Source of the DNA: an uncultured Tateyamaria sp.
GTDB taxonomy: Bacteria > Pseudomonadota > Alphaproteobacteria > Rhodobacterales > Rhodobacteraceae
Assembly (NCBI RefSeq): GCF_947496075.1
Contig: NZ_CANMBJ010000002.1
Location: 1,116,001-1,180,000 of the forward strand
Length of the DNA: 64,000 nucleotides
Direction of reading: 5' to 3'
The position numbers and the translations under genes are program-made. Within the stretch, counting starts at the first letter, position 1. Every line of letters begins with the position of its first letter. The notes below the pieces were generated by a model that had not been told where the DNA came from, ran no database searches, and saw nothing but the letters and a program-made list of their open reading frames with translations. Shown here piece by piece: positions 1 to 64,000 of the stretch.

Positions 1-1
1 G

Positions 2-511
2 AAGCGCGACTTTTCAGTTCGCAGGCTTCATGCTGCACCGTACTCAAGCGACTTTTGGCACAGATATGCGAGCGCGCATATCCAAAGCGATTTCAGTCAG
101 TACTACGCTTACGAAGACGCCGAAATAAACGCGCTTGTCTATGAAAGTGACATTGTTCGAGGGCTCGATTTGTATCTTTTGTCAAAAACCCGGCAAGTAC
201 AGACCTACTATGATGCCCAAAAGGATGGTGCGACACCGCAGTGGGTCAAGGCCGCTGAAAGCGTAGACTTTGAACGAGATATCTTGTGCCCATTTGTACG
301 CGCAGAGCGGCTGCGGGCGCACATTTGCGAGCACGACGTGGATGTGTACCCAAGTTGCGCCGAACACATTCCGTTAATGGAAGAGAGCTATGCCATCGTC
401 GTGGACATGGCGCGTGACATACCGCACTGCGATGCCGTGCGCGAGGCCGAGATCGACACGCTGTGGTACACGCCGATCCCGTTACAAGATGTTCTGCCGC
501 CGCTGAACTGA
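2..511 (+). CDS. unknown protein, 5' end outside window
   Basis: The frame is open from base 2 to the TGA at 509-511 with no in-frame ATG, so the gene starts left of the window and about 169 C-terminal residues are visible. A TTG at 170 is a possible but unconvincing start because the frame stays open upstream. The visible part is polar, rich in Asp, Glu, Tyr and His, with no membrane segment or signal peptide. I do not recognise the family. It converges on gyrA with three bases between the two stop codons, so neither gene has room for its own terminator there. Confidence 0.6.
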   Translation, partial: KRDFSVRRLHAAPYSSDFWHRYASAHIQSDFSQYYAYEDAEINALVYESDIVRGLDLYLLSKTRQVQTYYDAQKDGATPQWVKAAESVDFERDILCPFVRAERLRAHICEHDVDVYPSCAEHIPLMEESYAIVVDMARDIPHCDAVREAEIDTLWYTPIPLQDVLPPLN

Positions 512-514
512 AGA

Positions 515-3262
<2,748 letters not shown>

Positions 3263-3455
3263 GTTGATCTGCTCGTTCTGTCGCGTGCGCTATATATTGC
3301 GGTGCAGTCTATCAGAAAGCGCAGATAGGGTGCAATGGTGCGGAGGCGATGGTTGTTAGCAGTCTGCTGTGTCTGGTGCCAAGATACTGTTTTTATTGAA
3401 AATTAATACTCGATCCGTTCTGCTAGACCAACAAGGCAAAAAACGGAGGCGAAAC

Positions 3456-3725
3456 ATGGCAGATACCGAAACGGAACTGATGTTGAAAGGATATGGCCTG
3501 ACAACGGCCGAAATGATCTATCACATGCCGGATTACAGGCACGTGTTGAACACCTTTGTCTGGCAGGACTATGACCTCGCGCCGGACCACCCGCGCCTGT
3601 TCAAATTCATCGACTTCTGGAAGACCGAGATCGAGGGCGCACTGCATTCGGTGCGCTTCACCCATCGCAAGATGATCGCACCGGGGGAGTGGCGGAATGT
3701 GACGGGTGAATTCACGCTGCACTGA
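3456..3725 (+). CDS. usg: Usg family protein
   Basis: An 89-residue protein of the alphaproteobacterial Usg family, named after a Caulobacter reading frame next to trpF; its biochemical role is not established. The conserved signature here is GYGLTTAEMIYHMPDY near the N terminus and APGEWRNVTGEFTLH at the C terminus. The ATG at 3456 is preceded by GGAGG at 3445-3449, a strong ribosome site, which rejects the longer in-frame extension upstream. It is divergent from gyrA and not next to tryptophan genes in this window, so the context gives no further hint. Confidence 0.85.
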   Translation: MADTETELMLKGYGLTTAEMIYHMPDYRHVLNTFVWQDYDLAPDHPRLFKFIDFWKTEIEGALHSVRFTHRKMIAPGEWRNVTGEFTLH

Positions 3726-3774
3726 GAGGTAAATGGCGCGCGCGGTGGCGTGCGACGGGCGGCTGATCGACCAG

Positions 3775-3890
3775 ACTGCGTGTTTTGAGACGCAAACTGC
3801 GCATCTTGCGGGGTCGTTTTTGACCTGATTTCGGTATCAATTTTCGAAACTGCACATTTTGGCGGGAAAACTGCGTCTTTTGGATGCGCG
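3775..3890. repeat. two pairs of 21-bp-spaced degenerate direct repeats
   Basis: Four copies of a motif close to ACTGCGNNTTTTG begin at 3775, 3796, 3849 and 3870. Within each pair the spacing is exactly 21 bp; the pairs are 53 bp apart (start of copy 2 to start of copy 3). They lie in the convergent gap between usg and the radical SAM gene. The minus strand would encode seven-residue repeats, but I see no start or ribosome site for a gene there. Confidence 0.6.
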
Positions 3891-4010
3891 GGGCCCATTA
3901 ACCCATTGGTAAGGTGCGTGCAGCGGTTAACCATTGTCGGTTTTTGTCCGTCATGTGCACTCTTTGCTTGCGCAAATTCGCCCACCCGCCGGACCCGGGA
4001 TGCGTCCCGC

Positions 4011-4952
4011 TCAGGCGGAACAGGAGGCGCCGCCGAGGACGCAGAACTTGGCGCAATGCGGGTGGTTCAGAGAAACGTCCGCCTCGGCCTGCGCGAGCGT
4101 TTCGCCCATCTCGAATTGCGGGTCGTAGGGCAGGAGGGTGCAGGCCAGAACGGCGGGGGCTGCGGCCCCTTTGCGTTTGACCACCATGCGGGAGGAAGAA
4201 CACATCACCGCGTCGGGATGTTTGTTCAGGATGCCCCAGCAGGCGGTCGTGATTTCGGGCACTTCGACATTAGCGTCCATTTCGGGGAAGAGGACCGTCA
4301 TGCCAGGGTCTTGGGCGTCGATGTCCCAGCCGTGTTTGGCAAAGAGCGCGGCATATCCGGCGCGTGCCTCATTTTCGTCTTCGGCCATTTCGATCCGGCC
4401 CGCGACAGCCAGTCGAGCCCCGATGGACGACAGCCAATCCACGCCGCGCAGGGTTTTCGCGAAGGTGCCGACACCGCGTTCCGTGTCGTGGACAGCGGCT
4501 GCGTGATGGTCGAGCGAGATGCGGAAGGTCAGTTTGTCACCATAGGTTTCGACCAAGGGCACGATGCCTGCCTTGACCTTTGGGCGCATCATTGGGGCCA
4601 TGGCGTTTGTCAGGATCAGAACATCGTATCCGCGATCCAGCGACCGTTCGACCATGTCGAGGAAGGCGGGGTTCATGAACGGTTCGCCACCGGTAAAGCC
4701 AATCTCGCGCACGTTCCATTTGCGGTCTTCAAGCTGGTCGAGATAGCCGGAGACCTCATCCGCCGTCATGTATTCCAGCGCGTCGTTGGTGGGCGAGCTT
4801 TCGATATAGCAGTTGGCACAGGCGATGTTGCACAGCGTGCCGGTGTTGAACCAAAGGGTTTCGGGATGGGTCAGCGCAACCGTTGCCCGCGCTTCGCCCT
4901 TGGCCGTTACATGGGGATCCTGGAACTTGCCCGGATTTGCCAAGTCTTTCAT
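4011..4952 (-). CDS. radical SAM protein
   Basis: A 313-residue radical S-adenosylmethionine enzyme. The [4Fe-4S] cysteine triad is C41-x3-C45-x2-C48 (CNIACANC), followed by the GGEP motif at residues 88-91 that contacts SAM. The C-terminal third has further cysteines (a CW pair partner, CSSS, ACTLL, HCAKFC and a terminal SCSA), suggesting a SPASM-like auxiliary iron-sulfur region. The substrate is unknown; the overall layout resembles peptide- or cofactor-modifying radical SAM proteins rather than biotin or lipoate synthases. It stands alone, convergent with usg across a 285-bp gap and divergent from zwf. No precursor peptide or transporter is adjacent, so I do not propose a pathway. Confidence 0.8.
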   Translation of the reverse strand: MKDLANPGKFQDPHVTAKGEARATVALTHPETLWFNTGTLCNIACANCYIESSPTNDALEYMTADEVSGYLDQLEDRKWNVREIGFTGGEPFMNPAFLDMVERSLDRGYDVLILTNAMAPMMRPKVKAGIVPLVETYGDKLTFRISLDHHAAAVHDTERGVGTFAKTLRGVDWLSSIGARLAVAGRIEMAEDENEARAGYAALFAKHGWDIDAQDPGMTVLFPEMDANVEVPEITTACWGILNKHPDAVMCSSSRMVVKRKGAAAPAVLACTLLPYDPQFEMGETLAQAEADVSLNHPHCAKFCVLGGASCSA

Positions 4953-5160
4953 ATCGCCTGTTTCCGTCTTTTTCTGTGCGGTCCGAGCGTAGAGTTATGT
5001 CGCGCGGCGGCAAGGTGAAAGCGGACTGTGTCCCATTGACGGCTTTGTGATAGAAATATGTGACCGTGTGATGCAGGTGCAGCATCGGGCGTTGAGTATC
5101 TGTTTGAATCTGCTAGTGGTAGCGCAAACATTTTCTAGGCATGCAAGAGGGAGCCTTGCC

Positions 5161-6612
5161 ATGGTATCGCGCGTTATCCCGGTCGATCCGTTTGATCTGG
5201 TGATCTTTGGCGGCACAGGAGACCTTGCACGCCGCAAGATTCTGCCGGGTCTGTTCCGCCGTTTTTGTGCAGGGCAAATGCCCAAGGGGGCCCGGGTGAT
5301 CGGTGCCGCACGCGGTGATATGGACAGTGCGGCCTACCGCGAGTTCGTGGCCGAGGCGATTGCAGAGTTTGGTGGGATCCACAGCTGTGAAGAGGGCACG
5401 CTAGCCGGTTTCCTGGAGCGGATGGAGTTTGTCACGATCGACGCCCGAGGCGACAAGGGGTGGGACGAGCTGGCGAAACTTGTCCGCCCGGATGTGGTGC
5501 GTGCCTATTACTTCTCTGTCGGTCCAAGCCTGTTTGCGGATCTGGCCCATCGGTTGAATGCGCATGGGCTGACCGATGCGGACAGCCGGATCGTGGTGGA
5601 AAAACCTTTTGGCCGCGATCTGCCCTCGGCAAAGGCGCTGAACCGCGACCTGGCCATGCATTTCGACGAAAGCCAGATTTACCGGATCGATCACTATCTT
5701 GGCAAAGAGACGGTGCAGAACCTGATGGCGGTCCGCTTTGGCAACATGCTGTTCGAGCCGTTGTGGAATTCGCAATATGTCGACCACATCCAGATCACCG
5801 TGGCCGAGACGGTCGGCGTGGGTGGTCGGGGTGAATATTATGACAAGTCGGGCGCGATGCGGGACATGGTGCAGAACCACCTGATGCAGCTTTTGTGCCT
5901 GATTGCGATGGAGCCGCCATCCAAATTCGATCCTGATGCGGTGCGCGATGAAAAGTTGAAGGTGATCAGGGCGCTGGATGATGTCGAGCCGTATCACATC
6001 GTGCGCGGTCAATATGAAGCGTCCGAGAGCGAGCCCGGCTATCGCGAGGCGGTGGGGGACCCGCGCACGCGCACCGAAAGCTACATTGCCATGAAGGTGG
6101 GCATTTCCAACTGGCGGTGGGCGGGGACGCCGTTTTACCTGCGTACGGGCAAGATGCTGAAAGCCCGTTCCAGCGAGATTACCGTGGTGTTCAAGGAATT
6201 GAACCACTCGATCTTTGGCGAGCAATCGGACCATCGCAATGTCCTGTCGATCCGGTTGCAGCCGAACGAAGGGATTACGCTGGGCGTAACGATCAAGGAA
6301 CCCGGTCCAGGGGGCATGCGCTTGGTTGATGTGCCACTGGATATGTCCTTTGCCGAGGCGTTGGGGGCGGATGGCGCGGATCAGACTGATGCGTATGAGC
6401 GTTTGATCATGGATGTGATCCGTGGCAACCAGACCCTGTTCATGCGTGGCGATGAGGTCGAGGCGGCTTGGGCCTGGACCGATCCGATCATAAATGGATG
6501 GGAAGCGCGTGGGGAAGTGCCGAAGACCTATGATGCGGGCAGCGAAGGGCCAGTGGATGCCGTTCAGCTTCTGGCCCGCGACACCAGAGTGTGGAGAAAG
6601 GTGGCCCCATGA
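5161..6612 (+). CDS. zwf: glucose-6-phosphate 1-dehydrogenase
   Basis: Oxidises glucose 6-phosphate to 6-phosphogluconolactone with NADP(+), the entry to the oxidative pentose phosphate and Entner-Doudoroff routes. The 483-residue product has the nucleotide-binding loop GGTGDLARRK at 17-26, EKPFG at 147-151 and the active-site signature RIDHYLGKE at 175-183. The ATG at 5161 follows a GAGGGAG ribosome site; a longer frame upstream has no support. It heads a tight operon with pgl (4-base overlap) and pgi. edd and eda, often linked in relatives, are not in the window. Confidence 0.97.
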   Translation: MVSRVIPVDPFDLVIFGGTGDLARRKILPGLFRRFCAGQMPKGARVIGAARGDMDSAAYREFVAEAIAEFGGIHSCEEGTLAGFLERMEFVTIDARGDKGWDELAKLVRPDVVRAYYFSVGPSLFADLAHRLNAHGLTDADSRIVVEKPFGRDLPSAKALNRDLAMHFDESQIYRIDHYLGKETVQNLMAVRFGNMLFEPLWNSQYVDHIQITVAETVGVGGRGEYYDKSGAMRDMVQNHLMQLLCLIAMEPPSKFDPDAVRDEKLKVIRALDDVEPYHIVRGQYEASESEPGYREAVGDPRTRTESYIAMKVGISNWRWAGTPFYLRTGKMLKARSSEITVVFKELNHSIFGEQSDHRNVLSIRLQPNEGITLGVTIKEPGPGGMRLVDVPLDMSFAEALGADGADQTDAYERLIMDVIRGNQTLFMRGDEVEAAWAWTDPIINGWEARGEVPKTYDAGSEGPVDAVQLLARDTRVWRKVAP

Positions 6613-7277
6613 ATATCGTTGAGTATCCTGACCGTGACCTGCTGGCCATGGGACTGGCCGATGCGCTGGCGAGCGAGTTGAAGAACTGCCTGCTGGTGCA
6701 TCCCTCAGCCTCTTTCGTTGTGCCGGGCGGGACGACGCCGGGCCCAATCTTTGACAGTCTGTGTGCGGCTGATCTGGACTGGTCGCGCGTCAATGTCATG
6801 CTGAGCGATGAGCGCTGGGTGCCGGAGGATCACGACAGGTCGAACGCGAAGCTGCTGAAGGATCGGTTGTTCCAGAGCCGTGCGGCGCAGGCCAAGTTCG
6901 TGCCGTTCTACAGGGACGGGCAAACGCCTGAACAGGCCTCTCCGGCTCTGTCCGAGCAATTGGCGGACCAGATGCCAATCTCGCTTTTGTTGCTGGGGAT
7001 GGGTGCGGATATGCATACGGCGTCCCTTTTTCCGGGGGCTGTCGGGCTGGACACGATGCTGGCCGATAACGCGCCTTTGGTTGTGCCGGTGTCGGTTGCG
7101 GGGCAGGAGCCTCGGATCTCGTTCTCAGGTCCGGCCCTTGCGGGGGCGATGGCAAAGCATCTCGTGATCTATGGGTCCGAGAAGCGGGCGGCGTTGGAGC
7201 GCGCAGAGGGCCTCGACCCGGTTGAGGCACCCATCAAAGCTGTTATGAGCGGCCTGACGGTGCACTGGGCGGAGTAA
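6609..7277 (+). CDS. pgl: 6-phosphogluconolactonase
   Basis: Hydrolyses 6-phosphogluconolactone to 6-phosphogluconate, the step after Zwf. The 222-residue protein belongs to the glucosamine-6-phosphate isomerase/DevB-type family, with VVPGGTTPG near residue 40, the LSDERWV motif and the [17 protein letters not shown] block typical of the family. The ATG at 6609 overlaps the zwf stop (ATGA), which indicates translational coupling and decides the start. The pgi gene follows five bases after the stop. Confidence 0.95.
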
Positions 7278-7282
7278 GAGAC

Positions 7283-8857
7283 ATGTGGAACGCTTTGAAG
7301 GCCAAGGCGGAGGCCGTGTCCGGCCGCGCCCTTCTGGACCTGTTCGATGATGCGCGTGCGGATGTGTTCGCGGTTCAGACGCAGCACATGCTGTTCGATT
7401 ATTCCAAGACCAACATAGATGCTGAAACACTTGATATGCTGCTGGACCTGGCCGAGACATCGGGCGTTGCGGCACGGCGTGATGCGATGTTCTCCGGTGA
7501 AAAGATCAACGAGACCGAGGGGCGGGCCGTTCTGCACACGGCCTTGCGGAACCTGGATGGTGGTCCGGTTCTGGTCGATGGCGAGGATGTCATGCCGGGC
7601 GTTCTGGAAACGCTTGGCCGGATGGAGGCTTATGCAGGCGAGATCCGCGGCAGTGCCATCACCGATGTGATCAATATCGGGATCGGCGGGTCGGACCTTG
7701 GGCCTGCCATGGCGGTTCAGGCCCTGACGCCTTACCATGACGGGCCACGCTGCCATTTCGTGTCGAACGTGGATGGCGCGCATATTGCGGACACGCTGCG
7801 CGGGCTGGATGCGAAGACGACGCTTGTGATTGTCGCGTCCAAGACATTCACCACGATCGAGACCATGACGAATGCGCGCACGGCGCGGGCGTGGATGCTG
7901 CATCATGGTGGCGATCCGGCGGCGCAATTTGCGGCCCTGTCGACCAACCTTGAGAAAACATCCGAGTTCGGGATTCCGGCGGAGCGTGTGTTTGGTTTCG
8001 AGGATTGGGTCGGGGGCCGCTATTCAATGTGGGGGCCGATTGGCCTGAGCCTGATGATGGCCGTGGGGCCGGATGGGTTCCGTGCCTTCCTGCGCGGCGG
8101 ACAGGATATGGACACGCATTTCAGGGCTGCTGAGGGCGTCGAAAACATGCCTTTGATGCTGGCCCTCGTGGGCATTTGGCATCGGCAGGTGCTGGGGCAC
8201 GCGTCACGCGCCGTTCTGCCTTATGATCAGCGGCTGGGGCAGTTGCCTGCCTATTTCCAACAGCTTGAGATGGAATCGAACGGCAAGTCGGTGACGATGG
8301 ATGGAGGTGCTGTTCCGGTTGAGAGTGGTCCCGTTGTCTGGGGTGCACCTGGCACGAACGGACAGCATGCGTTTTACCAGCTGATCCATCAGGGTACGTC
8401 AGTCATTCCCTGCGAGTTCATGGTGGCCTGTGCGGGGCATGAACCCGAGTTGCGCCATCATCATGACCTGCTGGTCGCCAATTGTTTGGCGCAGTCCGAG
8501 GCGTTGATGCGCGGGCGCACGCTGGATGAGGCGCGCGCGAAGATTGCCGGCAAGTTCGAGGGAGACGAGTTGGAGCGTCAGGCGGCGCATCGGGTTTTTG
8601 CCGGCAACCGGCCGTCTACCACGCTGATTTATCCCACGCTTGATCCGTTCACCCTGGGTCAGATCGTGGCGCTGTACGAGCATCGGGTGTTTGTCGAGGG
8701 CGTCATTCTGGGCATCAACTCTTACGACCAATGGGGCGTTGAGTTGGGCAAGGAACTTGCAACGGCCTTGCAGCCCATTGTCGAGGGGGCGGCGCCTGCA
8801 GATGGCAAGGACGGCTCCACCCAAGCGCTGGTCAAATATCTGCATGCGCACCGCTAA
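7283..8857 (+). CDS. pgi: glucose-6-phosphate isomerase
   Basis: Interconverts glucose 6-phosphate and fructose 6-phosphate, allowing carbon to cycle back from gluconeogenesis into the Zwf branch. The 524-residue product carries both family signatures: [14 protein letters not shown] in the middle and [14 protein letters not shown] near the C terminus, plus the phosphate-binding SKTFTT motif. It is slightly shorter than enterobacterial Pgi (about 549 aa) because of a short N terminus. It is the last gene of zwf-pgl-pgi. Confidence 0.96.
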
Positions 8858-8883
8858 AAACAGCTGTCGAATGGTCTGAACGG

Positions 8884-8924
8884 CGCCCCACGCGATCCAT
8901 TTCTATGGAAACGGGGTGTTTTTT
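8884..8924 (+). terminator. possible terminator after pgi
   Basis: An imperfect hairpin with CCCC/GGGG outer pairs and a CCAT/ATGG inner stem is followed by GTGTTTTTT. It is 27 bases past the pgi stop. The stem is interrupted, so this is a weak call. Confidence 0.4.
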
Positions 8925-9115
8925 AGTTCAATTCAGGATTGTATCCTTGCGAAAAAACTGAGTTATTTGGCCTTTGGTGAGCGGTTATTCGCCCAAACTT
9001 GTGGCGGTCAGGAATGCCTGACCTGACCCGGTGCTGTGTCCGGATGTAATAATGTTGCGCAGGACGCGCTATATTTTGCGCTCTGTTTCTTTAACATGCA
9101 CCGGAGGCCAATATT

Positions 9116-10600
9116 ATGGCTGGCACACAACACGGGCTGACACGGCTCGATCAACTTTTCAAAACGTGTATTCATGGCAAGGGACCCTCAAGGCCCTTTG
9201 CGCAGACACTGGGGCGGGTCTTGCCCGCGAACCCTGTTCACATCAAGAACATCACCCACGCGGATGTCATTGCGGCGCTGGATGAGCTTTCGCAGTCGAT
9301 GGGGGCGACCGAGAACGAGGACGGACATGCGGATGCTGGCATGACCTTTCTTGGCCAATTCGTGGATCACGACATTACGCTCGATGCGACATCTGCCCTT
9401 GGCTCCCGTATCGATCCTTCGACCATCCCGAATGTGCGGACGCCGAGCCTTGATCTGGATTGCGTCTATGGTGCGGGGCCGGAGGCGTCACCGCATCTGT
9501 ATGGTGAGGGCGAGGCAGAGCAGTTTCTTGTCTTTGGTCGCAAGGACAATCCGCGTGACCTGGCCCGGACCTGTGCGGGCAAGGCGCTGATTGGCGATCC
9601 GCGCAATGATGAGAACATCATTGTGGCCCAAGTGCAGGCGATTTTCATCGAGCTGCACAACATCCTGATGAGCAAGCGCGTCGAAGATGGCGATGATGCG
9701 AAGGACATCAAGGCGTGCGCCCATGAGGGCCTGCCCAACCATGTCTGGCATGATCATGTCAGCCCCAAGCTGACCAACTTCGAGGAAGTCCGCCGCTTCA
9801 TTCGGCTGCATTACCAATGGATCGTGTGGTGCGAATTGCTGCCTGCCTTTGTCCAGCAGGAATGCCTGGATTGGGCGCTGGACAACCATGCCTTTGGCTG
9901 GGACGCGCCGGTGATGCCGGTGGAGTTTACCGGGGCCGGGTATCGCTTTGGTCACGCCACGACCCAGTTCGAGTATGCGTTGACGGAAGGCGCCGATCCC
10001 AAGGGGCTGTTTGCAACCCTTGGCTTTGGCCGCAGGCCCACAAGCGGGAATATCGATTATGCCAAGTTCTTTGGCATGAATGGGGCGGTCACCTCGCAAA
10101 AGGCGCGGCCGGTGGGGCCAAAACTGGGTATGCCGCTTTTGAACCTGCCCTTTGTCCATGCGCCGATTGAATTGGCGGATATCGAGGAAACGCTGACCTT
10201 GGATCAGTCCCGCAACCTGGCCCTGCGCAACATGGTGCGTGATCGCTATACCTATCAGCTGGCCAGCGGTCAGCACTTGGCGGCGCATCTGGGCACCCAT
10301 GCCATTGATCCGCCTGCGATCCTCAAGGCCAAGGGCATCACCAAGACGCCGCTGTGGTTCTACTGCCTGCAAGAGGCAAAGGAGAAGGGTGATGGCAAGC
10401 TGACCGGGGCCGGAGGCCGTCTGGTGGCGTCGGTCTTTGCCAACCTGCTCAAGCGTGACCCGACGACCTTCCTGCATGTGCCGCATTTCAAGCCGTGGCA
10501 TGGGTTCAAGGGGCAGCCGAGTGTGTTGGCCGGTTTGATCGCCTATGTCGAGGCACATCGCGGTCATATTCAGCACGCCAAGGCGCTGCAATGCGGCTGA
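9116..10600 (+). CDS. animal-type haem peroxidase
   Basis: A 494-residue member of the animal haem peroxidase superfamily (An_peroxidase fold). By comparison with myeloperoxidase I place the distal Asp-His pair at D84-H85 (FLGQFVDHDITLD), the catalytic Arg and haem-linking Glu at R163 and E166 (GDPRNDEN), and the proximal His at H280 (YRFGH). The HN that follows R163 in the family is also present (ELHN). There is no signal peptide, so a cytoplasmic location or a non-classical export route is implied. The ATG has GGAGG twelve bases upstream. The gene is monocistronic, and the substrate cannot be inferred. Confidence 0.85.
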   Translation: MAGTQHGLTRLDQLFKTCIHGKGPSRPFAQTLGRVLPANPVHIKNITHADVIAALDELSQSMGATENEDGHADAGMTFLGQFVDHDITLDATSALGSRIDPSTIPNVRTPSLDLDCVYGAGPEASPHLYGEGEAEQFLVFGRKDNPRDLARTCAGKALIGDPRNDENIIVAQVQAIFIELHNILMSKRVEDGDDAKDIKACAHEGLPNHVWHDHVSPKLTNFEEVRRFIRLHYQWIVWCELLPAFVQQECLDWALDNHAFGWDAPVMPVEFTGAGYRFGHATTQFEYALTEGADPKGLFATLGFGRRPTSGNIDYAKFFGMNGAVTSQKARPVGPKLGMPLLNLPFVHAPIELADIEETLTLDQSRNLALRNMVRDRYTYQLASGQHLAAHLGTHAIDPPAILKAKGITKTPLWFYCLQEAKEKGDGKLTGAGGRLVASVFANLLKRDPTTFLHVPHFKPWHGFKGQPSVLAGLIAYVEAHRGHIQHAKALQCG

Positions 10601-10623
10601 TCTAAGCCTGAGGCGTTCGAACG

Positions 10624-10648
10624 AGGGGCTGGTCGATGGCTGGCCCCT
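10624..10648 (+). terminator. possible terminator after peroxidase gene
   Basis: AGGGGC at 10624-10629 can pair with GCCCCT at 10643-10648, followed by TGTCTTTG. It starts 23 bases past the stop. The T tract is poor. Confidence 0.4.
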
Positions 10649-10788
10649 TGTCTTTGCGTCATCCCGTGCACGCCGCGCTTGCATGGGCCGCCGCCCCTTG
10701 GCAGGGTTGACCCAAGGGAGGAACGCGCGCGGTCGGGGAGGGCCGTGCAGGCAAGGCGTTGCTCTGACAGGAAAAACGGGAGGCGCCG

Positions 10789-12408
10789 ATGCTTGGCCAA
10801 ATGATGAACTACCCCCTGACTATTTCTTCACTGGTCGATCATGCTGCGCGGTATCATGGTGAGACGGCCATTACGTCCGTGAACACAGGTGGTGGCGTCG
10901 AAGAGACGACATGGGGGCAGGTTGGGGCCAATGCCAATCGGCTGGGCGACGCGCTGCTCAAGCTGGGTCTGGAACCACATGCCCGTTGCGCCACCATTGC
11001 GTGGAACAACCGGCGGCATCTGGAGATTTACTTTGGCGTGTCGGGCGCCGGTCTGGTGTGCCACACCATCAATCCGCGTCTGTTTCCCGAACAGCTGGTC
11101 TATATCATCAACCATGCCGAGGATCGGGTGCTGTTTATCGACCGCACCTTTGTCCCGCTTGTGAAAGCCATCCGCGACAAGATCCCGGGTGTGAAACATG
11201 TGGTGCTGATGGAAGGCCGCGACGAGGCGGCTGCGGCGGAGATCGAGGGGCTGGAGTTCTATGACGAGTTGATCGCCACCGGATCACCTGATTTCGCGTG
11301 GCCGGAATTCGACGAGAATACCGCGTCGTCGCTTTGCTATACGTCGGGAACGACGGGGAACCCCAAGGGTGTTCTGTATTCCCACCGGTCCACTGTCCTG
11401 CATGCCTTTGCGTCGAACACGCCTGATTGCATTGGCTTTTCGGCCCGCGACGTTGTGCTGCCCGTTGTGCCGATGTTCCATGTGAACGCATGGGGCACGC
11501 CCTATGCCTGTGCGCAGGTGGGCGCGCGGATGGTGTTGCCGGGGCCGGGTTTGGATGGGCCGTCGCTTGTGAAGCTGATTGACGGGTGCAAGGTGTCGAT
11601 TGCCTTGGGCGTGCCGACGATCTGGCTGGGGCTTTTGGGTGAGGCTGAGAAATCCGGGTCGCAACTGACGTCGCTCAAACGGACCGTGGTTGGTGGGTCG
11701 GCGTGTCCGCCCTCGATGATTGCCGCCTTCCGCGAGACATATGATGTGGAGCTGATCCACGCCTGGGGCATGACAGAGATGTCGCCGCTTGGGTCGTCCA
11801 ACCAGCCGCTGGCCAAACACACCGACTTGCCGATCGATGCGCAGCACAAGCTGCGCGAGAACCAGGGCCGCCCGCCGTGGGGTGTCGAGCTGGAAATCAT
11901 GGATGATGACGGCAACCCATTGTCCCATGACGGAGAGGCACAGGGCGCGCTGATGGTGCGGGGGCATTGGATTCTGGACAGTTATTTCCAGAAGACCGTG
12001 GACGAAACACTGACCGGCGGCTGGTTTGACACCGGTGACGTGGCGACGTTGGACCCGGATGGGTATTTGTCGATCAAGGACCGGTCCAAGGACATCATCA
12101 AGTCGGGGGGCGAGTGGATTTCGTCTGTGGATCTGGAGAATATCGCCATCGCGCATCCGGCGCTGGCCGATGCGGCCGTGATTGGGGCGCGGCATGAGAA
12201 ATGGGACGAGCGCCCGGTTCTGGTGGCGGTGGCGGCCGAGGGGCAAGCGCCATCGGAGGCCGAAGTGCTGGCCGTTTTTGACGGCAAGATCGCCAAGTGG
12301 CAGGTGCCGGACAAGGTTGTCTTCACCGACGTGCTGCCGCGCAATGCGACCGGCAAGGTTCTCAAGCGGAACCTGCGTGAGGAGTTTGGCGAGGTGTTGA
12401 TCGGCTGA
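10789..12408 (+). CDS. acyl-CoA ligase, possibly 3-methylmercaptopropionate-CoA ligase (DmdB-like)
   Basis: An AMP-forming acyl-CoA synthetase (539 aa). It has the P-loop YTSGTTGNPKGVLYSH from residue 184, GWFDTGDVATLDPDGY, the hinge DRSKDIIKSGGEWIS and the catalytic lysine K523 in NATGKVLK. The N-terminal MLGQMM and the length of 539 residues agree with what I recall of roseobacter DmdB, the ligase for 3-methylmercaptopropionate in the DMSP demethylation pathway. Medium-chain fatty acyl-CoA ligases are very close, and no dmdA, dmdC or dmdD lies nearby to support DmdB. The start is the ATG at 10789. A GGGAGG element (around 10778) provides the ribosome site. Confidence 0.85.
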   Translation: MLGQMMNYPLTISSLVDHAARYHGETAITSVNTGGGVEETTWGQVGANANRLGDALLKLGLEPHARCATIAWNNRRHLEIYFGVSGAGLVCHTINPRLFPEQLVYIINHAEDRVLFIDRTFVPLVKAIRDKIPGVKHVVLMEGRDEAAAAEIEGLEFYDELIATGSPDFAWPEFDENTASSLCYTSGTTGNPKGVLYSHRSTVLHAFASNTPDCIGFSARDVVLPVVPMFHVNAWGTPYACAQVGARMVLPGPGLDGPSLVKLIDGCKVSIALGVPTIWLGLLGEAEKSGSQLTSLKRTVVGGSACPPSMIAAFRETYDVELIHAWGMTEMSPLGSSNQPLAKHTDLPIDAQHKLRENQGRPPWGVELEIMDDDGNPLSHDGEAQGALMVRGHWILDSYFQKTVDETLTGGWFDTGDVATLDPDGYLSIKDRSKDIIKSGGEWISSVDLENIAIAHPALADAAVIGARHEKWDERPVLVAVAAEGQAPSEAEVLAVFDGKIAKWQVPDKVVFTDVLPRNATGKVLKRNLREEFGEVLIG

Positions 12409-12419
12409 CGGTGTATCGG

Positions 12420-12974
12420 TCAGCGATTGCGCCGGGTCCAACCCGTCTTGGTCACGGCACCGTTTTCGAAATGCTGATAGTCACGGTCGAGCGCCACCCC
12501 GTATTGGTCGATGCTGACCGTGCCTTTCTCAAACAAAGTGCCCGGTGACACCCGGTCTTCATGCTTGGTGTAGTGCCAGATGCTGCCTTTGACTGTAACG
12601 GTAGAGACAACATTGCGCCTGCCATAGCGGGAATGGGATTCTGTGTACTGACAGGTGCCGGACGTCATGCTGCAATCATGTGGGGTGAAGGTGACCGTGC
12701 CGCCTGGGACGCGTGCCTTGACCGTATTGCCTGCGCGGTCCGACCAGGAGGTGACCTTGACGGGCCGGCCCTGGCTGGCGTCGCGGGTGTAGCGGAATTT
12801 GAAGAGTGGGCCATTCTGGCCAAGGTACTTGACCGTGGCATTGCCGTTGTCCGCGTGCCACGTGAACGTTGCGCCCTTGGGAAGGGCACCCATGTCGTAG
12901 GCTGGTTGCGCAATGACGGGGTGCGCAAGGAGCGCGGTGATTGCCAACGTGGCAAAGCAGAAGCGACGATGCAT
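12420..12974 (-). CDS. secreted protein of unknown function
   Basis: A 184-residue protein with a clear Sec signal peptide (MHRRFCFATLAITALLAHPVIAQP; cleavage likely after ALLAHPVIA). The mature part is beta-rich in appearance, with many Thr, Val, Lys and Arg residues, and two cysteines eight apart (HDC...TCQ) that could form a disulfide. I do not recognise the family. It starts four bases after the sulfatase-superfamily gene on the same strand, so the two are probably co-transcribed. It converges on the acyl-CoA ligase with only 11 bases between stops. Confidence 0.75.
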   Translation of the reverse strand: MHRRFCFATLAITALLAHPVIAQPAYDMGALPKGATFTWHADNGNATVKYLGQNGPLFKFRYTRDASQGRPVKVTSWSDRAGNTVKARVPGGTVTFTPHDCSMTSGTCQYTESHSRYGRRNVVSTVTVKGSIWHYTKHEDRVSPGTLFEKGTVSIDQYGVALDRDYQHFENGAVTKTGWTRRNR

Positions 12975-12978
12975 GGGA

Positions 12979-14622
12979 TCAGTCCTTGAGGTGGATCTGG
13001 CGGGCTGGGCCGCGATACTTTTGTGTCAGTTTTTCATCAACTTCCGTGCCGTCCTTGAGGTGGATCAGGATGCCTTTGCCGTTTGAAGCGCCGCGCATTG
13101 CCTTGATCTGGTCTTCGGACCGTGTGGTGCGTTGCGACATGCGCAGGCTCCAGTCATGAAGATGCGTGAGCAGGCGGGCTTCGATGGCAATGTGGGCGTC
13201 GGTCTTGGCAAGGTCGATCAACTCGTCCGGATCCGTTTCGAGATCGAACAGCATGTTGCGCAGACCGGGGGCCGCGCAATGCATCAGCTTGTACCGCCCG
13301 TCGAACACCATGAAGAGGCGGCAGTCGCGCGGCTCAAGCCCAAGTTTCACCGCGACGGGTTGAGCCGAGAAGTCGTATTCGGAAATCACGTAGTCGCGCC
13401 AGTCGGGCGTCTCTCCGTGCAGCCACGGCAGCAGGCTGCGTCCTTCGATGATGTGGTCGGGCACGGTGCCACCTGCGGCCTCAACGAAGGTTGCGGCGAG
13501 GTCGATGGATTCGACCAGTGCATCGCATGTGGTGCCGCGGGTGCTGTTCACAGCCTCGCGCGGGTCATAGATGATCATGGGCACCTTGACGGAAGGGTCG
13601 TGGAACAGGTTTTTCTCACCCAGCCAGTGATCGCCCAAATAGTCGCCGTGGTCCGAGGTCAGCACGATCATGGTGCTGCCCATCTGTCCCGTCGCTTCGA
13701 GATGATCGAGCAGGCGGCCCAACTGGTCATCGCACTGTTTGATCAGGCCCATATAGGCGGGGATGACCTTGGCCCGCACCTCTTCATCCTGAAAGGCGCG
13801 GCCTACGGGGCCGTTCATGAAGGTGTCAAAGACCGGGTGCGCATTGATCCGTTCGCCGTCGGCGCGGGTGGCGGCGGGCACGTGGTTGGGGCCATACATG
13901 TCGTGGTAGGGTGCGGGAACGATGTAGGGCCAGTGCGGTTTGATGTAGCTAAGATGCGCGCACCATGGGCCGGTCGCCTGATCGATGAAACGGATCGCTT
14001 CCGAGGTGAGCCACGGCGTTTCGCTGTCCTCCTCGCGGATGTTGGCGGGCAGGTCGGTGTTGTCGAAGAACCAGCCGGATGCGATTTGTCCGTCCTTAAG
14101 ACTGGCGTTGGCGTAGTCGGCCCATGGGTTGCTGCCGTCATACCCTTTTGACTTGAGGTATTCGTTGTAAGGGCTTCGCCTTTCATCATAAAAACCGTCT
14201 GGACCTTCGGCCCAGAGCCCGTCGTCACGCACCCATGGGTCGAACCCGCATTCCGATGTGCGCACGCCGATCACGCTTTCTGCGTCCAACCCGAGCCGTT
14301 CCATCCCTTCGGCATCGACCGTCATATGCGTTTTGCCGATCAGGTGGCAGGACATGCCGACCTTGCGCAAGTGATCCCCCAACGTGTGTTCGCCCACCCG
14401 CAAGGGAAACCCATTCCAATGGGCGCCGTGAGATGCAGCGTAGCGTCCGGTATAGAAACACATCCGCGATCCGCCGCAGATCGGGGATTGGACATAGGCG
14501 TTGGTGAAACGCACGCCCATCGCCGCCACACGTTCGAAGTTCGGCGTATGCAGATGCGGATGCCCGGCACAGCTGAGGTAGTCAAACCGCAGCTGGTCAT
14601 ACATCACAAACAGAATGTTCAA
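12979..14622 (-). CDS. sulfatase/alkaline-phosphatase superfamily hydrolase
   Basis: A 547-residue phosphodiesterase/sulfatase-fold enzyme. Metal-binding elements are an early Asp-Gln (MYDQLRFDYLSC, D9) and LTSDHGDYLGDH later. The nucleophile region is SPICGGSRMCFYTGRY: C49 would be converted to formylglycine, but the motif reads C-G-G-S-R, not the usual C-x-[PA]-x-R. Length and layout resemble phosphonate monoester hydrolases and arylsulfatase-like proteins. There is no signal peptide, so it is probably cytoplasmic. The start is a TTG at 14622, six bases after the NrtS-like stop, with GGGGA upstream. It sits in a three-gene unit with the NrtS-like and secreted proteins. Confidence 0.85.
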   Translation of the reverse strand: MNILFVMYDQLRFDYLSCAGHPHLHTPNFERVAAMGVRFTNAYVQSPICGGSRMCFYTGRYAASHGAHWNGFPLRVGEHTLGDHLRKVGMSCHLIGKTHMTVDAEGMERLGLDAESVIGVRTSECGFDPWVRDDGLWAEGPDGFYDERRSPYNEYLKSKGYDGSNPWADYANASLKDGQIASGWFFDNTDLPANIREEDSETPWLTSEAIRFIDQATGPWCAHLSYIKPHWPYIVPAPYHDMYGPNHVPAATRADGERINAHPVFDTFMNGPVGRAFQDEEVRAKVIPAYMGLIKQCDDQLGRLLDHLEATGQMGSTMIVLTSDHGDYLGDHWLGEKNLFHDPSVKVPMIIYDPREAVNSTRGTTCDALVESIDLAATFVEAAGGTVPDHIIEGRSLLPWLHGETPDWRDYVISEYDFSAQPVAVKLGLEPRDCRLFMVFDGRYKLMHCAAPGLRNMLFDLETDPDELIDLAKTDAHIAIEARLLTHLHDWSLRMSQRTTRSEDQIKAMRGASNGKGILIHLKDGTEVDEKLTQKYRGPARQIHLKD

Positions 14623-14628
14623 AGTGGA

Positions 14629-14871
14629 TCAGTCCCCGAGGCTTTGCAGCCGCTCCCGTACGGCCATGACCGAAGAGTAGGTGGAGACGGAGTAGGGCAC
14701 AAGGAAGGTCAGCGCGCATTTCAGCCACGCACTGGCGTCCATCTGGCCCGCAGCCATCCGATCGCCGTGGTTGATCACCGCGATGACGATGCCGACGACA
14801 AGAGCAATCTTGGTCGCGCGCCTCATCACCGTGCGGTCGGTTGCGATTTGCCATGTGTTGACGTGTGGCAC
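14629..14871 (-). CDS. NrtS-like small membrane protein
   Basis: An 80-residue protein with two predicted membrane helices (KIALVVGIVIAVINHGD and CALTFLVPYSVSTYSSV). The INHGD and LVPYSVSTYSS segments resemble the small NrtS family annotated as a nitrate/nitrite permease in cyanobacteria; I rely on recall for this. The start is uncertain. AAGGAG directly abuts the ATG at 14880, leaving no spacer, whereas the GTG at 14871 has a 9-base spacer and is preferred. It leads a probable operon with the sulfatase-superfamily enzyme and the secreted protein. No nitrate reductase genes are in view. Confidence 0.6.
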   Translation of the reverse strand: MPHVNTWQIATDRTVMRRATKIALVVGIVIAVINHGDRMAAGQMDASAWLKCALTFLVPYSVSTYSSVMAVRERLQSLGD

Positions 14872-14961
14872 GGTGCACATCTCCTTTTGGGCAAAAGTGG
14901 ACCAAACGGTTCCTAAATCAAGGTCACACCTGCATACGCACGCGATAGTGATCTGTAGCGG

Positions 14962-14986
14962 TGGCAGGCGGGTCGACCGCCTGCCA
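14962..14986 (-). terminator. strong hairpin after the reductase remnant
   Basis: TGGCAGGCGG pairs perfectly with CCGCCTGCCA around a 5-base loop, 6 bases past the stop of the reductase pseudogene. It lacks a T tract on the minus strand; on the plus strand it is followed by TCTCTTTC. Confidence 0.55.
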
Positions 14987-14992
14987 TCTCTT

Positions 14993-15559
14993 TCAACCTT
15001 GGTGGTACAGGAAGGCGGCATTTGTCCCGCCGTTCTGACCCGCAGCTATCGCGATGTTCAAATGCGCCATCGCCTCAAGGTGCTGGCTGATCTGCAACGG
15101 GCCGGTCACCACCGGGGTGAGCCCCATGCGCGCAGTCAGCGATTTGACAGTGTCCACGGCGTCTGCGTCATTTTCCGCGATGAAAGCCGTCGCGGCCCTG
15201 CCATCCCGGTTCAAGCCTCACTTTGTCATGATGTCCGCGAAGATGATGTTGAAGGCTTTGACCACCCGCGCCTGAGGCAGCCAATCCGGCACATTTTCAC
15301 CCGCCGAGGTGGACTCGCCAAGCTGCAGCGGGCTCCTGTCATCATTTAGCGGATTGGTCGCATCAACAACGATCTTGTTGCCAATAGCAGCTGCGAGTGG
15401 GACCAGCGTGTCCCGCGCTGCGGTATAGGGCATGGCGAGGATCACCATGTCGCTGTCGGCGCAGGCACTTGCCAGACTGACCTGTTCTTTGACCGGGGTA
15501 CGACTGCCCAGAAAAACGGTATGTTCGGCTTTGACCCCGAGCTTTGCCAAGGTCTGCCC
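14993..15559 (-). pseudogene. NADPH-dependent F420-reductase-like oxidoreductase, truncated and interrupted
   Basis: Minus-strand sequence encodes a Rossmann-fold protein of the NADPH-dependent F420 reductase/oxidoreductase type: GQTLAKLGVKAEHTVFLGSR, DMVILAMPY, VVDATNPL, AFNIIFAD, and then AATAFIAEND and HLNIAIA...FLYHQG. Two lesions are visible. Homology starts at about 15559, after the place where the initiating residues and glycine-rich nucleotide loop should be, so roughly the first dozen residues are gone. An in-frame TGA at 15218-15220 then interrupts the protein before GLNRDGRAATAF, with homology continuing in the same frame. It is a dead gene whose missing 5' end coincides with the missing 5' end of the adjacent HxlR gene. 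Confidence 0.75.
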
Positions 15560-15851
15560 ATCGCGGCAGTTCTTTGCCAGATCGGCAGAGAAATGGACCT
15601 TGTTGGCGATTGTTGCCCTTGCCGATGGGTCTGAACGCTTTTGCGCTCTACGGCGGCGTTTGGATGGTGTGACGCAGAAAATGCTGACCCAAACTTTGCG
15701 CAAATTGGAAGCCGACGGCCTGGTCCATCGGGAGCCGTTCGACGAAATGCCGCTGCGCGTTGAGTATAGCCTGACAGACCGCGGTGCGGACCTGTTACCC
15801 CATATCCGGGCACTCAAGGTATGGGCGGAAGTCAACTATCCCGAAGGGTAA
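15555..15851 (+). pseudogene. HxlR-family transcription regulator, 5'-truncated
   Basis: The plus strand encodes the winged-helix core of an HxlR-type regulator: CPSRQFFARSAEKWTLL, then VTQKMLTQTLRKLEADGL and RVEYSLTDRGADLLPHI, ending at the TAA at 15849-15851. Residues before the conserved CPxR block are antisense reductase sequence, not HxlR-like, so the native start and N terminus are missing. A read-through ATG at 15432 in the reductase remnant is in frame, so a 139-residue hybrid could in principle be made. HxlR genes are normally divergent from a reductase they control; here the pair has collapsed onto each other. It ends five bases from the tRNA-Gly 3' end. Confidence 0.65.
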
Positions 15852-15856
15852 GGTTG

Positions 15857-15930
15857 TGGAGCGGGTAACGGGAATCGAACCCGTAACTAAAGCTTGGGAA
15901 GCTGCCGTGATACCTTTTCACCATACCCGC
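15857..15930 (-). tRNA. tRNA-Gly (anticodon CCC)
   Basis: The minus strand folds as a cloverleaf: acceptor GCGGGTA/TACCCGC, D stem GTGA/TCAC, anticodon loop TTCCCAA (CCC, reading GGG), T arm ACGGG-TTCGATT-CCCGT, discriminator T and encoded CCA (15857-15859). The anticodon stem has one mismatch and one G-T wobble. Confidence 0.93.
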
Positions 15931-15966
15931 GCTCGGGGCTTGGGATAGGCGTGGGGGCGGTTGGCG

Positions 15967-16806
15967 TCAAGCGGGTTTGCGTGCGCTGTAGATGTGGATG
16001 CAGGCCGGAATGCGCAGCCCGTCATCGGTGTCGAATTGCGCGATGGCGTCGGCCACGGCGGATTGCACCTGTTGGGCGGCTTCGGCGTCCACGCCGTGGT
16101 GGCGCACGGCCGCTTCTGCCGGTCCGATCTGCATCATCAACGCCGCGGTCTCGGCCACATCGCCCACCGATGTCAGATCGACCGACACCGTTTCAACGTC
16201 CGTGTTCTTCAGCCCGGCCTGCGCCATTTGCGCCAGTATCCGCGTGCTGTCCTCGAACGCGAAGGGGCCGGGCAGCGTGCGGTCCGTCTTGGGCATAGGG
16301 CCCAGCACGCTGGCGGCTGCCTTGGCCGGCACCATGAAATAGGGGTTCTGCGGTGCGGGTCCCCATGCCGCGAAGGTCATGCGCCCACCCGGCGCAAGGG
16401 CCGCGTTCAGGTTGGAAAGTGCCGCCACCGTGTCATTAAAGAACATGACGCCAAAGCGGGAGATCATTGCGTCGAAAGGCGTGTCGAACCGATGTGTTTG
16501 GGCGTCCGCCTTCAAAAGCGCCGCGTTCGTCATGTCCGGCAGCCGTGCCGCGGCCAGATCCAGCATCGTTTCCGAGATATCAAGCCCGGTCACATGGCCC
16601 TGGCCGCCCACCGCCCGTGCAGCGGCCACGACACTGACGCCCGTACCGCAGCCGATATCCAGCACCTGGTCACCGGGCCGAAGGGCGGCTTGGTCCAGAA
16701 CCAGGTCGAGCACTGGGGCCAGAAGCGTGTCCATCTGCGTCTGCTGTGTGACCCATTTCGGACCGGCGGCATCGGTCCAGAACTCTTCCTGCTCCGCGTT
16801 GCTCAT
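15967..16806 (-). CDS. class I SAM-dependent methyltransferase
   Basis: A 279-residue UbiE/COQ5-like methyltransferase. Motif I is VLDIGCGTGVSVVAAA at about residues 48-63, followed by GLDISETML (acidic end of beta 2) and the post-motif block PGGRMTFAAWGP. The substrate is unknown. Its ATG overlaps the stop of the ferredoxin-ASKHA gene (ATGA at 16803-16806), so the two are translated together. A functional link to corrinoid or methyl-transfer chemistry is therefore possible but only an inference. Confidence 0.88.
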   Translation of the reverse strand: MSNAEQEEFWTDAAGPKWVTQQTQMDTLLAPVLDLVLDQAALRPGDQVLDIGCGTGVSVVAAARAVGGQGHVTGLDISETMLDLAAARLPDMTNAALLKADAQTHRFDTPFDAMISRFGVMFFNDTVAALSNLNAALAPGGRMTFAAWGPAPQNPYFMVPAKAAASVLGPMPKTDRTLPGPFAFEDSTRILAQMAQAGLKNTDVETVSVDLTSVGDVAETAALMMQIGPAEAAVRHHGVDAEAAQQVQSAVADAIAQFDTDDGLRIPACIHIYSARKPA

Positions 16807-18842
16807 GCGCGTCTCCGGCGACGGCGCCCACCACCTTCGCTGTCGCCGCCGGTGTTGAAGCTGACATTTGGCAGATCGACGATCCCGTTCAGGATCGGGA
16901 ATGGATCGGCAGAGTTGGGGATGGCGGAGGCGTTTACGAAATGCTCCTGGAAGCGCGGTTCGATGGCGGTTTCGACTTTGTGGATACGGCGGACCGTCTC
17001 TTCGATCTCGCCCCGGGCGTCGCGGTTCAGGAGCGCGATGCGCGCGCCGGTTCCGGCGGCGTTGCCCGCCGAGGTCACCTTGTCCAGCGGGGCGTCGGGG
17101 ATCATGCCCAGCACCATGGCGTGTTTGGACGAGATATGCGCGCCGAATGCGCCTGCCAGCACGACCCGGTCGACCTGATCCACGCCAAACTTGTCCATCA
17201 GCAGGCGCGCGCCAGAATAAAGCGCGGCCTTCGCCATCTGGATGGCGCGGATGTCAGGGTTGGTGACGGTGATCTTTGGCCCGCCGATGGCGGTGCCGTC
17301 ATGCAGGACATAGGCTTGGGTGCGCCCGTCGGGCACGCAGAGATCCGACCCGGTCTGCGCCGCGCTGCCGATCAGGCCCGAGGCGTCGAGCAGTCCGGCC
17401 AGCCGCATTTCGGCAATGGCTTCGATGATGCCAGAGCCGCAGATGCCGGTGATCCCGGTGCCCGCGGCGGCAGCCTCGAACCCGTCTTCGTCGGACCACA
17501 GGTCAACCCCGATGATGCGAAAGCGCGGTTCCTTGGTGACCGGATCAATCTCGACCCGTTCAATTGCGCCGGGGGCGGCGCGCTGGCCTGCGCTGATCTG
17601 CGCCCCTTCAAAGGCGGGTCCGGTGGGGGAGGAACAGGCGAGTACCTTGTCCCTGTTCCCGAGCAGGATTTCGGCGTTGGTGCCGACATCAACCACGAGG
17701 ACCAGATCGTCGGACTTGTCCGGTGCCTCGCTGAGGGCCACGGCAGCGGCATCTGCGCCCACATGGCCCGCGATACAGGGCAGCAGGTAAATCCGAGCTG
17801 AGGGGTGGATGTTCAGGTCAAGGTCATCGGCCCGCAGGCGCAGCGCGTTCGATGTGGCAAGGGCAAAGGGGGCCTGACCCAGCTCGAACGGATCGATGCC
17901 CAGCAACAGGTGGTGCATGACCGGGTTGCAGACAAAGACGGCGTCCACGATCAGGCCCTTGTCAATCTCGGCCTCGGTCGCGATCTGGGTGAAAAGGGCG
18001 TTCATTCCCTCGCGCACAGCTGCCGTCATTTCACCCGCGCCGCCGGTGTTCATCATGCCGTAGCTGACGCGGCTCATCAGATCCTCACCAAACCGGATCT
18101 GCGGGTTCATGATACCCGAGGAGGCCACGACCTCTCCGCTTGTCAGATCACACAAGTGCGCGGCGATGGTGGTGGACCCCAGATCGACAGCAAGGCCATA
18201 GACCGCGCCTTCGTAATAGCCGGGCCATATATGCATGATCCGCGGCGCGTTTTCGTCATCGCCGAGGTGGATGGCGACGGTGACTTTCCACGCGCCCTTG
18301 CGCAGCACCGGTTGCAGGTCCTGGAGGATGTGCAGATCGGCGTGGATGTTCTTGATGCCCCAATCGGCCTCGATGGCGCCGACCAGCCGCTCCAGATCGC
18401 CCGAGGGGTCGTGCATGTCTGGTTCGGCCACCTCGACATAGTAAAGCTTGGTCGAGGGGTTCATGACGATGTCGCGCGCCTCGGCCCGTTTGCGCACCAC
18501 CTGTTTGTGCACCTGGCTTTCCGGGGGCACGTCAATGACCACGTCGCCCTGGACCGTGGCCTGACATCCCAGGCGGCGGCCATCGATCAACCCGCGCTTG
18601 GATTTGTAACGCTCTTCGACCTTGTTCCATTCCGACAGGGCATCGTCGGCCACGGTCACACCGTGCTTGGGAAACTCGCCGTAGCTGGGTGTGATCTGGC
18701 ACTTGGAACAAATCCCGCGCCCGCCACAGACGGAATCAAGGTCGACGCCAAGCTGGCGGGCGGCGGTCAGGATGGGCGTGCCGACGGGAAAACGCCCGCG
18801 CTTGCCGGACGGGGTAAATACGACGAGTGGATCAGTGCTCAT
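16803..18842 (-). CDS. ferredoxin-ASKHA protein (RamA/RACo-like corrinoid activator)
   Basis: A 679-residue fusion. The N terminus is a plant-type [2Fe-2S] ferredoxin with ligands C39, C45, C48 and C93 (VCGGRGICSKC ... LGC). The large C-terminal part is an ASKHA-type ATPase (VYGLAVDLGSTTIAAHL, VVDVGTNAEILLG, VLAGAFGAH), as in RACo and RamA, which use ATP to re-reduce inactive Co(II) corrinoid proteins. The C terminus is an arginine run preceded by Gly and Ser. Corrinoid methyltransferase partners common beside such genes are not in the window; only a SAM methyltransferase overlaps its 3' end. MetH is another possible client. Confidence 0.85.
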   Translation of the reverse strand: MSTDPLVVFTPSGKRGRFPVGTPILTAARQLGVDLDSVCGGRGICSKCQITPSYGEFPKHGVTVADDALSEWNKVEERYKSKRGLIDGRRLGCQATVQGDVVIDVPPESQVHKQVVRKRAEARDIVMNPSTKLYYVEVAEPDMHDPSGDLERLVGAIEADWGIKNIHADLHILQDLQPVLRKGAWKVTVAIHLGDDENAPRIMHIWPGYYEGAVYGLAVDLGSTTIAAHLCDLTSGEVVASSGIMNPQIRFGEDLMSRVSYGMMNTGGAGEMTAAVREGMNALFTQIATEAEIDKGLIVDAVFVCNPVMHHLLLGIDPFELGQAPFALATSNALRLRADDLDLNIHPSARIYLLPCIAGHVGADAAAVALSEAPDKSDDLVLVVDVGTNAEILLGNRDKVLACSSPTGPAFEGAQISAGQRAAPGAIERVEIDPVTKEPRFRIIGVDLWSDEDGFEAAAAGTGITGICGSGIIEAIAEMRLAGLLDASGLIGSAAQTGSDLCVPDGRTQAYVLHDGTAIGGPKITVTNPDIRAIQMAKAALYSGARLLMDKFGVDQVDRVVLAGAFGAHISSKHAMVLGMIPDAPLDKVTSAGNAAGTGARIALLNRDARGEIEETVRRIHKVETAIEPRFQEHFVNASAIPNSADPFPILNGIVDLPNVSFNTGGDSEGGGRRRRRRA

Positions 18843-18940
18843 GAGCGCCTCGGTGATCTTGCCTGCCCCTACAATAGTCGGGCCACGGGCAGGGGAAAGG
18901 TGTCAAGCGACATAGGGCGTCACACACACGTCAGTTTTCG

Positions 18941-19000
18941 ATCCTCTTCATCTTGCCAGATAAACTTCTGGGGGCCCGAAGGGCGGGGGCTGGCCCCCTT
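18941..19000 (-). repeat. dispersed GC-rich intergenic repeat, copy 1
   Basis: Read on the minus strand, GGGGGCCAGCCCCC is followed by a C-rich block, CCCCCAGAAGTTTATCTGG and CAAGATGAAGA. I recall this GGGGGC...GCCCCC / CCCCCGG / ...AAGATGAAGA layout as a frequent intergenic element in Rhodobacteraceae genomes. Copy 2 is at 39308-39346. It lies between the agmatinase-like gene's 3' end and the ASKHA gene's 5' end. Confidence 0.6.
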
Positions 19001-19005
19001 GCACG

Positions 19006-19962
19006 CTAGTGAGACGCGCGGGCGTGAAAGATGAAGCCCAACAGGTTCATCAAAACCTGTGCGGCCAGAATGGCGGTTGAGCCCGTTGGGTCGTAGTCGG
19101 GCGCCACTTCAACCAGATCAATTCCCACGATGTCGTGCCGTTTCGCCGCCGCTTGCAACATCTCCAGCACGTCATAGTACAGAAACCCGCCATGGCTTGG
19201 CGTGCCCGTGCCGGGCGCAATCGAGGGGCAGAAGGCATCGATGTCGATGGTGATGTAGAGACGCGCGCCCTCGGGGATGCGGTCAATCACTGTTTTGGGC
19301 CCAAGCGCGCGCGCCTGACGGACCGAGAGGATGTCCGAGCCCATCGCGCGCGCATCATCGTAGCCTTCCTTGGCGGTCGAGCTGACATTGCGGATGCCGA
19401 CCTGCGTCAGCCCGGTCACATAGTCACACTCTGCCGCGCGTCGCATGGGGTTGCCGTGGCCATACCGCACGCCGTGGCGTTCATCGACAAAATCCAGGTG
19501 TGCATCGATCTGAAGAATGTGGATGTCGCCTTGCCCGTCAAAGGCCCGGATGCAGGGGATGTTGACCGAATGATCACCGCCAATGGTGACCGGCAGGGCA
19601 CCTGCGGCCAAGGCGGCCCGCACACCGGCTTCAATGTTGGCGTGGCTGCCTTCCGTATCCGTGTGGATGATGTCCGCGTCGCCCATATCCACGATCCGCA
19701 CGGTTTCGGGCAGGTAGGTCGCGTCATCCTCGTGATCGTAGGCCCCGGCATGGCCAAAGCTGAACAGCGTGGACGCCTCGCGCACCGCCCGCGGGCCGAA
19801 CCGGGCGCCCGAACGCCATTGCGTTCCGGCATCAAAAGGCGCGCCAAGGATGGCTACGTCGGCATTGAGCGCTGTCCAATCCTCGGCATAGGGGCGTTTG
19901 CCGAAGGTCGATATGCCGACAAATGGCAGGTTCAGGCGGCCGGTATCATATGTATTTGTCAT
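19006..19962 (-). CDS. speB: agmatinase/ureohydrolase family protein
   Basis: A 318-residue binuclear manganese ureohydrolase. All metal-ligand motifs are present: IGGDHSVN, DAHLDFVDE and DIDAFCPS. The family hydrolyses agmatine, guanidinobutyrate or related guanidino compounds to urea and an amine; sequence alone does not settle the substrate here. The ATG at 19962 lies within the last 17 bases of the upstream desaturase gene, implying a two-gene transcription unit. No Shine-Dalgarno is evident, consistent with translational coupling. A 75-codon in-frame extension upstream overlaps the desaturase and is rejected. Confidence 0.88.
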   Translation of the reverse strand: MTNTYDTGRLNLPFVGISTFGKRPYAEDWTALNADVAILGAPFDAGTQWRSGARFGPRAVREASTLFSFGHAGAYDHEDDATYLPETVRIVDMGDADIIHTDTEGSHANIEAGVRAALAAGALPVTIGGDHSVNIPCIRAFDGQGDIHILQIDAHLDFVDERHGVRYGHGNPMRRAAECDYVTGLTQVGIRNVSSTAKEGYDDARAMGSDILSVRQARALGPKTVIDRIPEGARLYITIDIDAFCPSIAPGTGTPSHGGFLYYDVLEMLQAAAKRHDIVGIDLVEVAPDYDPTGSTAILAAQVLMNLLGFIFHARASH

Positions 19963-20932
19963 GGGGCTGGACCATGCCCGCGCTTTCGGTGCCGCTGCAA
20001 GCCCCGTTCTGCAGGCGGGTGAGGCCGGGCCGATCCGGTTCGTCACCGGGTGTTTTGACGTTCCATACCAAACCAAATGTCTCGAGCGTGGAGATAAGCC
20101 AGAACCCCGGGTCGATCTGACCTTTTTCGACGCCGAGGCGGGCGGAATAAGGGAAAGCGTGGTGATTGCCGTGCCAATTCTCTCCAAAGGTCACAAGGCC
20201 CCAGCCGGGTACGTTGAAACCCTGTACCGGCAGTCCTGCAACGACCCAACCCTGGTGTCCGCGCCGATGGGCGACATGGCCGATCCACCAATGGCCAACG
20301 AGAGAGGCAACAATACGCAGGCCGACGCCCCACAGCACCCAAGCCCATCCCCCAAAGGCAAAGAGCAATAGAGCGATAGGCAGGTTCTGCAGCCACCACA
20401 TGCGCTCCATCCAGACATAGACGGGATCTTGGGCCACGCGCTGCTCGAGCACAAAGCGTGGGGGGCAGGCGAGGTCATAGCGACAGCAAAGTTGCCACCA
20501 TGCGTCTTTCAGAAATCCGGCGCGATGCGCTGGATGTGCCGGACATGTGCGCTGACGTTGATGCCAGTCACGCATGTCGTGAGTCCGGATCATACCGATC
20601 GGACCGGCCATCCCGACACATGTGCCCAGCCAGACCAAAATGTATTCGATCAGACGATGCGTCTCGAAGCTGCGGTGGATCAGCAAACGGTGCATGCCCA
20701 CGGAGTGGCCAGCGCAGACGGTGAGTGCGGTCAGCAGCAGAAAAACCACTGCCGCGTCCCACTGCGGAAACACCAGAACACCCACTATCCCCAAGACGCC
20801 ATGGCCGGTGATCCACAGGGTTTTCGGTAGGTCAGTGCGGATCGTTCCACGCATGTTGCACGTGCCCGGCTCCGAGACGATGCGCTCGGTATCGCAAAGG
20901 GTGGGCATGCGGGACAGTTTTTCAGTGTGCAT
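19946..20932 (-). CDS. fatty acid (acyl-CoA-type) desaturase
   Basis: A 328-residue membrane desaturase with the three histidine clusters of the non-haem di-iron family: HRLLIH, HDMRDWHQR and NWHGNHH. At least four hydrophobic segments are visible (ITGHGVLGIVGVLVF, AAVVFLLLTALTVCAG, LVWLGTCVGMAG, LLLFAFGGWAWVLWG). It would introduce double bonds into acyl chains at the cytoplasmic membrane. The start is ambiguous: the ATG at 20932 is used, with further ATGs 8 and 26 codons downstream and no clear ribosome site. It is divergent from guaB. Confidence 0.85.
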   Translation of the reverse strand: MHTEKLSRMPTLCDTERIVSEPGTCNMRGTIRTDLPKTLWITGHGVLGIVGVLVFPQWDAAVVFLLLTALTVCAGHSVGMHRLLIHRSFETHRLIEYILVWLGTCVGMAGPIGMIRTHDMRDWHQRQRTCPAHPAHRAGFLKDAWWQLCCRYDLACPPRFVLEQRVAQDPVYVWMERMWWLQNLPIALLLFAFGGWAWVLWGVGLRIVASLVGHWWIGHVAHRRGHQGWVVAGLPVQGFNVPGWGLVTFGENWHGNHHAFPYSARLGVEKGQIDPGFWLISTLETFGLVWNVKTPGDEPDRPGLTRLQNGACSGTESAGMVQPHDKYI

Positions 20933-20971
20933 GAAGGGCAGCGTGGCGCGTTGAAATCTTGCGCGCAATAG

Positions 20972-22486
<1,515 letters not shown>

Positions 22487-22530
22487 GAAAACAAGGTGTT
22501 ACGGTGTGAACATCATGTGATTTTGGCGCA

Positions 22531-23691
22531 ATGACACCCGGTGCACGCGTCGCAGCGGCCATCGAAGTACTTGACGCCATCGACGCTGGACAACCGGCCG
22601 AAAAGGCACTGACCCGCTGGGCGCGTGCCAGTCGGTTTGCCGGTTCCAAGGATCGCGCGGCCATCCGTGATCACGTTTTTGATGTGCTGCGACACTGGCG
22701 TAGCGATGCTGCGCGCGGTGGCGCGGACAGCGGGCGCGCACGCATGATTGGGCGATTGCGCGACCAAGGCATTGACCCTGACACATTGTTTGATGGTCGA
22801 GGGTATGCGCCCGCACCTTTGTCCGATTTGGAGCGTGAAAGAAGCAAACCGCTTGATCCCCAGGGTGTCGCTTGGGATCTACCGGATTGGCTGGTTCCAA
22901 TCTTTGAAAACAGTATTGGAGACGAGGCCGAACAGACCGCACGCGCCTTGACTGAACGTGCGCCCGTAACCCTCAGGGTCAACATGTCCAAATCCAGTGT
23001 TGCCGACGCTCAATTGGCGTTGAAAGAGGACGGTATTGAAACCATTGCCAATCCCCGCGCCGCGACGGCGCTGACAGTTACCGAAGGCGCGCGCCGTGTT
23101 CGGCACGCGCTGGCCTACGTAAACGGTCTTGTGGAGGTACAGGATGCGTCAAGCCAGGCTGCCGTTGCTGGTCTTGGCGCTCCCGGCAAGGCGCTGGACA
23201 TGTGCGCCGGCGGTGGTGGCAAGGCGTTGGCTATGGCTGCGCTTGGCTGGTCTGTAACTGCCAGTGATGTTGATGCGGCTCGGATGAGCGATCTGCCCGC
23301 ACGGGCTGCGCGCGGGGGGCATGATATCAAGATTTGTCCGTCCGGAGGTCTGGCATCCAGTCCGCCGTTTGATCTGGTGTTCGTCGATGCCCCTTGCTCG
23401 GGGTCTGGGACATGGCGGCGCGCGCCTGATGCGAAATGGGCACTGACCCAGGACCGTCTGGATGATCTGACACGTATTCAAAGCGAGATACTGGCCCAAG
23501 CTGCAGCGCTTGTCGTGCCGGGTGGAACGCTTCTGTATGCAACCTGTTCCGTGTTGCGTGAGGAAAATGCAGAGCAGGTGCAAAACTTCGTCGATGGGGC
23601 CGCAGACTTCAGCATAGATGCGACACAGCGTTGGGCTGTTGACGAGTGGGGCGATGGTTTCTTTGCTACCCACTTGACACGCGCTGGTTGA
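22531..23691 (+). CDS. RsmB/NOP-family RNA (cytosine-5) methyltransferase
   Basis: A 386-residue SAM-dependent RNA m5C methyltransferase, probably acting on 16S rRNA like RsmB. Motif I is ALDMCAGGGGKALAM, and the two catalytic cysteines lie in DAPCSGSG and LYATCSVLREEN. The N-terminal part (residues 1-80) resembles the NusB-like RNA-binding domain of RsmB. It starts 44 bases after guaB, and cckA follows. Confidence 0.88.
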   Translation: MTPGARVAAAIEVLDAIDAGQPAEKALTRWARASRFAGSKDRAAIRDHVFDVLRHWRSDAARGGADSGRARMIGRLRDQGIDPDTLFDGRGYAPAPLSDLERERSKPLDPQGVAWDLPDWLVPIFENSIGDEAEQTARALTERAPVTLRVNMSKSSVADAQLALKEDGIETIANPRAATALTVTEGARRVRHALAYVNGLVEVQDASSQAAVAGLGAPGKALDMCAGGGGKALAMAALGWSVTASDVDAARMSDLPARAARGGHDIKICPSGGLASSPPFDLVFVDAPCSGSGTWRRAPDAKWALTQDRLDDLTRIQSEILAQAAALVVPGGTLLYATCSVLREENAEQVQNFVDGAADFSIDATQRWAVDEWGDGFFATHLTRAG

Positions 23692-23776
23692 GAAGGGCTT
23701 ACTCAACCTCAGGTTTATCGTGCTGGGATGTTTCGCCTTTGGCGTCACCTTCTGGATGCGCAGAAACGGACAGGGC

Positions 23777-23792
23777 TTAAGAGGCAGTTAAC
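23777..23792 (+). promoter_or_regulatory. CtrA-type binding site upstream of cckA
   Basis: TTAA at 23777-23780, a 7-base spacer, then TTAAC at 23788-23792: an exact match to the TTAA-N7-TTAAC motif known for CtrA in Caulobacter and relatives. It ends 49 bases before the preferred cckA start, so it fits as a promoter-proximal element. Confidence 0.65.
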
Positions 23793-23841
23793 CGTTTTGG
23801 TCGCAGAAAGGCACAACGAATCGAGAGAGACGAGGTGCCTG

Positions 23842-26151
23842 GTGCCCGACAGTGTGGGATCGCCATTCAATTTGACACGGCCCGAAAAGGACGGCTCGCA
23901 TCGGGCCATCAGCCTTCTGGGCGCGGCTGTATTGCTTGGCGTGATGGGCGTTCTTGCACCCGATCGTTTGATACAGATGGGCCTGTTGGCGGCTTCGCTG
24001 GCCGTAATGGGCCTTGGCTTTGCAGTCACGTTGCGGGCCCGAAAATCCCGATCGCGCCACGAAAGCACGATATCTTCCATCGCCGCCTTTATTGAAAAAG
24101 ACGCGTCGCCCAGCTTTGTGTGCACAAGTGACGGCGAGGTGTTGCAAGCCAATGCGGCGGCGCGACAGACCTATGCCACCCGTAAGGGTGAGACGATGGC
24201 AGGCACGTTGCGCAATACCTTTGCGAACCCGGGTGGTATTTTGTTCCGGCTGAGGAAGCAGGCCGAGATTGATGGGGCGGCACGCGAGGATATCGTGACA
24301 CGCAAAGGGCACATGCGCCTTGCTGTACACGAAATGGAAGACGACACGCTGCTTTGGCGGCTTGAGGCTGCGCCGGATACAGGACAAGGGCGCAGTGCCG
24401 ACGGCCCTGGTTTGCCGATGCTGATGGTCGGTCGCACAGGTGCCGTTCTCTATATGAACGAAAGTGCCCGCAAACTTGTCGGTGGGCGGATCAAAACACT
24501 TGAAGCCGTTTTTGAACAGGTTCCAGTGAAATTGGGATCTGTGAACCCTTTGACGACGCCGGATGGTCCGGTTGACGTTCTTGTTACGCAGGTCGATGCG
24601 GGTGCGGGGCGCCGGGCCTATTATCTTCTGCCGCCGCCAACCGAAGGCGACGATGAGAAATCAGGCAGTTGGGCATCGCTTGAGGATTTGCCCGTGCCGC
24701 TGGTCCGGTTTTCGCCCGCCGGTGATGTGCGTGGCTTCAATCGCTGCGCATCCGAGTTGATCGGAAACGCGCTGGCCGAAGGCAAAAACATTTCGGATTT
24801 GATGGCTGGCCTGGGGCGTCCGATCAGCGATTGGCTCGAAGAAACGGTGTCGGGGCGGGCGGTTCAGCAATCGGAATTCCTGAGGTTAACGCGTTCGGAC
24901 AAGGAAATGTTTGTTCAGGTCGCGCTCAATCGGATGAATGAAGATGGTGAAGTGTCCGTAATCGCTGTCCTTGCTGATGCGACCGAACTCAAGACACTTG
25001 AAGCGCAGTTCGTGCAGAGCCAGAAAATGCAGGCAATTGGTCAGCTGGCGGGCGGTGTTGCCCATGATTTCAACAATCTGCTCACCGCGATTTCGGGCCA
25101 TTGTGATCTGCTGTTGCTACGTCATGACCAAGGCGACCCGGACTATAGCGACCTTGTGCAGATCAATCAGAATGCCAATCGCGCCGCTGCTCTTGTGGGC
25201 CAGTTGCTTGCGTTCTCTCGCAAGCAAACGCTGCGCCCGGAAGAGTTGGACCTGCGCGACACGATGTCGGACCTCACACATCTGCTGAACCGTTTGGTGG
25301 GCGAAAAGGTCACGTTGAACCTATCCCACGATCCAGTTTTGAAGCCCATCCGCGCCGACAAGCGACAATTGGAGCAGGTTTTGATGAACCTTGTCGTCAA
25401 CGCGCGTGACGCCATGCCGGATGGCGGCGAAATACAGATCGAGACCGAGTGTATGACCTTGTCCGAGCCCCTGGAACGCGATCGGGTGAGTGTACCCGTT
25501 GGCGATTATGTGTGTCTGCGCGTCGTTGATCAGGGCGTGGGCATCTCCGCCGACAAGCTGCAAAAAGTGTTCGAACCGTTCTACACAACAAAGAAAACCG
25601 GGGAGGGCACTGGCTTGGGTCTTTCCACCGCCTACGGGATCGTAAAGCAGACAGGCGGGTTCATCTTTGTCGACAGCACGCCGGGGCAGGGCACGTGCTT
25701 TTCAATCATGTTCCCGGTCCTTGAAGTGACAACGACGAAAGCGCCAGCTGCGAAGGTGCCAACGCAAATGGCAGAGCCGAAACATGGCGATGGGGTGATT
25801 TTGCTGGTCGAGGACGAAGCACCGGTCCGCGCTTTCGCCAGTCGCGCCTTGCGGCTGCGCGGGTATACGGTGCTTGAGGCCGACTCGGCCGAGGCAGCCC
25901 TCAAGACATTGGAGGATGCGTCTCTGAACGTTGATCTTTTTGTGACGGATGTCGTTATGCCCGGAAAAGATGGCCCCTCCTGGGTACGAGAAGCGCTTCA
26001 GGAACGTCCGGATGTGCGCGTCGTCTTTGTCTCGGGTTACGCCGAAGATCGTCTGACGGATCAGCAGCGGGAGATTCCAAATTCGGTTTTCCTGCCGAAA
26101 CCGTTTTCACTGAACGATCTCGCAGAGACTGTACACCAGCAGCTGCATTGA
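23842..26151 (+). CDS. cckA: hybrid sensor histidine kinase CckA
   Basis: The 769-residue hybrid kinase feeds phosphate through ChpT to CtrA, controlling motility, gene transfer agents or the cell cycle depending on species. Two adjacent membrane helices (about 22-40 and 44-64) are followed by PAS-like sensor segments, a HisKA domain with H408 in GGVAHDFNNLLTAISGH, an ATPase domain (NARDAM at 520-525, DQGVGIS, GTGLGLST), and a receiver with phospho-acceptor D703 in VTDVVMPGKDG. The GGVAHDFNNLLTAISGHCD block and the receiver are characteristic of CckA. I choose the GTG at 23842, which has GAGG upstream. An ATG at 23728 in the same frame would place the CtrA-type site inside the gene. Confidence 0.92.
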   Translation: MPDSVGSPFNLTRPEKDGSHRAISLLGAAVLLGVMGVLAPDRLIQMGLLAASLAVMGLGFAVTLRARKSRSRHESTISSIAAFIEKDASPSFVCTSDGEVLQANAAARQTYATRKGETMAGTLRNTFANPGGILFRLRKQAEIDGAAREDIVTRKGHMRLAVHEMEDDTLLWRLEAAPDTGQGRSADGPGLPMLMVGRTGAVLYMNESARKLVGGRIKTLEAVFEQVPVKLGSVNPLTTPDGPVDVLVTQVDAGAGRRAYYLLPPPTEGDDEKSGSWASLEDLPVPLVRFSPAGDVRGFNRCASELIGNALAEGKNISDLMAGLGRPISDWLEETVSGRAVQQSEFLRLTRSDKEMFVQVALNRMNEDGEVSVIAVLADATELKTLEAQFVQSQKMQAIGQLAGGVAHDFNNLLTAISGHCDLLLLRHDQGDPDYSDLVQINQNANRAAALVGQLLAFSRKQTLRPEELDLRDTMSDLTHLLNRLVGEKVTLNLSHDPVLKPIRADKRQLEQVLMNLVVNARDAMPDGGEIQIETECMTLSEPLERDRVSVPVGDYVCLRVVDQGVGISADKLQKVFEPFYTTKKTGEGTGLGLSTAYGIVKQTGGFIFVDSTPGQGTCFSIMFPVLEVTTTKAPAAKVPTQMAEPKHGDGVILLVEDEAPVRAFASRALRLRGYTVLEADSAEAALKTLEDASLNVDLFVTDVVMPGKDGPSWVREALQERPDVRVVFVSGYAEDRLTDQQREIPNSVFLPKPFSLNDLAETVHQQLH

Positions 26152-26156
26152 ACGCG

Positions 26157-26783
26157 TCAGGTTGTCGGAATGCTCTCATAAAGGGCGAACTCTTCGGCAA
26201 ATTTTCGGCGAAACCGTTTTTCCACGTCAGGTGACAAATCCAGCGCGCGTGCGGGCGAGACGTTTTCCTGTCCCAACTCAAAAGTCACGCCAAGCCGTTC
26301 CGTCAGGAACGTTTGCAATCGCTGTTGGTCCTCGTATCGAAACAGATGTGTTACACCTGTGCCGTTCGGCTGGCGTTCAAGAAATTTGTATTGGCTTCCG
26401 ACGTCTGCGAACGGTGGTTTGTTGCCCTTCATGTAGGCGAGCACAAAGTCGTCAAAGCTGATATCGTGGGTGGCATTTGGTTTGCCTGCCATAAACGGAC
26501 GTTGCCGATATCTCCACCAACTGCCCAACCAACTTATCGGGTCTCGCATAACGGCCATGACATCCAGGTCGACATCGCAGACATTGAGAAACATGGGGCG
26601 GATGAATCGGTTGTAACGGTAAACCGGCGCATGTTTCAGCGCGGGAGGCTCGGAAATGATCAGGTCCGCATGCGGCGCCAGCGCGGTTTCATAGGCCGAC
26701 GTGCCCGTTTTGGGCACGGCTAGAAACGCCAGCTTTGCCTTGTAAAACACCAGCATTTCCTGCCCCGTTCTGCTTTTCTTCAT
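26157..26783 (-). CDS. sulfotransferase-family protein
   Basis: A 208-residue protein resembling PAPS-dependent sulfotransferases. FLAVPKTGTSAYE matches the 5'-phosphosulfate loop (PKxGT[ST]), and VMRDPISWLGSWWRYR matches the 3'-phosphate region. In roseobacter genomes I recall relatives mislabelled as gamma-glutamyl kinase, which has no support in this sequence. The substrate is unknown. The ATG at 26783 and a second at 26756 (codon 10, at MLVFYKAK) are both possible. The gene lies between cckA, with which it converges five bases apart, and recA, from which it is divergent. Confidence 0.7.
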   Translation of the reverse strand: MKKSRTGQEMLVFYKAKLAFLAVPKTGTSAYETALAPHADLIISEPPALKHAPVYRYNRFIRPMFLNVCDVDLDVMAVMRDPISWLGSWWRYRQRPFMAGKPNATHDISFDDFVLAYMKGNKPPFADVGSQYKFLERQPNGTGVTHLFRYEDQQRLQTFLTERLGVTFELGQENVSPARALDLSPDVEKRFRRKFAEEFALYESIPTT

Positions 26784-26797
26784 CTTTGCTTTGGCGC

Positions 26798-26813
26798 GTA
26801 AACTACTCCTTAA
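26798..26813 (-). promoter_or_regulatory. near-match to a CtrA-type site
   Basis: The minus strand reads TTAA-GGAGTAG-TTTAC, one base from TTAA-N7-TTAAC, 14 bases upstream of the sulfotransferase-like ATG. It is very close to the start codon, so its meaning is doubtful. Confidence 0.3.
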
Positions 26814-26877
26814 CCCGTGCCGGCAAAAGGTAGTTACGTAGAAATTTATTGAAATGTTCCCGATTTGATCTCATAAG

Positions 26878-26892
26878 GAACACAAGGAGAAC
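26878..26892 (+). promoter_or_regulatory. LexA/SOS box of recA
   Basis: GAAC-ACAAGGA-GAAC is an exact GAAC-N7-GAAC direct repeat, the complement of the alphaproteobacterial SOS box GTTC-N7-GTTC. It is 62 bases upstream of the recA ATG. Confidence 0.85.
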
Positions 26893-26954
26893 ATCGAAGC
26901 AGCCTCGGCAGTGATTGCCGCCCCCCGGCGGGTATGACACAAAGGACCAAAGCA

Positions 26955-28034
26955 ATGGCAACGGCAGACCTTTTGACAATGACAGACAAGAAATCGGCAG
27001 ACAAACAAAAGGCGCTCGACAGCGCACTGGCCCAGATCGAACGTCAGTTCGGCAAGGGGTCGATCATGAAGCTGGGTGACGAGAACGCCATTCAGGACAT
27101 CAAGGCCAGCTCGACCGGCTCGCTTGGCCTCGACATCGCGCTTGGCATAGGCGGCTTGCCCATGGGGCGCATCGTCGAGATCTATGGCCCTGAATCGTCA
27201 GGTAAAACCACGCTGACCCTGCATTGCGTGGCTGAACAGCAAAAACAGGGCGGTGTCTGTGCCTTTGTCGATGCCGAACACGCGCTGGACCCGCAATATG
27301 CCAAGAAACTGGGCGTAAACATTGATGAGCTGCTGATCTCGCAGCCGGACACCGGTGAACAAGCGCTTGAGATCACTGATACGCTGGTGCGTTCCGGCGC
27401 CGTGAACATGGTGGTTGTTGATTCTGTTGCTGCTCTGACGCCGAAGTCAGAACTCGAGGGCGACATGGGTGACAGCAGCGTTGGCGTGCAAGCCCGCCTG
27501 ATGAGTCAGGCGATGCGCAAGCTGACCGGGTCGATCAGCCGTTCCAACTGCATGGTGATCTTCATCAACCAGATCCGCATGAAAATCGGCGTCATGTTCG
27601 GCTCGCCCGAAACGACGACGGGCGGCAATGCGCTGAAATTCTACTCCTCCGTCCGGCTCGATATCCGTCGTATCGGCGCGCTTAAGGATCGTGATGAGGT
27701 TGTCGGCAACGCGACGCGCGTCAAGGTTGTTAAGAACAAGGTGGCACCGCCCTTCAAGCAGGTGGAATTCGACATCATGTATGGCGAAGGCATCTCGAAA
27801 ATGGGCGAACTGCTCGACCTTGGAGTAAAGGCTGGCGTGGTCGAGAAATCGGGCTCCTGGTTCAGCTATGGGGATGAGCGGATCGGGCAGGGGCGTGAGA
27901 ACGCCAAGACCTTCCTGAAGGAAAACGGCCGTATCGCCTATGACATCGAAGACAAAATCCGAGCGGCGCATGGGCTCGACTTCGATATGCCCAAGCATGA
28001 GCAGGTCGAGGACGACGATATCCTCGAGGCCTGA
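26955..28034 (+). CDS. recA: recombinase RecA
   Basis: The 359-residue DNA strand-exchange protein and LexA coprotease. Walker A is GPESSGKTT, Walker [10 protein letters not shown], and the DNA-binding L2 region is [20 protein letters not shown]. The C terminus is acidic ([11 protein letters not shown]), as in other RecA proteins. The ATG at 26955 has AAAGGA upstream; seven further in-frame codons are rejected. The SOS box at 26878-26892 predicts LexA repression. Confidence 0.98.
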
Positions 28035-28103
28035 TCGGTCGGGCACAGGGGACCGGGCCCAGAACATCCCCGGCGCGCCAGACGTGGTGCGGACAATATC
28101 CGG

Positions 28104-28140
28104 AACGGGGTGTCGCGACGGCGGCGCCCCGTTTCGTTTG
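28104..28140 (+). terminator. probable terminator after recA
   Basis: AACGGGG at 28104-28110 pairs perfectly with CCCCGTT at 28127-28133 and is followed by TCGTTTG, 70 bases past the recA stop. The T tract is broken. Confidence 0.5.
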
Positions 28141-28197
28141 TGGACACTGTCCGCCCTCGGGGCTATGTCAGGGCAACTGATCTGACGCCCCGGGACC

Positions 28198-30891
28198 ATG
28201 CCCATGCCATCGCTCAATGACATCCGTTCGACCTTTCTGAATTACTTTGAAAAACAAGGGCATGCCGTTGTGCCTTCCAGCCCGCTGGTGCCGCGCAACG
28301 ATCCTACGTTGATGTTCGTGAACTCGGGCATGGTGCAGTTCAAGAACCTGTTCACGGGGCTTGAGCGTCGCGACTATACTAGGGCAACAACAGCGCAGAA
28401 ATGTGTGCGCGCCGGGGGCAAACACAATGACCTCGACAATGTGGGTTACACCGCCCGCCACCACACGTTCTTCGAGATGCTGGGGAACTTCAGTTTCGGC
28501 GATTATTTCAAGCACGAAGCGATCCCGTTCGCATGGAACCTGATCACCGGTGAGTTCGGAATTCCCAAGGATCGCCTTTATGTCACCGTGTATCACACCG
28601 ATGATGAAGCGTTTGAGATCTGGAAGAAGGTTGGCGTGCCCGAGGACCGGATCATCCGCATCGCGACCTCCGACAACTTCTGGCAGATGGGGCCGACCGG
28701 TCCCTGCGGTCCGTGTACCGAGATTTTCTATGATCACGGCGACCACATCTGGGGTGGCCCGCCCGGCAGCCCGGAGGAGGATGGCGACCGCTTTATCGAG
28801 ATCTGGAACATCGTTTTCATGCAGAACGAGCAGTTCGAAGATGGGTCTATGATCGATCTTGAGATGCAGTCCATCGATACCGGTATGGGGCTGGAGCGCA
28901 TTGGGGCGTTGCTTCAAGGCAGTCACGACAACTACGACACAGACCTGTTCAAGTCGCTGATCGAAGCCTCCGCAGATGTGACGGGCGTTGATCCCTATGG
29001 CGACCAGAACGTGCATCACCGGGTGATTGCAGATCACTTGCGCTCGACCTCGTTCCTGATTGCGGACGGCGTGATGCCGTCGAATGACGGGCGCGGATAC
29101 GTGCTGCGCCGGATCATGCGCCGCGCGATGCGGCATGCGCACCTTTTGGGGGCCAAGGACCCGGTCATGTACCGGCTGGTGCCTGCCCTGGTGCAGCAGA
29201 TGGGCGCGGCTTATCCGGAATTGGGTCAGGCGCAGGCGTTGATCACGGAAACGCTTCAAGCCGAGGAAACCCGGTTCAAGCAAACACTCGACCGAGGGCT
29301 GAAGCTGCTGGATGATGAGGTCGCCGGGCTGGCCGATGATGCTGATCTGCCCGGAGCCGCAGCGTTCAAACTCTATGACACCTATGGTTTCCCGCTTGAT
29401 CTGACGCAGGATGCCTTGCGTGAAAAGGGACGTGGGGTGGACACGGAAGGCTTTGATGCCGCCATGGCCGAGCAAAAGGCCAAGGCCCGTGCCGCGTGGT
29501 CGGGATCTGGCGAAGCTGCGGATGCGACCGTCTGGTTCGACGTGGCAGATAGTCACGCCGCCACCGATTTCTTGGGCTATGACACCGAAATCGCTGAAGG
29601 GGTGGTGCTTGCCATTGTCAGTGAGGGTGCTGAAGTCCCATCACTGGATGTCGATGGAGGCGGTGCCTGGGTCGTCTTCAATCAGACCCCGTTTTACGCG
29701 GAATCGGGTGGGCAGGTTGCCGACCATGGGCATGTGCGGATCGTCGAAGGAAGCCAGGAAGAATACGAGACTCGATTTTCCGGACATGTAAGCGACGTGC
29801 AAAAGCGGGCTGGCGGGCTTTATGCTCACTACGTCAGGGTGGACAGCGGTCAACTGGCTGTTGGTGATCCCGTTCGGCTCGAGGTTGATCACGCGCGGCG
29901 CACGACAATCCGTGCAAACCACTCGGCCACGCACCTGCTGCATGAAGCGCTCCGGAATGCGCTTGGGGATCACGTGGCGCAGCGCGGCTCGCTCAATGCG
30001 CCGGATCGCCTGCGTTTCGACTTTAGCCATGGCAAGGCGATGAGCCTTGAAGAATTGAACACGGTCGAGGCTGAGGTAAACGCCTATATCCGCCAGAACG
30101 CACCGGTCGAGACCCGGATCATGACGCCCGATGATGCGCGTGACCTGGGAGCGCAAGCGCTGTTCGGCGAAAAGTACGGTGATGAGGTGCGTGTGGTGTC
30201 CATGGGCACCGAAGCCGGATCGGGCAAAGGCATCAGCGGCGATACCTATTCGCTTGAATTGTGCGGCGGAACGCATGTGCGCCAAACGGGCGATATCGGG
30301 GCTTTTGTCACGTTGGGTGACAGCGCGTCCAGCGCCGGTGTGCGCCGGATCGAGGCGCTGACGGGGCAGGCCGCGATGAAACACTTGCGTGATCAAGAAG
30401 GTCTCTTGGCTCGAACCGCCACCGAACTGAAAGCGCAGGCACAGGACGTGCCGGCCCGCGTCAAGGCGCTCATGGACGAACGCAAGGCGCTGGCTGCCGA
30501 AGTGGCGCAGCTGCGCCGTGATCTCGCGATGGCGGGTGGCGGGCAAGCCGCGCCCGAAGCTGAGGATGTGAACGGAACACCGTTCCTCGCGCAGGTGCTG
30601 AGCGGTGTGACAGGCCGTGATCTGCCTGCGCTGATTGACGAGCACAAAAGCCGCATGGGCACCGGCGCGATCCTTTTGATCGCGGATGCAGATGGCAAAG
30701 TGGCCGTGGCTGCTGGTGTCACGCAGGACAAGACTGACAGCGTGAACGCTGTGGATCTGGTCAAGGCTGCCGTGGTGGAGCTGGGTGGCAAGGGCGGTGG
30801 TGGTCGCCCGGACATGGCCCAGGGCGGGGCCAAGGATGCAGCAAATGCCGACGCGGCCATCGCGGCTGCCAAGGCGGTCATGGGAGGATAA
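28198..30891 (+). CDS. alaS: alanine-tRNA ligase
   Basis: Charges tRNA-Ala and edits misacylated serine or glycine. The 897-residue protein starts [19 protein letters not shown] and contains the class II motifs ([28 protein letters not shown]), the editing-domain zinc ligands (NHSATHLLH and ELCGGTHV) and a C-terminal coiled coil ([19 protein letters not shown]) leading to the C-Ala domain. The start could be the ATG at 28198 or the one six bases downstream. A DUF1330 gene follows one base after the stop. Confidence 0.97.
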
Positions 30892-30892
30892 G

Positions 30893-31180
30893 ATGCCAGC
30901 ACTCTGGATTGCACATGTCACGGTGACGGACGAAGAGGCATACAAGAAATATGCAGCAGGCGCGACGGTCGCTATCGCCAACCATGGCGGCACCTTCATC
31001 GCCCGGGGCGGGCGTTACGTGCAGCTGGAAGGCAAGGACCGGCCCCGCAATGTCGTGGCCCGGTTCCCCGATGTCGAAACGGCCGAGCGGTGCTACCATT
31101 CCGACGCGTATCAAGCCGCACTTGAACATGCGCGCGGCGCATCGGAACGCGAACTCTTGATTGTCGAAACGACTGAGTAG
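30893..31180 (+). CDS. DUF1330 family protein
   Basis: A 95-residue ferredoxin-like-fold protein of the DUF1330 family, recognisable by ALWIAHVTVTDEEAYKKYA, the GGTFIARGGRYVQLEG strand-turn and the FPDVETAERCYHSDAYQ segment. The function is unknown. The GGGAGG before the ATG at 30893 overlaps the end of alaS, so it is probably read from the alaS transcript. Confidence 0.85.
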   Translation: MPALWIAHVTVTDEEAYKKYAAGATVAIANHGGTFIARGGRYVQLEGKDRPRNVVARFPDVETAERCYHSDAYQAALEHARGASERELLIVETTE

Positions 31181-31406
31181 CCATTTGTCGGCGTGCACCA
31201 TCATTTCCAACGTCTGACAGAAATCCCGAAAGGCGAGTTTTTCGACTCACGCTTGTGTGATATAGTGCATCTCATGGCGCAATTGTCGCGTCGTTGATCG
31301 TTGGGACGGGGGTTGTGCCCCGCGCGACATCTCGCCCCTGAATTCAAACATGCACTTCTTTTGCGCCCCACGGGGCGTTTGTGCCCATTTCTGGGAGGAA
31401 TTCTTT

Positions 31407-31958
31407 ATGTCTTTGGCAAATCTAAACGTTTGGGTGACCGCCCTTGATGATCCATGCAAGATCAGCAGCCGCACCTGGTACATCAACATCTACAACTGCG
31501 ATGGATCGATCCTGCGCTGGTGCGACCGGGAATATGCCGTCATTCCCGCGCCTTGTGGCCATCGCAGCATTCGCGTGCCCCCTGGGTGCTATCGGATCAA
31601 CGCGGTCTGGAGTTTCCGCATCGGTGATGGATTTTATTACGTCAATCATTTCACCGACAGCGCGGTGGTTCAGGCGTGCTGTGACCAACATCAATGCGTC
31701 ACGCTGTTCAACCCAAGCGCACATCGGTGCGGGCGCATCTTTTTGGCTGCGGTTCAGGACGCCGTACAACAAGAGGCGATTCCGAACGACGCGGCACAAT
31801 TGGCAGAGGACGGGATCGAACAGGTGCTCAAACACATTCCGCGTCCGGCACGGCCGTTCGAGTTGGGTCATCTGGACGAGATCGAGAAGCGCGTGCGTGC
31901 TGCCGAAGAGAAAGGTGGCGATAAAGACGACACCGGCGTTTTCCCGTTTGACGACTGA
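31407..31958 (+). CDS. cysteine-rich protein of unknown function
   Basis: A 183-residue protein that I cannot assign. The N-terminal two thirds hold nine cysteines (DPC, YNC, RWC, APC, PGC, ACC, HQC, HRC) in a Trp- and Tyr-rich, probably beta-structured region; the C-terminal third is charged (EIEKRVRAAEEKGGDKDDT). There is no signal peptide, so the cysteines may bind metal or a cluster. The ATG at 31407 follows GGGAGGAA. The 226-bp gap before it holds a CGCCCC/GGGGCG hairpin at 31364-31377 in what would be the leader. A hairpin at 31971-31993 separates it from convergent typA. Confidence 0.7.
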   Translation: MSLANLNVWVTALDDPCKISSRTWYINIYNCDGSILRWCDREYAVIPAPCGHRSIRVPPGCYRINAVWSFRIGDGFYYVNHFTDSAVVQACCDQHQCVTLFNPSAHRCGRIFLAAVQDAVQQEAIPNDAAQLAEDGIEQVLKHIPRPARPFELGHLDEIEKRVRAAEEKGGDKDDTGVFPFDD

Positions 31959-31970
31959 TCACCGACTAAG

Positions 31971-31993
31971 GGAGGGCGGTGTGTCCGCCTTCC
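31971..31993. terminator. hairpin between convergent genes
   Basis: GGAGGGCGG and CCGCCTTCC form a 9-bp stem with one G-T pair around TGTGT, between the stops of the cysteine-rich gene and typA. No clear T tract follows on either strand. Confidence 0.4.
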
Positions 31994-31996
31994 TGA

Positions 31997-33814
<1,818 letters not shown>

Positions 33815-33941
33815 ATCTGTCCTCAAGTAGCGAAGCGGTAGGACATAGATGTCCGATGTTGGCGACACGGTCTTGAGTGACAGTGCGCCCGTTGCCCGGC
33901 CCATATAGCGCCGCAATGCAGAATGAAAGGGTCAAAGACCC

Positions 33942-34277
33942 CTAGTGTGTCGCCGTTGTAGAGAAGAGCTGAATCACCACAATCCCTGTGATGATCAATC
34001 CCAGTCCAAGCACGGCAGCCAGATCAAGGACCTGCCCAAACACCGCAAAGCCGATCAAAGCGATCAGAACGATCCCCAGCCCAGACCAGAGGGCATAGGC
34101 AATACCGACGGGGATGTATTTCAGCGCAATGCCCAGAAAGTAAAACGCCACCCCATAGGCCAGAACGACCAGCAGCGTTGGACCCATCCGCGTGAACTGG
34201 TTGCTGGCTTGCAGGGCGGTGGTACCGATCGTCTCGGCAGCGACGGCCAGAACAAGGTAAACATAGTGAAGGGGCAT
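33942..34277 (-). CDS. small multidrug resistance (SMR) family transporter
   Basis: A 111-residue four-helix protein of the EmrE/QacE type. The essential membrane glutamate is E15 in LVLAVAAETIGTTAL, followed by the conserved YxxxFyfLxxALk-type helix (YGVAFYFLGIALKYIPVGIAYALWSGLG). It probably exports cationic compounds or polyamine-like substrates by proton antiport. It begins 11 bases after the Lrp/AsnC regulator on the same strand, suggesting a regulator-transporter operon. Confidence 0.9.
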   Translation of the reverse strand: MPLHYVYLVLAVAAETIGTTALQASNQFTRMGPTLLVVLAYGVAFYFLGIALKYIPVGIAYALWSGLGIVLIALIGFAVFGQVLDLAAVLGLGLIITGIVVIQLFSTTATH

Positions 34278-34288
34278 TGGCGTGTCTT

Positions 34289-34747
34289 TCAGATGGGCAG
34301 CGCTGTGCTGTCCTTGATCTCTTCCATAACGAAGCTGGCCGACACGTCTGCAATGGGCACGTGGTGGATCAGCTGTTGGTACAGGTCATCATAACCCGCC
34401 ATGTCTGATACGCGCGCCCGGATCAAATAGTCCAGATCACCGGTCATCCGGTAAACGCTCAGAATGCCGGGAATCGCCTGGACAGCCCTGTTGAACCGCT
34501 GCTGCCAGTCGGGGTCGTGGCTTTGTGTGCGGATTTGCATGAACACCATCAGGCTCAGACCGACGGCCGTCGGATCCAGCAATGCCACCCGTCCCTTGAC
34601 CGCGCCACTGTCTTCGAGCGCCCGTACACGTCGCCAGCATGCATTCCGGCTGAGGCCAACCCGTTCCCCGAGCGTTTCAAGTGAAACACCCGCGTCCTGC
34701 TGCAACTCGCGCAGGATTCGCATGTCGATGTCATCAAATGTCTTCAT
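34289..34747 (-). CDS. Lrp/AsnC family transcription regulator
   Basis: A 152-residue regulator with an N-terminal winged helix (DDIDMRILRELQQDAGVSLETLGERVGLSRNACWRRVRALEDSG) and a C-terminal RAM/AsnC ligand-binding domain (YRMTGDLDYLIRARVSDM). It probably senses an amino acid. It is divergent from the DUF6356 gene and heads the likely operon with the SMR transporter. Confidence 0.93.
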   Translation of the reverse strand: MKTFDDIDMRILRELQQDAGVSLETLGERVGLSRNACWRRVRALEDSGAVKGRVALLDPTAVGLSLMVFMQIRTQSHDPDWQQRFNRAVQAIPGILSVYRMTGDLDYLIRARVSDMAGYDDLYQQLIHHVPIADVSASFVMEEIKDSTALPI

Positions 34748-34861
34748 AACCCTTATGTTGGTGGGAGCATGTCACAACACAAGGGGCCGGACGGGGTCAA
34801 ATTGGGAAAAAAGTATGCCTACACCAGCATAGGATGATCGAAACCAATTCAGGAGTTTCAG

Positions 34862-35068
34862 ATGCTGACCCGTATGTTTCTGTCCCATCCCCGCAGCGTG
34901 GATGAAAGCTATGCCCAACATGCTGTTTTCGCGGGCGGATTTGCTGTCCGTTTGTTTCTGGCCAGCGGTGCGGCGCTGATCCACGCTGTGATCCCCTGCC
35001 TGTTCGAAAAAACAGCAAGCAACATGATCGCTGGGATGTATGCCAAGACCCACAATCGCGGTCGTTGA
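34862..35068 (+). CDS. DUF6356-type small protein
   Basis: A 68-residue protein with one central hydrophobic segment (FAGGFAVRLFLASGAALIHAVIP) flanked by FLSHPRSVDESYAQH and a basic tail. It resembles the DUF6356 family by recall (HPRSV-ESY-H motif). AGGAG precedes the ATG. It ends three bases before the amidotransferase gene, so they are likely one unit. Confidence 0.65.
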   Translation: MLTRMFLSHPRSVDESYAQHAVFAGGFAVRLFLASGAALIHAVIPCLFEKTASNMIAGMYAKTHNRGR

Positions 35069-35071
35069 TCC

Positions 35072-35905
35072 ATGTGCAGATGGGCGGCTTACACGGGCGC
35101 ACCCTTGTTCCTGTCAGACATGATTGCAGAGCCAAAGCATTCGCTGGTCAATCAATCCTTGTCGGCAGAGGAGTGCAAGACAGCCGTCAATGCAGATGGG
35201 TTTGGTTTGGCGTGGTATGCCCATAGGCCGGAACCGGGGCTGTTTCGCGATGTCTATCCGGCATGGTCGGACCCCAACCTGCAATCCATCGCCCGTCAGG
35301 TGAAATCTGGCATGTTTCTGGTGCATGTGCGGGCGTCGACAGAGACGGCAACCAGTCGCAACAATTGTCACCCATTTGCCCTTGGACGCTGGTCCTTCAT
35401 GCATAACGGTCAGGTCGGTGGATTCGGTTCGTTTCGCAAGAAGGCGGATATGCTGATCACGGATGCGTTGTATGAGCATCGCAAAGGTGCCACGGATTCT
35501 GAAACCCTGTTCCTGTTGGCGGCGGGTGCCGGGCTGGACACTGACCCTCAGCGGGCGTTGGAACACGCGGTGCACCAGCTTGAAACTCTGTCGATGCGCC
35601 ACGGGACGGCCCCGCATATGCGGCTTAGCGTTGCCTTTTCCGATGGTAAAACGCTCTATGCAGCGCGTTATGCATCTGACGATAAGTCGCCGTCGCTCTA
35701 TTATCGATGGAAGGAAAACTGGCAGGGATGGGCCATTGTGTCCGAGCCATTCGATGCCGATCACGAAGGATGGACCGCGGTGGCACCCGGAACCTTCTGC
35801 GGTTTTGGCCCCGATGGTGTGTCCACGAGCCATTTCGCATCGCGCCGTTGGGACGACCCCGCCACGAGCAGGGCGAGGCCGCCTCGTCATCAAAAGGTCG
35901 CTTAG
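35072..35905 (+). CDS. class II glutamine amidotransferase
   Basis: A 277-residue Ntn-type amidotransferase of the EgtC/YafJ group. C2 after Met removal is the nucleophile (MCRWAAYTG), with the family motifs [28 protein letters not shown] and WSFMHNGQV. It would release ammonia from glutamine or act as a gamma-glutamyl hydrolase. No ergothioneine genes are nearby, so EgtC itself is not supported. Its stop codon overlaps the stop of convergent icd by two bases (35903-35904). Confidence 0.85.
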
Positions 35906-37116
35906 CCTGCAAGCGCCTTGTTCAGGTTCTCGTCAATCTTCTCGAGGAAGCCCATGGTGGTCAGCCACCCCTGATCGGGACCGACAAGCAGCGCCAGGTC
36001 CTTGGTCATGTGACCGGACTCGACGGTGTCCACAATCACCTTTTCCAATGTCTCGGCAAAGCGCTTGAGCTGTGCGTTGTCATCAAGCTTCGCCCGGTGC
36101 TTCAGGCCGCCTGTCCAAGCATAGATCGACGCGATGGAGTTGGTCGAGGTCTGCTCGCCCGCCTGATGCTGGCGATAGTGGCGGGTGACGGTGCCGTGCG
36201 CGGCCTCGGCCTCGACGATCTTGCCATCGGGTGTCATCAACTGGCTGGTCATCATGCCAAGCGAGCCGAAGCCTTGGGCCACAACATCTGACTGCACATC
36301 GCCATCATAGTTCTTGCAGGCCCAGACAAAGCCTCCGTTCCACTTGATGGCGCAGGCCACCATGTCGTCGATCAGGCGGTGTTCGTACCAGATTTTCTTC
36401 GCTTCGAATTTTTCCTTGAATTCGGCGTCATAGACCTCTTGGAAGATTTCAAGGAACCGCCCGTCATATTGCTTAAGGATCGTGTTCTTGGTCGACAGGT
36501 AGACCGGCCAACCAAGGTTCAGGCCGTAGTTGAAGGACGCACGTGCAAAGTCGTAGATCGACTTGTCGACGTTATACATGGACATGAACACGCCCGCGCT
36601 GTCGGCCTTGTACACTTCGTGCTCGATCTCGGTGCCGTCTTCGCCAACGAACTTCATGGTCAGCGTGCCTGCACCAGGGAATTTCATGTCCGTGGCTTTG
36701 TACTGGTCTCCAAAGGCATGACGACCCACCACGATGGGGCGTGTCCAGCCGGGGACCAAGCGGGGCACGTTGCGGCAGATGATCGGCTGGCGAAAGATCA
36801 CGCCGCCCAAGATGTTGCGGATGGTGCCGTTGGGGCTGCGCCACATCTTCTTGAGGCCAAACTCCTCGACCCGCGCCTCATCCGGTGTGATGGTCGCGCA
36901 TTTGACGGCGACGCCCACCTCCTTGGTCTTTTCGGCGGCGTCGATGGTGATCTGATCTTCGGTCTTGTCGCGTTCCTCGATCCCCAGATCGTAGTAGAGC
37001 AGGTCGATATCCAGATAGGGTTCGATCAGCTTCTTCTTGATGAAGTCCCACATGATGCGGGTCATCTCGTCCCCGTCCATTTCGACAATGGGGTTCTCTA
37101 CCTTGATCTTGGTCAT
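35902..37116 (-). CDS. icd: isocitrate dehydrogenase (NADP+)
   Basis: Oxidatively decarboxylates isocitrate to 2-oxoglutarate in the citric acid cycle. The 404-residue protein is of the eukaryote-like type common in alphaproteobacteria: [79 protein letters not shown] and [15 protein letters not shown]. The 100-bp upstream gap contains a perfect palindrome (37184-37203) that may be an operator. Confidence 0.96.
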
Positions 37117-37183
37117 GGATGGGTCCTTTGCAGCACTATCGGTCCTGCGTAGCGCTTAGCGGGTTGGAAGGCGTTTGGAAAGA

Positions 37184-37203
37184 CTGTATGCAACGGTATA
37201 CAG
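37184..37203. promoter_or_regulatory. palindrome upstream of icd
   Basis: CTGTAT-N8-ATACAG is a perfect 6+6 inverted repeat 68 bases upstream of the icd ATG. The spacing fits a dimeric regulator such as the GntR type, but the regulator is unknown. Confidence 0.4.
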
Positions 37204-37216
37204 AAATTACGCTGCA

Positions 37217-37792
37217 CTAGAGCGCGTCAAAGAACGCACTGATGCGTTTGCTGGCATAATCCCACAGTCCCGGTGCGCCACGCTCGATCTTTGTGCCGAC
37301 GCGGGTGGCAATGGTTTCTTCGGTGACATTGTAGTCTGTCCAACTGCCACCGCCCGACGCGAGGTTCAGCATCGGTGGTTGAAACCGGTCCAGCGCTTTC
37401 GCAAACTGCGCAGTCGGGGTTTCGGCCGCTTCGAACTCTTCCCAGATCGGGCGCAACGCCTGGGCAATATCGACAGGCAAAAGGCCAAAGATGCGATCGG
37501 CCGCAGCCTGTTCCTGTGCCGCGACGGTAGCGGCATCTACGTCTTCGAAGATAGGGTTGTCGCCTGCATCAATCTCGACCAGATCGTGGAGGATCAGCAT
37601 CTTGATGACGCTGTTGATGTCGACATCAGGGCCCGCCTGATCCGAAAGGACCAAAGCATAGAGGGTCAGGTGCCAAGAATGTTCCGCGCTGTTTTCCGCC
37701 CGGCTGCCGTCAGCCAGGGTCGTTGCGCGCAGGATGGATTTGAGCTTGTCCGCCTCGTTGAGAAAGGCGATCTGCTGATCCAGCCGCGTCAC
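37217..37792 (-). CDS. HD-domain hydrolase (YfbR/HDDC2-like)
   Basis: A 191-residue metal-dependent phosphohydrolase. The HD motif residues are H38 (SAEHSWH), H69-D70 (MLILHDLVEIDAGD) and a later Asp (AKALDRFQP). The EHSW, HD-x-xE-xxxGD arrangement resembles 5'-nucleotidases such as YfbR and HDDC2. Its ATG overlaps the stop of the 79-residue gene upstream (ATGA), and that gene overlaps the hydrolase before it, giving a tightly coupled three-gene operon. Confidence 0.87.
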   Translation of the reverse strand: MTRLDQQIAFLNEADKLKSILRATTLADGSRAENSAEHSWHLTLYALVLSDQAGPDVDINSVIKMLILHDLVEIDAGDNPIFEDVDAATVAAQEQAAADRIFGLLPVDIAQALRPIWEEFEAAETPTAQFAKALDRFQPPMLNLASGGGSWTDYNVTEETIATRVGTKIERGAPGLWDYASKRISAFFDAL

Positions 37793-38028
37793 TCAGGCGC
37801 CTGTTCCGCGCGATGCGCCTTGAGTTTCTGCGCCAGGAAGCGGCGACCGGCGTCATTCGCCATCCGCGTACGGATCGCCGTCAGGAATGCCTCTTCGAGC
37901 GTTTGGGACGATGCGCCCAGCACATCGCCCACTTCCATGAACAAGCGGTCGTTGCCCAGCTCGTTCTGCACAGCCAAACATTCCTCGGCCAGCTTGTTGG
38001 CCATTTCGACGACAACGGGGTCAGCCAT
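37789..38028 (-). CDS. small conserved-looking protein of unknown function
   Basis: A 79-residue, largely helical protein (MADPVVVEMANKLAEECLAVQNELGN...) with no membrane segment. I do not recognise it. Its start overlaps the alpha/beta hydrolase stop by one base (TAATG) and its stop overlaps the HD gene start by four bases, so it is co-translated with both and is very likely real. Confidence 0.75.
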   Translation of the reverse strand: MADPVVVEMANKLAEECLAVQNELGNDRLFMEVGDVLGASSQTLEEAFLTAIRTRMANDAGRRFLAQKLKAHRAEQAPE

Positions 38029-38681
38029 TAACGCGTGGTCTCTGTCAGGCGCCGTTTCACATAATCGGTCGTGTTGCCGATCAAAGTGTCCAGGTGCGGC
38101 TCTTCAAAGAAGTGGCCGGCCCCTTCGACCTGCGTATGCGTGATGGTGATGCCCTTTTGCTCATGCAGTTTGGACACCAGCGCCTCTGTATCCGCGGGCG
38201 GCGCGACACGGTCGGATGTGCCGTTGATGATCAGGCCCGAAGACGGGCAGGGCGCCAGGAACGAAAAGTCGTACATGTTGGCGGGGGGCGACACCGAGAT
38301 GAATCCGGTGATCTCCGGCCGCCGCATCAAGAGCTGCATGCCGATCCACGCGCCGAACGAAAAGCCTGCAACCCAGCAGTGCTTGGAATTGTTGTTCATC
38401 GACTGCAGGTAGTCGAGGGCCGAAGCGGCATCGCTCAGCTCGCCGATACCCTGATCATATTCGCCCTGGCTGCGTCCGACACCACGGAAGTTGAAGCGCA
38501 GAACAGTGAACCCCATGTTGTAAAAAGCGTAGTGCAGCGCGTGCACCACCTTGTGATTCATGGTGCCGCCAAACTGCGGGTGCGGATGCAAAACGATGGC
38601 AATCGGCGCATCACGTTCTTTTTGGGGGTGGTAGCGGCCTTCGAGGCGGCCTTCGGGTCCGGGAAAAATGACCTCGGGCAT
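38028..38681 (-). CDS. alpha/beta hydrolase
   Basis: A 217-residue alpha/beta-hydrolase of the dienelactone-hydrolase-like group. LHPHPQFGGTMNHKVV contains the HPHP oxyanion region, FNFRGVGRSQG the turn after strand 4, GFSFGAWIG the nucleophile elbow with catalytic Ser, and VEGAGHFFEE the catalytic His. The substrate is unknown. It heads the three-gene operon running leftward and is divergent from iscR. Confidence 0.9.
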   Translation of the reverse strand: MPEVIFPGPEGRLEGRYHPQKERDAPIAIVLHPHPQFGGTMNHKVVHALHYAFYNMGFTVLRFNFRGVGRSQGEYDQGIGELSDAASALDYLQSMNNNSKHCWVAGFSFGAWIGMQLLMRRPEITGFISVSPPANMYDFSFLAPCPSSGLIINGTSDRVAPPADTEALVSKLHEQKGITITHTQVEGAGHFFEEPHLDTLIGNTTDYVKRRLTETTR

Positions 38682-38724
38682 ATGGTGTTCTGTCCTCGCG
38701 CGTCTTTTTTTGGGTTCCGATTTC

Positions 38725-38753
38725 TTGACGAAATTGATCGGGCACCTTAGAAC
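38725..38753 (+). promoter_or_regulatory. iscR promoter
   Basis: TTGACG at 38725-38730, a 17-base spacer and TAGAAC at 38748-38753 make a plausible sigma-70-type promoter. The palindromic operator at 38747-38761 covers its -10 region. Confidence 0.55.
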
Positions 38754-38761
38754 GGTTCTAA
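38747..38761. promoter_or_regulatory. IscR-type (iron-Rhodo-box-like) operator
   Basis: TTAGAACGGTTCTAA is a 15-bp palindrome, perfect in its 7-base arms, 78 bases before the iscR ATG and over the putative -10 element. Its position and symmetry fit the iron-responsive palindrome attributed to IscR in Rhodobacterales; I recall the motif but could not check the exact consensus. Confidence 0.65.
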
Positions 38762-38839
38762 CTTATCCGACAGGTCATACATCCTGCAGTGGCAACGATG
38801 TATGGCCTTGTGTCGGTGACGTCAATTGGGGGTTTTGAG

Positions 38840-39301
38840 ATGAAACTGTCGACCAAAGGGCGCTATGCGATGGTGGCGCTGGCTGACATTGCGATGCAGC
38901 CGGGCGATCAGCTTGTGAGCCTGGGCGATATCTCGACCCGGCAGGACATCTCTTTGCCCTATCTGGAACAGTTGTTTGTGAAGCTGCGGCGCGCTGACCT
39001 GGTGTCGTCAGTGCGTGGACCGGGCGGCGGCTACAAACTCGCGCGTTCGGCGTCCGACATCCGTGTTGCTGACATTCTGGCAGCGGTCGATGAAAAGGTG
39101 GATGCGATGCACAAGGGGGCCGGAGCCACTGGTGCGGCGTCCGGGTCCAAGGCGCAGTCGCTGACCAATCGGCTTTGGGAAGGGCTGAGCGCCCATGTAT
39201 ATGTCTTCCTGCACCAGACGCGGCTTTCGGATGTGATCGGAAACGAATTGGCCCCGTGTCCTGCGGTACCGAACCTCTTTGCGGTCGTCGATGATGGTTG
39301 A
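38840..39301 (+). CDS. iscR: Rrf2-family regulator IscR (Rhodobacter type)
   Basis: A 153-residue Rrf2-family repressor at the head of the Fe-S operon. The winged helix is MKLSTKGRYAMVALADIA ... ISLPYLEQLFVKLRRADLV, followed by RGPGGGYKLAR. The three cluster-ligating cysteines of E. coli IscR are absent: the corresponding loop is Gly/Ala/Ser-rich (GAGATGAASGSK). The only cysteine is C140, close to the single cysteine described for Rhodobacter sphaeroides IscR, which binds its cluster in an atypical way. The start is the ATG at 38840, the normal Rrf2 N terminus. Autorepression is predicted from the operator. Confidence 0.9.
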   Translation: MKLSTKGRYAMVALADIAMQPGDQLVSLGDISTRQDISLPYLEQLFVKLRRADLVSSVRGPGGGYKLARSASDIRVADILAAVDEKVDAMHKGAGATGAASGSKAQSLTNRLWEGLSAHVYVFLHQTRLSDVIGNELAPCPAVPNLFAVVDDG

Positions 39302-39307
39302 TGTCGA

Positions 39308-39346
39308 CTGGGGGCCAGCCCCCAGACCCCCGGGATTTTTTGAAAC
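39308..39346 (+). repeat. dispersed GC-rich intergenic repeat, copy 2
   Basis: CTGGGGG pairs with CCCCCAG around CCAG, followed by ACCCCCGGGATTTTTTG. It shares the GGGGGCCAGCCCCC core with copy 1 (18941-19000). The hairpin plus T run lies between iscR and the cysteine desulfurase and could attenuate transcription into the operon. Confidence 0.55.
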
Positions 39347-39355
39347 AGGGAAGAC

Positions 39356-40399
39356 ATGAGCCGGGTCTATCTGGATCATAACGCGACGACACCTCTGCGG
39401 GCGCAGGCGCGCGAGGCGATGCTGCGTGCCATGGATGTGGTGGGCAATCCGTCGTCGGTGCATGCCGAGGGGCGCGCGGCCAAAGCGATTGTCGAGAAAG
39501 CGCGGGGGCAGGTTTCTGACGCGTTGGGTGCATCGGCTGCCGACATCGTCTTTACAGCCAGCGCGACCGAGGCGGCGGCTCTTGCCTGCGCCGGGCGGTC
39601 CTTGCACGGATCTGCTGTTGAACATGATGCAGTGGGCGCATGGATTGACCCGGTTTTGGCCGCGGATGCCAACGGTCATGTTCGGGTAGCAACACCCGCT
39701 GCGTCTTGCCTGCAGTTCGCCAACTCCGAAACAGGTGTGGTGCAGGATGTTCAGCAGGGGCTCGCCCTCAGCGATCTGACGCAAGCTTTCGGTAAGCTGC
39801 CTTTTGGGTTCGATTGGCTGGGCGTAGAGATGGGTTTGGTTTCGGGTCACAAGCTTGGTGGCCCAAAGGGCGTAGGTGCATTGGTCTTGCGACAAGGTCT
39901 GGATGTGCAGGCGCAGATACGCGGCGGCGGTCAGGAAATGGGCCGCAGGTCTGGCACTGAGAATGTCATCGGGATCGCCGGATTTGGGGCCGCAGCCGAG
40001 GCTGCACAACGTGACGTTGCCGATGGAAAGTGGGCCTGCGTCGAGAAACTTAGAAATATTCTAGAAAAGGCTCTTGCTGCTGCGTCAAAGACAACTATTT
40101 TTGTCGGGAAAGAGGCAACGCGGCTGCCGAACACCTCCTGTTTCATCACGCCCGGCTGGAAGGGCGAAACGCAGGTGATGCAGATGGATCTGGCCGGTTT
40201 TGCCATCTCGGCGGGTTCGGCCTGTTCCAGTGGCAAGGTCAAGGCCAGTCGGGTGCTGAAGGCCATGGGCTATTCGGAGCTTGAGGCGGCATCGGCAGTG
40301 CGGGTGTCGCTGGGGCTTGAGACAACGGAAGAAGATGTTTTGCGCTTTGTCGATGTGTGGGCGCAAAAGCTGAAGAAACACGAGGCGCGGGCGGCGTGA
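39356..40399 (+). CDS. cysteine desulfurase (IscS/NifS type)
   Basis: A 347-residue PLP enzyme that takes sulfur from cysteine for Fe-S assembly. It has the N-terminal [12 protein letters not shown]90 in the PLP-stacking region, the PLP lysine K166 in [10 protein letters not shown], and the persulfide cysteine C290 in [10 protein letters not shown]. It is about 50 residues shorter than E. coli IscS, through compaction in the middle. It is the second desulfurase of this operon; SufS is at the far end. Codons 231-238 include AGA and CTA, which look uncommon for this sequence, and contain a near-copy of the iscR operator. Confidence 0.92.
40050..40064. promoter_or_regulatory. intragenic near-copy of the iscR operator
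   Basis: TTAGAAATATTCTAG keeps both TTAGAA and TTCTA arms of the operator at 38747-38761 with one arm mismatch, inside the desulfurase coding sequence, 363 bases before sufB. It may be a second binding site. Confidence 0.3.
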
Positions 40400-40427
40400 A
40401 CCGCTCAGATGCGAGAGGATGTCCGAC

Positions 40428-41942
40428 ATGGAAAATGTGGTAGTCAAGGAAGGTGTTGATCAGGAAACGGTAGATGCCGTTGCCGAGGTGGGTGGAGCGT
40501 ACAAGTACGGTTGGGAAACCGACATCGAGATGGAATACGCGCCAAAGGGCCTGACGCCAGACATCGTCAAGCTCATCTCGGAAAAGAATGAAGAGCCGGA
40601 GTGGATGACCGAATGGCGTCTGCAAGCCTATGACCGTTGGCTGCAGATGAAGGAACCCGACTGGGCCATGGTCGACTACCCCGAGATCGACTTTCAGGAC
40701 CAGTACTATTACGCCCGCCCCAAATCGATGGAGGTCAAGCCGAAGTCGCTGGACGAGGTCGACCCCAAGCTGCTCGCCACCTATGAAAAGCTGGGCATTC
40801 CGCTGAAGGAGCAGATGATCCTTGCTGGCGTTGAAGGGGCCGAGAATGCACCCGCCGAGGGCCGCAAGGTCGCGGTGGATGCGGTGTTCGATTCCGTGTC
40901 CGTTGGCACCACGTTCCAGGCGGAGCTGAGAAAAGCTGGCGTGATCTTCTGCTCGATTTCCGAAGCGATCAAGGAACATCCCGAGCTGGTGAAGAAATAC
41001 CTTGGATCAGTCGTGCCGGTGCAGGACAATTTCTATGCCACGCTGAATAGCGCGGTCTTCTCGGATGGCTCATTTGTTTACATCCCGCCGGGTGTCCGCT
41101 GCCCCATGGAATTGTCGACCTACTTCCGCATCAATGCCGAAAACACCGGCCAGTTCGAACGCACGCTGATCATCGCGGACAAGGGCAGCTACGTGTCCTA
41201 CCTTGAAGGGTGCACGGCACCTCAGCGCGATACCTCGCAACTGCACGCCGCTGTGGTCGAAATCGTGATCATGGAAGATGCCGAAGTTAAGTATTCCACC
41301 GTTCAAAACTGGTATCCCGGGGATGAAAACGGCAAGGGCGGCATCTATAACTTCGTGACCAAGCGCGCCGATTGCCGGGGCGACCGGGCCAAGGTGATGT
41401 GGACGCAGGTGGAAACCGGGTCTGCCGTGACGTGGAAGTATCCGTCCTGCATCCTGCGCGGTGACGACAGCCAGGGCGAGTTCTACTCCATCGCCATCGC
41501 CAACAATATGCAGCAGGCCGACACTGGCACCAAGATGGTGCACTTGGGCAAGAACACCAAGTCGCGGATCGTGTCCAAAGGCATCAGTGCGGGCAAGGCC
41601 CAGAACACCTACCGTGGTCTGGTGTCCATGCACCCCAAAGCCAAGGACAGCCGCAACTACACCCAGTGTGATAGCTTGCTCATCGGCGACAAATGCGGTG
41701 CCCACACGGTTCCGTATATAGAGGTGAAGAACAACTCTTCCCGTGTCGAACACGAGGCGACGACGTCCAAGGTGGACGACGACCAACTGTTCTACTGCCG
41801 CAGCCGTGGCATGGACGAGGAAGAGGCGGTGGCCCTTGTGGTCAACGGCTTCTGCAAGGACGTGCTGCAGGCGTTGCCCATGGAGTTCGCCATGGAAGCG
41901 CAGCAGCTGGTTGCCATTTCGCTGGAAGGATCGGTGGGCTGA
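40428..41942 (+). CDS. sufB: Fe-S scaffold complex subunit SufB
   Basis: Core subunit of the SufBC2D scaffold on which clusters are built. It is about 504 residues, with the family landmarks [76 protein letters not shown] and the C-terminal [18 protein letters not shown]. Two starts compete: the ATG at 40419 directly abuts GAGAGG, whereas the ATG at 40428 has a 9-base spacer and is preferred. Confidence 0.96.
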
Positions 41943-41945
41943 TCC

Positions 41946-42137
41946 ATGTCTGAACAGAAGGAATCCCGGTCCGCCTTTGCGATCATGGCCTTGTCCGTCC
42001 TTGGGGGCGCGGCAATCGGCGGTGGCGTGGGTGCGATGTTGCTGCCTGACTTCGCGTCGGCGCTCGCCATCGGCGGGGCCATGACAGGTGGCGCAATCGG
42101 GGCGGCGTTCTTTCTTTTTGCCGGGGCGGATCGATGA
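41946..42137 (+). CDS. small glycine-rich membrane protein
   Basis: A 63-residue protein with two hydrophobic segments containing glycine-zipper-like repeats (GGAAIGGGVGAMLL and AIGGAMTGGAIGAAFFLFAG). Its function is unknown. It starts three bases after sufB and overlaps the next gene by four, so it belongs to the suf transcript. Confidence 0.7.
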   Translation: MSEQKESRSAFAIMALSVLGGAAIGGGVGAMLLPDFASALAIGGAMTGGAIGAAFFLFAGADR

Positions 42138-42388
42138 CAGATCTGTCCAACACACAGCAATCCGAAGCCAGGATCAAACGTCACGTGGTCTCTAACCTGG
42201 ACGGCACGCAGCAGGGCGGGCTGGCCTTTGTCATCACCGTGATCGGTGGAATGATTGTGGCTGCGTCACTTGCGCCGGGAGCGCTGACGTCCTTCTGGGT
42301 GTGGCTTGCGCTTCTGATGTTGTCTGTTGCGGTGGCCATGGGAACCCAACGGTTGTTCGCCCGCGCTACGTCGGAGGATGTGGAATGA
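42134..42388 (+). CDS. small two-helix membrane protein
   Basis: An 84-residue protein with a polar N terminus (SNTQQSEARIKRHVVSN) and two membrane segments (GLAFVITVIGGMIVAASLAPG and FWVWLALLMLSVAVAMG). The family is unknown. Its ATG overlaps the preceding stop (ATGA), so it is co-translated within the suf operon. Confidence 0.7.
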   Translation: MTDLSNTQQSEARIKRHVVSNLDGTQQGGLAFVITVIGGMIVAASLAPGALTSFWVWLALLMLSVAVAMGTQRLFARATSEDVE

Positions 42389-42478
42389 ACTGCAAAACAA
42401 CAGCGCCCTGCGTAGACGCCACCGATGGACAGGTCCGTGTTCGGCAGCAGACTGCGCTTGTGCAGGGAGGGTAATTCG

Positions 42479-42811
42479 ATGGCACCTGATACACCACGCA
42501 AGCCAAGCGGCCTGCAGGTTCGGTTCGGACACCCCGGTCGGCTCTTGCCGGAAACGCGCGAACTCACCTTGGTGATCCTTGGCCACCTGATCGTGTTCAT
42601 GCTGTCTATCGCGCATGACGAAATTGTTGCCGAGATGGTCGAAGACGGCTGGTTCATCGCGAAATACGCCGAACGGTTCGAGATCCTGATGGGGCTTGTC
42701 CTCTTCATCTGCTGGGGCGCGCTGACACTTCGGTTCGTCACAATTCTGCGGTGTGCCCGTGCCGGTGACGGTCTGTGCCGAGACTGCAGTCAGCCACATG
42801 GAAATGACTGA
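42479..42811 (+). CDS. small membrane protein of unknown function
   Basis: A 110-residue protein with two hydrophobic segments ([16 protein letters not shown] and [16 protein letters not shown]) and a C-terminal pair of cysteines ([15 protein letters not shown]) that could bind metal. GGAGG at 42466-42470 supports the ATG at 42479. It lies between sufB and sufC, in the same direction. Confidence 0.68.
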
Positions 42812-42821
42812 AGGGCGCAAG

Positions 42822-43136
42822 ATGATCCTGACCACGACAAACACGGTCGAAGGCCGCAAGGTCACCGACTACCGCGGCATTGTCGTGGGCGAGGCGATCA
42901 TGGGGGCCAATATTGTCCGCGATTTCTTTGCCGGCGTCAGGGACATCGTTGGCGGTCGAGCCGGCGCATATGAATCCAAACTTCAGGACGCACGCGATAT
43001 GGCGATGGCGGAACTGGAACAACGTGCGGCAGCGCTCGGCGCGAACGCCGTCATCGGAATAGACCTCGACTACGAGGTCGTTGGGGACTCAATGTTGATG
43101 GTCAGTGTTTCGGGCACTGCTGTCATTCTGCAATAG
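42822..43136 (+). CDS. YbjQ family (UPF0145) protein
   Basis: A 104-residue YbjQ-type protein, a homo-oligomeric family sometimes described as heavy-metal-binding. Landmarks are [31 protein letters not shown], the central [30 protein letters not shown] and a final VSGTAVIL. The ATG at 42822 follows AAGGG with good spacing; an ATG at 42798 is also in frame. Its position inside the suf operon, directly before sufC, hints at a link to metal or cluster handling, but that is inference. Confidence 0.85.
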
Positions 43137-43168
43137 CGCGCGACAGGCGCGAGACGAGGAAAAGAAAA

Positions 43169-43924
43169 ATGCTGAACATCAAAGACTTGCATGTGCAACT
43201 TGAAGAAGAAGACAAGCAGATTCTGAAAGGCGTCGACCTCACGGTCGAAGCAGGCAAGGTGCACGCGATCATGGGGCCAAACGGCTCGGGCAAATCCACC
43301 CTGTCTTATGTTCTGTCGGGCCGCGACGGCTACGAAGTCACGAGCGGAGAAGCCACGCTGGATGATGAAGACCTGCTCGAGATGGAACCGGAAGAACGCG
43401 CCGCGGCGGGCCTGTTCCTGGCCTTCCAATACCCGGTCGAAATTCCTGGCGTCGGCAACATGACCTTTCTTCGCACGGCTGTGAACGCGCAACGCAAAGC
43501 GCGCGGCGAAGATGAAATGAGCGCCGCTGACTTCCTGAAGGTCATCCGTGAACGTGCCAAGGCCCTGAAAATCGACGCGGATATGCTCAAGCGTCCCGTC
43601 AATGTTGGATTCTCGGGCGGTGAGAAAAAACGCAATGAAATCATGCAGATGGCGATGCTGGAGCCCAAGATGTGCATCTTGGATGAAACCGATTCCGGCC
43701 TTGATGTCGACGCGATGAAGCTGGTCGCCGAAGGCGTGAACGCGCTGCGCAACGAAGGGCGCGGGTTCCTGGTGATCACGCACTACCAGCGTCTGCTCGA
43801 TCACATCAAACCGGACGTTGTGCACATCATGGCAGACGGCAAGATCGTAAAAACCGGTGGCCCCGAGCTGGCGCTTGAAGTTGAAAACAACGGCTACGCC
43901 GACATCCTGGCCGAGGTGGCATAA
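43169..43924 (+). CDS. sufC: Fe-S assembly ATPase SufC
   Basis: A 251-residue ABC-type ATPase that drives conformational change of SufBD. Walker A is GPNGSGKST at 36-44, the Q loop LAFQYPVEIPG, the SufC-type signature FSGGEKKRNEI, and Walker B MCILDETDSGLD. It ends TAATG, overlapping the sufD start by one base. Confidence 0.97.
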   Translation: MLNIKDLHVQLEEEDKQILKGVDLTVEAGKVHAIMGPNGSGKSTLSYVLSGRDGYEVTSGEATLDDEDLLEMEPEERAAAGLFLAFQYPVEIPGVGNMTFLRTAVNAQRKARGEDEMSAADFLKVIRERAKALKIDADMLKRPVNVGFSGGEKKRNEIMQMAMLEPKMCILDETDSGLDVDAMKLVAEGVNALRNEGRGFLVITHYQRLLDHIKPDVVHIMADGKIVKTGGPELALEVENNGYADILAEVA

Positions 43925-45198
43925 TGGCTGAACCCGCACCAAAATTGAACCCGACCGAGGATCGGTTGGACACCCTGACCATGCCGCAAAACGGCTGGGC
44001 AGATGCCGCACGCAAGGCGGCCTTGGCCCGTGTGCGTGAAATGGGTCTGCCCGGACGGCGCGACGAGTATTGGAAGTTTACACGGCCGGACAGCCTTGTG
44101 CAGCCCACAGCCCCCGTCGCCGCGCTGTTCCACAACGAAGAGGGGCCGTTGTTTGGCGACCTTGACCGGCTCAAGATCGTGTTTGTCGATGGTGTATTCG
44201 ACGCCGATCAGTCTGATGATCTGACCTTGTCTGGTGTACGCATCGACCGGCTGGCCGAAAGCGCAGATATTCACTGGGCGTCCGACCTTTACGGTGCGCT
44301 TGAGGGGAACGGTCACTACGTGCCAAGGCCGTTGGCAGCGTTGAACACGGCCTATGCCACCGATGGCGTGTTGATTCATGTCACGGGCAAGGCTGAAAAA
44401 CCTATCAATTTCATCTACTTGCATGAAAACGAAACGTCGGACGCGATCTTGCACCACGTGATCAAGCTTGATCCGGGTGCCGAGGTGACCTTGCTCGAAA
44501 CCGGCCCGGCCGCTGCACGTTTCAATAAGGTAATGGAAGTGGATGTGGCCGATGGCGCGACCTTCCATCATGTACGTGCGCAGGGGCGGGACCACGAACG
44601 CCGCGCAGCCACGCATATCTTTACGCGGTTGGGCGCCGAATCCGTGTTCAAGTCGTTCACGCTGACCGTGAATGGTCGCCTGACCCGCAACGAATGCGTG
44701 ATCGATATCACCGGTGACGATGCGGTGGCGCATGTGGCCGGCGCCTGCGTGGGCGATGGCGATTTCCACCACGACGACACGGTGTTTGTCACCCATGACG
44801 CGCTGCGCTGCGAAAGCCGCCAGGTGTTCAAGAAGGTGCTGCGCAACGGTGCTGTCGGTGTGTTCCAGGGCAAGATCCTGGTCAAGGAAGGGGCCCAGAA
44901 AACAGACGGTTATCAGATCAGCCAGTCGCTTTTGCTGGATGATGACAGCCAGTTCCTCGCCAAGCCCGAGCTTGAAATCTATGCCGACGATGTGGCCTGT
45001 TCCCACGGGTCCACGTCTGGTGCCATTGATGAAGATGCGTTGTTCTACCTGCGCTCGCGCGGTGTCCCGGCTGAGATCGCAACAGATCTGTTGACGTTGG
45101 CCTTCCTCGCCGAGGCGGTGGAAGAGATCGAGGACGAAGTTTTGCGCGACGCATTGGTTGAACGCCTGCAAGGCTGGCTGGAGCGTCACCGGGGCTAA
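43924..45198 (+). CDS. sufD: Fe-S scaffold complex subunit SufD
   Basis: A 424-residue paralogue of SufB completing the SufBC2D scaffold. The beta-helix core includes LLETGPAAARFNKVMEVDVADGA, VFVTHDALRCESRQVFKKVL and the conserved C-terminal ACSHGSTSGAIDEDALFYLRSRGV. The start overlaps the sufC stop. A YIP1 gene follows after one base. Confidence 0.96.
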   Translation: MAEPAPKLNPTEDRLDTLTMPQNGWADAARKAALARVREMGLPGRRDEYWKFTRPDSLVQPTAPVAALFHNEEGPLFGDLDRLKIVFVDGVFDADQSDDLTLSGVRIDRLAESADIHWASDLYGALEGNGHYVPRPLAALNTAYATDGVLIHVTGKAEKPINFIYLHENETSDAILHHVIKLDPGAEVTLLETGPAAARFNKVMEVDVADGATFHHVRAQGRDHERRAATHIFTRLGAESVFKSFTLTVNGRLTRNECVIDITGDDAVAHVAGACVGDGDFHHDDTVFVTHDALRCESRQVFKKVLRNGAVGVFQGKILVKEGAQKTDGYQISQSLLLDDDSQFLAKPELEIYADDVACSHGSTSGAIDEDALFYLRSRGVPAEIATDLLTLAFLAEAVEEIEDEVLRDALVERLQGWLERHRG

Positions 45199-45199
45199 G

Positions 45200-45682
45200 A
45201 TGGCCATCACGCGGAACATTTCGGCCACGTATCGTGGTCCAGGGCGCGTCATACGGCGCCTGCTTGAGCTTGGCCAACGCGAAGATCGTGCGCTGGCCTA
45301 TCTCATGGCGTCATGTGCCCTGGTCTTCATCGCGCAACTGCCGCGACTGGCCCGAGAGGCGCATTTGACCGGTCAGGATCTGAACATGCTGATGGGCGCA
45401 TCGCTTCTGGCGTGGATTTTTGTGGCACCACTTTTGTTCTACATGATCGCTTTTGCTGCGCGGGGTGTTGGATATATTTTGCGCGGGCAGGGCACGCCTT
45501 ATGGTGCGCGGCTGGCACTGTTTTGGGCGCTGCTTGCATCATCGCCGTTGATCCTGCTGCATGGTCTGATCGCGGGCTTCATCGGTCCGGGTATCGAGCT
45601 GCAGGTGGTTGGCCTAATCTGGTTCGTGGTGTTCATGTGGTTTTGGATCGGTGGATCCATCGCGCAGGAGCGAGCAGCGTGA
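45200..45682 (+). CDS. YIP1-family membrane protein (first copy)
   Basis: A 160-residue integral membrane protein with four hydrophobic segments (LAYLMASCALVFIAQ, MGASLLAWIFVAPLLFYMIAF, LALFWALLASSPLILLHGLIAG, VVGLIWFVVFMWFWIGG). The pattern fits the YIP1-type proteins often placed between sufD and sufS in this group. The ATG at 45200 is one base after the sufD stop; the longer frame overlapping sufD is rejected. Function unknown. Confidence 0.75.
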   Translation: MAITRNISATYRGPGRVIRRLLELGQREDRALAYLMASCALVFIAQLPRLAREAHLTGQDLNMLMGASLLAWIFVAPLLFYMIAFAARGVGYILRGQGTPYGARLALFWALLASSPLILLHGLIAGFIGPGIELQVVGLIWFVVFMWFWIGGSIAQERAA

Positions 45683-46284
45683 ACGCCGTCGCGGACCTGG
45701 CGGTCGACACGCTGCGCAATCCCAAGGAGGTAGCACAGCGGATCATCGGGTGGCATCTGGACCGGCAGACCCTGTATTTTGCGCTATTTGCCGTGGCAGC
45801 GGTCAATGCGATTTTGGCCTCCGCGCCCGTGGTGCTTGCCCCGGGTTCGATTGATCCTGCCGCACGGGCGGCGATACCGCTTCTGGCCCTGCTTGAACGG
45901 CCCTTTGCGCTGTTTGCGATGATCGCGGGCGGGCTTCTGGTCATGGTGCACGGGCTTGTCTGGGCCGGACGGGCCCTTGGCGGACATGGTGAACTCACCG
46001 ACATGCTGGCGCTGCTGACCTGGTTGCAGGCCCTGCGTGCGGCTGCACAGGCGCTTGTGCTTGTGCTGAGCTTGATCGTGCCGGGCATCGCGGGCCTTGT
46101 GGCGCTGGTTGTTGCCATCGTCGCCTTTTGGCTTTTATTGCATTTTGTCAGCGCGGCCTTGCGCTTTGACTCGCTGTTTCGTGCCTTTGGCCTGCTTATC
46201 ATCGTGCTGGCAGGCCTGTTTGTTGGAATGATGATGCTTGTTACGTTGACCGGCGTGACGGCAGGAGGACTTGCGAATGTATGA
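45679..46284 (+). CDS. YIP1-family membrane protein (second copy)
   Basis: A 201-residue integral membrane protein beginning at a GTG that overlaps the preceding stop (GTGA). After a polar N terminus (LAVDTLRNPKEVAQRIIGWHLD) come about five membrane segments, among them FALFAVAAVNAILASAPVVL, LFAMIAGGLLVMVHGLVW and AFGLLIIVLAGLFVGMMMLV. The RNPKEVAQRII-type opening is typical of YIP1 proteins. It overlaps the sufS start by eight bases, so expression is coupled to sulfur mobilisation. Confidence 0.8.
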   Translation: MNAVADLAVDTLRNPKEVAQRIIGWHLDRQTLYFALFAVAAVNAILASAPVVLAPGSIDPAARAAIPLLALLERPFALFAMIAGGLLVMVHGLVWAGRALGGHGELTDMLALLTWLQALRAAAQALVLVLSLIVPGIAGLVALVVAIVAFWLLLHFVSAALRFDSLFRAFGLLIIVLAGLFVGMMMLVTLTGVTAGGLANV

Positions 46285-47497
46285 TGTGAACGCCATCCGG
46301 GCGGATTTTCCCATTCTCGGCCGTGAGGTGAATGGCAAGCCGCTGGTTTATCTGGACAGTGGCGCATCGGCTCAGAAGCCGCAGGTCGTGATTGACGCCA
46401 TTTCCAAAGCGTATTCCGAGGAATATGCAAATGTTCACAGAGGCTTGCATTTCCTTTCTAATCTCGCGACCGAAAATTATGAAGGCGTCCGAGGCAAGTT
46501 GGCGCGTTTCCTGAATGCAGGCTCCGAGGATGAGATCGTGATGAACTCGGGCACAACCGAAGGCATCAACATGGTGGCCTATGGGTGGGCCATGCCACGG
46601 ATGGAGGCCGGCGACGAGATTGTGCTGTCCGTGATGGAACACCACGCCAATATCGTACCCTGGCACTACCTGCGCGAACGGCAAGGTGTCGTTTTGAAAT
46701 GGGTGGATGTGGACGCCACCGGTGCGCTTGATCCTCAGAAGGTCATTGATGCGATTGGACCCAAGACCAAGCTGGTGGCCGTCACCCACATGTCCAACGT
46801 TTTGGGCACCAAGGTGGATGTGAAAACGATCTGTGAAGGGGCCCGTGCCAAGGGCGTGCCCGTGCTGGTCGACGGCTCACAAGCGGCCGTGCACATGCCG
46901 GTTGATGTGCGGGATCTGGGTGCGGATTTCTACGCGATCACCGGTCACAAGCTCTATGGTCCGTCGGGATCCGGCGCCATCTACTGCAAAGCTGAACGCA
47001 TGGCCGAGATGCGCCCGTTCATCGGCGGTGGTGACATGATCAAGGAGGTCAGCAAGGACGGTGTGATCTACAACGATCCGCCCCATAAGTTTGAGGCGGG
47101 CACGCCGGGTATCGTGCAGATGATCGGGCTTGGGGTCGCGCTGGATTACATGATGGGTCACGGGATGGAGGCCATCGCTGCGCATGAGGATTCGTTGCGT
47201 GACTACACGGTGGAGAAGTTGGGCGGGCTCAACTGGCTGCAGGTACAGGGGACGACCCCGGATAAGGGCGCCATTTTCTCGTTCACTTTGGACGGGGCTG
47301 GGCACGCCCATGATATCTCGACCATCCTCGACAAAAAGGGTGTCGCGGTGCGGGCGGGACAGCATTGTGTGGGCCCGTTGATGGAGCACATGGGGCTGAA
47401 CGCCACCTGTCGGGCGTCCTTTGGCATGTACAACACCAAGGAAGAGGTGGACGTGCTCGTGGACGCTTTGGAGTTGGCACACGACCTGTTTGCGTGA
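46277..47497 (+). CDS. sufS: cysteine desulfurase SufS
   Basis: A 406-residue type II cysteine desulfurase. It has YLDSGASAQKP at the N terminus, EHHANIVPWH for cofactor binding, the PLP lysine in ITGHKLYGPSG and the catalytic cysteine in RAGQHCVGPLM. The ATG at 46277 has AGGAGG upstream. No sufE, sufU, sufA or sufT follows: the next gene is an MFS transporter 266 bases on, so the usual tail of this operon is missing or elsewhere. Confidence 0.96.
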   Translation: MYDVNAIRADFPILGREVNGKPLVYLDSGASAQKPQVVIDAISKAYSEEYANVHRGLHFLSNLATENYEGVRGKLARFLNAGSEDEIVMNSGTTEGINMVAYGWAMPRMEAGDEIVLSVMEHHANIVPWHYLRERQGVVLKWVDVDATGALDPQKVIDAIGPKTKLVAVTHMSNVLGTKVDVKTICEGARAKGVPVLVDGSQAAVHMPVDVRDLGADFYAITGHKLYGPSGSGAIYCKAERMAEMRPFIGGGDMIKEVSKDGVIYNDPPHKFEAGTPGIVQMIGLGVALDYMMGHGMEAIAAHEDSLRDYTVEKLGGLNWLQVQGTTPDKGAIFSFTLDGAGHAHDISTILDKKGVAVRAGQHCVGPLMEHMGLNATCRASFGMYNTKEEVDVLVDALELAHDLFA

Positions 47498-47500
47498 TCT

Positions 47501-47514
47501 GTCCCCGCGGGGAC
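47501..47514. other. perfect palindrome after sufS
   Basis: GTCCCCGCGGGGAC is a 14-bp perfect palindrome three bases after the sufS stop. It has no T tract or proper loop as a terminator. The rest of the 266-bp gap to the MFS gene shows nothing else I can support. Confidence 0.4.
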
Positions 47515-47763
47515 AAGGCGTTCGGTCGATTTGCGAGTTGTTGAGCGACTTGTGAAAGCGTCCGTAAATCAGGGGCTTGAGGCGCGCGCGCTGCGTTCTA
47601 TCAAAGTTAACCAGCCGAGAGCGATGCTGCTGGCCGAAGCCGGGCGGCGGTTCGGCACAAGCATGTGCGTCGCGTCGTTTCCATCTGTGATTGCGCGTCA
47701 TATAGAGGGGCAGGCGCATATTCCTTTGCGTGATCTCCCCACTGCTCAGTCTGGAACTCATCA

Positions 47764-48993
47764 ATGATCAAGACAGCGCTGACCGACAGACTGCTTCAAG
47801 TGGCGCTGGTTGGCTTGATCCTTATGGGCGTTGGCGCGGCAACGGTTGGCCCGTTCCAGTCGATCATTGGGATCGAGGAGATTGGTTTTTCCGATGCAGC
47901 CTACGCTCTGATCGTGACGGGTGGGGCGTTTTTCAGTGTCGTCGCGTCCATACTGGTGGGCATCTACACGGACCAGACAGGACGATTTCGCGAAGCGTTG
48001 CTGGCCGCATTGGCAGTTGGCGCTGCAGCCGGGCTGTTGATGTTTTTCGTGCCTTCGAAGATTGCTTTCTTGCTGGTGCATGTCGTGCTGTTTCCCGTCG
48101 GAGCGACGGCGTTCACCCAATATTTCGCAATCTCTGTTGTGGCGGCCAATGAGAACCCGAAGCTTGATCGTTCTTATGCGGCCACGCTGTCCCGGGCGAC
48201 GTTTTCCGGCGCATTTGCACTGACACCCGTAGTATGGGGGTATGCCCTCGTAAAGGGTGTCGATGTGCTCGCGGCCTATGCTGTAGTCGCTTTTGCAAAT
48301 GTCCTGGCGCTTGCCGCCGTCCTGACGTTGTGGCGCCGGGACCATACGGTGTCGCAGACCGTGAAATCCGGCAAGGGGTTGTTGGCGTCTTTGTCGGAGC
48401 TGACAGAGCCGGGCCTGTTGCTGCGCATGGTTCTGATCTGCGTAATCTCGGCCACCAATGGGCTGTACAATATTCTGCTGGGGCTGCTGATCCTCAACAA
48501 CCTTGGCGGTGTCGAATCCGACGTCGCCGTCTTTGCGGGCCTCGTCGCCTTCATCGAAATTCCCGTCATGATGCTGACGGTTCGGTTTTTGCGTGTGGTT
48601 TCAGCCTCGTTTCTTATCCTGATCGGTGTTGTGATTTATGGTGGCTTTCTCGCTGTCTTGGGTCTTATGCCGTCTATTGGGTTTGCGTGGTGGCTGGTGC
48701 TGCCAGCGGGGATTGGTGCGGGCATCATCCTGTCTATTCCCATTGGGTATGTGCAGAACCTTGTTGCAGACCGGGCAGGGGCCGGAAGTTCGCTGTTGTC
48801 CGTCAATCATTTTGGCGGCGCGATCATTGCGTCTGCGATTTTTGCGGTTGGGACGAGCGTGACCGACTATCAAGGTGTTGCGATGATTGGTGCGGTGATT
48901 GCTATTGCGTCGTCGGCTTTGCTGTTTGTACTGGACTATCGCAAAGCGCAACGGATGTCCCCGGCACAGGCGCTGGATCATGGCAGAGGTTAG
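47764..48993 (+). CDS. MFS transporter
   Basis: A 409-residue major facilitator with about twelve hydrophobic segments, starting TDRLLQVALVGLILMGVGAATVGPFQSI. The loop between helices 2 and 3 carries GIYTDQTGRFREALL, the region of the MFS motif A (G-x3-D-x2-GRR). The overall pattern suggests a sugar-efflux or drug-efflux type, but the substrate is unknown. It is monocistronic. Confidence 0.85.
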   Translation: MIKTALTDRLLQVALVGLILMGVGAATVGPFQSIIGIEEIGFSDAAYALIVTGGAFFSVVASILVGIYTDQTGRFREALLAALAVGAAAGLLMFFVPSKIAFLLVHVVLFPVGATAFTQYFAISVVAANENPKLDRSYAATLSRATFSGAFALTPVVWGYALVKGVDVLAAYAVVAFANVLALAAVLTLWRRDHTVSQTVKSGKGLLASLSELTEPGLLLRMVLICVISATNGLYNILLGLLILNNLGGVESDVAVFAGLVAFIEIPVMMLTVRFLRVVSASFLILIGVVIYGGFLAVLGLMPSIGFAWWLVLPAGIGAGIILSIPIGYVQNLVADRAGAGSSLLSVNHFGGAIIASAIFAVGTSVTDYQGVAMIGAVIAIASSALLFVLDYRKAQRMSPAQALDHGRG

Positions 48994-49078
48994 TCCGGGA
49001 TTGGCTGAGGTTGATCACCTTTAAAGTCGATGCAATCGGAAGTGGTTAGTGCGATGCACGCGATCAGTGTGTGGGAGA

Positions 49079-49155
<77 letters not shown>

Positions 49156-49208
49156 ACTGGGGCGCGGTATAGCGGTGCCATCCGCGCCCTGCAATTGCAA
49201 AATCGTAA

Positions 49209-49227
49209 GGCGCAGGTGCCCTGCGCC
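49209..49227 (-). terminator. terminator after cpdB
   Basis: GGCGCAGG and CCTGCGCC form a perfect 8-bp stem with a 3-base loop, 8 bases past the cpdB stop on the minus strand, followed by TTACGATTTTGC. Confidence 0.6.
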
Positions 49228-49234
49228 CTGCACG

Positions 49235-51193
49235 TCAAAGTGAGATGCGGAACTGTGCAAAACCGTCGGGGCCGTCTCCTGCAGGTTCGATTGTCACCCC
49301 TTTGACATCGTCGATATAGTCCTGCGCCTTGGGGCCCGTTTCGAACAGGACCGATGTGCCGTCGAGAGGTGCAAAGGACCAATTGGCGTCGGCGCGGGGG
49401 CTGATTGTGCCTTGTTCGACGATGTAGCGCACGATCACGTCGCGGTTTGTGTCGGGGGCTTCAAAGACAATCGTGTCGCCCTTGGCTCCGGGGAAGTTAC
49501 CGCCGCCGCCCGCGCGGTAGTTGTTCGTTGCGATGATGAATTGCGCTTCAGAATCAATAGGTTCACCGTTGAATTTCAGGTCAACGATGCGGTTGGCGTC
49601 CGCATTGAGCAATTCGCCCTTGGGATCGAATTTGGACGGTTGGCTGAGGTCGATCTGGTAGGTCACGCCGTCCATCACGTCGAAATTGTAGCTTGGGAAG
49701 TCGGGGTTCAGGAGCGGCGCGTCGGTGCTGCCGGGTTCCACTTGGTTGAACATGCCGGCGGAGCGTTCTAGCCAATCCTTGACCTCGGCCCCAGAGACCA
49801 GCACGGCGCGGGCGGTGTTGGGGTAGAGGTAGAGGTCGGACACGTTCTTGATCGCGACATCGCCCTTGGGCACATCTGTGAAGTATTCGGGGCCTCCACG
49901 ACCACCTGCCTTGAACGGGGCGGCGGCAGAGAGGATCGGCAGGCCTTCGTACTCGGTGCCCTGCATCATCTGGGCGATGTACCAGCTTTGGGCAATCGAC
50001 ACGATCTGGACCGAGGGGTCATCCGCCACGAGCGCGAAGTAGCTGTGCAGCGGTGCGTCGGTCTTGCCCACGGCGCGGCGGACATAAGCCAGCGTAGCGT
50101 CGTGGTCGGCTTGGACGCTATCGAGGACCGGTTGGTGGTCTTCGACGAGTGCGGTGACAGATCGGTCTTCGTTCCGTTTCGAGATTGGCCGTGCTTCGGA
50201 CCCGTGGCCGGTGATGCGCCAGCTGGAGCCATCGCGTTCCAGCATCAAGTCGATGACACCCAGATGCGAGCCCCAGAAGCCGCCCATGGCTGCTGGCTTG
50301 CCATGGATCGTGCCGTTTGCCACGTCGACGGCGGGCATGTCGGCATAGGTGGGCGAGGGGAAGACCTGGTGGTGGTGGCCCGTGAGGATCGCGTCGATTC
50401 CGTCCACGGCGGCGAGGGGGACGGAGGCGTTCTCCATCCCGTCGCTGTGGTCTGCGGCCCCGATGCCGGAGTGGCTGAGCGCGATGATGATATCGGCGCC
50501 TTGTTCTTTCATCAGCGGTACGAGGGTTTTAGCGGTGTCTACGATGTCGCGGGCCTGCACGTTGCCTTCGAGGTGGCGGCGATCCCAGTTCATGATCTGC
50601 GGTGGGACGAAGCCGATGAGGCCAACCTTGATCGGATGCGTTTCACCCGAACCATCCGTAACCGTTCGGTCCAGGATGACGAAGGGAGGCACTAGCGTGG
50701 TATCCGCTGCGGCGTCCGCGCCTTGTTCCTTGGACACGTTGGCGCAGACCACGGGGAAGTCGGCGCCTGCGAGCGACTTCATCAGGAAATCGAGCCCGTA
50801 GTTGAATTCGTGGTTGCCCAAGGTGGCCGCGTCGAAGCCGACGGTGTTCATGGCAGTGATGATCGGGTGGCTGTCCCCTTCCTTCATGCCCCGTTCATAG
50901 GCGATGTAGTCGCCCATCGGGTTGCCCTGCAGGAAGTCGCCATTGTCGATGAGCATGGAGTTCGTGGCCTCGGCCCGGATGCTTTCGATGATCGAGGCCG
51001 TGCGCGATAGGCCAACCGTGTCGCGAGGTTTGTCGGCGTAATAGTCGTAAGGAAAGACGTGCACGTGCAGGTCTGTGGTTTCCATGATGCGCAGGTGCGC
51101 CTGATTGGTGCTGGCGCGCAAGGAGAACGGGTGCATGGCCGCGAAGGTGGCTGTGGTGGCCAGGAACGTACGGCGTGAAATGAGATGTGTCAT
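49235..51193 (-). CDS. cpdB: 2',3'-cyclic-nucleotide 2'-phosphodiesterase/3'-nucleotidase
   Basis: A 652-residue periplasmic enzyme that degrades 2',3'-cyclic nucleotides and 3'-nucleotides for phosphate and nucleoside uptake. The N terminus has a Tat-like signal (SRRTFLATTATFAAM...). Metallophosphoesterase motifs are ETTDLHVHVFPYDY, LIDNGDFLQGNP, TLGNHEFNYG and LTGHHHQVFP. The C-terminal 5'-nucleotidase domain includes ATNNYRAGGGGNFPG. A CCCGGGGG block precedes the ATG. Confidence 0.95.
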   Translation of the reverse strand: MTHLISRRTFLATTATFAAMHPFSLRASTNQAHLRIMETTDLHVHVFPYDYYADKPRDTVGLSRTASIIESIRAEATNSMLIDNGDFLQGNPMGDYIAYERGMKEGDSHPIITAMNTVGFDAATLGNHEFNYGLDFLMKSLAGADFPVVCANVSKEQGADAAADTTLVPPFVILDRTVTDGSGETHPIKVGLIGFVPPQIMNWDRRHLEGNVQARDIVDTAKTLVPLMKEQGADIIIALSHSGIGAADHSDGMENASVPLAAVDGIDAILTGHHHQVFPSPTYADMPAVDVANGTIHGKPAAMGGFWGSHLGVIDLMLERDGSSWRITGHGSEARPISKRNEDRSVTALVEDHQPVLDSVQADHDATLAYVRRAVGKTDAPLHSYFALVADDPSVQIVSIAQSWYIAQMMQGTEYEGLPILSAAAPFKAGGRGGPEYFTDVPKGDVAIKNVSDLYLYPNTARAVLVSGAEVKDWLERSAGMFNQVEPGSTDAPLLNPDFPSYNFDVMDGVTYQIDLSQPSKFDPKGELLNADANRIVDLKFNGEPIDSEAQFIIATNNYRAGGGGNFPGAKGDTIVFEAPDTNRDVIVRYIVEQGTISPRADANWSFAPLDGTSVLFETGPKAQDYIDDVKGVTIEPAGDGPDGFAQFRISL

Positions 51194-51361
51194 TTGGATC
51201 CCCCGGGAGTTGTTCTGTTGTTCACGTTAGGCGCGTAATGCCGTTCTGTCACAGTTTCATGTCTGTTCTGGCAGAAGATCGCGCATTCTTGCCGCGTTTG
51301 AGCACAGGGATTGACCAAATTCTTGCCGATGGCGCTGCATGGATTACGGCGGTAAAAAACA

Positions 51362-51400
51362 TCGTTTCTCTGAAACGAAAAAAGGCGCCTATGGCGCCTT
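51362..51400 (-). terminator. terminator after the DUF882 gene
   Basis: AAGGCGCC and GGCGCCTT form a perfect 8-bp stem with a TAT loop (51382-51400), followed on the minus strand by six T. A second hairpin (TCGTTTC/GAAACGA, 51362-51378) directly abuts it. Confidence 0.9.
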
Positions 51401-51424
51401 ACTTCGAGCTGCGATCGTGCAGGT

Positions 51425-51994
51425 TTATCCGCCCCAGGATCGCACAACACCGCAATCCATGTGCACGAAGTTCGAGCCGGAGTATTTGCCAACGCCGCCA
51501 CCGCGGCATGCCTGTGCGGCACGAGCCATCTGGCTCACCGAGCGGGTCGATAGGCGCAAGTCGGCGGCCTGACCTTTCATGTGTAGAGAATTCTTGGCCA
51601 CACCTCGGCTGCGCGAGCGCAACATGGCGTTTGTCTTCGGGCTGCGGTAGCCCGAGAGAAGCATGTAGGGTTCATCGACGTTGAGCAGGTTGTGCGCTGC
51701 CGCCATGATATCAACATTGCGCAAATCCATGGATTTCACGTCATCCGTCCGCCAGTCACGCATGAAGTAGTTCACTTCTTTGACCGCGTCCTTGATGTAG
51801 TGACCTTCAATCCAGTAGATCATGTCGATCCGTTCACCGGTGCGACCGGAATACATCCGAAGGCGACGAATATCGCCAGCGCCTCGAAGAAATCCTGCTG
51901 CGTTTGAGAAAGTCGGTGCCGCCGTGATCGCCGTCGCTGCGAATGCACCAAGTACTGCCCGGCGGGTCATGCCCGTAGAGGTATTTTTTGTCAT
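51425..51994 (-). CDS. DUF882 (YcbK-like) exported cell-wall protein
   Basis: A 189-residue exported protein of the DUF882/peptidase M15-like family. The N terminus has a twin-arginine signal (MTRRAVLGAFAATAITAAPTFSNA). Zinc-binding candidates are SLHMKGQAADLR (His, Asp) and NFVHMDCG (His), as in M15 peptidases. It probably cuts or remodels peptidoglycan. It is divergent from the LdtD-like transpeptidase gene; in E. coli the corresponding ycbK and ycbB genes are also neighbours, supporting a shared role. Confidence 0.9.
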   Translation of the reverse strand: MTKNTSTGMTRRAVLGAFAATAITAAPTFSNAAGFLRGAGDIRRLRMYSGRTGERIDMIYWIEGHYIKDAVKEVNYFMRDWRTDDVKSMDLRNVDIMAAAHNLLNVDEPYMLLSGYRSPKTNAMLRSRSRGVAKNSLHMKGQAADLRLSTRSVSQMARAAQACRGGGVGKYSGSNFVHMDCGVVRSWGG

Positions 51995-52022
51995 GTCACT
52001 GCGCGTCCCGTACGCCTGCCTG

Positions 52023-52040
52023 TCCGTGATGTTACACGGA
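52023..52040. promoter_or_regulatory. inverted repeat in divergent promoter region, site A
   Basis: TCCGTG-N6-CACGGA, perfect arms, 28 bases upstream of the DUF882 start. The 312-bp region between this gene and the transpeptidase otherwise shows only site B. Confidence 0.4.
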
Positions 52041-52060
52041 GTTTGCTATCTCATCCCCAG

Positions 52061-52080
52061 ATGCAACATTTGTATTGCAT
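52061..52080. promoter_or_regulatory. inverted repeat in divergent promoter region, site B
   Basis: ATGCAA-N8-TTGCAT, perfect 6-base arms, 20 bases past site A in the same divergent region. Confidence 0.4.
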
Positions 52081-52306
52081 AGCTTGATTCGTTTACCAAG
52101 TGCTGAATCGGGTCATGTAACGGTCGCAAGTCATTTGGGCAGATTTTTGCGCAAACTCTGACCATTGTGGCGCAGACGCCCCAGAGCGATGCAGGCGCGC
52201 ATCATGCAGGTGCTTCTTGCTGCTCTACCGGCAATGTGAATAGACAGGGCGCGCGACGCTTTGGGATAACCCAAATCAATTGGCGTACAAGAATAATAGG
52301 TGCAAC

Positions 52307-53914
52307 GTGACGGTGATTTTTTCTCGAATTTGGATGATGGCGCTGGCCATGACGGCGGCAGCGTTTCTAACTGTCGTACCGCAGACAGCTTCGGCTGAGG
52401 TGACGGCCTTCAAGCAGGCCGTGGCCGAGGCAGCAGCGCGGGACGCGGACATCGCCGAATTCTACAAGGCGAACGCCTACGGCAGCCTGTGGACAGGACG
52501 GACTGGCCGCGAGCGCCAGCGTCGCGCAGCATTGTTCAAGGCGTTGTCCAATGCTGACAATCACGGTCTGCCCGCTGCGCGCTATGATGCGGCAGGCCTT
52601 CAGGCCAAGATGAAGGCGGCCAAGACACAGCGTGATCGCGGTCTGGTCGAAGTCGAGATGAGCCGCACCTTCCTGCAATATGCGCGTGACCTGCAGACCG
52701 GTGTTTTGGTCCCTTCGCGCGTGGATCGCGCCATCGTGCGGCAGGTGCCATATCGGGATCGCACTTCGTATCTGGTGAACTTCTCCAAATCCTCACCGTC
52801 CGGCTTCTTCAAGGCGCTGGCGCCGAAGACGATGGAATACAACGCCCTCATGAAAGAGAAGCTGCGCATGGAGCGGCTGCTGGCCAAGGGTGGCTGGGGT
52901 CAGAAGGTGCCCGTGAACTCTCTGAAGCCTGGTCAGACGGGCGATGCCGTCGCCATCATGCGCAATCGCCTGATTGCCATGGGGTTTCTGAAGCGTACCA
53001 ACACGCAGACCTATGATGCGAGCATCCAATCGGCTGTGCAGCAATTCCAGTTGGCGCATGGCCTGGTCGCTGACGGCGTGGCCGGTCAGGGTACCATGAC
53101 AGAGCTGAACACATCTGTGCAGCAGCGCCTGCAATCCATCATGGTTGCGATGGAGCGGGAGCGGTGGGTCAATCAGGAGCGCGGCAAACGTCACATCCTG
53201 GTCAACATCCCAGACTTCACCGCCAAGATCATCGATGGTGGCAAGGTGACATTCGAAACCCGTTCGGTGGTTGGTGCCAACAAGGATGATCGTCCCACGC
53301 CTGAATTCTCGGACGTGATGGAGTTCATGGTCATCAACCCCAGCTGGTACGTGCCGCGTTCGATCGTGACCAAGGAGTACCTGCCGGCGCTCAAGGCCAA
53401 TCGCAACGCCGTGCGCCATATCGAGATCACCGACAGCCGTGGCCGAAAGGTCAATCGCGGTGCGGTCAACTTCTCTCAGTACACGGCCAAGACATTCCCA
53501 TTCGCCATGCGTCAGCCGCCTAGCAAGGGCAATGCGCTGGGTCTGGTGAAGTTCATGTTCCCGAATGTGCACAACATCTATCTGCATGACACCCCGGCCA
53601 AGAACCTGTTTGGCCGAGAAGTGCGTGCCTACAGCCATGGCTGTGTGCGTCTGGCTGATCCCTTCGACTTTGCCTACGCTTTGCTGGCCAAGCAGGAAGC
53701 GCAGCCAGAAAAGTACTTCCAGTCGGTTCTGGCGACGGGTCGAGAAACGCGCGTGGATCTGAAGGCGCCGGTGCCAGTGCACCTGATTTACCGCACGGCC
53801 TTTAGCACTGCGAAGGGGCACACCCAGTACCGCCGCGATATCTATGGCCGTGACGCCAAGATCTGGAACGCGCTTGCGAATGCAGGGGTGGCCCTGCGCG
53901 CGGTTCAGGGGTAA
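52307..53914 (+). CDS. L,D-transpeptidase, LdtD/YcbB type
   Basis: A 535-residue periplasmic L,D-transpeptidase that makes 3-3 peptidoglycan cross-links. The order is: Sec signal peptide (IWMMALAMTAAAFLTVVPQTASA), a scaffold domain, a peptidoglycan-binding domain (LKPGQTGDAVAIMRNRLIAMG ... VQQFQLAHGLVADGVAGQGTM), and a YkuD catalytic domain ending in the nucleophile motif SHGCVRLADP. I choose the GTG at 52307, which gives a compact signal peptide and has TAGGTG upstream. A TTG at 52280 would add nine residues. Confidence 0.92.
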   Translation: MTVIFSRIWMMALAMTAAAFLTVVPQTASAEVTAFKQAVAEAAARDADIAEFYKANAYGSLWTGRTGRERQRRAALFKALSNADNHGLPAARYDAAGLQAKMKAAKTQRDRGLVEVEMSRTFLQYARDLQTGVLVPSRVDRAIVRQVPYRDRTSYLVNFSKSSPSGFFKALAPKTMEYNALMKEKLRMERLLAKGGWGQKVPVNSLKPGQTGDAVAIMRNRLIAMGFLKRTNTQTYDASIQSAVQQFQLAHGLVADGVAGQGTMTELNTSVQQRLQSIMVAMERERWVNQERGKRHILVNIPDFTAKIIDGGKVTFETRSVVGANKDDRPTPEFSDVMEFMVINPSWYVPRSIVTKEYLPALKANRNAVRHIEITDSRGRKVNRGAVNFSQYTAKTFPFAMRQPPSKGNALGLVKFMFPNVHNIYLHDTPAKNLFGREVRAYSHGCVRLADPFDFAYALLAKQEAQPEKYFQSVLATGRETRVDLKAPVPVHLIYRTAFSTAKGHTQYRRDIYGRDAKIWNALANAGVALRAVQG

Positions 53915-53950
53915 ATCCTGCCCCTGAGGCTGCAGCCAAAGGGGACCGCC

Positions 53951-55042
53951 ATGCGTTACACCATTGCCGAGATTGCCGATGCACTGGAGGCGGAGGCGGT
54001 TGGTGATACCAGCATGGTGGTGACGGGCCTGTCAGAGCCCGGTCAGGCGGGGCCAGAGGATTTGGCCCTTGCCAGCAACGCCAAGTATGCAGGTTCTATT
54101 GCGGCGGGCGCAGCCAAGGCGGCCCTGCTGTGGGATGGAGCCGATTGGGAAGAATTGGGCCTGAACGCGGCCGTTCTGCCTCAACGTCCACGGTTTGCCA
54201 TGTCGCAGCTGACCACCATGGCTGATCCGGGGCAGGGGTTTGGATCGGGCATTCATCCCAGTGCGGTTGTAGATCCAACGGCACGGATCGGTGACGATGT
54301 CACCATTGCAGCGGGTGCCGTAGTCGGCCCTGACGCGGAGATCGGTGATGAGTCGATCATAGGTCCTTTGTGCTTTGTCGGTTGGCGTGCGTCTCTTGGC
54401 CCGAACGCGTATTTGCGTGAACATGTCAGCATCGGCGCGGGTGTACGTATTGGTGCCAATTTCATCGCTCAGCCGGGCGTTCGAATTGGTGGCGACGGGT
54501 TTTCCTTTGTCACTCCGGAAAAGAGCGGTGTGGAGGCCGTCAGGGAGTCCCTGGGCGATCAGGGCGAAGCCTCCGGGCAACCGTGGGCACGCATCGCTAG
54601 CCTTGGCGCAGTTTTCATTGGCGACGATGTGGAAGTGGGCAGTAATACTGTCATCGACAATGGCACGATCCGTCCCACAATAGTCGGAGATCGAACCAAG
54701 ATCGACAACCTTGTTCACATCGGCCACAACTGTGTCATCGGCGAAGACAACCTGCTGTGCGGTTGTGTTGGCCTTGCCGGTTCGGTGACGGTGGGCAACT
54801 TCGTTGTCATGGCGGGACAGGTTGGCGTGTCCGATAACCTTACAATCGGAAACAACGTGGTGTTGGCTGCCGCTAGCAAGGTGTTGAGTTCCGTGCGTGA
54901 TGGAAAGGTCATGATGGGTTATCCCGCCACCGAGATGAAAACCAACCTGGACATATTCAAGAACACACGGCGACTGACCCGCGTTCTTCGCGACGTTGCG
55001 GAGTTGAAGAAAGCGGTTTTCAAGTCCAACGCCAATGACTAA
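53951..55042 (+). CDS. lpxD: UDP-3-O-acyl-glucosamine N-acyltransferase
   Basis: Adds the N-linked hydroxyacyl chain in lipid A synthesis. The 363-residue protein has an N-terminal uridine-binding domain (RYTIAEIADALEAEAVGD) and a left-handed beta helix of hexapeptide repeats from about residue 100. The catalytic histidine is H259 (HIGHNCVIGE), and the C-terminal helix (LDIFKNTRRLTRVLRDVAELKKAV) is as expected. It starts 36 bases after the transpeptidase and leads into a dedicated ACP and ketosynthase. Confidence 0.96.
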   Translation: MRYTIAEIADALEAEAVGDTSMVVTGLSEPGQAGPEDLALASNAKYAGSIAAGAAKAALLWDGADWEELGLNAAVLPQRPRFAMSQLTTMADPGQGFGSGIHPSAVVDPTARIGDDVTIAAGAVVGPDAEIGDESIIGPLCFVGWRASLGPNAYLREHVSIGAGVRIGANFIAQPGVRIGGDGFSFVTPEKSGVEAVRESLGDQGEASGQPWARIASLGAVFIGDDVEVGSNTVIDNGTIRPTIVGDRTKIDNLVHIGHNCVIGEDNLLCGCVGLAGSVTVGNFVVMAGQVGVSDNLTIGNNVVLAAASKVLSSVRDGKVMMGYPATEMKTNLDIFKNTRRLTRVLRDVAELKKAVFKSNAND

Positions 55043-55075
55043 ATCAACCTCAAGTCAGGCAAGGGGGCGGCTGTC

Positions 55076-55336
55076 ATGAGTATCAAGGACAGGGTGATCG
55101 AGATCGTTGCAGAGCAGGCGATGCTTGAGCGGAGCGATGTGGCGCCGGAGAACACGCTGGAAGATCTTGGGATAGACAGCCTTGGCCTGGTGGAAAGCAT
55201 TTTCGCCATTGAGGAAGAGTTCGACATCCAAGTCCCTTTCAACGCTAACGAACCAAAGGCGAGCGATTTCGATATATCGAACGTTCAGTCGATCATTACC
55301 GGCATTGAACGGCTGGTTTCCGAACAGAAAACCTGA
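55076..55336 (+). CDS. acyl carrier protein
   Basis: An 86-residue acyl carrier protein with the phosphopantetheine serine S35 in LGIDSLGLVES and the usual four-helix acidic pattern. It is not the housekeeping AcpP: the sequence around IFAIEEEFDIQVPFN and the location between lpxD and a ketosynthase suggest a specialised carrier, comparable in context to AcpXL for lipid A acyl chains. Its stop overlaps the next start (TGATG). Confidence 0.9.
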   Translation: MSIKDRVIEIVAEQAMLERSDVAPENTLEDLGIDSLGLVESIFAIEEEFDIQVPFNANEPKASDFDISNVQSIITGIERLVSEQKT

Positions 55337-56544
55337 TGCGCCGTGTTGTGATTACCGGCGCGGGCACTGTGAATGCCCTGGGGCATGATGTCTCCGAAAC
55401 ACTTGCCGCAATGCGCGAGGGGAAATGCGGCATTGGTGAGCTGGATTTTCAGGACGTGGATCGGCTGGCCATCCAGATTGGTGGCCAGGTCCGTGGGTTC
55501 GAAGCCGACGGGCGCTATAACCGCCAGCAGATGAGCCTTTACGATCGGTTCACGCAGTTCACTCTGGCTGCTGCCAAGGAAGCGATCGAGCAGGCGGGAC
55601 TGACGTTTTCAGGCGATGAAGCCGCCAGATCCGGTGTCATTTTGGGCACGGCTGCGGGTGGCGTCAGCACTTGGGACCAGAACTACCGTCTTGTTTATGA
55701 AGAGGGAAAGAACCGCGTTCATCCCTTTGTCGTGCCGAAGCTGATGAACAATGCAGCGGCCAGCCACGTGTCGATGGAATGGAACCTCAAGGGGCCGTCC
55801 TTTACCGTCGCAACGGCATGCGCGTCCTCCAACCACGCCATGGCGCAAGCCTTTCAGATGGTGCGGACCGGCATGGCTCCGGTCATGATCACGGGCGGGT
55901 CGGAAAGCATGTTGTGCTTTGGTGGCGTCAAGGCTTGGGAAGGGCTGCGTGTAATGTCCAGGGATGCCTGCCGCCCCTTTTCAGCCAATCGCAATGGGAT
56001 GGTGCAGGGCGAGGGCGCGGGCGTTTTCGTGTTCGAGGAATATGAACATGCGCGGGCACGTGGGGCAGAAATTCTGTGCGAGGTTGCAGGCTTTGCCATG
56101 TCGTCGGATGCGGCGGACATCGTGATGCCGTCCAAAAACGGTGCAGCGCGTGCTATGTCCGGTGCGCTGGCGGATGCTGGCGTCAACGCGGATGAGGTCG
56201 GTTACATAAATGCCCACGGGACAGGCACTGCCGCCAACGACAAAACGGAATGCGCTGCTGTTGCCGACGTGTTTGGGCCGCATGCTGACAAGCTGATGAT
56301 TTCATCCACCAAATCGATGCACGGGCATCTGATTGGCGGCACCGGAGCGGTGGAGCTGCTGGCGTGCATCATGGCCCTGCGCGACGGTGTGATTGCACCC
56401 ACGATTGGCTATGAAGAACCTGATCCCGAATGTGCGCTTGACGTTGTTCCGAACGAAGCGCGAGAGGCTCAGGTTGATGTTGTCCTGTCCAACGCCTTTG
56501 CCTTTGGCGGTATGAACGCGGTATTGGCCCTGCGCAAAATATAA
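55336..56544 (+). CDS. beta-ketoacyl-ACP synthase (FabF-like)
   Basis: A 402-residue condensing enzyme of the KAS II type. The catalytic triad is C162 (TACASSNHA), H294 (NAHGTGT) and H331 (KSMHGHLIGG). It overlaps the ACP gene by one base, so the two probably work together, elongating acyl chains that LpxD or a later acyltransferase places on lipid A. It ends at a strong terminator. Confidence 0.94.
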   Translation: MRRVVITGAGTVNALGHDVSETLAAMREGKCGIGELDFQDVDRLAIQIGGQVRGFEADGRYNRQQMSLYDRFTQFTLAAAKEAIEQAGLTFSGDEAARSGVILGTAAGGVSTWDQNYRLVYEEGKNRVHPFVVPKLMNNAAASHVSMEWNLKGPSFTVATACASSNHAMAQAFQMVRTGMAPVMITGGSESMLCFGGVKAWEGLRVMSRDACRPFSANRNGMVQGEGAGVFVFEEYEHARARGAEILCEVAGFAMSSDAADIVMPSKNGAARAMSGALADAGVNADEVGYINAHGTGTAANDKTECAAVADVFGPHADKLMISSTKSMHGHLIGGTGAVELLACIMALRDGVIAPTIGYEEPDPECALDVVPNEAREAQVDVVLSNAFAFGGMNAVLALRKI

Positions 56545-56570
56545 AGGCCACCCGAAAGGGCGGCCTTTTC
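56544..56570. terminator. bidirectional terminator
   Basis: AAAGGCCACCC-GAAA-GGGCGGCCTTTT: a 10-bp stem with one mismatch and a GAAA tetraloop, ending in a T run on the plus strand, with TATATTTT on the minus strand. It lies between the ketosynthase and convergent IalB-family genes. Confidence 0.9.
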
Positions 56571-56590
56571 TGTCCGGTTGTGTACTGTCT

Positions 56591-57235
56591 TCAGAATTGA
56601 GCGATCGATGTCTTGTCGAAAGAGGCTGTAAACCCTTTGAGCGACATAGTTAGTTCGACTTTCTGATCGGGAGCCAGCGCCGGTACGATTGTCAGCTTTG
56701 CATTTGCACCACGCCGGAACTGTGCCACTTCCTCGGCCACCAGGCCAACGCGTGAATAGCACCCGATCGGGTTGCAGAACGCATATGGGTACCGGCGCGC
56801 TTGCCCGCCGTCGACTTCCATTGTCAGCTGTTGGGGCAGGGATGTTTCAAGCGGGACGATGATTGTGGCACCCGCAACAGCGCGACCACCTTCGGGCAGG
56901 CGGAAGATCGAAACCTCTGCGACCGGAGTGCCTTCGTCATCCGACAGCAGTTGGTACATCTGGCAAGGCTCTTCACCTTCTTCTGCCTTGATGCAGCGCA
57001 GTTCCCAGTCTCCGTTGGTTTCCTTGGTGTAGGTCTGACCAACCTGTGGCGACGACGCATCTTCGCCGAGGCTCAACTGGTCTTCGATGGCATTTCCAAC
57101 AGTCGGTGCTTCGTCTGTGTTTTCAGGTGCCGCGTCTTCTGTGGCCGTACCTTCTGTTGTCGTGTCCGTGGACTGGGCCATGGCGCCAAGTGGCAGCAAA
57201 AGGGCCACGGAGAGGGCAATCAGTGAAGTGCGCAT
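56591..57235 (-). CDS. invasion-associated locus B (IalB) family protein
   Basis: A 214-residue exported protein. It has a Sec signal peptide (MRTSLIALSVALLLPLGAMAQS), an acidic Thr/Glu-rich linker (residues 22-60), then the IalB domain: GDWELRCIKAEEGEEPCQMYQLL with a probable disulfide, ending in PYAFCNPIGCYSRVGL with a second pair. The family is periplasmic and, despite its name from Bartonella, is widespread in non-pathogenic alphaproteobacteria. It has its own weak promoter at 57266-57294. Confidence 0.9.
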   Translation of the reverse strand: MRTSLIALSVALLLPLGAMAQSTDTTTEGTATEDAAPENTDEAPTVGNAIEDQLSLGEDASSPQVGQTYTKETNGDWELRCIKAEEGEEPCQMYQLLSDDEGTPVAEVSIFRLPEGGRAVAGATIIVPLETSLPQQLTMEVDGGQARRYPYAFCNPIGCYSRVGLVAEEVAQFRRGANAKLTIVPALAPDQKVELTMSLKGFTASFDKTSIAQF

Positions 57236-57265
57236 GTCAATTCCGCTCTTGTTGCATTTGCCTGA

Positions 57266-57294
57266 CTGCTAACACGGACCAAAGGCGGTGTCAG
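57266..57294 (-). promoter_or_regulatory. probable promoter of the IalB-family gene
   Basis: On the minus strand, CTGACA (57294-57289), a 17-base spacer and TAGCAG (57271-57266). The predicted start would be about 25 bases before the ATG. Confidence 0.35.
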
Positions 57295-57332
57295 GGGTAA
57301 AGGGCAAAGTTTTCGTGACCGGCATTAAACAG

Positions 57333-57400
57333 CAAAAAAGGGGACCCCAAAGCCCCCTTTTCCAATCTCTTCTCTCCCCGTCGGACTGGCCGACTTATGC
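57333..57400 (-). ncRNA. candidate small RNA 1 (purine-rich) or leader
   Basis: The minus strand from about 57400 holds a small hairpin (GTCGG-CCAGT-CCGAC), a purine-rich stretch (GGGGAGAGAAGAGATTGG) and a terminator stem AAAAGGGG/CCCCTTTT (57336-57361) running into T. The promoter lies at 57406-57434. It is a short unit of about 66 nt. Read-through would reach the IalB-family gene, so it may instead be an attenuated leader. Confidence 0.5.
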
Positions 57401-57405
57401 GCGGG

Positions 57406-57434
57406 AAGTTACGAGAGCGCCGCGCAACGGTCAA
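57406..57434 (-). promoter_or_regulatory. promoter of candidate small RNA 1
   Basis: On the minus strand, TTGACC (57434-57429), exactly 17 bases, then TAACTT (57411-57406): close to the sigma-70 consensus and the best promoter match I found in this window. Confidence 0.6.
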
Positions 57435-57474
57435 CAGTGAATGTCGGAAAATAAAAAGACCGTGAAATCAATAT

Positions 57475-57492
57475 CTAAACCGTTCGGTTTAG
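57475..57492. promoter_or_regulatory. 18-bp perfect palindrome, TetR-type operator candidate
   Basis: CTAAACCGTTCGGTTTAG is fully symmetric. The AAACCG-N2-CGGTTT form resembles operators of TetR-family repressors. It lies between the terminator of small RNA 2 and the promoter of small RNA 1. Confidence 0.5.
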
Positions 57493-57497
57493 TTGAG

Positions 57498-57580
57498 AAA
57501 AAAAGGCCGCGCACGAAGCGCGGCCCAGTCTGACAGGGAGGAAGTGTTCAGCGCCGGGAGGACATCTCGACGAGAACAAA
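57498..57580 (-). ncRNA. candidate small RNA 2, CcsR-like with CCUCC loops
   Basis: On the minus strand three hairpins follow one another. Hairpin 1 (57572-57552): CGTCG/CGGCG stem with loop AGATGTCCTCC. Hairpin 2 (57551-57530): a CTGA(A)CA/TGTCAG stem with loop CTTCCTCCC. Hairpin 3 (57525-57505): GGCCGCGC/GCGCGGCC stem followed by seven T. Anti-Shine-Dalgarno loops ahead of a terminator are the hallmark of Rhodobacter CcsR RNAs. The 5' end is estimated; no promoter is convincing. Confidence 0.55.
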
Positions 57581-57652
57581 AACACTATGGCACCCAAGTG
57601 TTAACTTTGTATGGTCGGCGCGGCAGGCCCAATGGACAAAAGGTTAACAGCA

Positions 57653-59194
57653 ATGAGTGACAGTCTTTTTATCGGTGGAGGCGGCGTAGACTATGCTGAG
57701 AAGCAAGGGCTGACGCTGAAATACGCCAATCGACATGGGCTTGTTGCCGGCGCAACTGGAACGGGCAAGACCGTCACGCTCCAGATTTTGGCCGAAGGTT
57801 TCTCGAATGCGGGGGTTCCGGTGTTTCTGTCAGATGTCAAAGGTGATTTGTCGGGGCTGGCCAAGTCAGGCACAGCTGATCACAAGCTGCATGGTCCTTT
57901 CACGGAGCGGGCTGAGAAGATCGGTTTCACCGACTACACGTACCATGCCTGCCCGGTGACGTTCTGGGACATGTTCGGTCAACAAGGTCACCCGGTACGT
58001 ACAACGGTGTCCGAGATGGGGCCGTTGTTGCTGGCGCAGTTGCTTGAATTGACCGAAGCGCAAGAGGGCATTCTGAACATTGCCTTCCGTCTTGCAGACG
58101 AAGAAGGCATGCCGCTCTTGGACCTGAAAGACCTTCAGGCGCTTCTGGTTTGGGTCGGCGAGAACGCCAAGGACCTCAGCCTGCGCTATGGCAATGTGTC
58201 GTCCCAATCCATTGGGGCGATCCAGAGGCGCTTGCTGGTGCTGGAGAACCAGGGGGCGAGCCAATTGTTCGGTGAGCCAGCGTTGGAACTGTCAGACCTG
58301 ATGCGCACGGACGCTTCCGGCAAGGGGATGGTGAACATTCTTGCCGCGGATCAGTTGATGGGGGCGCCGAAACTCTATGCCACCTTCCTGCTATGGCTGC
58401 TGTCCGAGCTGTTCGAGGAACTGCCCGAAGTGGGTGACCCCGACAAACCTAAGCTCGTGTTCTTCTTTGACGAAGCGCATCTGCTGTTTGAGGACGCGCC
58501 CAAAGCGTTGGTCGACAAGGTGGAACAGGTGGCGCGACTGATCCGGTCCAAGGGGGTTGGTGTGTATTTCATCACCCAGAACCCTGCTGATGTACCCGAG
58601 GACATCCTTGGCCAATTGGGCAATCGCTTTCAACATGCGTTGCGCGCCTTTACCGCGAAGGACCGCAAGGAGTTGCGGATGGCGGCAGAAACCTACCGTG
58701 AAAACCCAAGGTTTGAGACCGAAGAGGCCATTCGCGAGGTCGGGGTGGGTGAGGCCGTGACCTCGATGCTGCAAAAGAAGGGGGTTCCGGGGATTGTCGA
58801 ACGCACGTTGATCCGGCCGCCGTCATCGCAACTTGGACCGATTACCAATGGTGAGCGCGCTGCCCATCTGGCGGCCAGCGATATGGCAGGCAAGTATGAT
58901 GAGCCGATGGACCGTGAATCCGCCTTTGAAATTCTCAAGGCACGTGCGGATACGGCAGCCAAAGAGGCGGCCGACGCAGAGGAGAAGGCTGAAGAGCTGG
59001 AACCTGTCCTGCGTGAGTTCAATGCGGGTCGCCGGTACTCTGGCGCGCGGGTTACACGCTCAACATCGCGGTCCACACGCCGGGGGGCCAGTTTTGGCGA
59101 GGCGATGACCAAGATGGTTGTGAAGGAGCTGACCGGCACCACGGGGCGGCGCATGGTCCGCGGCATTTTGGGTGGCCTCTTCAAAGGGCGCTAG
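57653..59194 (+). CDS. HerA-like ATPase (DUF853, YjgR type)
   Basis: A 513-residue P-loop ATPase of the HerA/FtsK superfamily. Walker A is GATGTGKT at 33-40, [11 protein letters not shown] follows, Walker B is [12 protein letters not shown], and an arginine-finger-like segment [14 protein letters not shown] comes later. The C-terminal region is a charged helix ([19 protein letters not shown]) and a basic tail. YjgR-type proteins have no settled role. The ATG at 57653 is preferred over one 42 bases upstream because it begins the conserved SLFIGGG. Confidence 0.9.
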
Positions 59195-59254
59195 TCTTGC
59201 ACCATATCGGGCAAGAAGGCGTTGCGCCTTCGCCAAGATAGGGGCTGGATTGCT

Positions 59255-59554
59255 ATGCCTGACGCGCATCGACTGAGACATGTTGTGTTTTTCCGGGCGA
59301 AGGAGCGCAAGGACGTGGACCGTGTGTTTGATGGCCTATCCATTCTGGAAGCCAACCCGCATGCCGATGTGATCTCGGTTCGGAAGAACACCCATAACGA
59401 TGCTCTTTCGGATGAGGTTGATGTGGTTGTCTATGCCGAGTTCAAAGACAAGCGCGCATTGCAGGCGTACAAGGCGCATCCGCTTTATCAGAAATCCATA
59501 GATATTGTGCGGCCCCTGCGCGATCTGCGCGTTGCGGCGGATATCACGTTCTGA
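59255..59554 (+). CDS. Dabb-family (stress-responsive alpha/beta barrel) protein
   Basis: A 99-residue dimeric alpha/beta barrel protein recognised by HRLRHVVFFRAKERKDVDRVFDGL and VVVYAEFKDKRALQAYKAHPLYQK. The family includes plant stress proteins and bacterial proteins of unknown role. The ATG at 59255 is used because the domain begins there. Its 3' end overlaps the convergent DUF2306 gene by 11 bases. Confidence 0.85.
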   Translation: MPDAHRLRHVVFFRAKERKDVDRVFDGLSILEANPHADVISVRKNTHNDALSDEVDVVVYAEFKDKRALQAYKAHPLYQKSIDIVRPLRDLRVAADITF

Positions 59555-60227
59555 TTGGAGCTGGCGCGCGGCGCAGCCACCATTCGAGCGCAAGCAGGTA
59601 GGGGGCGTAGAAGGCAAAGACCTGAATCTGGTCGAACAGCCCGGAAAAGTCCGGTTCGGCAGCAAGGCCGCAGGTTTGCTCTCCTATCGTGCAGGTGATC
59701 CCGTACCAAAGGCCGTAGTGCAGACGGTACAACCAGGACCCCAAGCCCAAAACGATCAGGCGCAAACCCCAGCGCCTGTGGCGCGCGTAGTCGCGGGCCA
59801 TGGCCAGGCGGGGCGTTTGGATCGCAGCAGTGATCATCAGCACACCGTAGACCCCGAACCCCATCGACATAAGCGGCCCACCAACTGTGCCACTCAGAGC
59901 GACGTAGATCAGACCGCCGACACCTGTCAGCAACGCCATCACGGCCAGAACGCGGCCCGACATGCGGTGAACGCGCGGCCAGCGTTGTCGGATCGGACCA
60001 GCCAGTTGGATGACAGACAGCAAGGTCACAAGCGCACCCGACACCATATGGGCGAACAGGGCGAAAAGACTGGCGCGTGGCCCGACAAGCCGTTCAATGG
60101 CAGACGGGTTGCCGGACAGGCCAAGTGTGCCGCGCGATACGGAGTGCCAGACAAAGCCCTGGATCAGCACGAAAAGCAGCACGAGCCCGGCAATCGTCCA
60201 TCCGGTCCGGCGTGCTGTGCGCTGCAT
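59544..60227 (-). CDS. DUF2306 membrane protein
   Basis: A 227-residue integral membrane protein with about five helices. Conserved features are the HRMSGRVLAVMAL segment and ARDYARHRRWGLRLI, as in DUF2306 proteins. It begins one base after the livM stop, so it is the last gene of the transport operon, though a direct role in amino acid uptake is unlikely. Confidence 0.85.
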   Translation of the reverse strand: MQRTARRTGWTIAGLVLLFVLIQGFVWHSVSRGTLGLSGNPSAIERLVGPRASLFALFAHMVSGALVTLLSVIQLAGPIRQRWPRVHRMSGRVLAVMALLTGVGGLIYVALSGTVGGPLMSMGFGVYGVLMITAAIQTPRLAMARDYARHRRWGLRLIVLGLGSWLYRLHYGLWYGITCTIGEQTCGLAAEPDFSGLFDQIQVFAFYAPYLLALEWWLRRAPAPIRT

Positions 60228-60228
60228 G

Positions 60229-61533
60229 TTACCTCTCCGGTATCAACCCTCTCGGGCTGAACCGTAGCACCAGAAGCAGGACAACCCCCATGGTCAAAAG
60301 TCGCATGTGGGCCGCGCTGTCGAGCAGGTGTTCGCGCAGCCAGAAGCCTTCGGCCATGCCTGAGGTGACCACCTGCATCAACCAAAGCCCAATGGGTTCA
60401 ACCATCACCCAGAGCCACCAGATCAGGAAGCCGCCCAGCACGGCACCAAGGTTGTTGCCCGAGCCACCCACGATCACCATGACCCAGATCAGGAAGGTAA
60501 AGCGCAGCGGTTGGTAGGTGCCCGGTGTCAGCTGTCCGTCCAGTGTGGTCATCATCGCGCCCGCGATGCCGCAGATGGCCGAGCCGAGCACGAAGATTTG
60601 CAGATGGCGGGCGGTGACATCCTTGCCCATGGCCTCGGCTGCGACCTCATTGTCGCGGATGGCGCGCATCATCCGGCCCCAGGGCGAATGTAGAGCCCGC
60701 TGGGCAAGGATGAAGAGGATCAGCAGGACGACCGTGAAAAGCCCCGCGTAGATGGCCTTGACCCAGAGGGTTGAGGCCGTGACCGGGTCGAAGCCAAGGT
60801 TCGTTACACGCTCCACAAATGTTTCGCTGTTTTGCAGATTGATCTCATAGGGCGCAGGGCGGGGCAGACCGACAACGTTTTTGACGCCGCGGGCCAGCCA
60901 ATCCTCGTTCTTCAGTACTGCGATGATGATTTCCGCAATGCCCAATGTTGCGATGGCGAGATAATCGGATCGAAGACCCAGCGCCGTTTTCCCGATGATC
61001 CATGCGGCCCCGGCAGCGAGAAGGCCACCCACGGGCCATGCCAGCAACACGGGCAGGCCAAGCCCGCCCAAGTAACCTGCGTTGGCGGGGTTCACCGCCT
61101 CAACCGCCTGCACACCGCCGTCAAAAACGGCGCGGTAGATGAAGAACCCGGCAACTAGGATCACAATCATGCCGATGGCCCGCATTCGTCCCTTGGGCAA
61201 TGCGTTGTAGGCGAGAATGGCGCCGACGATTGTCGCGGCCCCAAGGATCAGGGCGAGGATCACCCGTACGCCGCCTGCGGCCCAAGCCTCGCCCACGGGG
61301 GGCATGGAGATCAGCACAGTGGCGAGCCCTCCAAGTGCGACAAATCCCATGATCCCCACGTTGAACAGGCCCGCGAACCCCCATTGCAGGTTGACCCCCA
61401 GCGCCATGATGGCCGAGATCAGCCCGAAATTGACGATGGTAATGGCAAGGTTCCATGACGTCATGAGCCCTGTGCCGATGATCAGCGCCGCGATGAAGCC
61501 GAAGTAGACTAAGTTGCGTGTCGTGTCGGTCAT
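60229..61533 (-). CDS. livM: branched-chain amino acid ABC transporter permease LivM
   Basis: A 434-residue permease of the LivHM type. It has many membrane helices and the landmarks SAIMALGVNLQWGFAGLFNVGIMGFVALGG, LRSDYLAIATLGIAEII and SPWGRMMRAIRDNEVAAEAMGKDV (the ATPase-coupling loop). The ATG at 61533 overlaps the livH stop by four bases; the 52-codon extension upstream overlaps livH and is rejected. Confidence 0.94.
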   Translation of the reverse strand: MTDTTRNLVYFGFIAALIIGTGLMTSWNLAITIVNFGLISAIMALGVNLQWGFAGLFNVGIMGFVALGGLATVLISMPPVGEAWAAGGVRVILALILGAATIVGAILAYNALPKGRMRAIGMIVILVAGFFIYRAVFDGGVQAVEAVNPANAGYLGGLGLPVLLAWPVGGLLAAGAAWIIGKTALGLRSDYLAIATLGIAEIIIAVLKNEDWLARGVKNVVGLPRPAPYEINLQNSETFVERVTNLGFDPVTASTLWVKAIYAGLFTVVLLILFILAQRALHSPWGRMMRAIRDNEVAAEAMGKDVTARHLQIFVLGSAICGIAGAMMTTLDGQLTPGTYQPLRFTFLIWVMVIVGGSGNNLGAVLGGFLIWWLWVMVEPIGLWLMQVVTSGMAEGFWLREHLLDSAAHMRLLTMGVVLLLVLRFSPRGLIPER

Positions 61534-62540
61534 ACGGATTTCCCCGCGAACAGGCCCGTGGGCTTGAACAAGAGCACGATCAGCAGGATGACGAAGCTGA
61601 CGGCGAATTTGTAGTCGGTGGACAGAAGCTGTGCCAACCCGTCCGGGGCGAGCGCATCGGGTAGGGCATAGCCAGCCACCTTCTTCCATGCATAGGTAAT
61701 CATCACTTCGGAGAACGCGATGGTAAAGCCGCCCGCGATGGCGCCCAGCGGGTTACCAAGCCCGCCGACGATGGCGGAGGCGAAGATGGGCAGCAGCAGC
61801 TGGAAATAGACGAAGGGCTTGAACGACTTGTCGAGGCCGTAGAGAACGCCCGCGATTGTCGCCAGTGCCGCAACAATCAGCCACGTGACCATGACGACGC
61901 GTTCCGGGTTGATGCCTGAGAGCAGCGCGAGGTCTTCGTTGTCCGAGTAAGCCCGCATGGACTTGCCCGTTCGGGTCCGGTTCAAGAAATAGAACAGCAA
62001 AGCGACAACGATGATAGCGGTGATGACGGTCAGCCCTTGGGTGGTCTTGATCGCCAGACCTTCCTTGAGCCCCGTGAGTGCCTTGAATTCGCGGACCGAG
62101 ATGATGAATCGCTCACCGTCCGAAAAGCGCTGATCATTGGGGCCGATGATGAAGCGGACAAGGCCGTTCATGATGAACATGACACCAAGGCTGACCATGA
62201 CAAAGATGATCGGTTTCGCCTTTTGCGTACGGTAGAAACTGTAGACCCCGCGGTCGGTCGCCAACACGAACAGAGCGCAGACTGCGATGCCAAAGGGCAG
62301 GGCGAGCAGGGCAGTGGGCAGGGGACCTGCGCTGATCCCTGCAGATTGGAAAGCCCATGTGATCAGGATCGTCGCCATGGTGCCAAAGGCCATCGTGTCG
62401 CCATGGGCGAAGTTGGAGAACCTGAGGATGCCGTAGATGAGGGTCACGCCAAGCGCACCAAGAGCGAGTTGGGAACCATAGGCGATGGCGGGGATCAGGA
62501 CGAAGTTTGAAAGGGTGATGAAGGCGTTGAGGAGGTCCAT
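61530..62540 (-). CDS. livH: branched-chain amino acid ABC transporter permease LivH
   Basis: A 336-residue permease partner of LivM. It has QLALGALGVTLIYGILRFSNFAHGDTMAFG at the N terminus and the coupling loop TGKSMRAYSDNEDLALLSGIN. Its ATG overlaps the stop of an unknown gene by one base (TAATG), and its stop overlaps livM (ATGA). Confidence 0.94.
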   Translation of the reverse strand: MDLLNAFITLSNFVLIPAIAYGSQLALGALGVTLIYGILRFSNFAHGDTMAFGTMATILITWAFQSAGISAGPLPTALLALPFGIAVCALFVLATDRGVYSFYRTQKAKPIIFVMVSLGVMFIMNGLVRFIIGPNDQRFSDGERFIISVREFKALTGLKEGLAIKTTQGLTVITAIIVVALLFYFLNRTRTGKSMRAYSDNEDLALLSGINPERVVMVTWLIVAALATIAGVLYGLDKSFKPFVYFQLLLPIFASAIVGGLGNPLGAIAGGFTIAFSEVMITYAWKKVAGYALPDALAPDGLAQLLSTDYKFAVSFVILLIVLLFKPTGLFAGKSV

Positions 62541-63019
62541 TATTCGATCACCTCACAGGTTCCTAGGTCTGAATGTACGCCAAGGTTTTTCTCACTTGTG
62601 GCATAGTGTTGAGTGCGGACACTTCTCCCATCCGAGAAAACGGTGAAGAACTCGCCTGCAAGTGTTGAGCCATAGTAAGGAACAATGAAGTGTCTTGCGC
62701 CATCTGCGCCTTTTACTTCAAACAGATGTCCGTCCTCGTGATCTGCCAAAACAGGAGGTGCTTGCAGATCGACAATCGCTTTGGCGGGCTCGAAGTTGAC
62801 TTCGACGGCATCTGCATAAGAAATCGCATGCGAAAACTGGCACTCAAGCTGAAAACCAATGAGTTCTCCGCCAGATAGCGGTGAAACGACAGTGACGTTC
62901 GTTGCCGTCATGGTGGCCAGAGTGGCCAGAAAAAAGGCCCTGCGCCCGTTGCGTCTGGCAAAAACAGAGCGAAACAAGGATTCTGAATAATGGGAAGCGG
63001 GTCGTTTTTTCATGCTCAT
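62540..63019 (-). CDS. unknown protein embedded in the liv operon
   Basis: A 159-residue protein between livF and livH with overlaps on both sides (ATGA with livF, TAATG with livH), so it must be translated with them. The N terminus is basic, followed by a hydrophobic stretch (AFFLATLATMTATNVTVVS) that could be a signal or anchor. The rest is acidic and beta-like, with two cysteines (LECQF and GTCEV) that could pair. I recognise no family. A periplasmic accessory role is possible but unsupported. Confidence 0.72.
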   Translation of the reverse strand: MSMKKRPASHYSESLFRSVFARRNGRRAFFLATLATMTATNVTVVSPLSGGELIGFQLECQFSHAISYADAVEVNFEPAKAIVDLQAPPVLADHEDGHLFEVKGADGARHFIVPYYGSTLAGEFFTVFSDGRSVRTQHYATSEKNLGVHSDLGTCEVIE

Positions 63020-63732
63020 CCCCCCAAGAAACTCTTGCGCACTTCAGGATCGGCCAACAGTTCCTTGCCCGTCCCCGTATACGCATTGCGGCCCTGCACC
63101 AGCACATAGCCTTTGTCTGCAATTTCAAGTGCTTGGCGGGCGTTCTGTTCGACCATCAGGATCGGGATGCCAGTGCGGGCGACCTCAATGATCCGGTCAA
63201 ACAACTCGTCCATCACGATGGGGCTGACCCCGGCAGTCGGCTCGTCCAGCATCAGCACCTTGGGCTGGGTCATCAACGCGCGCCCCACAGCAACCTGCTG
63301 GCGCTGTCCGCCTGACAACTCACCCGCGGGTTGGCGACGCTTTTCCTTGAGGATCGGAAACAGATCATAGACCTGCGCCATCGTGTCCGAGAAATCGTCG
63401 CGCCGGATGAAGGCTCCCATTTCGAGATTCTCCTCGACCGTCATCGAGGTGAAGATGTTGGAGGTCTGGGGGACAAACCCCATGCCCTTGGCGACCCGGT
63501 CCTGCGGGGTGAGGTCCGTAATGTCTTCACCATCCAACCGCACCGCGCCTTGGCGCACGTCCAGCATGCCAAAGACGGCTTTCATCGCCGTCGACTTTCC
63601 TGCGCCATTGGGGCCGACAATGACGGCAATTTCGCCAGGTTCAACCGCCACGGTGCAGTCGTGAAGGATGTCGGGGCCATTGCCGTAGCCGCCGGTCATG
63701 GTGTCGCCAATCAGGAAGGTGTCGGACATCAC
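63016..63732 (-). CDS. livF: branched-chain amino acid ABC transporter ATPase LivF
   Basis: A 238-residue ABC ATPase. Walker A is GPNGAGKST (40-48), the signature LSGGQRQQVAVGRAL, and Walker B VLMLDEPTAGVSP. The FVPQTSNIF Q-loop and short length identify LivF rather than LivG. The start is the ATG at 63732, overlapping the upstream gene's stop, or the ATG at 63729. Confidence 0.92.
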   Translation of the reverse strand: MMSDTFLIGDTMTGGYGNGPDILHDCTVAVEPGEIAVIVGPNGAGKSTAMKAVFGMLDVRQGAVRLDGEDITDLTPQDRVAKGMGFVPQTSNIFTSMTVEENLEMGAFIRRDDFSDTMAQVYDLFPILKEKRRQPAGELSGGQRQQVAVGRALMTQPKVLMLDEPTAGVSPIVMDELFDRIIEVARTGIPILMVEQNARQALEIADKGYVLVQGRNAYTGTGKELLADPEVRKSFLGG

Positions 63733-64000
63733 AGGCCAATCCTGTAGTCTTGCATAGCGGCGGCATGGGCGGCACGCATTTCATCTGTAATGGCTTCGAC
63801 CTTGGGACCGGGCCGACCGTCGGCTTCCTTGGCGTGACGCTCTTGAACCGTGTAGATCAACAAAACCGCATCAGCACCCGGCAGTGCCTCCACGATGTAC
63901 CCGCCGCGCGGGTTGTTGTCCTTGCTCAGGGCCATGAAATCGACCTGAATGCTGGCGCGTCCGTCGATGGTAGAGCCGCGCACTTGCAGGTTGCCAACGT
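63729..64000 (-). CDS. unknown protein, 5' end outside window
   Basis: The frame is open from the right edge (64000) to the TGA at 63729-63731, giving about 89 C-terminal residues. A GTG at 63983 is not needed as a start because the frame remains open. The visible part (DFMALSKDNNPRGGYIVEALPGADAVLLIYTV) looks like a beta-rich soluble domain and is not an ABC ATPase, so it is not livG. It overlaps livF by four bases and is part of the transport operon. Confidence 0.6.
   Translation of the reverse strand, partial: VGNLQVRGSTIDGRASIQVDFMALSKDNNPRGGYIVEALPGADAVLLIYTVQERHAKEADGRPGPKVEAITDEMRAAHAAAMQDYRIGL

Follow-up and report, generated by a model that had tools for sequence, protein, structure and literature searches.

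Small RNAs (sRNAs) of the alphaproteobacterial anti-Shine-Dalgarno (aSD) class differ in build and in origin. SorX of Rhodobacter sphaeroides consists of a hairpin, an unpaired CCUCCCUGU-NN-GACU linker and a GC-rich terminator, and the title of the paper describing it presents it as derived from a 3' UTR. SorY is described as having a gene of its own, from which it is directly transcribed (PMC8307010). MmgR (mmgR/suhB) of Sinorhizobium meliloti is described as a free-standing, 77-nt trans-sRNA with a UUUCCUCCCU linker ahead of its terminator (PMC7143759). The CcsR1-4, CIN1 and cuckoo RNAs carry aSD motifs and form a stress-linked class (PMC10253847); CcsR is present in four copies and is co-transcribed with the DUF1127 gene ccaF1. 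Members of the NfeR1/alpha-r14 family have three hairpins, each with CCUCCUCCC, and keep their aSD motifs while the sequences of their stems diverge, and NfeR1 is reported to silence ntrB via these motifs (PMC10746234). As a family precedent for one sRNA acting on another, StsR, itself placed under the control of RpoHI/RpoHII, is described as targeting the sRNA UpsM in R. sphaeroides (PMC8307010).

The window analysed here, a stretch of 64,000 nt from an uncultured Tateyamaria sp., carries a small-RNA gene, RNA1, on its minus strand at about 57577-57498. On one side it is flanked by an IalB gene and on the other by a divergently oriented gene for a HerA-like ATPase. Its product is very probably a small regulatory RNA able to mask ribosome-binding sites. 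We hold with good confidence that RNA1 stands free, acts in trans, has been inherited vertically and belongs to the alphaproteobacterial aSD class, with a build like that of SorX, SorY and MmgR. A second conserved small-RNA gene, RNA2, lies some 100 nt further down this strand and was overlooked in the initial annotation of this region.

Fold and upstream region of RNA1

RNA1 is predicted to be ~80 nt long. Its 5' hairpin is followed by CUUCCUCCCUGUCAGACU, which remains unpaired, and then by a GC-rich terminator that carries seven U. TCCTCC and CTTCCTCCC both lie on the minus strand within 57577-57498, and these motifs, the 8-bp GC stem and the seven T are all present as first described. Hairpin 1 (57546..57577, minus strand), with GUUC..GAAC at its base and GUCCUCCC in its loop, is delimited by the predicted fold, by RNAalifold and by cross-genus covariation. 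The unpaired linker ACUUCCUCCCUGUCAGACU (57527..57545, minus strand), identified by conservation, is the putative aSD seed region. The terminator (57498..57526, minus strand), identified by fold and covariation, has a GGCCGCGC/GCGCGGCC stem of 8 bp, all GC, to which a ninth, outer G-U pair could be added, followed by the seven T. The 5' end is placed provisionally at about 57577, where transcription would start. A CCUCC-type motif in an unpaired region ahead of a terminator, the general mark of aSD sRNAs, is thus present in RNA1.

The predicted folding energy of the 86-nt minus strand is -31.9 kcal/mol, compared with a mean of -21.5 kcal/mol for dinucleotide shuffles (z = -3.76; 1 of 200 shuffles at least as good). 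In the minimum-energy fold, GAAC (57549-57546) pairs with GUUC (57577-57574) and closes hairpin 1, and CUUCCUCCCUGUCAGACU stays unpaired. The same hairpin, linker and terminator make up the RNAalifold consensus of 19 orthologs from the genus. The initial annotation had proposed two directly abutting hairpins within a three-hairpin layout, and here the data point elsewhere: the 5' arm of its second hairpin is the segment that closes hairpin 1 in the minimum-energy fold, and that second hairpin (CTG.ACA/TGTCAG) loses one pair in 17 of 18 distinct genus orthologs. It is nearly private to this sequence: of 65 loci, three have an arm resembling CTG(A)ACA. Between RNA1 and RNA2 there is also an inverted repeat, CTAAACCGAACGGTTTAG (57475-57492, minus strand), with a 7-bp stem, which by eye is only partly kept in the closest relatives within the genus.

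Upstream of RNA1 is a conserved block (57584..57615, minus strand) that reads ATACA-N3-TTAACA-N7-GCCA-TAG-T in this genome. Its consensus, ATACA-N3-TTAACC-N7-GCCA-N3-T, is kept over the 61 of 65 loci that are long enough, the count being anchored on a fuzzy GCCA-type motif, so that the conservation of GCCA and of the T that follows is partly by construction. The block includes a -10-like CATAGT at 57589-57584, six nt before the base of the hairpin. TTGACA is absent from it, and a sigma-70 consensus scan of 57240-57660 returned no site for either RNA1 or RNA2. On the other strand the block reads TATGGT at a fitting distance from the start of the ATPase gene and may therefore serve both divergent genes; because it overlaps the likely promoter of the ATPase gene, its strand is ambiguous.

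Conservation and covariation of RNA1

A 261-base search located RNA1 in 19 of 20 genomes of the genus, our own included. At all 19 loci both flanking genes are present, namely the downstream neighbour, which encodes an IalB-domain protein (PF06776; 56591..57235, minus strand), and the divergent neighbour, which encodes the HerA-like ATPase (PF05872; 57653..59194, plus strand), and TTCCTCCCTGTCAGACT is exact in all 19 orthologs. Model R1, which was built from these orthologs, matches 276 of 295 genomes of the family, a count that includes SorX- and SorY-type paralogs. The family search with R1 returned 30 loci, two of them from the genus; all of the other 28 have the IalB gene and 27 also have the ATPase gene.

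A sample selected independently of the RNA gives a similar picture. It consists of 80 named loci of the ATPase protein, 48 of which were taken, by title and similarity, as Rhodobacterales or near. Of these 48, 37 carry RNA1 and 45 carry IalB, and none of the 37 RNA1 loci lacks IalB. Model R1 recovers the same 37, and its best match in the other 32 loci has an E value of 0.34. RNA1 is missing from 11 of the 48 loci, in eight of which the rest of the gap is kept; the loci L114, L116 and L117, also among the 48, lack both RNAs as well as IalB and may fall outside the order.

The two parts of RNA1 upstream of the terminator are conserved to very different degrees. Over a set of 65 loci, mean identity between genera is 89% for the 18-nt linker and 31% for the 44-nt 5' part; this set comprises the 83 of 127 loci with CCTCCCTG within 5 errors of the linker, minus 18 further copies from the genus, and invariance of the seed within it is by construction. 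Among the true matches of the model, a count free of the CCTCCCTG filter but made with a model that itself contains the seed, CCTCCCTG (linker CCUCCCUG) occurs in 63 of 63, whereas UCCUC or CCUCC occurs in the 5' part of only 31. We therefore take the linker as the general seed and the loop motif as lineage-specific. Comparison shows an ultraconserved linker, UUCCUCCCUGUCAGACU, unpaired in the predicted fold, at a fixed location between the IalB and HerA-like genes.

Within the genus the stem varies little, with one double change, and the covariation, weak taken alone, could not decide the matter; other genera were therefore added. In an alignment of 64 model matches, 95.6% of cells are paired, compared with 73.4% after shuffling, and double changes occur at 17 of 17 pairs, although this alignment was fitted to the model, leans to its structure and includes one spurious antisense row (L064). 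Its covariation score is 0.596, as against 0.201 for shuffled alignments; none of 500 shuffles equals it, and slid versions score no higher than 0.098. An alignment-free control was run on the 65 loci by exchanging the halves of the hairpin among them. The exchange costs 413 kcal/mol on average, and the real sum was reached in none of 20000 permutations. Single loci are less sharp: a locus's own half is the best partner in 13 of 65 cases and is within the four best in 32 of 65.

By this comparison, the 5' hairpin is shown to have been rewritten across genera, yet its predicted pairing has been kept, and the terminator covaries as well. The initial annotation had allowed that the stems might prove to be neither conserved nor covarying in relatives; this was checked and did not come true. 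Its broader proposal, an sRNA of the alphaproteobacterial aSD type, is supported by the conservation and covariation in relatives.

RNA1 among described aSD RNAs

A search of the whole window against Rfam at gathering scores returned two tRNAs only. For RNA1 itself the best Rfam match was SorX (RF02784; 45.1 bits, E = 8e-10), just under the gathering cut-off of 46.6, so automatic annotation would miss RNA1; among seven genus orthologs scanned, one passed this cut-off (L031, 50.7 bits). The mmgR/suhB model (RF00519) gave 34.7 bits, under its cut-off of 41, and SorY (RF02651) gave 29.5 bits, under its cut-off of 111. With this ranking, in which all matches are below the cut-offs, CcsR is displaced as the nearest relative, the position it had been given at first.

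RNA1 resembles SorX in its hairpin, unpaired linker and GC-rich terminator, and differs from it in the linker (GUCAGACU in RNA1, GUUGGACU in SorX) and in standing free beside the divergent ATPase gene. SorY has the linker type of RNA1 but a different locus, and the same is true of a second RNA of this genome, L002. MmgR is likewise free-standing with its linker ahead of the terminator, but belongs to another locus and lineage. RNA1 shares with NfeR1 the retention of aSD motifs over diverging stems, but has one hairpin and an unpaired seed in place of three hairpins. RNA1 had been called unusual because no DUF1127 gene precedes it; since SorY and MmgR are free-standing, we do not regard this arrangement as unusual.

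The genome's own SorX (L001; 62.8 bits) is downstream of an OmpR-type gene. L002 (G000:C2:950460-950544), which follows a LysR-type gene, is a SorX/SorY-like RNA and scores 56.3 bits, above the SorX cut-off. CCTCCCTGTYRGACT occurs exactly at three places in the genome, L001, L002 and RNA1, and RNA1 is therefore assigned to a known class as its third member here, one that stands free. With one mismatch the pattern occurs at three more places, and a reversed control pattern gives one match. The 11 loci related to L002 (L032-L042, one of which is the same place) all adjoin a LysR-type gene. The literature searched yielded no description of RNA1 or RNA2, though either may already be in print.

By analogy with described members of the class, RNA1 would be stabilised by its hairpin and terminator, probably together with Hfq. 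Its CCUCCC seed would pair with the ribosome-binding sites of several mRNAs, and such pairing would block their translation and favour their decay.

We consider it very unlikely that RNA1 is instead a CcsR-type (CIN1, 'cuckoo') RNA that has lost its former DUF1127 partner gene. This copy does carry aSD motifs in both the hairpin loop and the linker, and a weak match to the SorX model after the DUF1127 gene at C2:1041389-1041487 suggests that CIN1-like loci may exist in the genome. However, the second hairpin is unconserved, RNA1 is single-copy with no DUF1127 gene at the locus, its sequence is closest to SorX, and the loop motif is specific to some lineages (31 of 63 model matches). The genome has three DUF1127 genes, all on the same contig and more than 130 kb from RNA1. 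The weak match just mentioned (L012; 18.6 bits, E = 0.14), which closely follows the DUF1127 gene L188, has CUCUUCCUU ahead of a terminator and is possibly a CIN1-like locus of this genome. Even less probable is that the region holds just a conserved divergent promoter and the terminator of a longer transcript, with no separate regulatory RNA: the strongly conserved upstream block may function for the ATPase gene, and a terminator alone would yield a conserved stem, but the covarying 5' hairpin and the linker would be left unexplained, and the terminator has no upstream gene on its strand to serve, the neighbour being divergent.

RNA2 as a candidate decoy

RNA2 (57333..57398, minus strand; match of model R2 at 57334-57402) has a GUCGG/CCGAC hairpin, GGGGAG, a spacer and a terminator, in that order. 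It is preceded by a promoter-like TTGACC-N17-TAACTT (57406..57434, minus strand; TARCGT in most relatives), which is followed by GUCGGCCAGUCCGACGGGGAG, the spacer and the terminator. Its core, GTCGGCCAGTCCGACGGGGAG (57374..57394, minus strand), is nearly complementary to the linkers of RNA1, SorX and the SorY-like RNA.

The pattern AGTCGGCC-N-GTCCGAC-N-GGGAG with up to three mismatches has one match in the window and none in 100 shuffles, and without mismatch it occurs once in the genome, at this locus. With one mismatch it is found in 95 of 149 family genomes; in a class-wide sample, which held four genomes of the family, it was found in 2 of 289, both from the family. Model R2 was built from 63 relatives, after 17 of 80 candidate segments had been dropped by eye (seven that were not RNA2 and ten with a misplaced 3' end), and matches 251 of 295 family genomes. 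No Rfam family matches RNA2 at cut-off. In the ATPase sample RNA2 is present in 45 of 48 loci, eight of them without RNA1, and the 32 loci brought in by RNA2 itself, in which one locus is counted twice (L159 = L198), all have IalB and in 29 cases also the ATPase gene. The hairpin covaries modestly, with one pair occurring as UA in 54 sequences, UG in six and CG in three.

RNA2 may be an RNA already catalogued in R. sphaeroides (StsR, RSs2978 or another), the comparison having been made by description rather than by sequence; one paper names RSs2978 and gives no location for it. Identity with UpsM was rejected, since UpsM is described as lying upstream of mraZ (PMC5089854) and the RNA2 pattern occurs in this genome at the present locus only. 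RNA2 also differs from StsR, as described, in having a TTGAC-type promoter-like sequence and a core that faces the aSD linker.

We tentatively propose that the two genes form a tandem sRNA/anti-sRNA pair, in which RNA2 mimics a ribosome-binding site (GUCCGAC-R-GGGAG) and captures RNA1, SorX and the SorY-like RNA. RNA2, transcribed from its own TTGAC-type promoter, would then set how much linker-type aSD RNA is free. The proposal arises because GUCCGACGGGGAG of RNA2 is nearly the reverse complement of all three linkers; it pairs with CUCCCUGUCAGAC of the RNA1 linker with one A-C mismatch and one G-U pair. For the 32-nt core, with folding costs counted, the predicted binding energy is -23.3 kcal/mol with RNA1 (matched by 0 of 300 shuffled cores), -19.2 kcal/mol with SorX (7 of 300) and -19.2 kcal/mol with the SorY-like RNA (4 of 300). 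The conserved complementarity of RNA2 to a regulatory RNA exceeds chance, as expected of a sponge. When 3196 stretches of the window were ranked, two over RNA1 came first after RNA2's own complement. This core scan replaced a duplex-energy scan with the whole of RNA2, which was uninformative because the G-rich terminator pairs widely.

Variation within the core is largely compatible with pairing. Among the matches listed, the first free position of the pattern takes all four bases and the second takes A and G only, both of which pair with the linker U. In 68 of 73 cores, sought with a pattern allowing one substitution, all variants pair or wobble with the consensus linker, and the remaining five lose the last pair. 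Of the 276 family genomes that have R1-type RNAs, 248 also carry RNA2, compared with 3 of the 19 that do not (Fisher p = 2.9e-12), an association confounded by kinship, by the incompleteness of genomes and by strict filters. RNA2's own hairpin takes up part of the pairing region. RNA2 does not track variation in the linker of the neighbouring RNA1: L076, L077, L093 and other loci combine a shortened linker with a standard RNA2.

This independence from the RNA1 linker favours another reading, possible though short of probable, in which RNA2 is not a decoy and instead forms the terminated leader (attenuator) of ialB, in the way described for UpsM and the dcw cluster (PMC5089854). In 45 of 48 loci RNA2 lies ahead of ialB and has the same orientation, it remains at the eight loci without RNA1, and RNAalifold pairs RGGG with the 3' arm of the terminator, a possible antiterminator. 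Against a leader, the linkers of three unlinked RNAs give the best fit to the core, and RNA2 co-occurs with linker-type RNAs, an association confounded by kinship.

Across a large bacterial family RNA1 has kept a single location, and RNA2 is the more surprising part of the locus. The decoy proposal, if true, would explain why conservation of the linkers of these aSD RNAs extends over about 15 nt, far past the CCUCC seed. If RNA2 is such a decoy, the anti-Shine-Dalgarno RNAs of this family would be subject to a built-in brake that is near-universal.
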